In this document: piece by piece, positions 1 through 21,382 of the stretch | Position numbering within the stretch: the first letter of the stretch is position 1 | How the letters are laid out: every line of letters begins with the position of its first letter | Virus record (IMG/VR): IMGVR_UViG_3300025840_000309 | Span: 1 to 21,382 of that record | Strand: one strand, 5' to 3' | Length of the DNA stretch: 21,382 nucleotides | DNA from: a virus | Program-made: the position numbers and the translations under genes | Notes under the pieces: model-generated | The model's input: the letters and a program-made list of their open reading frames with translations, nothing else | What the model was told of the DNA's origin: nothing | Databases searched by the model: none

Positions 1-68
1 AATTGCTTTGGGTATATGTCGCCATCTAATACAATTTTAAACGGCTTTAATAATTTAATTTTTTTCAT
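1..68 (-). CDS. Partial small phage protein, 5' end only
   Basis: The first 22 codons of a minus-strand gene are visible and the rest lies beyond the left edge. The protein begins MKKIKLLKPFKIVLDGD and continues with IYPKQ. The ATG at 68-66 has a clear GGAGT ribosome site at 76-80, seven bases away. It follows the capsid and probable decoration genes on the same strand, so it is probably a small virion or head-completion protein of the late operon. The visible part has no diagnostic motif, so no function is assigned. Confidence 0.65.
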   Translation of the reverse strand, partial: MKKIKLLKPFKIVLDGDIYPKQ

Positions 69-85
69 AAATAAAACTCCTTAAC

Positions 86-118
86 TAATCCCAGGGCATT
101 GAATCTGCCCTAGGATTA
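86..118 (-). promoter_or_regulatory. Strong RNA hairpin between late genes
   Basis: Two 13-base arms (86-98 and 106-118) pair around a 7-base loop. On the minus-strand transcript all 13 pairs form, one being G-U. The hairpin sits between the stop of the probable decoration gene and the ribosome site (76-80) of the next gene. No U-run follows it, so it does not look like a classical intrinsic terminator. An mRNA stabiliser or processing site at the 3' end of the capsid transcript, or partial attenuation, are the alternatives. Confidence 0.7.
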
Positions 119-128
119 ATTATATTAA

Positions 129-536
129 CTACTGTACAGGTGCTGTTATTGGTGAACCTTGTATAGCAATAGCACCTAAAGTACCACCGCTAGATGTAGA
201 AGCGCTTACTAGACTAAGTCTAACATATCGCTTACTTCCAACATATCCAATTTTATTCACTGTATTATCGTCTGTAGAAGCAAAAGAGGCGCTAGCTTCT
301 GTGTTTGTTAAATCAGCGTCATCAACGGCGGATGCGTCTGATAAGTTAGATTCGTCACCCTCATGAATTAAAACAGTATATGTACCGTCTGTTAAAGTTC
401 CAGATTGAATAACAAATAGAAGACTACCATATTCAGCTGTGTCAATAATATCACCATTTGTAGTTGTATCCGATGTAATTGCTTGTGTATCAAATGCATT
501 CGATACTTTATAGCTACTATATAATTCTTTATACAT
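129..536 (-). CDS. Probable capsid decoration/accessory protein
   Basis: This 135-residue protein lies directly after the major capsid gene. It matches in layout a widespread unnamed phage family found at this position. The N-terminus begins MYKELYSSYKV, the middle is rich in Ser/Thr/Asp with a GTLTDGTYTVLIHEGDESN stretch, then comes KIGYVGSKRYVRLSLV and a short C-terminal tail. The composition suggests an all-beta fold with no membrane segment. The family reference is from memory, and the role as a decoration or capsid-stabilising protein is inferred from gene position and size. An AAAGGA ribosome site precedes the ATG. A strong hairpin follows the stop codon. Confidence 0.6.
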   Translation of the reverse strand: MYKELYSSYKVSNAFDTQAITSDTTTNGDIIDTAEYGSLLFVIQSGTLTDGTYTVLIHEGDESNLSDASAVDDADLTNTEASASFASTDDNTVNKIGYVGSKRYVRLSLVSASTSSGGTLGAIAIQGSPITAPVQ

Positions 537-557
537 TTTATTTAATTCCTTTCTATA

Positions 558-1751
558 TTAAGATGCTAGTTTTTGGATCTTAATTGCGTCAAAATCAGTT
601 ACAGCACCGCCTGTACGTCTTTCAACTCTATAAGTAACTTGCCCAGGATTAGAGTATGGATCTTTTAAGATTTTAGTTCCAAGCCTGTCAACGATAGTAT
701 ACCCTTTAGAGAAGTCACCGTATGCGATTGATAAAGAATTCGCCCCAATTGCCGGCATATCACTTGCAAATACAACTGGTTTGCCAAGGATAGAGAAGCT
801 AAGCCCTGCATTTTTATCTAACATTGTATTAAAGAAATAATTATCAGTACCCTTTAATTTAACTAATGCACCAAACGTTTCACGCTTCATCATAAATACA
901 GCATTAGCTTGATACGCTTCTTTTAAAGCATTTTGTAATTCGATAATACCATCAACAGTTACAGCCCCTGATGACCCAGAGTTTACTTGTTCGATTTTAT
1001 CAAATTCATATGTACCATTTGTTGTCCAAGCAGTATAACTTAAAAATCCCTTTGGAGCTTTAGCACCGCTACCAGATACGTAAGCAGTATTAGCTCTTAA
1101 TGATAAATCTAATGACGCTTGTTCTAAAATCTCAGCTTCTAAATCGATTGATGCATCTTCAAAAACTTCTGTAGACATAGGTACTGATACAATATCTTTT
1201 AATACAGGTATTGTTATTTGTCCGAATGTTCCAGTTGTAGCATTAGTTACAGTTTCTAATTCTCCAAAAAAACCGCCACCAGTTGTTCTAGTTTTTTGAA
1301 CAACTTTAACGTATTGATTAGAAGAAATAGATTTAACGCTAGCTACTTGACGGACTGGCGAAGTCTCAAAAACTCGCTTGCCAATTTGAGTATCTCTTTC
1401 TGGAGCTACTAAGAATCCGCCGTCTGTGTCGATTCTTTCTTGTAACGTCTTTAACTCTAAACCGTTTGTATTACCAGTTAAATAAGCTCTTGAAGCTTGT
1501 TTATATTCTAGATTTTTTTGCTCATCATTAGATTCTTTTAATTCTAAAGATTTTTTGCTTAACGCTTCTAATTTCTCTGATTTTTCTTTTAATTCTAGTA
1601 AAGCGTCTAAATTTTTATTCACTTTAGCTTCAAGCTCGCCAAACGCTTTTCCGTCCGCTTTTGCCTCAAGTCTTTCTTGGTTTGTTTTTTTGAACTCGGC
1701 TACCTCGATTTTAAGCTGTTCGCCTAACTCTTTAATCTCTGAAATTTCCAT
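558..1751 (-). CDS. Major capsid protein, HK97 fold
   Basis: This 397-residue protein builds the icosahedral head. Residues 1-85 are a charged Glu/Lys/Leu-rich coiled coil, the scaffold-like delta domain of HK97-type capsid proteins. The segment LQERIDTDGGFLVAPERD at about 103-120 is the usual start of the mature N-arm, so the protease probably cleaves near residue 100. The remainder has the typical HK97 order: TSPVRQVASVKSI, a mid-region of the E-loop/P-domain type, and a C-terminal YRVERRTGGAVTDFDAIKIQKL strand region. Length is normal for the family. It lies just downstream of the prohead protease, the standard order. The ribosome site AAAGGTGAT precedes the ATG. Confidence 0.93.
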   Translation of the reverse strand: MEISEIKELGEQLKIEVAEFKKTNQERLEAKADGKAFGELEAKVNKNLDALLELKEKSEKLEALSKKSLELKESNDEQKNLEYKQASRAYLTGNTNGLELKTLQERIDTDGGFLVAPERDTQIGKRVFETSPVRQVASVKSISSNQYVKVVQKTRTTGGGFFGELETVTNATTGTFGQITIPVLKDIVSVPMSTEVFEDASIDLEAEILEQASLDLSLRANTAYVSGSGAKAPKGFLSYTAWTTNGTYEFDKIEQVNSGSSGAVTVDGIIELQNALKEAYQANAVFMMKRETFGALVKLKGTDNYFFNTMLDKNAGLSFSILGKPVVFASDMPAIGANSLSIAYGDFSKGYTIVDRLGTKILKDPYSNPGQVTYRVERRTGGAVTDFDAIKIQKLAS

Positions 1752-1768
1752 TTCATCACCTTTCTATT

Positions 1769-2767
1769 TTACTTAAAAGCCTGTATAAGACTCTCAAGCG
1801 TTGTTTTTATTTCTTCGGAATTGTCAACGTCACGTTGATTGATTGATTTTATACCCCCCGATATAATTGTTTTAGCTTCTTTTTGAGAAAGACCAGCATC
1901 ACGCAAAGTTCTTTCTAAAGCCCTTGGGTTTATATTACCATTTTCTTGCTTTACGTTCAAAACCTCTGCTTCATCGTTCATCGGGAACGTAACAAAGCTA
2001 ACTTCTACTAATTTAGAAAAGCTTTTTATAATCCGTATACTTTTCTTATTATCTATTTCATATTCTTTTACATAATAACCAATTGACATTGAGTCAATAG
2101 CACCGCTTTTAACTTCTTCGTACGTGTCTTTTCCGAGCGTAGTATTAATAAATTTACCTTCAACAACAAGCCCTTTTTCATCTTCATATATATTTGTGAT
2201 TACCCCGACCACTTTCTTATGATCGTGTTGATATAATAGTTTCGGCATTTTGCCTTTTTTAGCTGACTCAACAACATCATAAAAAGCACCTCTTTGAATT
2301 AAATCATTGCCGTGATCGATATTCCCAGTCGTAGCCCCATAAGCTTTAAATGTCATTTCTTCACTATCTTGCTTTACTTCAATATTTAACCCAAAATTCT
2401 TAAACTCTTTTTTCTCACTCATCCGGTTTCGTTCCTCTCTAAATTCTTTTGATTTTTTTATTGCCCAGTCGATACCGCTTGTACCACCCCATAGCAACCA
2501 GGCTATTGTTCCAGCAGTCTGACCACCGTCAACCTCTCGTTTTTCCGGTTGATAATTTTTTCTATGTCTATTAAATGATGCCATTCTTTTTATAGTTGAC
2601 TCACTTAATGACTTGCCATTTGACAAATCTCTAGCTCTTGCGACACCTACATCAGTACCTCCCCTACCCCATTTTTTACGCAATTCTAACCCACGCAAAG
2701 CATTATTCTGAGCACTTTTTGGGGGTATCGTGTCTATATCTGATAAAGCCTTTATATATTTATTCAT
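1769..2767 (-). CDS. Prohead protease (U35/HK97 gp4-like) with N-terminal extension
   Basis: The 332-residue protein processes capsid subunits during head maturation. The protease domain spans roughly residues 118-275. It starts with EMTFKAYGATTGNIDHGNDLIQRGAF, has the catalytic-type His in HDH (181-183) and the Ser in SMSIGY (226-230), and ends with LVEVSFVTFPMNDEAEV. Residues 15-110 form an extra domain with KKWGRGGTDVGVARARDL and a Trp/Gly-rich AGTIAWLLWGGTSGIDWA stretch. I recall this module from other phage head genes but know no accepted function. Met116 (codon at 2422-2420) has a GAGG about 11 bases upstream and would give a protease of usual size, so a second product is possible. It overlaps the Mu F-like gene by 8 bases. 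The C-terminal 60 residues are charged and helical. Confidence 0.88.
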   Translation of the reverse strand: MNKYIKALSDIDTIPPKSAQNNALRGLELRKKWGRGGTDVGVARARDLSNGKSLSESTIKRMASFNRHRKNYQPEKREVDGGQTAGTIAWLLWGGTSGIDWAIKKSKEFREERNRMSEKKEFKNFGLNIEVKQDSEEMTFKAYGATTGNIDHGNDLIQRGAFYDVVESAKKGKMPKLLYQHDHKKVVGVITNIYEDEKGLVVEGKFINTTLGKDTYEEVKSGAIDSMSIGYYVKEYEIDNKKSIRIIKSFSKLVEVSFVTFPMNDEAEVLNVKQENGNINPRALERTLRDAGLSQKEAKTIISGGIKSINQRDVDNSEEIKTTLESLIQAFK

Positions 2768-3527
2768 ATGTTAAAAAGCACCTGCAGTTAATAACATTTG
2801 ATGCACTCCCACTACTATCCCCTGGATACATTAATTTCTCATCATTTACCAAAAAACTTTCATCCATATCAACTTTTTGCCCATCAGCTTTCCGATGACT
2901 AGAACGTGTTCGCTCATCTTCTGTAGTGTTCCAAACTTTTTTAAATTCAATATTTAACTCATTTGATATTGATTGCGTACTTTCAATACTTGCCCAGTTA
3001 GCCGACGAATGTACTTCTGTTCTGCTGATTAATTCAGCTCTACTTCTTGATATGCCAGCCTTTTCTTTAATGAATTTTGCTATTTCTTTACTTGACAAAT
3101 TATCTTTAATACCCTCAGCAATAATATTTTGAACATCTTTTCTTGTAGTATCTGTTAACTGTACACTTAAATCAGCACCTTTTTTCAGTATATAATCTAT
3201 AGAAAGTTCTTCAAAATCTTGTAAAGCGTCTTTTTTTTCATATATTATATTTCTTGATTTTTTGATAGAATTGAACTGTTTTTCACTAATAGACTCAATA
3301 GAATCGCTATATAATCTCATTAATATTTTTTGTAGTGATTTTTTATGATCTAATAAAATTGACTCACTAATGTAATTATTTAAATTATAACTATCAGCTA
3401 GTTTATTCATTGTTTTCTGTATTTCTCGTTTAAAAGATATTGTATACTTTGTTGAAATAATATCAATTAAGCGTAAAAACCTTCTTTGCTCTAATTGCCT
3501 TTGTCGCTTACTCTTCGATATCGTCAT
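2760..3527 (-). CDS. Phage Mu gpF-like minor head protein
   Basis: This 255-residue protein belongs to the Mu F/SPP1 gp7-like minor head family, which usually binds near the portal and is packaged in the head. The N-terminal 110 residues are basic and helical. The C-terminal half carries the family signature: ISRSRAELISRTEVHSSANW around 158-180, then VWNTTEDERTRSSHRKADGQ and a final INCRCFLTYE. The closing NCRC with the upstream H-x-D-like residues is the recognised conserved block. The start overlaps the portal gene by 20 bases and the end overlaps the protease gene by 8, so translation is probably coupled. The order portal, F-like, protease, capsid is standard for HK97-type phages. Confidence 0.85.
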   Translation of the reverse strand: MTISKSKRQRQLEQRRFLRLIDIISTKYTISFKREIQKTMNKLADSYNLNNYISESILLDHKKSLQKILMRLYSDSIESISEKQFNSIKKSRNIIYEKKDALQDFEELSIDYILKKGADLSVQLTDTTRKDVQNIIAEGIKDNLSSKEIAKFIKEKAGISRSRAELISRTEVHSSANWASIESTQSISNELNIEFKKVWNTTEDERTRSSHRKADGQKVDMDESFLVNDEKLMYPGDSSGSASNVINCRCFLTYE

Positions 3528-4833
3528 ATATCAAACCTGCCATTTTCTCAGCCTGTTTTTTTTCATACCCCTTTTTTTGTAGTGATAAAATATAATCTGA
3601 TTTATTTTCTACGTTATTATCAATATTTAAACCAATTTCAGATAAAGGTATTTTATTTAATTCAGTTAATAATTGATCTCCCCCTTCAATGGGCTCTAAA
3701 CCGATCGATTTACGTTTTTCGTTTATCGTCATAAAGCTAACAGATTCAAGAGCAGTTATTTTTCTATTATTTTTTAACTGTATAGCTCCTACATTATTTT
3801 TGTCATAACTAAGTAATAAATCATCCCCATACCGAGGAACTAGCCAATTATTAAGCTCGTCTAATAAGTGAATTAAATTCGGTTCGATAGCCTGATCCCA
3901 TAACAATTCGTATGCTTTTTCTAAATTTTCATACTTTGCCTGATCAGTATTAACTAAATCGTAAGGAACCCCATATGCAAATGCGATCATTTGACTGCTT
4001 GCCTTAATCCCATTAATAAAATCTAAATCACTCGGGCTAAGCCCAATTGGTGTAAATTTAACTCCACCACCTAAAATTGGTATTCCACCTGTATTATTCC
4101 CTCCTAAAATAGAGTCCTTAAATTTTTTTAGTTGCTGGTATTGCGAGGCGCTTAATTCTTGTTCAGCTTCAAGCACTCCTGAGACTTTCCCGCCGTTTTT
4201 AATAATATTATAATTCCATTTCTTACCCTCTGAAATTATATCAACATCAGGCGCACACGCTTTTAACGGGCTTGTTCCAAGTAGTTCATTTGTCGGTGAA
4301 AATTCTTTTAAGTGAAGAATATTCGATTTACCATTTAAATTAACATTAAATATAGTTTTATTCTCATTTAAACCGAAAATATATGAGGCCGGCAATCCGT
4401 CTTTACCTGGTTTTACAGTTACAAAATAAGGGTTGACTGAATATAAAAATAATGGTGGTTTTTCTTGATACTCATTTGAAGAGTCATTGTAAACTGATTC
4501 TATATATGCATTCCCAGTAATTAATTTCTGGGAAATAACATCCTGAATAAATTCTTTTTTTGATTGATATGGGTTTGGGTTTTTCAACAAATCTAAAATC
4601 GGGTGTTTATCAATCAATTCACCATTTTTAAATAATTGAAAATTAATTTTAGATAGATTTTCAGCTATTAACTTAACGCATCTAAAAACAATAACGTTTT
4701 TTTCATAACCATCTTCTTGATAATCTTTTATTTTATAATCTTTAAAATCATAATTGTTAAAACTTAAAAGACCTGAGTTTTTTATAGCTCTTGTTTTTGA
4801 CTTCTTCTCAAAAGAAAATAATTTATTAAACAA
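3508..4833 (-). CDS. Portal protein, HK97 family, TTG start
   Basis: The 441-residue protein forms the dodecameric DNA entry channel at one head vertex. HK97-portal features include VIVFRCVKLIAENLSKINFQ near residue 50, HPILDLLKNPNPYQSKKEFI near 77-96, the ITGNAYIE strand, and the late FAYGVPYDLVNTDQAKYENLEKAYELLWD region with the following IEPNLIHLLDELNNWL. The start is TTG (4833-4831), supported by a GGAG seven bases upstream. No ATG occurs in frame until far into the conserved domain. An out-of-frame ATG overlapping the ribosome site gives only a 6-codon ORF. The C-terminal 40 residues are Lys/Glu-rich and overlap the F-like gene. Confidence 0.92.
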   Translation of the reverse strand: MFNKLFSFEKKSKTRAIKNSGLLSFNNYDFKDYKIKDYQEDGYEKNVIVFRCVKLIAENLSKINFQLFKNGELIDKHPILDLLKNPNPYQSKKEFIQDVISQKLITGNAYIESVYNDSSNEYQEKPPLFLYSVNPYFVTVKPGKDGLPASYIFGLNENKTIFNVNLNGKSNILHLKEFSPTNELLGTSPLKACAPDVDIISEGKKWNYNIIKNGGKVSGVLEAEQELSASQYQQLKKFKDSILGGNNTGGIPILGGGVKFTPIGLSPSDLDFINGIKASSQMIAFAYGVPYDLVNTDQAKYENLEKAYELLWDQAIEPNLIHLLDELNNWLVPRYGDDLLLSYDKNNVGAIQLKNNRKITALESVSFMTINEKRKSIGLEPIEGGDQLLTELNKIPLSEIGLNIDNNVENKSDYILSLQKKGYEKKQAEKMAGLIYDDIEE

Positions 4834-4859
4834 TGTATTTCTCCATATTTTTTTCTATT

Positions 4860-6128
4860 TTATAACATACTAACAAATATTTCAGTATTTTTTTCAGATA
4901 AATGTGTTAAACCCCAAACAAGAGCATCTAATCTATCCGGGCTTGATTGTTTACTATCGCCTGTAAAACTCGTCATTTGCTCTTCTAATTCTGAAAATCT
5001 AGCCATATGAAAAACTTTATTCTGCTCATATAATGCAGAAATAGGCTCAGCCCGAATTATCTTCCCCCTTGTAGCTCTAACTTGTTTAAAATTAACATTA
5101 TTGTCAATATTCCTGATATTCGATTCTATTAAATCGCCACCATTATTTACCTCGCCTATTATTACGTCAGCATTATATTTTCTATACAAATTAATTGCTA
5201 CATTCGCCCACTCGCCCGGGCTATATGTTCCGCTTTTGTCATCTAAAATAATATAATTGTCAAGCGTGTCTTTAGCGCATACAACAATGCCCGTTTCATC
5301 ACTGTTTTTATTATTTGAAACCGCTGGATCAATAGCTATAACAACTCGTTTATAATCACTAATTTTTCTATATTTTCTCGCTCGATCAAGCATTTCATAC
5401 GACCATAGGGCACCTTCAATATCTTCTAAAATTTCTGCATATAACTCTTGTCTACCGATTCTTGTGTTCTCGTAACGATCAATTAATATATCTAATTGTT
5501 GTTTACTCAAATTTTCTTTATTGTCAAACGTAGACCCCTTATAGATATTTACGTCATCTCGTTTTAGAAGCTCTTTAATTAAAGATGTTGGCTGAGGCGT
5601 AGTTGTTATATTCAACTTTGTCTGTTCACCTAAACGTAAACAAAACATTAACATATCCCACGCTTCACGCTGATAACGCCAAGTAGCTAATTCATCAATC
5701 CAAGCTCTATGAAATTGCGCACCCCTTAATCTTGAAGGTTCATCAGCTGTAAAACCTTGAATTATTGATCCGTTTATTAACTTTATTTCTAATAGTGATT
5801 TATTATAATACTCGATAATTTCAGGCGGACATCTAGCTATAATACCCGATTCCCCATCAAACGCTGTTTTTCTAGTATCATTAGCAGTCGCACAAACAAC
5901 GCCATAACGTATTTTTTCATTAGTCCAACAATCCCACCACAAATCTTCGACAGCCGTCCTCGTTTTTCCGAATCCTCTTCCAGCTAACCAAAGATTTACC
6001 GAATTATTGTTGTTTTTAGGTATTTGATTTTTTCGTGCAGTAGAAAGCCATTCGAGCCTAGAAAGTACCGCTATTTGATTCTCATGTGGAAGATTAGCTA
6101 AGTTTTTTTTGATTTCTTCAATATTCAT
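4860..6128 (-). CDS. Terminase large subunit
   Basis: This is the 422-residue packaging motor, with an ATPase and a nuclease domain. The Walker A box GRGFGKT lies at 50-56, the Walker B region WIDE at 143-146, and a coupling-type motif TTTPQP at 175-180. The RNase H-like nuclease has the first acidic residue in AIDPA (D267), a second in GEVNNGGD (E326) and the third in SPDRLDAL (D401). The sequence resembles the terminase of gene-transfer agents and related phages more than that of lambda, judged from the AGRGFGKTRTAVEDLWW and LATWRYQREAWDML blocks. It starts 8 bases after the small-subunit stop with no clear ribosome site, so translation is probably coupled. Confidence 0.95.
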   Translation of the reverse strand: MNIEEIKKNLANLPHENQIAVLSRLEWLSTARKNQIPKNNNNSVNLWLAGRGFGKTRTAVEDLWWDCWTNEKIRYGVVCATANDTRKTAFDGESGIIARCPPEIIEYYNKSLLEIKLINGSIIQGFTADEPSRLRGAQFHRAWIDELATWRYQREAWDMLMFCLRLGEQTKLNITTTPQPTSLIKELLKRDDVNIYKGSTFDNKENLSKQQLDILIDRYENTRIGRQELYAEILEDIEGALWSYEMLDRARKYRKISDYKRVVIAIDPAVSNNKNSDETGIVVCAKDTLDNYIILDDKSGTYSPGEWANVAINLYRKYNADVIIGEVNNGGDLIESNIRNIDNNVNFKQVRATRGKIIRAEPISALYEQNKVFHMARFSELEEQMTSFTGDSKQSSPDRLDALVWGLTHLSEKNTEIFVSML

Positions 6129-6136
6129 TCAGAATA

Positions 6137-6508
6137 TTATTCATCAATTAATTTCTGAGCTAAATTATTTATAGACTCATTTAATTTTGAATTTAATTCA
6201 ACTTGATTAATATTAACATTACTATCTAATTCAACTTTTTCAACATATCCGCGATTTTTAGCCTTAGTTTTTAGAAAAAATATTGTTGATGTAGAATTTC
6301 CGGATTTTATTTGTTTATGCAACTCAGTTTCAGCGAAATCAATAGCTACATTCTCGATATCTTCAACACGTTTTTTATACTCTTCATCTTCACGAATCCA
6401 CTTATAATGAGCTTGTCGTGTGATACCTATAATTTCACAAGCTTGAGTAACTACTCCTAAGGTAGTTTCTAGTGCCGCTATCATCGCATTTTTTTGAACT
6501 TGAGACAT
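6137..6508 (-). CDS. Small terminase-like HTH protein
   Basis: This 123-residue protein starts the late operon and lies directly before the large terminase, the usual place of the DNA-recognition subunit. Residues 5-45 contain an HTH: LETTLGVVTQACEIIGITRQ followed by AHYKWIREDEEYKKRV. Then comes a helical segment (IENVAIDFAETELHKQIKSG), a conserved-looking STSTIFFLKTKAKNRGYVEK block typical of phBC6A51-like small terminases, and an Asn-rich tail. The ribosome site AAGAGG lies close to the ATG. The call rests on fold-like features and position. The packaging site itself is not visible. Confidence 0.78.
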   Translation of the reverse strand: MSQVQKNAMIAALETTLGVVTQACEIIGITRQAHYKWIREDEEYKKRVEDIENVAIDFAETELHKQIKSGNSTSTIFFLKTKAKNRGYVEKVELDSNVNINQVELNSKLNESINNLAQKLIDE

Positions 6509-6544
6509 AAAACCTCTTTTTTTAGTGTAAACATAAGTTCTTTA

Positions 6545-6573
6545 ATTATACGTACTCTAGAAATACGTATAAA
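6545..6573 (-). promoter_or_regulatory. Candidate late-operon promoter
   Basis: Read on the minus strand, TATAAT (6550-6545) matches the -10 consensus exactly. With a 17-base spacer the -35 is TTTATA (6573-6568), a weak match. It lies about 40 bases upstream of the small terminase start. The perfect inverted repeat at 6546-6572 covers both hexamers, so a bound protein would block or modify polymerase access. A weak -35 overlapped by an operator fits a regulated late promoter. Confidence 0.5.
6546..6572. promoter_or_regulatory. Operator-like perfect 9-bp inverted repeat
   Basis: The arms TTATACGTA (6546-6554) and TACGTATAA (6564-6572) are perfect inverted copies around a 9-base spacer. The arm-to-arm distance of 18 bases is close to two helical turns, as expected for a dimeric repressor or activator. 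It sits in the only intergenic region between the divergent late and early units and overlaps the candidate late promoter. The binding protein is unknown. The small HTH protein at 7072 is one candidate. Confidence 0.65.
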
Positions 6574-6662
6574 CTTTCTTATAGCTACATAAACAATAAC
6601 AATATTAAAAATACAATGTCAATATAAAATAAAAATACAACATAAAATATCAATGTGTATAG

Positions 6663-6683
6663 TACCCGAAAATAGGGTATTAT
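6663..6683 (+). promoter_or_regulatory. Candidate early promoter with small operator
   Basis: TACCC (6663-6667) and GGGTA (6675-6679) form a 5-bp inverted repeat with a 7-base spacer. The second arm runs into a -10-like TATTAT (6678-6683). I see no good -35 at the right distance. The leader then runs into AAAACAAGGGAG (6697-6708) and the ATG at 6717. Expression of 6717-7895 probably starts here, possibly with an activator or under repression. Confidence 0.45.
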
Positions 6684-6716
6684 ACAAACATAATAAAAAA
6701 CAAGGGAGTAAATAAA

Positions 6717-7055
6717 ATGATAAACTTAAATACAATATTTCCAGCATCGCATTTATATAATCAAGAAAAATATAAATACGCTACAGAGAAAGATTTTTAT
6801 ACTGATATTGCTAAAAATATAAGCGAAGATTATGAGTTAATGATTTCGAAATTAATATTAAAGAATATATTATTAGAAGAATATGAAGAAGATATATTTA
6901 AATCAGAATTGCCTTTATCAAAGAAATTAAAATTAACTAAAATAACGAAAATGGATGTTGAGCAAATTAATAGTATTTTAGAAGATGAATTTGAATTATT
7001 TGTTTCTAACGAAAAAGCAGATATGCAAGAAATATATTTCAATTCATACTGTTAA
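6717..7055 (+). CDS. Unknown early protein
   Basis: I do not recognise this 112-residue acidic protein. It is predicted helical: a short N-terminal NLNTIFPASHLY segment, then Lys/Glu/Leu-rich stretches such as ELMISKLILKNILLEEYEED and a C-terminal EQINSILEDEFELFVS. There is no signal peptide or membrane segment, and one Cys is the last residue. The ATG is set by GGGAG within the leader AAAACAAGGGAG shared with several other genes here. It is the first gene of the rightward early unit next to the operator region, so a takeover or regulatory role is possible but not shown. Confidence 0.75.
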   Translation: MINLNTIFPASHLYNQEKYKYATEKDFYTDIAKNISEDYELMISKLILKNILLEEYEEDIFKSELPLSKKLKLTKITKMDVEQINSILEDEFELFVSNEKADMQEIYFNSYC

Positions 7056-7071
7056 TAAAGGAGAAAGTAAA

Positions 7072-7239
7072 ATGCCAAAAATTTTAAGCGATTCACAAGT
7101 AAAAGAAAGAATAAAATTAATTATCAGGTTAAGAGCGCGAGTAAAGCCGATGAAATGGGCAGATGTAGCTAGAGAAATAGGTATCAACGAAAAAAGCCTG
7201 TATTTTTTCAGAGCTAGATATCTAAAGGAAACAATTTAA
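7072..7239 (+). CDS. Small HTH DNA-binding protein
   Basis: The 55-residue protein begins MPKILSDSQVKERIKLI and carries a helix-turn-helix-like segment at about 28-52 (KWADVAREIGINEKSLYFFR). It is strongly basic (many Lys/Arg), fitting a DNA-binding regulator. The start at 7072 is chosen because AAGGAG lies nine bases upstream. A longer reading frame from 6985 would overlap the previous gene and lacks a ribosome site. Lying 16 bases after the first early gene and near the divergent control region, it could act on the inverted repeat at 6546-6572. That link is inference. Confidence 0.75.
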   Translation: MPKILSDSQVKERIKLIIRLRARVKPMKWADVAREIGINEKSLYFFRARYLKETI

Positions 7240-7250
7240 GGAGTAAAACA

Positions 7251-7463
7251 ATGGATAGATTTTCAGGCAGTTTTAAAGATTTTTTAAATTTATTAAAAAT
7301 TGGGTCACATAATACTTGCGACAAAAAAAATAATAAAAACAAAGATAATGCAACAAATAAAAATATAGATAATAACTGTAACAATATTCGAAATACAAAC
7401 TATATTGAAGTAAATATTGATTTTATATATGAAAATCATTCAGTTAATTTTTCACTAAATTAA
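7251..7463 (+). CDS. Asn/Lys-rich small protein
   Basis: This 70-residue protein has no recognised family. The N-terminal 20 residues (DRFSGSFKDFLNLLKIG) look like an amphipathic helix. Residues 24-48 are low-complexity Asn/Lys/Asp with two Cys, and the last 20 residues look like two beta strands (YIEVNIDFIYENHSVNFSLN). It starts 11 bases after the HTH gene with its own AAGGAG, so it belongs to the same operon. The low-complexity middle may be a flexible linker. Confidence 0.6.
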   Translation: MDRFSGSFKDFLNLLKIGSHNTCDKKNNKNKDNATNKNIDNNCNNIRNTNYIEVNIDFIYENHSVNFSLN

Positions 7464-7478
7464 GACAATACAAATAAT

Positions 7479-7895
7479 ATGAAAAATTTATATATATATA
7501 TATTATTATTTATTTATTTATTTATTACTAGCAATATTTTATGCACCACAAAAATAAATTTAAATGTAAAAATGTATTCTGGCATAGAAATCGGTAAAAT
7601 TGAAAATGGAAATGGATTTATGAACTTAAAATACTTTGATATTGCAATTAAAAACAAAAAGTTTAAATCTGAATTTACACTAAATACTGGTTTTACATCA
7701 AATAGAAAATCATTATTAAAATACAATCATTTTATTAACACATTTAGAAACAAAACCACTTATTACATAACAAATAATTTAGGTATATTTTTCTCTACAT
7801 CATTTTCAAATAAAATACAAGGTAGGAATAATTACGTATCATTTTTCACAGAAGATAACTATCAATCGATAGGCATTGATTTTATATTTATGTAA
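7479..7895 (+). CDS. Exported beta-rich protein, possible outer-membrane protein
   Basis: The 138-residue protein starts MKNLYIYILLFIYLFITSN, a clear signal-peptide-like hydrophobic helix behind a single Lys, with cleavage probably between residues 20 and 25. The Cys at 22 does not follow a good lipobox. The rest alternates polar and hydrophobic residues in strand-length blocks (for example YYITNNLGIFFSTSF and QSIGIDFIFM), separated by Asn/Lys-rich turns. This suggests a small beta-barrel or beta-sandwich in the periplasm or outer membrane. No ribosome site is visible, and it starts 15 bases after the previous stop, so coupling is likely. Phages use such proteins to alter the cell surface (lambda Lom is an outer-membrane example). 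Function here is unproven. Confidence 0.6.
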   Translation: MKNLYIYILLFIYLFITSNILCTTKINLNVKMYSGIEIGKIENGNGFMNLKYFDIAIKNKKFKSEFTLNTGFTSNRKSLLKYNHFINTFRNKTTYYITNNLGIFFSTSFSNKIQGRNNYVSFFTEDNYQSIGIDFIFM

Positions 7896-8095
7896 TGACG
7901 TTTTTCAAGGTATTTAATAGCGGCCTTTAACTCATAAATACAAATCTTATCTTCTAGCTCCATATCATTTATAGCATCATCTAGTTCATCAATTGCATCT
8001 TTTGCTTTTTTGTACACATCTAAAAGTTCTGGAACTGCCACAATCGCTTTTTTATCTTCATAAACTGGCGGCTCTCCACAGCAATTCGTTGTCAT
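7862..8095 (-). CDS. Unknown small acidic protein
   Basis: This 77-residue protein begins MTTNCCGEPPVYEDKKAIVAV and continues as a helical acidic body (ELLDVYKKAKDAIDELDDAIND), then EDKICIYELKAAIKYLEKRHYI. The adjacent Cys pair near the N-terminus could bind metal or form a disulphide, but no full motif is present. It is the last gene of the leftward replication block. Its 3' end overlaps the end of the exported-protein gene by 34 bases, tail to tail. The ribosome site is weak. No family is recognised. Confidence 0.6.
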   Translation of the reverse strand: MTTNCCGEPPVYEDKKAIVAVPELLDVYKKAKDAIDELDDAINDMELEDKICIYELKAAIKYLEKRHYINIKSMPID

Positions 8096-8102
8096 GCTAT
8101 CT

Positions 8103-8159
8103 TTAATTCCAAAGGGGTCGAATTCGACCGGTTTGGGGGATCGGGGTTATCACAAACAT
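8103..8159 (-). other. G/C-rich intergenic island with palindrome and possible 18-codon ORF
   Basis: The stretch between two minus-strand genes is about 47% GC, well above its surroundings. It contains the perfect 14-bp palindrome GGTCGAATTCGACC (8116-8129) and G-runs of five (8135-8139) and four (8143-8146 and 8114-8117). On the minus strand it can also encode MFVITPIPQTGRIRPLWN from an ATG at 8159-8157 to a stop at 8105-8103, but no ribosome site supports it. It could be an operator, a foreign insertion, a remnant of a host gene end, or a micro-gene. I cannot choose between these. Confidence 0.5.
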
Positions 8160-8161
8160 TG

Positions 8162-8464
8162 TTAATTATTAGTATTATCGCGCTCAGAAAGCATGGCATC
8201 GGAAACTCTATACGAAGCAATTGCGTAAGCTTCTTCTGAATGAACCCTTTTCCCGTCACTAAATAACTCAGTTGCTGGATTAGAAAGCATTCCTTTTAAA
8301 GCCATACCAGCAAACCAATCTCTTAATGTCATACATTCTGAATAAAATCCTGTATCAGGACTATTTGAACTTGTAAAAGCTTGTATCTCAGTATTTTTTT
8401 TAAGCATTTCTTTGTATTCTTCGATTTGAAGTTGTTGTTTAGCTATTAGTTGATCTTTGGTCAT
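8162..8464 (-). CDS. Conserved phage protein with MTLRDWFAGMAL motif
   Basis: The 100-residue protein has an N-terminal coiled-coil-like part (KDQLIAKQQLQIEEYKEMLKK trimmed at about residues 3-22), then the block SECMTLRDWFAGMALKGMLSN and a C-terminal EEAYAIASYRVSDAMLSERD. This MTLRDWFAG plus A-YxxADAML pattern recurs in small proteins of many proteobacterial phages and prophages, whose function I do not know. The family assignment is from memory. The ATG overlaps the stop of the upstream Cys-rich peptide gene (ATGA), so the two are translationally coupled. Confidence 0.75.
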   Translation of the reverse strand: MTKDQLIAKQQLQIEEYKEMLKKNTEIQAFTSSNSPDTGFYSECMTLRDWFAGMALKGMLSNPATELFSDGKRVHSEEAYAIASYRVSDAMLSERDNTNN

Positions 8465-8553
8465 CTTCTCTCACACTCTTTCTGACAAGCTATACAAATC
8501 ATCTTACCTTTTTTTGTTTTTTTCGTTTTTGCATCGCAACATTTTGAACTCAT
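8461..8553 (-). CDS. 30-residue Cys-rich (zinc-knuckle-like) peptide
   Basis: The short protein begins MSSKCCDAKTKKTKKGK and ends MICIACQKECERR. Cys pairs (C5-C6 and the CxxC-type pair at 20 and 23, plus C27) with a Lys-rich middle look like a minimal zinc-binding knuckle. A ribosome site (AGAAAGG) lies upstream. The stop codon overlaps the next start as ATGA, strong evidence that it is translated. A role as a small DNA-, RNA- or protein-binding factor is inferred only from composition. Confidence 0.65.
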   Translation of the reverse strand: MSSKCCDAKTKKTKKGKMICIACQKECERR

Positions 8554-8575
8554 TTAAATACCTTTCTTATATAAT

Positions 8576-8635
8576 TTAATTTTGACCATATCGAGCATAT
8601 GTTCTAAATGGTTTCCAATGGAATTTTAAACTCAT
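8576..8635 (-). CDS. Possible 19-residue micro-protein
   Basis: An ORF encoding MSLKFHWKPFRTYARYGQN has a GGAG eight bases upstream of its ATG. It lies in the leftward replication block between the helicase-loader-like gene and the Cys-rich peptide gene. It is aromatic and basic. It may be a real micro-protein or the surviving start of a longer gene. Support is only the ribosome site and position. Confidence 0.3.
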   Translation of the reverse strand: MSLKFHWKPFRTYARYGQN

Positions 8636-8661
8636 TTACATAACTCCATGAAAATCTCATC

Positions 8662-8733
8662 TTAGGATTCTTTTGATAGAAATTGTGGTAAGAATTTCCT
8701 TACATCATCAAAGTTTTTTACATAATTTCCCAT
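8662..8733 (-). CDS. Possible 23-residue micro-protein
   Basis: The ORF encodes MGNYVKNFDDVRKFLPQF and a short LSKES end. It overlaps the end of the preceding 45-residue ORF in another frame, as is common in compact phage operons. There is only a weak purine-rich ribosome site. It may be a degraded or very short gene. Confidence is low. Confidence 0.25.
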   Translation of the reverse strand: MGNYVKNFDDVRKFLPQFLSKES

Positions 8734-8855
8734 ATTTTTTCACTAATAACATTTGCTATTTCTGGTTCTATATCTTCGGATTCCGAAACCATTTTGTTAG
8801 CTAGTTGAGTTAAAATATGTACAACTTTCAATATATTTATATTTGTTAAAATCAT
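8718..8855 (-). CDS. Small unknown protein, 45 residues
   Basis: The ATG at 8855-8853 directly follows the stop of the upstream helicase-loader-like gene (TAAATG), which implies translational re-initiation. The product starts MILTNINILKVVHILTQL, continues with an acidic SESEDIEPEIANVISEK segment and ends IWEIM. It is predicted helical and has no recognised family. Its placement makes it a likely member of the replication operon. Confidence 0.5.
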   Translation of the reverse strand: MILTNINILKVVHILTQLANKMVSESEDIEPEIANVISEKIWEIM

Positions 8856-9332
8856 TTAATCTAGTAATTTTATACTATTATTTTCTAGTAATTGTATATT
8901 TTTATCTTTATTATAAAACAAATAAAACTCCCATATTTTACGAACTTCTTTCAATGTAAAACTAAACTCTTTTGTAGTTTCAAAACGTAAATCACGCCCA
9001 ATTTTTTTTAAAACTAAGGCAACGTCGTCATCTACAACAAAACCAGTGTATTGCTTTTTGAATCGTTCTAAAAAAGATTGAAATTTAATTTCTTTTTCGT
9101 CATCTTCACTTAAATTATATCTATTAGCATGTTTAATGATATTACTTGGTCTTGGCATATATTGACTATCATTATTTTTAACTAAATATCTAATTGATTT
9201 TACAACATTTTGTATTTCTTCATCAATCAAAAAATCTATATAAGATTTAAACATTTCTTTATCTTTGTTCAATGGATCTTTTTCATACGCTCTAAACATT
9301 GAATTTAATGCTGAGATCAATTCTTTACTCAT
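8856..9332 (-). CDS. Probable replicative helicase loader (lambda P/G39P-like)
   Basis: The 158-residue acidic, helical protein directly follows the replication initiator gene (2-base gap), the place of lambda P or DnaC/G39P-type loaders. Visible features are an N-terminal FRAYEKDPLNKDKEMFKSYI segment, then EIQNVVKSIRYLVKN, followed by YMPRPSNIIKHANRY. A short helical repeat region before a P-x-P-S-x-I motif is typical of helicase-loader and G39P-like proteins. There is no Walker box, so it is not a DnaC-type ATPase. The C-terminus (EVRKIWEFYLFY) might contact the helicase. The call rests on weak motif similarity plus gene order. Confidence 0.5.
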   Translation of the reverse strand: MSKELISALNSMFRAYEKDPLNKDKEMFKSYIDFLIDEEIQNVVKSIRYLVKNNDSQYMPRPSNIIKHANRYNLSEDDEKEIKFQSFLERFKKQYTGFVVDDDVALVLKKIGRDLRFETTKEFSFTLKEVRKIWEFYLFYNKDKNIQLLENNSIKLLD

Positions 9333-9334
9333 AT

Positions 9335-10150
9335 TTACCCTCTTTTCTGTAATTCATTAACAAACTCATATATCTCATTCACAGATTCTGTTTCGTATTG
9401 TTCGTTATTTTTTTTATTAACGATTTTATTGTAATTATTCTCACTGTACCTTAATAGCCAATTCCTAGAGGCCGCTACCCAGCTCTTCATTGGCTTTCCT
9501 GCAACTTTCCACCCGTTAGATTCATAATAGTTGAAAAATTGCTCTGACTGCAAAAATAAAGCCCTCTCATTAACATTTAGACTCTTAGAAAATGCATATT
9601 TAGATATTTCTTTAAAAATATCATTAATTTCAGGCTTAACAAACTTTTTCTTTTTATCGATACTTTCAAAAATATTAAATTGCTCATTTTTATCACTTTC
9701 TTTTTTAGATATTAATTTATTAATATCTTTTTTCTTTATATTATTATCATTCTTATCATTATTGTTTGTGCGCGCTATCGTTTCACTATCGTTTCGCCAT
9801 CGTTTCGCTATCGTTTCGCTATCGTTTCTTGATTCTTGATATTTATCATAATTTACGCACGAAATTAACGTTCCTTTTCCGATCGCTATCGTTTCGATCA
9901 TTGAATCATTTTGTAAAAATTTTATTGCACGTGTGATTGTCGATCTATGAATATTAATTTGCTCTGATAATTTACTAAGAGAAGTATAAAAAGACCCCCT
10001 TTTTATCAATGTTTTTTGATTATTGATAATGATACTCTTATCTTTATGATTACATCTAAGTAAAATCTGAATAAATACTAAAAAATATGATTGATTTGTC
10101 ATTAAATGATGATCTAATAATGATCGATGAAGTTTTATATAACCCTCCAT
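9335..10150 (-). CDS. Phage replication initiator (O-like), carries the origin
   Basis: The 271-residue protein has an N-terminal winged HTH-like domain (EGYIKLHRSLLDHHL through about residue 100), with recognition-helix-type SEQINIHRSTITRAIKFLQ at 62-80. A low-complexity linker follows (110-165), then a C-terminal block GWKVAGKPMKSWVAASRNWL at about 214-233 seen in many phage replication proteins. By analogy with lambda O it would bind iterons and recruit the helicase through the next gene's product. The linker is encoded by an 11-bp tandem repeat array at 9774-9828, so the origin probably lies inside the gene. The ATG has a GGGGG ribosome site, partly inside the end of the upstream HTH gene. 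Confidence 0.75.
   Translation of the reverse strand: MEGYIKLHRSLLDHHLMTNQSYFLVFIQILLRCNHKDKSIIINNQKTLIKRGSFYTSLSKLSEQINIHRSTITRAIKFLQNDSMIETIAIGKGTLISCVNYDKYQESRNDSETIAKRWRNDSETIARTNNNDKNDNNIKKKDINKLISKKESDKNEQFNIFESIDKKKKFVKPEINDIFKEISKYAFSKSLNVNERALFLQSEQFFNYYESNGWKVAGKPMKSWVAASRNWLLRYSENNYNKIVNKKNNEQYETESVNEIYEFVNELQKRG
9774..9895. repeat. Iteron array, probable replication origin
   Basis: Five tandem 11-bp copies of GCTATCGTTTC occupy 9774-9828, two with one substitution each (A at the first base of copy 2; C at the third base of copy 3). A sixth exact copy is at 9885-9895. Directly beside them, 9700-9770 is a run of almost pure A/T with short TTATCATT-type repeats, a natural unwinding region. 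Iterons plus an AT-rich element inside an initiator gene is the arrangement of lambda-like origins. Because 11 is not a multiple of 3, three copies encode an 11-residue period (SETIAKRWRND). Confidence 0.75.
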
Positions 10151-10152
10151 AT

Positions 10153-10323
10153 TTACCCCCGTTTTTTAGAATATTCTCTTAGCCAATTCATTACCGAATC
10201 TAATTCAAAAAGATTTTTTCCGCCCATTCTAAAAACTGGCATACCGAATTTTATGAATTTGTAGATTGTTGTATTCTTGTATTTTATTTTTTTCTCTAAT
10301 TCTTTTATTGTTAATAATTCCAT
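10153..10323 (-). CDS. Excisionase/AlpA-like small HTH protein
   Basis: This 56-residue protein begins MELLTIKELEKKIKYKN and has the compact MerR/excisionase-type HTH: LTIKEL at 4-9, TTIYKFIKFGMPVFRMGGKN at 18-37, and a final ELDSVMNWLREY. The GMPVFRMGGKNLF block is typical of AlpA/HTH_17 proteins that read a site and then present a beta-hairpin wing. An AGGAG ribosome site precedes the ATG. Its stop lies within the ribosome site of the replication initiator, so it leads the replication operon and may regulate the divergent promoters at 10324-10467. It could also be an excisionase, but no integrase is visible. Confidence 0.78.
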   Translation of the reverse strand: MELLTIKELEKKIKYKNTTIYKFIKFGMPVFRMGGKNLFELDSVMNWLREYSKKRG

Positions 10324-10349
10324 TTTTTATACTCCTGTTTTAGTTATTA

Positions 10350-10384
10350 ACAATACTATACAATAAACAATTGTGAATTACAAT
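10350..10384. promoter_or_regulatory. Cluster of ACAAT half-sites in the divergent region
   Basis: ACAAT occurs at 10350, 10360, 10367 and 10380. An inverted ATTGT at 10370-10374 pairs with the last copy across a 5-base spacer. The cluster sits between the leftward replication operon and the rightward recombination operon. It may be an operator for the HTH protein at 10153. Short AT-rich words recur by chance in this composition, so confidence is modest. Confidence 0.35.
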
Positions 10385-10407
10385 GTATTAATATAAATAA
10401 AAAACGG

Positions 10408-10436
10408 TTGACTTTTTTATTTATTACATATATTAT
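10408..10436 (+). promoter_or_regulatory. Promoter of the recombination operon
   Basis: TTGACT (10408-10413), a 17-base spacer and TATTAT (10431-10436) make a good sigma-70-type promoter. Transcription would start near 10443, about 25 bases before the ATG at 10468, with the leader AAAACAAGGGAG (10448-10459). The reading frame extending upstream to 10408 is therefore non-coding. Confidence 0.7.
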
Positions 10437-10467
10437 AAATTCATTAAAAAACAAGGGAGTAAATATA

Positions 10468-11070
10468 ATGAAAGAATTATTAAGAAAACTACAAAAGGTT
10501 CAATCAGAGTTAAAATCTAAAAAAAAGAGGTATAATTCATTTGGTGAATATAAATATAGATCATGTGAGGATATCCTAGAAGATGTCAAACCACTTCTTT
10601 TTGAAAATGGATTATTTATCTTAATTTCAGATGATATTGAATATTATCATGGTAGGCATTATGTTAAATCAACAATTAGTGTATATGATATTTCATCAAA
10701 TACAGGTACTTTTTTAGAGGTACATGCATATGCAAGGGAGGAAGAATCAAAAAAAAAGATGGACGCAAGTCAAATAACTGGTTCAACGTCATCATATGCA
10801 AGAAAATACGCATTAAACGGCCTTTTTGCTATCGATGATGCAAAAGACAGTGATGCGACAAATAAACATGAAAATTACAAAAAAAAAGAAAAACAACATG
10901 TAAATGAAGATAAAAAAAGAGAATATCTAGAAAAAATGCAAAAATCTAATTCTATAGAAGAGTTAAAGGAATTATGGAGTAACGATATTCCGCAAGAATA
11001 TCGAATAGAATTATCATATGAAAAAAATATATTAAAAGAAAAACTTGATAAAGAAGCGAAAAGCAAATAG
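10468..11070 (+). CDS. ERF-family single-strand annealing recombinase
   Basis: The 200-residue protein anneals complementary single strands during phage recombination. It shows the ERF family blocks: SFGEYKYRSCEDILEDVKPL at 24-43, the KSTISVYDIS strand region, and KMDASQITGSTSSYARKYAL at 97-116 followed by NGLFAIDDAKDSDA. A Lys-rich linker follows residue 130, then a helical C-terminal domain (KREYLEKMQKSNSIEELKELW). I start it at 10468 because of the strong GGGAG and the promoter just upstream. With the YqaJ exonuclease and SSB downstream it forms a complete recombination module. Its first 12 bases match the starts of both LRR genes. Confidence 0.92.
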   Translation: MKELLRKLQKVQSELKSKKKRYNSFGEYKYRSCEDILEDVKPLLFENGLFILISDDIEYYHGRHYVKSTISVYDISSNTGTFLEVHAYAREEESKKKMDASQITGSTSSYARKYALNGLFAIDDAKDSDATNKHENYKKKEKQHVNEDKKREYLEKMQKSNSIEELKELWSNDIPQEYRIELSYEKNILKEKLDKEAKSK

Positions 11071-11080
11071 GTGAAATTTT

Positions 11081-11980
11081 ATGAAAGAATTAAACAAGTA
11101 TAACTATATTATAGAAAAAGACACATTAACTATTTTTGATGAGGGGGAATTAAGATTAGATTCTATTTTAAATAAAAAAATAAAAAAATTAAACGCTCCT
11201 AATTCTGATGCGATTTATTGCCAAAATAACAATTTAACGGAATTAAACGCTCCTAATGCTAAAAGAATTTCTTGCTACAATAACAAATTAACAGAATTAA
11301 ACGCCCCTAATGCTAAAGGAATTTTTTGTTGGAATAACAATTTAACAGAATTAAATGCCCCGAACGCTAAAGGAATTGATTGTTCTTATAACAATTTAAC
11401 AGAATTAAATGCCCCTAATGCTAAAGTAATTTATTGTTCTTATAACAATTTAACAGAATTAAATGCCCCGAACGCTAAAGAAATTTATTGCTGGAATAAC
11501 AAATTAACAGAATTAAACGCTACTAAGGCTGAGATAATTGATTGCCGTCATAACAAATTAACAGAATTAAACGCTACTAAGGCTGAGATAATTGATTGCC
11601 GTCATAACAAATTAACAGAATTAAACGCCCCTAATGCTAAAGTAATTTATTGTTCTTATAACAATTTAACAGAATTAAACGCACCTAATGTTGAAAGAAT
11701 TTATTGCTGTAATAACAAATTAACAGAATTAAACGCCCCTAATGCCAAAAGAATTTATTGTTCTTATAATAAATTAACAGAATTAAACGCCCCTAATGCT
11801 AAAATAATTGATTGCCGTCATAACAAATTAACAGAATTAAACGCCCCTAATGCTGAAAGAATTTATTGTTACAATAACAATTTAACAGAATTAAACGTTC
11901 CGAATGCAGATTTAATTTATTGTTACAATAACAATTTAACAGAATTAAATGATACCAATACTAAGCTAGAATCTTGGTAA
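11081..11980 (+). CDS. Leucine-rich-repeat protein 1 (18-residue repeats)
   Basis: The 299-residue protein starts MKELNKYNYIIEKDTLTIFD. After a 34-residue cap it has 14 tandem repeats of exactly 18 residues and a short tail. The consensus is LTELNAPNAKxIxCxxNx. It fits the LRR core LxxLxLxxNxL as A-x-x-I-x-C-x-x-N-x-L, with Cys in the core position and the Asn ladder kept. Variable residues are at repeat positions 11, 13, 15 and 16, on the predicted concave face. No signal peptide or membrane segment is present, so the protein is probably cytoplasmic. It has an AGGTGA ribosome site 10 bases after the ERF gene. Function is unknown; LRR proteins usually bind other proteins. A paralogue lies at 15183. 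Confidence 0.88.
   Translation: MKELNKYNYIIEKDTLTIFDEGELRLDSILNKKIKKLNAPNSDAIYCQNNNLTELNAPNAKRISCYNNKLTELNAPNAKGIFCWNNNLTELNAPNAKGIDCSYNNLTELNAPNAKVIYCSYNNLTELNAPNAKEIYCWNNKLTELNATKAEIIDCRHNKLTELNATKAEIIDCRHNKLTELNAPNAKVIYCSYNNLTELNAPNVERIYCCNNKLTELNAPNAKRIYCSYNKLTELNAPNAKIIDCRHNKLTELNAPNAERIYCYNNNLTELNVPNADLIYCYNNNLTELNDTNTKLESW
11183..11980 (+). repeat. 54-bp tandem repeats encoding the LRR1 solenoid
   Basis: About 14 copies of a 54-bp unit lie head to tail and in frame, with the common core AACAAATTAACAGAATTAAA or close variants. Two neighbouring copies, 11519-11572 and 11573-11626, are identical at every base, showing very recent duplication. Synonymous differences between other units (for example GCTCCT, GCCCCT, GCCCCG for the Ala-Pro pair) show older ones have diverged. 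Confidence 0.9.
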
Positions 11981-11999
11981 CAATTTAACAATATAATGG

Positions 12000-12028
12000 T
12001 TGATAATAAATTATTATTATGTTAAATT
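12000..12028 (+). promoter_or_regulatory. Promoter copy 1 of the shared set (exonuclease gene)
   Basis: TTGATA (12000-12005), a 17-base spacer and TAAATT (12023-12028) preceded by TGT make an extended -10 promoter. ATATAT and the leader AAAACAAGGGAG (12040-12051) follow before the ATG at 12060. The same layout recurs at 14004 and 15124. It lets the exonuclease/SSB genes be expressed apart from the upstream LRR1 gene. Confidence 0.65.
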
Positions 12029-12059
12029 ATATATGAATTAAAACAAGGGAGTTATAAAA

Positions 12060-12689
12060 ATGATAGTACATAAAATAGAGCAAAAAAGTGAAGAATGGAA
12101 CGAGATTAGAAAAGGCAAGCTAACCGCCAGTAATTTTTCTAAAATATTAACAAAAACAGGCAAACTATCTTCACAATATATCGATGTTATCTATGAAAAT
12201 TTAGCAGAGTTGCATACATGCCAAAGTGAATACCAGCCTACAAATTTTTATATGGAAAGGGGGTTAGAATTAGAAGAATACGCTATTTTAAACTATGAAA
12301 GTATATCAGGCGAAATAGTTGATAAAATTGGGTTTATTGAGTCTGAATGTGGTTTACTTGGGGTTTCACCCGACGGGTTGGTCGGTAAGGATGGTATTAT
12401 TGAGGTTAAGTGTTTGATGCAAAAAAAACACATTGCTTTGTTACTTGGAGAATATAAAGAAATAGATACTTATATACCTCAGATGCAATTCCAGTTGTTT
12501 GTATCTAAAAGGAAATGGGTTGATTTTATTTCTTATAATCCCGATTTTATAGAGCCTGAAAAAAGAATATTTATAAAAAGGATATTTATTGATGAGGAAT
12601 ATCAGAAATTAATTTCAAAATCTATAGATCAATACAAAGAAAAATTTATTGAATTAAGTAATTTATTGGGTAAAAATAATATATTTTAA
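12060..12689 (+). CDS. YqaJ-type 5'-3' exonuclease (recombination)
   Basis: The 209-residue nuclease is the likely partner of the ERF annealing protein, resecting double-strand ends as lambda Exo does for Beta. Family blocks are SEEWNEIRKGKLTASNFSKI at 10-29, MERGLELEEYA at 65-75 (E72), GVSPDGLVGKDGIIEVKC at 101-118 with D105, E115 and K117 as the catalytic D-(E)xK set, and YIPQMQFQLFVSKRKWVDFI at 138-157. Length is normal for the family. GGGAG precedes the ATG. The SSB gene follows 16 bases later. Confidence 0.92.
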   Translation: MIVHKIEQKSEEWNEIRKGKLTASNFSKILTKTGKLSSQYIDVIYENLAELHTCQSEYQPTNFYMERGLELEEYAILNYESISGEIVDKIGFIESECGLLGVSPDGLVGKDGIIEVKCLMQKKHIALLLGEYKEIDTYIPQMQFQLFVSKRKWVDFISYNPDFIEPEKRIFIKRIFIDEEYQKLISKSIDQYKEKFIELSNLLGKNNIF

Positions 12690-12705
12690 AATAGGAGTAA
12701 TAAAA

Positions 12706-13035
12706 ATGAATCAAGTAATTTTAATAGGTAATCTTACTCGCGATGTTGAGTGCAATGCTGTGAGTACAGGCGATTTAGTAGCCAAATTTTCTATAGCTGT
12801 AAATAGGGGGAAAGATCATGTTGACTTTATAAACTGCGAGGCATGGGGTAAATTAGCAGATAATCTAAATCAGTACTGTAAAAAGGGGTCAAAAATAGCG
12901 GTTATTGGATCGATTAGAGTAGATAATTATGAAAAAGATGGAGAAAAAAGAACATATTATAAAGTTAATTGTTTCTCTATTGAATTTTTAAGTAAAAAAG
13001 AATTAACAGACAATAAGATAGAATCTGATTTCTAA
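12706..13035 (+). CDS. ssb: Single-stranded DNA-binding protein
   Basis: The 109-residue protein has the OB fold of bacterial SSB: MNQVILIGNLTRDVECNAVS at the N-terminus, KFSIAVNRGKDHVDFINCEA, WGKLADNLNQYCKKGSKIAV, then IGSIRVDNYEKDGEKRTYYK and VNCFSIEFL. It is short because the usual glycine-rich linker is nearly absent. It ends KIESDF, a reduced version of the acidic DDDIPF-type tail that docks partner proteins. It would protect and organise single strands during replication and annealing. AGGAG precedes the ATG. A strong RNA hairpin follows the stop. Confidence 0.95.
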   Translation: MNQVILIGNLTRDVECNAVSTGDLVAKFSIAVNRGKDHVDFINCEAWGKLADNLNQYCKKGSKIAVIGSIRVDNYEKDGEKRTYYKVNCFSIEFLSKKELTDNKIESDF

Positions 13036-13037
13036 TA

Positions 13038-13068
13038 TGTGGACGGACAAGGGGGTGAACCGTCCACA
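13038..13068 (+). promoter_or_regulatory. 9-bp hairpin with ribosome-site-like loop
   Basis: TGTGGACGG (13038-13046) pairs perfectly with CCGTCCACA (13060-13068). The 13-base loop contains AAGGGGGTGA, close to an ideal Shine-Dalgarno sequence, but no start codon follows at a useful distance. It lies 3 bases after the ssb stop. A-rich rather than U-rich sequence follows, so a classical terminator is unlikely. It could stabilise or process ssb mRNA, or be bound by a protein or by ribosomes. Confidence 0.7.
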
Positions 13069-13115
13069 AAAATAATTTAACATAATTATCGATAAAATAA
13101 AATAAGAGGGTAATA

Positions 13116-13424
13116 ATGGTAGTGAATAAGATAAATAAATCAATTTTATCAGAAGCTTTGAGAATAACAGATGAAAGAATATTGACTTATGGTGATCCAG
13201 TGGAAAATTTGGAAAATATAGCTAAATTATGGAATACATATATAAAATCAAAAAAAATAAATTATGAAAATGATTTATGTATTATTACTAGCAAAGATGT
13301 GGCTATGATGATGGTTTTATTGAAAGTAGCACGAGAATTAAACTCAACTAATAAAGATAATTTAATAGATATAGCTGGATACTGTCGTTTAGCGTCTGTA
13401 ATAGAGGGGTTTGAAAATATATAA
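13116..13424 (+). CDS. DUF6378-type phage protein
   Basis: The 102-residue protein carries the pattern I know from DUF6378: LSEALRITDERILTYGDPVE at 11-30, NLENIAKLWNTYIKSKK, TSKDVAMMMVLLKVARELNS at 58-77, and DNLIDIAGYCRLASVI near the end. The YGDP, DVAxMMxLLKxAR and DIAGY blocks are conserved. The family is widespread in phages and of unproven function, often among nucleotide-metabolism genes. The family name is from memory. AGAGGG precedes the ATG. Confidence 0.85.
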   Translation: MVVNKINKSILSEALRITDERILTYGDPVENLENIAKLWNTYIKSKKINYENDLCIITSKDVAMMMVLLKVARELNSTNKDNLIDIAGYCRLASVIEGFENI

Positions 13425-13597
13425 TGTTAAGTAATACACTCTTTAAATACGGTTATAATTATAGTAAAAAGAGCAAAAAAATTTCAGAGTTTCATAGCAA
13501 TGTTTTTTCAGATAAAAAATGTAGTATTTATTCAATTAAGAAAATAAACTTTATCAATTTTCTGAAATTAAAAATAAATATTTTTTTTAATAAATAA
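13424..13597 (+). CDS. Possible 57-residue basic protein
   Basis: An ORF starts on the last base of the previous stop codon (TAATG), a coupled arrangement typical of phage operons. It encodes a Lys/Ser/Phe/Ile-rich product starting MLSNTLFKYGYNYSKKSKK and ending INFLKLKINIFFNK. No family is recognised. Because the region is extremely A/T-rich, an open frame of this length could be chance. GAGGGG lies about 12 bases upstream. Without this ORF, 13425-13611 would be plain AT-rich spacer. Confidence 0.4.
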   Translation: MLSNTLFKYGYNYSKKSKKISEFHSNVFSDKKCSIYSIKKINFINFLKLKINIFFNK

Positions 13598-13611
13598 GTT
13601 ATATTTTTCTT

Positions 13612-14007
13612 ATGAAACCGTCGAACTTTATAACTATTGATGAATTTAAAAAAATGTCCAAACAATATGATTTATCTAACCTTTTTTACGCTGAAATTAA
13701 TCGTCATAAAAAAAATCTTTTATTTGGAATTGAGCGTGAATTTAGATTCCATAAAAAAAGAATGTGGCGCTTTGATTTAGCTTGGCCTGATTACAATGTG
13801 GCTGTTGAAATTGACGGTGGCCAATTTAAAAAATTTGGTGGACGGCATGCAAGAGACTCGGATAGAGAAAAGATGAATAATGCTGTGATTTTAGGTTGGG
13901 CAGTTCTAAGATTCTCTGGGGAGATGATAAAAAAAGACCCTGTTTTGTGCATAGATCAACTCAATACTTTAATTGAAAACAAAAAGTTAATGTACAAAAG
14001 TGATTGA
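13612..14007 (+). CDS. PD-(D/E)XK endonuclease (Vsr/DUF559-like)
   Basis: The 131-residue protein has a Vsr/DUF559-type restriction-like nuclease core. E43 in the early helix region (EREFRFHKKR), MWRFDLAWPDYNVAVEIDGG at 51-70 with D55 and E66-I-D68, then GRHARDSDREKMNNAVILGW at 77-96 and VLRFSGEMI. The D-x(n)-ExD spacing, the H79/R81 after the glycines and the final LRF strand fit this fold. It probably cuts or nicks DNA during recombination, junction resolution or packaging; the target is not predictable. The start has no clear ribosome site, so coupling with the ORF ending at 13597 is possible. Promoter copy 2 begins inside its stop codon. Confidence 0.83.
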   Translation: MKPSNFITIDEFKKMSKQYDLSNLFYAEINRHKKNLLFGIEREFRFHKKRMWRFDLAWPDYNVAVEIDGGQFKKFGGRHARDSDREKMNNAVILGWAVLRFSGEMIKKDPVLCIDQLNTLIENKKLMYKSD

Positions 14008-14032
14008 CAACGGATTGTTATTTTGTTAAATT
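14004..14032 (+). promoter_or_regulatory. Promoter copy 2 of the shared set
   Basis: TTGACA (14004-14009, a perfect -35 overlapping the endonuclease stop), a 17-base spacer and TAAATT (14027-14032) preceded by TGT. ATATATAA and the leader AAAACAAGGGAG (14044-14055) follow. It drives the unit starting at 14066. It is the strongest of the three copies by consensus. Confidence 0.75.
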
Positions 14033-14065
14033 ATATATAAATTAAAACAAGGGAGTTTAAAAAAA

Positions 14066-14311
14066 ATGATACCAAGAATTTACAATAACGGAGAACCGTT
14101 TTTAACAGGCATAGATTACAGTAAGAATAATACAAGCCATAATGTTACGCCAAAAATTAAAAAAACTAATCACTATAGTATGAATAATTTTACGGCAAAC
14201 CCTATTATGCTAGCACGACAACACAAAGAAGCTGTAAAGACAATTATTTTATTTTTGTTGCTTGGAATTAGTTTTACATCGGGGTTTATAATCGGTAAAA
14301 AATGGAGTTAA
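14066..14311 (+). CDS. Small tail-anchored membrane protein
   Basis: The 81-residue protein has a polar, Asn/Thr/Lys-rich first half (residues 1-50) and one strong membrane helix near the C-terminus (TIILFLLLGISFTSGFIIG, 59-77) followed by KKWS. The basic end suggests an N-terminus on the far side of the membrane or a tail-anchored topology. No family is recognised. A perfect promoter and a GGGAG ribosome site precede it, so it should be well expressed early. Its position next to regulators and LRR2 makes it an accessory candidate for membrane takeover or superinfection exclusion, which is speculative. Confidence 0.7.
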   Translation: MIPRIYNNGEPFLTGIDYSKNNTSHNVTPKIKKTNHYSMNNFTANPIMLARQHKEAVKTIILFLLLGISFTSGFIIGKKWS

Positions 14312-14316
14312 CGCAT

Positions 14317-14697
14317 ATGTGTAATACTAAATTTATAAAAAGAAAAGAATTAGCAAAACTATTAAATATAAACGCAATGACATTATGGAAATTAATCAAA
14401 CGGGATAATGATTTCCCCGTAAATTATATAGGAAACAAAATACTATTTGATAAAAATCAAGTTTTAAATTATTTATCCAATAGATATGTTATTGAAGATT
14501 TTACAAACATAATAAGTTTAATAGACATAAAAGAATCGGCAAAAATATTAAGGGTCAGTGATACAGTAATGAGGCGGTTAGCAAAAGACGACATAGACCT
14601 GCAATATTTTAGAGTTGGTAGATTGTATAGGTTTTCTAAAGAAAACTTAATTAAATACGTTAATAATAAAATATACAGGAGTAGTAAAAATGGATAG
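14317..14697 (+). CDS. Double excisionase-like HTH protein
   Basis: The 126-residue protein has two compact HTH_17-like modules in a row. Module 1 (about 5-52) runs FIKRKELAKLLNINAMTLWK, then a VNYIGNKILFDKNQVLNYL wing. Module 2 (about 68-120) runs IDIKESAKILRVSDTVMRRL, then a FRVGRLYRFSKENLIKYV wing. I place the start at the second ATG (14317) because GGAG lies nine bases upstream. The earlier in-frame ATG at 14302 adds five residues without a ribosome site. Two linked HTH units could read two neighbouring half-sites, for instance the 17-bp palindrome at 15097-15113. Regulation is inferred from the fold only. Confidence 0.75.
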   Translation: MCNTKFIKRKELAKLLNINAMTLWKLIKRDNDFPVNYIGNKILFDKNQVLNYLSNRYVIEDFTNIISLIDIKESAKILRVSDTVMRRLAKDDIDLQYFRVGRLYRFSKENLIKYVNNKIYRSSKNG

Positions 14698-15091
14698 TTT
14701 AGATAAAATTTTTGAAGGACAAAAAGAATTAAATAAAAAATTAGTGCCTTGGATTGAAGAAGATTTAAAAAAAATAGAGGGGAAAATTGATTGGATATTT
14801 AAGTTTAAACTTGCAATGGATCAAGAAATAGCGGAGATGTCAGATTGTTTACCTTGGAAGTGGTGGTCGAAAAACAAGCCAATCGATTACCAAAATTTAA
14901 AAGTTGAATTAGTTGATATTTTGTTTTTTTGGACATCTATCTGTTTATCGGCTGGATTTTCAGCAAAAGAAATGAGAGAAGCTTACTTTAAAAAGTTAAT
15001 ATTAAATCATAAAAGAGCTGATAACGGATACAAAGAAGGTACTTATAATAAATATGATAAAAACGGTTTAGAAGATAATCGTAGCATTTAA
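14690..15091 (+). CDS. Dimeric dUTPase-like all-alpha NTP pyrophosphohydrolase
   Basis: The 133-residue protein matches the dUTPase_2/MazG-like all-alpha fold, which hydrolyses dUTP (or a related dNTP) to the monophosphate and pyrophosphate with Mg2+. The metal-binding set is ExxE at 46-49 and ExxD at 73-76 (KVELVDILFFW), with KWW at 57-59 and a C-terminal NHKRADNGYKEGTY block at 106-119 for the phosphate. The N-terminal 35 residues form a charged helix. It overlaps the HTH gene by 8 bases and has an AGGAG ribosome site. It would keep uracil out of phage DNA. Confidence 0.83.
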   Translation: MDSLDKIFEGQKELNKKLVPWIEEDLKKIEGKIDWIFKFKLAMDQEIAEMSDCLPWKWWSKNKPIDYQNLKVELVDILFFWTSICLSAGFSAKEMREAYFKKLILNHKRADNGYKEGTYNKYDKNGLEDNRSI

Positions 15092-15096
15092 ATCTA

Positions 15097-15113
15097 ATAT
15101 CAATAATTGATAT
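15097..15113. promoter_or_regulatory. 17-bp perfect palindrome upstream of the LRR2 promoter
   Basis: ATATCAATAATTGATAT is a perfect palindrome around a central A. It ends 10 bases before the -35 hexamer (15124) of the LRR2 promoter. Position and symmetry fit an activator site or an operator. The neighbouring double-HTH protein is a candidate binder. AT-rich palindromes are more frequent by chance in this composition. Confidence 0.5.
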
Positions 15114-15123
15114 GTTTAAGTGG

Positions 15124-15152
15124 TTTACAATGAATTGATTTTATGTTAAATT
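15124..15152 (+). promoter_or_regulatory. Promoter copy 3 of the shared set (LRR2 gene)
   Basis: TTTACA (15124-15129), a 17-base spacer and TAAATT (15147-15152) preceded by TGT. ATATATAA and a leader AAAACAAGGAGG follow before the ATG at 15183. The layout and much of the sequence equal copies 1 and 2. Confidence 0.7.
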
Positions 15153-15182
15153 ATATATAATAAAAACAAGGAGGAAAATAAA

Positions 15183-15971
15183 ATGAAAGAATTAAGTCAA
15201 CATAACTATATTATAGAAAAAGATACATTAACTATTTTTGATGATGGGGCATTAATATTAGATTCTATTTTAAATAAAAAAATAAAAAAATTAAACGCTC
15301 CTAAAGCTAAAGAAATTTATTGTAGTGACAACAACTTAACAGAATTAAACGCTCCTAATGCTAAAATAATTGATTGTTACAATAACAAATTAACAGAATT
15401 AAATGCACAGAACGCTAAAGAAATTTATTGTAGTTACAACAACTTAACAGAATTAAACGCTCATAAAGCTGAGATAATTTATTGTTACAATAACAAATTA
15501 ACAGAATTAAATGCACAGAACGCTAAAGAAATTATTTGTAGTTACAACAACTTAACAGAATTAAACGCTCATAAAGCTGAGATAATTTATTGTTACAATA
15601 ACAAATTAACAGAATTAAATGCTCCTAAAGCTGAAAGAATTATTTGCTATAGTAACAATTTAACAGAATTAAATGCTCCTAAAGCTGAAAGAATTATTTG
15701 CTATAGTAACAATTTAACAGAATTAAATGCTCCTAAAGCTGAAAGAATTAATTGTGAAAATAACAAATTAACAGAATTAAACGCTCCTAATGCTGAAAGA
15801 ATTTATTTTTCTTATAACAACTTAACAGAATTAAACGCTCCTAAAGCTGAGATAATTTACTGCGCAAATAACAAATTAACAAAGTTAAATGCCCCGAATG
15901 CTAAAGAAATTTATTGTTTAGGTAATAAACTAGAAGAATTAAATGCACCAAACGCTGAAATAATAAAATAG
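15183..15971 (+). CDS. Leucine-rich-repeat protein 2 (paralogue of LRR1)
   Basis: The 262-residue protein has the same 34-residue cap as LRR1 with few changes (NYIIEKDTLTIFDDG, then LDSILNKKIKKLNAP). It then has 12 repeats of 18 residues and a short end. Repeat consensus and Cys/Asn ladders are as in LRR1; one repeat has Phe for the core Cys (RIYFSYNN). Repeat-face residues differ from those of LRR1, so binding partners may differ. It is predicted cytoplasmic, with no signal or membrane segment. It has its own promoter and a GGAGG ribosome site, suggesting strong early expression. Partner and role are unknown; interaction with a host protein or defence factor is plausible. Confidence 0.88.
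   Translation: MKELSQHNYIIEKDTLTIFDDGALILDSILNKKIKKLNAPKAKEIYCSDNNLTELNAPNAKIIDCYNNKLTELNAQNAKEIYCSYNNLTELNAHKAEIIYCYNNKLTELNAQNAKEIICSYNNLTELNAHKAEIIYCYNNKLTELNAPKAERIICYSNNLTELNAPKAERIICYSNNLTELNAPKAERINCENNKLTELNAPNAERIYFSYNNLTELNAPKAEIIYCANNKLTKLNAPNAKEIYCLGNKLEELNAPNAEIIK
15285..15968 (+). repeat. 54-bp tandem repeats encoding the LRR2 solenoid
   Basis: About 12 units of 54 bp lie in frame. A two-unit block of 108 bp starting at 15375 is repeated at 15483 with only one codon changed (TAT to ATT). Units ending in RIICYSNN are also duplicated next to each other. The pattern indicates repeated unequal recombination after LRR1 and LRR2 separated. Confidence 0.9.
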
Positions 15972-16027
15972 TTTAAAAATAAAAAATAAAGGGTAAATAT
16001 AAAATAACAATAAAACAAGGGGTAAAA

Positions 16028-16132
16028 ATGATTATTCAAATAATAGAAATTCTAATTCTAATAACTCCATTAATTTTAATTATAAGTTTATTCGACAGCA
16101 TAAAAGATGAATTGAAAAATAAAAATATTTGA
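16028..16132 (+). CDS. 34-residue membrane peptide
   Basis: The ORF encodes MIIQIIEILILITPLILIIS, then a charged tail LFDSIKDELKNKNI. It is one continuous hydrophobic helix of about 20 residues with a cytosolic-type charged end. The leader AAAACAAGGGG, shared with other early genes, lies just upstream. It closes the rightward unit after LRR2. It could be a small toxin-like, holin-like or regulatory membrane peptide. No homologue is recognised. Confidence 0.6.
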   Translation: MIIQIIEILILITPLILIISLFDSIKDELKNKNI

Positions 16133-16216
16133 TAGTGCTTAGCTTGTGAGAAGAAAGCTTGATATATAAAGTTAAGAAGTATTTTAGATAAATGTTAAGT
16201 GAAGGCTAAGCACTAT
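16132..16216. repeat. 12-bp inverted repeat at the convergence of early and late units
   Basis: ATAGTGCTTAGC (16132-16143) is a perfect inverted copy of GCTAAGCACTAT (16205-16216), with 61 bases between. It begins inside the stop codon of the membrane peptide and ends 24 bases before the last late gene stops. The large interior holds further short repeats (AGCTT/AAGCT, GTTAAG twice). A second weak hairpin, GTTATA/TATAAC, lies at 16220-16236. It may be a structured RNA, a two-way transcription barrier or a recombination site. It is not a classical terminator. Confidence 0.6.
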
Positions 16217-16240
16217 TTAGTTATAAAAACTATAACATAT

Positions 16241-16540
16241 TTATAAATTATTTAAAAAATCATTTAATATTTTTTTGATATTTTCGTTATTGTTTTGTAT
16301 GTCTAAATCTAAACGTTTTAGGTTGTCATTCATTTTATTTATAGATTCGATATAAGAATACTCATTTTCTGAGTATTTAATTGATAACTCTTCTATTCTG
16401 TCTTCTATATCTGATAATCTAATAGCGAATAAGTCAATAAAAACGTCTTCTTTTTTTTTAGATAATGATTGGTTATTTTTTATATCAGATACAGTATCAT
16501 TGAAATATCGAATTAATTTAATGATATCTTCGGAATTCAT
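16241..16540 (-). CDS. Coiled-coil protein at the end of the late unit
   Basis: The 99-residue protein is almost entirely charged helix: NSEDIIKLIRYFNDTVSDIK, then IRLSDIEDRIEELSIKYSEN and NKMNDNLKRLDLDIQNNNEN. Heptad-like spacing suggests a coiled coil. There is no membrane segment or signal. Its start overlaps the stop of the upstream gene (ATGA). As the last gene after endolysin and two membrane proteins, it may belong to the lysis group or be a late accessory. No family is recognised. Confidence 0.65.
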   Translation of the reverse strand: MNSEDIIKLIRYFNDTVSDIKNNQSLSKKKEDVFIDLFAIRLSDIEDRIEELSIKYSENEYSYIESINKMNDNLKRLDLDIQNNNENIKKILNDFLNNL

Positions 16541-16851
16541 TTACCAATATTTTCTATTTTTGTTTTCTGCTTCTCAACTTTTAAATTAACCTCGTTTATA
16601 GTTTCTCTCAGTTTAGAAAATTCAGAATGTATCATTTTTGTTTGATTATCTAAAGCGTTTTTGAAGCTGTTAATCATTTTATTGACAGACTCTTTTTTAA
16701 CAAATTGTTCCCTCATTAATGAAATTTCGTATTTATGTTTTTCTTCTGTATTATTAATTTCATTTTTTAATTTAAAATGGCTAACAGCAAATAACAAAGT
16801 TATCGTTGTTAAAGCTGGGTTTTGCGATACATAACTAATTAAAAAATCCAT
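16537..16851 (-). CDS. Membrane-anchored coiled-coil protein (spanin-like candidate)
   Basis: The 104-residue protein has one N-terminal membrane helix (NPALTTITLLFAVSHF, about 11-26), then a long charged coiled coil to the end (EEKHKYEISLMREQFVKKES and FSKLRETINEVNLKVEKQK). A type II inner-membrane anchor plus periplasmic coiled coil is the architecture of an i-spanin such as Rz, and the gene lies in the lysis region. No overlapping o-spanin lipoprotein gene was found, so the call stays tentative. A weak AAGAGA ribosome site precedes the ATG. Confidence 0.5.
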   Translation of the reverse strand: MDFLISYVSQNPALTTITLLFAVSHFKLKNEINNTEEKHKYEISLMREQFVKKESVNKMINSFKNALDNQTKMIHSEFSKLRETINEVNLKVEKQKTKIENIGK

Positions 16852-16852
16852 A

Positions 16853-17155
16853 TTAATCTCTTATTTTTTCAATTAATTGATCTATTTTTATTTTTCTCTG
16901 CTCTAAAACGATAATTATTTTTTTTTGTAAATCTTGCTTAATTTTCACTGGTAAAAATTTATCTATAAATCTATTGTCTATTTCTAATATTGCTTCATCG
17001 CACAGGGAATATAATTTTAAAATATATTGATCTGGCTTTGCTTTTGCGTAAACAATCTTATAAATTTGATAAAAAATAATACCTGCGCTAGCTCCAACAA
17101 CACCGTTTAATGGATTTGTTAAAAATTCCATAATATTAATACCAAAAAATTCCAT
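16853..17155 (-). CDS. Small membrane protein, holin candidate
   Basis: The 100-residue protein has one hydrophobic stretch at about 14-36 (NPLNGVVGASAGIIFYQIYK) with glycine/alanine-rich character, then a helical, Lys/Ile-rich cytosolic part (DLQKKIIIVLEQRKIKIDQL). It starts right after the endolysin; its GAGGAG ribosome site is formed by the endolysin's last two Glu codons. A holin would be expected here, but a single weak membrane helix and long tail make this only a candidate. Confidence 0.5.
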   Translation of the reverse strand: MEFFGINIMEFLTNPLNGVVGASAGIIFYQIYKIVYAKAKPDQYILKLYSLCDEAILEIDNRFIDKFLPVKIKQDLQKKIIIVLEQRKIKIDQLIEKIRD

Positions 17156-17160
17156 TTTTC

Positions 17161-17556
17161 TTACTCCTCAATTAATTCGATATGTGGAAGGTCTTCAAAA
17201 TTATTCCAAAAACCTCCCCAATCAATTCTTATATCCAATTCCCTTGACGCTTTTAAAAATGCAAAAGCAACTTCTAGCATATATATTCGCTCATACGTCA
17301 CCTTATCCTTATATGCAAAAAAATCTAATGCTTTTCCGTATTGATGTTTACTTTTTTTAATCGTGCCGTCGCACTGGCTTTTATCTTTTAAAAAAAGTTG
17401 ATATTGCATATCTTCATCACGCAGACCTCCAGTATTCGGAATACCAAAATCAACTCTAGTATATTTTAACGCTAAATGAGCTAGTTTAACTAATCTATCA
17501 TCTACACCTTCCATGTTTTTCAATGAATTTTTACTAAAATTAAAATTACTATGCAC
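17161..17556 (-). CDS. M15-family endolysin (peptidoglycan L,D- or D,D-peptidase), GTG start
   Basis: The 131-residue protein is a zinc peptidase of the VanY/T5-endolysin type that cuts peptide stems of the cell wall for lysis. Metal ligands fit H71 and D78 in SKHQYGKALDFFAY and H125 in DLPHIEL. The DWGGFWNNFED block at 112-122 is the family's active-site loop. There is no signal peptide, so it would need a holin. The start is GTG, supported by GGAGG nine bases upstream, and overlaps the end of the tail-fibre gene by 8 bases. Length is typical of single-domain phage enzymes. Confidence 0.88.
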   Translation of the reverse strand: MHSNFNFSKNSLKNMEGVDDRLVKLAHLALKYTRVDFGIPNTGGLRDEDMQYQLFLKDKSQCDGTIKKSKHQYGKALDFFAYKDKVTYERIYMLEVAFAFLKASRELDIRIDWGGFWNNFEDLPHIELIEE

Positions 17557-18460
17557 TAGTTATTGCCTCCCAACTACCTGTATAAACGTTTAATTTATTT
17601 GTAGTTGTATTATATATAACAATTCCTAAAGATGGGCTTGATATAGCGTTTCTTTGTGTAGTTGTCATATTCGGAAATCTAATACCTTTAGTAGTTGACT
17701 GTACATCTAATATAGCTGTTGATACTGGTGAATTAGTGCCGATCCCAACGTTAGAAGACGAGGCATTAACCCGCATAATTTCAGTTGGTGTTACAACTGC
17801 GTCTTTTGTTCTAGCTGAAGCTGAATTCCCTGAAAAAATAATGTCACCCGCAGAACTCCCAAAAGCAACCATCTCTATTGTAGCTATACCAATTGTACCC
17901 GTGTACGATGCTAAAATTTGCCCTGCTGTTTTATCCCCTTTAACGCCAGCCCCTAAAAACAGACTTCCGCTACCATATTCTGACCAAACAGTAGTATAGT
18001 GGTTCGTACCGGTTGGACCTCCCCAACAAATACCATACCCACCAGATGCATTGCCTAAATCAAGACGATCTTGTGGCGATGTCGAACTAACTCCAAAATT
18101 CCCCGAGCTATCAAATACAGCTTTTTGAGACCCACCCAGAGATATACCTAAGCTATCTGTACCTGCTCTATAAATACCTGTATTTGTATCACTAGAAAAT
18201 GATAAACCAGGCGCACTTGCTGATCCGTCATCACATAGATGCTTTCCATCGGTAGTTAACCAAGATATCCAGTCTGAATCAGCTGTATTTCTAAACTTAA
18301 ATAATGAGTTTGAAGTATCTGCCCATATCATATAAGGTGAAGTAGTTGACGGGGCAGAGGACCCGGAATTACTAGACAATATAGCGCTAAAAACATTATT
18401 TAGGTCAGTTCTTGTGTTAGGAAATGTTTGGTTTGCAATGTTATAATCGTGTTGAGTCAT
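17549..18460 (-). CDS. Tail fibre protein
   Basis: The 303-residue protein begins MTQHDYNIANQTFPNTRTDL followed by NNVFSAILSSNSGSSAPST, the N-terminal module I associate with tail fibres of marine phages. SPYMIWADTSNSLFKFRN follows. The central part has SFSSDTNTGIYRAGTDSLGI and FDSSGNFGVSSTSPQDRLDL, typical of shaft repeats. Near the C-terminus are VGIGTNSPVSTAILDVQST and GIRFPNMTTTQRNAISSPSL, followed by a Trp-containing YTGSWEAI end. It is glycine/serine/threonine-rich beta structure without Cys-rich metal sites. It would recognise the host surface. The start is coupled to the upstream stop (TAATG). Confidence 0.88.
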   Translation of the reverse strand: MTQHDYNIANQTFPNTRTDLNNVFSAILSSNSGSSAPSTTSPYMIWADTSNSLFKFRNTADSDWISWLTTDGKHLCDDGSASAPGLSFSSDTNTGIYRAGTDSLGISLGGSQKAVFDSSGNFGVSSTSPQDRLDLGNASGGYGICWGGPTGTNHYTTVWSEYGSGSLFLGAGVKGDKTAGQILASYTGTIGIATIEMVAFGSSAGDIIFSGNSASARTKDAVVTPTEIMRVNASSSNVGIGTNSPVSTAILDVQSTTKGIRFPNMTTTQRNAISSPSLGIVIYNTTTNKLNVYTGSWEAITSA

Positions 18461-18870
18461 TACTGAATGCCTTTCTTAGATAAAAAATTATTAAATTTAT
18501 TATTTATATTATTAAACTTTATTTTATCTGAATCAAATTTTTCATTATCATTTAATATATTATTTAATTCATTAATAATAATATTTATATCATTATAATT
18601 ATAGTTTGATATCTCATTTTTTAGTATAGACAATATTTGTTGTTTAGCATTATCACTAATAGACTTATGATCTCTAATAAAAGCCGATATTCCATTATTA
18701 TTTATTTTTTTGTCTATATCTTTTAAAAACTTCATCTCTTTATGGATGTTATCCATTAATTGCCCTTTTTTAAGCTTCCACAACAAGAAGCTTTCATCAA
18801 ATTCAACGGATACTTCAGGAATTGTTGGTAATTCTGTATCTAAATTATTATTGTCTATAATGTATTTCAT
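18460..18870 (-). CDS. Unknown protein between tail tip and fibre
   Basis: The 136-residue protein begins MKYIIDNNNLDTELPTIPEV, then VEFDESFLLWKLKKGQLMDN and a helical, Asn/Lys/Ile-rich remainder ending NFLSKKGIQ. No membrane segment is present. It lies between tail-tip protein J and the fibre, where phages often place a fibre-assembly chaperone or fibre-attachment protein; that is the best positional guess. AAAGGG precedes the ATG. Asn-rich stretches mirror the local base composition. Confidence 0.55.
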   Translation of the reverse strand: MKYIIDNNNLDTELPTIPEVSVEFDESFLLWKLKKGQLMDNIHKEMKFLKDIDKKINNNGISAFIRDHKSISDNAKQQILSILKNEISNYNYNDINIIINELNNILNDNEKFDSDKIKFNNINNKFNNFLSKKGIQ

Positions 18871-18884
18871 AAATAACCCTTTCT

Positions 18885-21382
18885 TTAATAGCCTTTAGCA
18901 AACCAACTGACATTTTTAGCAGAATAACCAGCCCCACGTTCTACACCAATATCAAAGCTTGTTTTAGTTATGTTTTCAATCACGAGATAATCACTAGCAG
19001 TAGTTCCATCTAATATGGTACCACCAACTGAGGGTATCGCCTGGAATGTTTTATTAAAATTAACAGTTGTCAAACCAGAACCAGAAGTTGTCAAATCGCC
19101 AGTATCTACGACATCCGGCATATCGACAGTTACACTTAAATTGCTGATCAAAATATTAAAATTGCTCTTTTCTGATTCGCAAACTATTTTAAATTTAAAT
19201 GCTCTGGCATTATAATCACCAGTAAAGAATTTCCTATAACTAGACCAAGTTGGACTACCGCTTGGGTCATCATCTGTTGTTGATATATATGGTGTTACTT
19301 TTATGGGGTCATTATCATCACCATCAAATTTACCACTAGCATCATCAAACAAACCTTGATAATCGTCAAAGTAATTACCCGGTTCATCAATAGTAAATTT
19401 TATTGATAAATAAATTCTTGATGTAGACATTACACCCGTATCAATATAATCACTAAATTCATATTCACCGCTAGTTACAAAACCTGACCCACCACCGCCA
19501 TCAAAACTGCCAACTGCGTCATCAAAATTACCAGATAAGCTATCAAATAAAGACACACTATCAAAAGATAAATTAGAGCTGCTTACGTTCATATCTGTTT
19601 TTGTTCCTGTAAAAGTTGGGTTTTCTGTTAAAGTTTCAACGACATTCATTTTAATAAGAGTAGGGCTATTTGTTACAATAGTTGTTGCACTATCAGATAC
19701 ATTCCCCTGGCTATCTCTAGCCTTTATTAAATATGTTCCGCTCAACAAAGGTGCTATTGCATGAGTATCTTTCCCACTAATTTCAGGTATCAATAAATTT
19801 GAGTTAGACCATGTCGCCCCAGTTGTCAAAGGAGAATGTTTTAATATGATAGAACCACCGAAACGAACATCAATATCACTAACTAAATCCCAACTTAAAT
19901 ACGCATTGTTATTTACTGCGTTTAATGAAAAATTAGAGATATTAGAAGGCACTGCATTTAATCCATAAATTTCTTGTGCTTTCTCAACAAAATTACTATA
20001 TGAATTTGTTTCTGATATCGCCTTAACTCGAAATAAATAAGTTTCCGCCTTTATATCATTAATTTCAAATGAGTTAGATTGTGTTCTACCTAATATTATG
20101 AATTCAGGTTCATTAATTTGCTTATACTCTAATTGATATGATCTTGTAAATGCGCTTGGTGATGGGGCAAAACTAATAATCGCCCTTGTCTTTACGCTCG
20201 CCCCATTATTTGTAACATAATTCTCCTCTGTTATCTGTAAGTTTGAAGGTGGCCAAACTTTTTGCTTATCAGGTAATTGTAAGTTTGATCCGATGTCAGG
20301 GATTGAGTAATCATCTGAATTAAAATCATATAATGTACTTGGCTCATATTTTAATGTTATATTAAATAGTCCACTTTCAATTCTTTCTACATTAATAACT
20401 CTGTAAGGCCTACTTGAATAACTAAATCTTGGTAAATCAACATAAACCATATCATTTGGGGTTATCTCTATTGCCATCATTTTGCAAGTGATATTAATAA
20501 CCTCATTTGATCTATTTAAGTTTAAAAATATAGCAGCGAGACGTTGAGCCCTTTCTATATTTGTCTGTGATTGCAAATCAATTTCTTTTACTATCTCAAA
20601 ATTATTATCATTACTTTTATAAGTCTCATTTACAAAAGTAGGTATATTTGTCGGCGAGTAATCATTCTCAGCATTTAAATATATGCCTGTAATACTATTA
20701 AATTTCTCATCTATATTTTGGCTAGTATTTAAATTAACAGAATCAACAACCCAGCTCTCATCTATTGTTATAGTCGGTGTGCTGTAAGCCCCTGCCATTA
20801 TTCTATATTTACCATCAACATAAATTAACGAACCCAGCATACTAAATAGTATTTTATTAATATTATCAATAATTGGGTCTTCTGTTGATAATAATAAATC
20901 ACACGTATATCTTTTTTGTGTGCCGTCTGTTACATTTACTAACTCATCACATATATTAGCCGATGCAATAACATAATCATCATCAATATCTGACTCTGAT
21001 ATATGATTTCCTGCACCATATCCAGATATTAAATAATCACGTAAAATTAAAGCTGGATTTCTAGTATAAACAGTAGTAGAAGTTCTTGGATCGTAGCATT
21101 TTTTACCCTCAACAACACAATTTATATTCGGTATATTCGAAAAACTTTCTGGGTGATATCTTAATCTCACATATATAAAAGATATGCCATTCATAAAACT
21201 ATCTATATTACCGAATTCGCTATCAGCTATAACTCTAGTTCGAACAGGTAATGGGGTATTATCCGTTGCTTCATATCTGTAATATTCTTCAAATCCTGCT
21301 TTAGCTAATAAATTAAGCTCAACTTGATCTTCTGAATTTAATGTATTAAATTGTGGGTTTAACCCTTTTTTTATTAAGAAAA
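18885..21382 (-). CDS. Tail-tip attachment protein J-like, 5' end cut by the window
   Basis: The frame stays open to the right edge, so 831 residues are visible and the start is missing. An internal Met at 21194 is not the start, since FLIKKGLNPQ and following residues read through it. The lambda J-type block RNPALILRDYLISGYGAGNH followed by ISESDIDDDYVIASANICDE is clear. Then come a hub-like beta domain, fibronectin-III-like segments (PPSNLQITEEN onward) and a C-terminal beta domain ending SAKNVSWFAKGY. Two related Asp/Gly motifs occur (DDAVGSFDGG and DDASGKFDGD). This protein caps the tail tube and contacts the receptor, so the phage is probably a siphovirus. Confidence 0.88.
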   Translation of the reverse strand, partial: FLIKKGLNPQFNTLNSEDQVELNLLAKAGFEEYYRYEATDNTPLPVRTRVIADSEFGNIDSFMNGISFIYVRLRYHPESFSNIPNINCVVEGKKCYDPRTSTTVYTRNPALILRDYLISGYGAGNHISESDIDDDYVIASANICDELVNVTDGTQKRYTCDLLLSTEDPIIDNINKILFSMLGSLIYVDGKYRIMAGAYSTPTITIDESWVVDSVNLNTSQNIDEKFNSITGIYLNAENDYSPTNIPTFVNETYKSNDNNFEIVKEIDLQSQTNIERAQRLAAIFLNLNRSNEVINITCKMMAIEITPNDMVYVDLPRFSYSSRPYRVINVERIESGLFNITLKYEPSTLYDFNSDDYSIPDIGSNLQLPDKQKVWPPSNLQITEENYVTNNGASVKTRAIISFAPSPSAFTRSYQLEYKQINEPEFIILGRTQSNSFEINDIKAETYLFRVKAISETNSYSNFVEKAQEIYGLNAVPSNISNFSLNAVNNNAYLSWDLVSDIDVRFGGSIILKHSPLTTGATWSNSNLLIPEISGKDTHAIAPLLSGTYLIKARDSQGNVSDSATTIVTNSPTLIKMNVVETLTENPTFTGTKTDMNVSSSNLSFDSVSLFDSLSGNFDDAVGSFDGGGGSGFVTSGEYEFSDYIDTGVMSTSRIYLSIKFTIDEPGNYFDDYQGLFDDASGKFDGDDNDPIKVTPYISTTDDDPSGSPTWSSYRKFFTGDYNARAFKFKIVCESEKSNFNILISNLSVTVDMPDVVDTGDLTTSGSGLTTVNFNKTFQAIPSVGGTILDGTTASDYLVIENITKTSFDIGVERGAGYSAKNVSWFAKGY

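What the first reader, a model, noticed from the sequence alone, without database searches (positions are those of the whole stretch)
11081..15971. A pair of phage proteins built from unusually short 18-residue leucine-rich repeats
Two paralogues (14 and 12 repeats) share a 34-residue cap and the repeat LTELNAPNAKxIxCxxNx. Aligned to the LRR core LxxLxLxxNxL they read A-x-x-I-x-C-x-x-N-x-L. Known LRRs are mostly 20-30 residues, so an 18-residue unit would be at or below the normal limit. Neither protein has a signal peptide, so they act inside the cell. I know of no described function for such proteins in phages of this type. They may be inhibitors or decoys for a host factor or defence protein.
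Basis: partly seen in the sequence, partly recalled or inferred. Interest (0 to 1): 0.8.

Follow-up and report, generated by a model that had tools for sequence, protein, structure and literature searches.

The report
Shortened leucine-rich repeat phage proteins
A small uncultured phage carries two proteins made of leucine-rich repeats only 18 residues long, an unusually short form, whose likely binding face is diversified and whose genes sit where close relatives keep defence-like or DNA-methylation genes, so they are probably exchangeable weapons of phage-host conflict.

Summary
ORFs 11081-11980 (299 aa) and 15183-15971 (262 aa) contain 14 and 12 units, every step exactly 18 residues, behind a shared cap. 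They are LRR proteins. A sequence profile gives YopM at E 7e-10. AlphaFold2 gives a solenoid (pLDDT 92.6; Z 22 to YopM and InlJ). All 23 units tested fit the LRR core in one register only, with Ala and Cys at two leucine positions. This is the known Cys-type IRREKO plan (21 residues) shortened by three. A 19-residue viral case is in print. A matched scan finds 18-residue units in 22 viral stretches (18 from this phage group, 4 from about three other viruses), against at least 120 stretches for 21 residues. Amino-acid changes between units concentrate on four exposed strand positions. New here: both genes occupy exchangeable slots of the early operon. In relatives the first slot holds an ABC-3C cassette and the second a DNA methyltransferase. 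One LRR1 tract is identical in a relative whose downstream flank is about 85% identical. I read them as cytoplasmic binding scaffolds carried as conflict cargo, most likely counter-defence. The target is unknown and nothing functional was shown. New variant of a known kind.

The parts
11081..11980 (+). LRR1, 299 aa: cap plus 14 complete 18-residue LRRs and a partial one
   Evidence: periodicity; AlphaFold2 pLDDT 92.6, pTM 0.87; Z 22.5 to YopM; YopM E 7e-10 by sequence profile
15183..15971 (+). LRR2, 262 aa: same cap plus 12 complete 18-residue LRRs and a partial one
11081..11179 (+). N-terminal cap of LRR1 (residues 1-33), predicted short beta strands
15183..15281 (+). N-terminal cap of LRR2 (residues 1-33)
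   Evidence: 102 bp at this start are 99% identical in L035 while its neighbours are 73-76%
10468..11070 (+). Erf-like annealing protein, left border of slot 1
   Evidence: phrog_155 E 2e-41 for the longer frame 10408-11070
12060..12689 (+). exonuclease, right border of slot 1
   Evidence: phrog_149 E 6.5e-33
14690..15091 (+). NTP pyrophosphohydrolase, left border of slot 2
   Evidence: phrog_173 E 5e-16
15390..15497 (+). units 3-4 of LRR2, near-identical to units 5-6; two units (108 bp) are absent in the otherwise identical contig L034, exact boundary ambiguous

Best explanation
Two paralogous cytoplasmic LRR solenoids with a shortened 18-residue Cys-type unit. Steps supported by computation: each unit is a predicted two-strand coil; the core positions are fixed; the exposed positions of the concave strand are diversified between units; units are duplicated and apparently lost; both genes sit in exchangeable slots of the early recombination operon. 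Steps inferred: the concave face binds a protein partner by steric masking, with no enzyme domain; the partner is a conflict protein, most likely a host defence or restriction factor met early in infection, so the pair acts as counter-defence inhibitors with different specificities. Rough odds of the parts: LRR fold 0.95; exchangeable accessory cargo 0.8; binder of a conflict protein 0.55; counter-defence specifically 0.4.
For: Fold: AlphaFold2 pLDDT 92.6, pTM 0.87; Foldseek and VIA put YopM 4ow2 (Z 22.5, rmsd 5.4, 287 aligned) and InlJ 3bz5 (Z 22.4, rmsd 6.0, 294 aligned) on top; the sequence profile alone finds YopM at E 7e-10. Diversified face: pN 0.437 against pS 0.337 at unit positions 11, 13, 15, 16 (core positions 3, 5, 7, 8), but pN 0.012 against pS 0.221 at six core positions, over 24 units; minimal codon steps 21 nonsynonymous and 4 synonymous there against 11 and 13 elsewhere, Fisher one-sided p 0.0056. 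Turnover: exact unit duplications in both genes; L034 is identical in 250 bases before and 4,746 bases after the stretch of difference, but lacks two units. Slots: in L083/L084 homology resumes at window 11993, and in L083 the gap between Erf and exonuclease holds MC6 (PF20293, 2e-11) and a DUF2326 ATPase (PF10088, 1e-36); in L085 homology stops at 15092 and resumes at 15981, with an N6/N4 DNA methylase (PF01555, 3.5e-33) between. Exchange: LRR1 in L027 is identical to the window, then identity falls to about 85% past 12300. Recurrence: another virus with 18-residue LRRs (L057) has its LRR gene upstream of Erf, exonuclease and SSB genes too.
Against: No partner, phenotype or expression data. 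No defence family matches either protein (PADLOC). Pairwise dN/dS between units is not a formal selection test, because units are not independent and gene conversion is likely; positions 7, 8, 10 and 18, outside the four, also vary (pN 0.17-0.25). The same codon test is not significant in two of the three other 18-residue families (p 0.54 and 0.50; L065 p 0.049). Slot evidence rests on few relatives: one phage with the ABC-3C cassette, one with the methyltransferase. One contig, L026, reads ATT in place of the LRR1 start codon, so that copy may be weakly or not expressed. AlphaFold2 is known to over-predict beta-solenoids for near-perfect repeats (PMC11795689). L027, L034 and L035 are metagenome contigs whose ends or gaps fall in or near repeats, so assembly error cannot be excluded. 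A phage LRR-like protein in print lies in the tail module, not an early operon (PMC10945359, passages).
Confidence: 0.5

Rival explanations
1. Superinfection exclusion: the LRR proteins bind proteins of competing phages and protect the infected cell, like the defence-like genes in the same slot of a relative.
For: Slot 1 of L083 holds ABC-3C genes (MC6 and DUF2326 ATPase), a predicted conflict system (recalled). LRRs are sensor modules in many immune proteins (general knowledge). The HTH protein 14302-14697 matches excisionase families among others (phrog_66 E 2e-11, phrog_2907 E 3e-5), so a temperate life, where exclusion pays most, is possible.
Against: No effector domain was found in either protein. 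No integrase family matched any of the 27 window ORFs and 10 L074 ORFs searched against PHROGs (not every small ORF was searched).
Confidence: 0.2
2. Host takeover: the pair binds and redirects host housekeeping proteins such as a polymerase or nuclease.
For: Early operon with recombination genes, ribosome-binding-like sequences by eye, no sign of secretion.
Against: LRR1 is absent from slot 1 of L083/L084 and LRR2 from slot 2 of L083/L084 and L085, which keep the neighbouring genes, so the function is dispensable. Diversified binding faces fit a moving target better than a conserved host enzyme.
Confidence: 0.2
3. Recombination helper: LRR1 works with Erf and the exonuclease, for example as a Gam-like inhibitor of host nucleases.
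For: LRR1 lies between the Erf and exonuclease genes; in L057 an 18-residue LRR gene lies about 2.9 kb upstream of Erf.
Against: L083 keeps Erf, exonuclease and SSB without LRR1. In the distant L086/L087 Erf and exonuclease abut with nothing between. LRR2 lies about 2.5 kb beyond the exonuclease, behind a different gene.
Confidence: 0.06
4. Not a functional solenoid: a selfish tandem repeat expansion, with AlphaFold2 imposing a solenoid on it.
For: 54-bp repeats duplicate and differ in number. AlphaFold2 over-predicts beta-solenoids for perfect repeats (PMC11795689). L026 lacks the LRR1 ATG.
Against: Constraint at core positions with synonymous drift (pN 0.012 against pS 0.221); no stop codon inside any copy read; about three other viruses with the same 18-residue plan but other residues; a sequence-only match to YopM.
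Confidence: 0.04

Closest known systems
IRREKO@LRR, Cys subtype LxxLxCxxNxLxxLDLxx(N/L/x)xx (PMC2946307)
   Same: Cys at core position 6, Asn at 9, Leu at 11 and 14, Asn or Asp at 15; a group of members lacks a signal peptide (passages and section 5 read)
   Different: 21 residues; here 18, with the variable segment cut from ten to seven residues, Ala at positions 1 and 16, Ile at 4, and Pro at 17
MSV251 of Melanoplus sanguinipes entomopoxvirus (Q9YVJ1)
   Same: Shortened Cys-type viral LRR, LkyLdCsNNxLxnLxiN(n/d)n; also a Foldseek match in BFVD at E 1.3e-4
   Different: 19 residues; an insect virus, not a phage
Shortened LRRs of dsDNA viruses (Matsushima et al. 2021, Arch Virol 166:43-64)
   Same: Same trend; from memory, units one to five residues shorter than known classes and frequent Cys. 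Only the title was seen.
   Different: From memory, the shortest reported units are 19 residues; unread, so an 18-residue case there cannot be excluded
YopM / IpaH / SspH effector LRRs
   Same: Best structural and profile matches; [quoted passage not shown] 20 residues from memory
   Different: LPxLP motif in the unit; injected into eukaryotic cells; some carry a ligase domain (recalled); here none of these was seen
Internalin J (3bz5)
   Same: Entry title names a cysteine ladder; second-best structure match
   Different: Secreted surface protein of Listeria, longer unit (recalled)
Vibrio phage VB_VaC_TDDLMA CDS0008
   Same: Phage gene with Cys-type LRRs, LTSLEGAPQSVQGNFYCSNNN, next to a DnaB-like helicase gene
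   Different: 21-residue unit, 39-41% identity over repeats, little variation between units by eye
LRR-like protein of a Vibrio mediterranei phage (PMC10945359)
   Same: Phage protein with the LRR core, highly diverse among its relatives (passages)
   Different: Lies in the tail module, weak LRR assignment (10% probability in the paper), proposed host or coral recognition
Lamprey variable lymphocyte receptors (analogy only)
   Same: LRR proteins diversified by rearranging LRR cassettes (abstract start seen in listing)
   Different: No homology claimed; immune receptors of animals

Membership tests
LRR superfamily | Core LxxLxLxxNxL with L = Leu, Ile, Val or Phe | tested here: not met
   0 of 23 units in full; 62% of core positions in the best register
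LRR superfamily | Same core with L widened to include Met, Ala and Cys | tested here: met
   23 of 23 units in register 9, none in the other 17 registers. The paper allows Ala and Met as L, and Cys at position 6, for IRREKO; I applied the wider set at all L positions.
LRR superfamily | Arc or solenoid with stacked parallel strands | tested here: met
   Prediction only:
LRR superfamily | Unit of 20-30 residues (most LRRs) | tested here: not met
   18 residues in 24 of 24 steps
IRREKO@LRR Cys subtype | Cys at core position 6 | tested here: met
   23 of 24 units Cys, 1 Phe
IRREKO@LRR Cys subtype | Leu at 11 and 14, Asp or Asn at 15 | tested here: met
   Leu 24 of 24 at both, Asn 24 of 24
IRREKO@LRR Cys subtype | Predominantly Leu at 1, 4 and 16 | tested here: inconclusive
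   Ala 23 of 24, Ile 24 of 24, Ala 23 of 24: allowed by the paper's definition of L but not predominant Leu
IRREKO@LRR Cys subtype | Unit of 21 residues | tested here: not met
   18; filed as a shortened IRREKO-like variant, not as a member
YopM / IpaH / SspH | LPxLP in the unit | tested here: not met
   Unit reads LTELNAPN
YopM / IpaH / SspH | C-terminal ligase domain (some members) | tested here: not met
   Only 14 and 13 residues follow the last complete unit; no Pfam domain but LRRNT reaches its cut-off
YopM / IpaH / SspH | Secretion signal for a type III system | not tested
   no predictor run
Internalins | Signal peptide and cell-wall anchor | tested here: not met
   No strongly hydrophobic N-terminus; only a partial unit follows the last complete one; no dedicated predictor run
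LRRNT (PF01462) | Cys-rich N-terminal cap domain | tested here: not met
   Whole-protein score passes the cut-off (69.1 and 45.4 bits against 25.8), but the best stretches are 12 and 14 residues of the repeat; no single stretch passes E 1 in LRR1 and one does in LRR2. I take it as a repeat-summing artefact.
Known anti-phage defence proteins | Match to a PADLOC model | tested here: not met
   0 families for both at E 0.01

The most novel reading that the evidence does not exclude
Phages of this group carry a recombining, repeat-shuffled LRR recognition module, working like a miniature variable LRR receptor without an effector: each copy masks a different host or rival protein, and new specificities arise by unit duplication, loss and change on the concave face. 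The 18-residue unit would be a minimal LRR class of its own, selected for gene economy and seen in this work only in viruses.
Probability: 0.3. Interest if true: 0.75.

Novelty: new variant of a known kind. Interest (0 to 1): 0.5.

Why it matters
An 18-residue LRR would set a lower bound for one of the commonest binding folds and gives a compact natural scaffold. If the concave face binds defence proteins, the exchangeable slots of this phage group are a place to look for new counter-defence genes, and the positions that matter are already visible in the sequence. LRRs are established sensors in immunity; a phage using bare LRR arrays against its host or rivals would be a counterpart. I saw no description of one in the listings of three searches, which show only part of what they matched (20 of 77 papers; 12 of 75; 8 of 1,244).

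Tried and rejected
Family libraries: Pfam, PHROGs, NCBIfam and PADLOC gave no function that I accept for the two proteins. Hits such as MutS2, VP16-like and GumK_N are below their cut-offs; a pseudomurein endopeptidase PHROG (E 4e-6, LRR2) has no cut-off and I take it as a composition match.

Close relatives: the scan with LRR1 returned 16 loci, 15 of the same phage and L027, a mosaic relative. The scan with LRR2 in genome contigs gave 15 pattern stretches and no relative. The repeat alignment A3 gave 19 of 42 viral stretches (one new, L044, in which no array was found) and 2 of 60 cellular stretches, a Clostridiales MAG and Treponema putidum, both with longer units.

Cellular 18-residue LRRs: the DNA pattern hit 0 of 398 and 0 of 392 genomes drawn from the phyla of those two. 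No positive control with the 21-residue pattern was run in these genomes, so the absence is weak evidence; other phyla were not searched.

Second pattern: 30 stretches, 8 of them not seen. An open frame with the motif was found in 3 of those 8, and only one, L073, is an LRR protein, with mixed 18- and 21-residue steps. I take the rest as chance.

Distant exonuclease relatives (12 loci, L086-L097): in L086 and L087 Erf and exonuclease abut, so slot 1 is empty; in the other ten no Erf was recognised. A scan with the pyrophosphohydrolase found only contigs of phages already known (12 loci).

Rejected: a tail or adhesin role (no signal peptide, not in the tail module); an effector delivered to eukaryotes (position in the recombination operon, no ligase domain); a recombination partner (operon kept without LRR1 in L083). 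The 'Listeria phage LM' hits in the phage collection were not aligned in detail; by annotation of similar plasmid hits they look like internalins.

The L064 model (mean pLDDT 65, no alignment) supports LRR only for its repeat part (VIA Z 13.4 to YopM, rmsd 3.7, 144 aligned), and Z near 13 can be common for repeats. Promoter- and terminator-like sites around the operon were not above shuffled sequence (33 against 43.3 and 1 against 1.6).
Full report
What the window is. The window is a 21,382-bp IMG/VR virus record, 29% G+C. It encodes an HK97-type major head protein, portal, large terminase, a lambda-J-like tail protein, an endolysin, a DnaD-like helicase loader, Erf, an exonuclease, SSB and an NTP pyrophosphohydrolase. 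A 29.5-kb contig of the same phage group, G001, has ends that map to overlapping window positions (from 18730 at its left end, to 19710 at its right end; the left piece is 96% identical to the window), so the genome is probably about 28.5 kb and circularly permuted (inference). No integrase family matched the 27 window ORFs and 10 L074 ORFs that I searched, but the HTH protein 14302-14697 matches excisionase as well as regulator families, so the life style is open. The host is unknown.

The observation. Two plus-strand genes, 11081-11980 and 15183-15971, encode 299 and 262 residues. Anchors (C/F)xxNxL fall every 18 residues without exception: 13 of 13 and 11 of 11 steps. The DNA repeats have period 54 with 14.4 and 12.8 copies. 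The two share a cap; their first 68 residues are 79% identical and the aligned proteins 74%.

It is an LRR. The unit LTELNAPNAKxIxCxxNx contains the core A-x-x-I-x-C-x-x-N-x-L. With the wide definition of L (L, I, V, F, M, A, C), all five core positions fit in 23 of 23 units in one register and in no unit in the other 17. With L, I, V, F only, 0 of 23 fit fully, so the classical core is met only with the Ala and Cys replacements that the IRREKO paper allows (PMC2946307; passages and section 5 read). A profile of the two proteins finds YopM in PDB sequences at E 7e-10, without any structure prediction; the single protein finds SspH1 at E 1e-4. AlphaFold2 on the two-sequence alignment gives mean pLDDT 92.6 and pTM 0.87, with a strand at ELN and another near IxC in each unit. 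Foldseek ranks YopM, InlJ and SspH2 first. VIA gives Z 22.5 (rmsd 5.4, 287 aligned) for YopM and 22.4 (rmsd 6.0, 294 aligned) for InlJ, whose entry title names a cysteine ladder. The large rmsd suggests that the coils match while overall curvature differs. Caution: AlphaFold2 makes confident but unrealistic beta-solenoids from perfect repeats (PMC11795689; outline with abstract and section 3.2.8 read).

How unusual is 18. PMC2946307 gives 20-30 residues for most LRRs, 21 for IRREKO and 19 for one entomopoxvirus protein. [quoted passage not shown] A 2021 paper on shrinking of LRR units in dsDNA viruses exists (title seen in the reference list of PMC10945359; not held); I recall, without having read it here, that its shortest units are 19 residues. 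Searches for 18-residue LRRs turned up no array of them (the last listed 10 of 28 papers, none opened but PMC2946307). I scanned the viral contig collection with the same anchors at two spacings. At 18 residues there are 22 stretches. By contig name, 18 are this phage group and 4 are other viruses: L057 and L062, both from dataset 3300012931 and probably one virus (LTSLSVPNATHVYCSNNQ), L064 (LTQLNLPKAERVYCYNNQ, followed by a weak DUF6745 match) and L065 (LTNLELPNATKVYCNNNQ). In the 80 loci returned there, 637 of 682 anchor spacings between 15 and 30 are 21, 6 are 19 and 1 is 18 (these loci were chosen by the 21-residue pattern, so this is a description and not an unbiased census). Thus the 18-residue unit is a rare, recurrent short form of the Cys-type LRR. 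It was not seen in 790 cellular genomes of two phyla (no positive control). Protein searches of the GenBank phage collection gave 9, 6 and 10 records, all under 60% identity.

Diversified face. Over 24 units, unit positions 11, 13, 15 and 16 (core 3, 5, 7, 8, the exposed strand positions) have pN 0.437 and pS 0.337. Six core positions have pN 0.012 and pS 0.221; all fourteen other positions together have pN 0.073 and pS 0.368, with positions 7, 8, 10 and 18 moderately variable (pN 0.17-0.25). Position 11 uses AGA, ATA, GAA, GGA, GTA and TTA: six codons, six residues, no synonymous change. Counting the fewest codon steps per position gives 21 nonsynonymous and 4 synonymous at these four positions against 11 and 13 at the other fourteen (one-sided Fisher p 0.0056). 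The four positions were chosen after I had seen the repeats, though they are also the ones the LRR core predicts. In the other families the same count gives 6/0 against 6/1 (p 0.54), 5/0 against 4/1 (p 0.50) and 6/0 against 3/4 (p 0.049); these have 11, 5 and 3 units, so only the window case is informative. Mean identity of units within LRR1 is 0.83, within LRR2 0.79 and between genes 0.80, with exact duplicates inside each gene: recent duplication occurs inside genes, wholesale homogenisation does not.

Copy-number change. Contig L034 is identical to the window over the first 250 bases compared and over 4,746 bases after the stretch of difference, but lacks 108 bp, two units of LRR2. The missing units are near-identical neighbours, so assembly collapse is possible. 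LRR1 has 299 residues in all full copies with an ATG start; three single-residue variants occur in four contigs, and one of these, L026, reads ATT for the start codon.

Exchangeable slots. I compared the operon with relatives. L083 and L084 (same sequence over their shared part by their ORF lists; exonuclease 69% identical to the window's) have four genes before the exonuclease, and L083 also shows Erf before them; homology to the window resumes at 11993. The third and fourth genes are ABC-3C middle component 6 (PF20293, E 2e-11) and a DUF2326 ATPase (PF10088, E 1e-36); the first two have no Pfam match. That ABC-3C is a predicted conflict system is recalled. In the same phage the second slot holds two small genes, one of them a homologue of window ORF 6717-7055. 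In L085 homology stops at window 15092 and resumes at 15981, around LRR2, and the gap holds a DNA methylase (PF01555, E 3.5e-33). L027, a close relative of L085 over their shared part by their ORF lists, has an LRR1 tract identical to the window, after which identity drops to about 0.8-0.9 in most blocks past 12300, 86% in the aligned stretch from 12688. Seven further contigs end near that point: their exonuclease match stops at residue 81 or 82, and for three of them the end was mapped to 12304-12306. That is what an assembly graph does where two genomes share one side and differ on the other. In L035 the LRR2 start is 99% identical over 102 bp at the contig end, while its neighbours are 73% and 76%. 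Together this suggests that the LRR genes move between diverged phages by recombination and share their slots with conflict genes. In the distant L086 and L087 Erf and exonuclease abut. In L057 the end of an 18-residue LRR gene is followed about 2.9 kb downstream by Erf (phrog_2324, E 2e-42), exonuclease (phrog_149, E 2e-29) and SSB (phrog_44, E 3e-41) genes, again the early module.

How it most likely works. Translated early (inferred from the operon; ribosome-binding-like sequences by eye), the proteins fold into bare LRR arcs with a small N-terminal cap and no other domain. The inner face binds a partner; different unit mixes give LRR1 and LRR2 different partners. Masking a host defence or restriction protein is the reading I put first, because the slots hold a methyltransferase and defence-like genes in relatives, the genes are early, and the face is diversified. 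Exclusion of rival phages and host takeover are the main rivals. Nothing here demonstrates binding.

Membership. It works like, and by predicted fold is, an LRR. It fails the length criteria of the classes that I could check, and the LPxLP, signal-peptide and ligase features of YopM/IpaH and internalins. I file it as a shortened IRREKO-like variant.

Score. A structural biologist would note the 18-residue unit and a phage biologist the slots. The kind is known and the function open, hence 0.5.

Noticed in passing
L083 947-3348 (and L084 66-2467): Four-gene cassette with ABC-3C MC6 and a DUF2326 ATPase before the exonuclease gene of a related phage: a phage-borne candidate defence system.
   Followed up: partly
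L085 526-795, L027 1464-1733: 89-residue ORF with DUF4116 repeats (PF13475, E 6e-17, two stretches, tested in L085) between exonuclease and SSB genes in relatives; not present there in the window.
   Followed up: partly
window 6717-7055; L083 7463-7801; L035 4304-4642: A small plus-strand ORF of the window lies next to slot 2 in relatives (75-76% nucleotide identity).
   Followed up: no
window 13612-14007: DUF559-family endonuclease-like protein (PF04480 E 2e-5); by ORF reading also in L083, L085 and L027, not seen in L035.
   Followed up: no
window 9773-9828: 11-bp tandem repeat CGCTATCGTTT, 5.1 copies, inside the DnaD-like helicase loader gene.
   Followed up: no
L064 8183-8962: 18-residue LRRs followed by a C-terminal part with a weak DUF6745 match (E 0.0013, below cut-off).
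   Followed up: partly
GenBank records OR846716, OR848127 and others named Listeria phage LM 4-11-1 / LM 4-14-1: Several unannotated records share one phage name and carry internalin-like LRR matches; they may be bacterial contigs.
   Followed up: no
G001 ends (L074 1-980 and window 18730-19710): Overlapping contig ends suggest a circularly permuted genome of about 28.5 kb, with a few percent divergence from the window's tail gene.
   Followed up: partly
window 14302-14697: HTH protein with excisionase and regulator PHROG matches (phrog_66 E 2e-11) and a weak PADLOC mad1 match (E 4e-5).
   Followed up: no
L026, start of LRR1: ATT replaces the ATG start codon of LRR1 in this one contig.
   Followed up: partly
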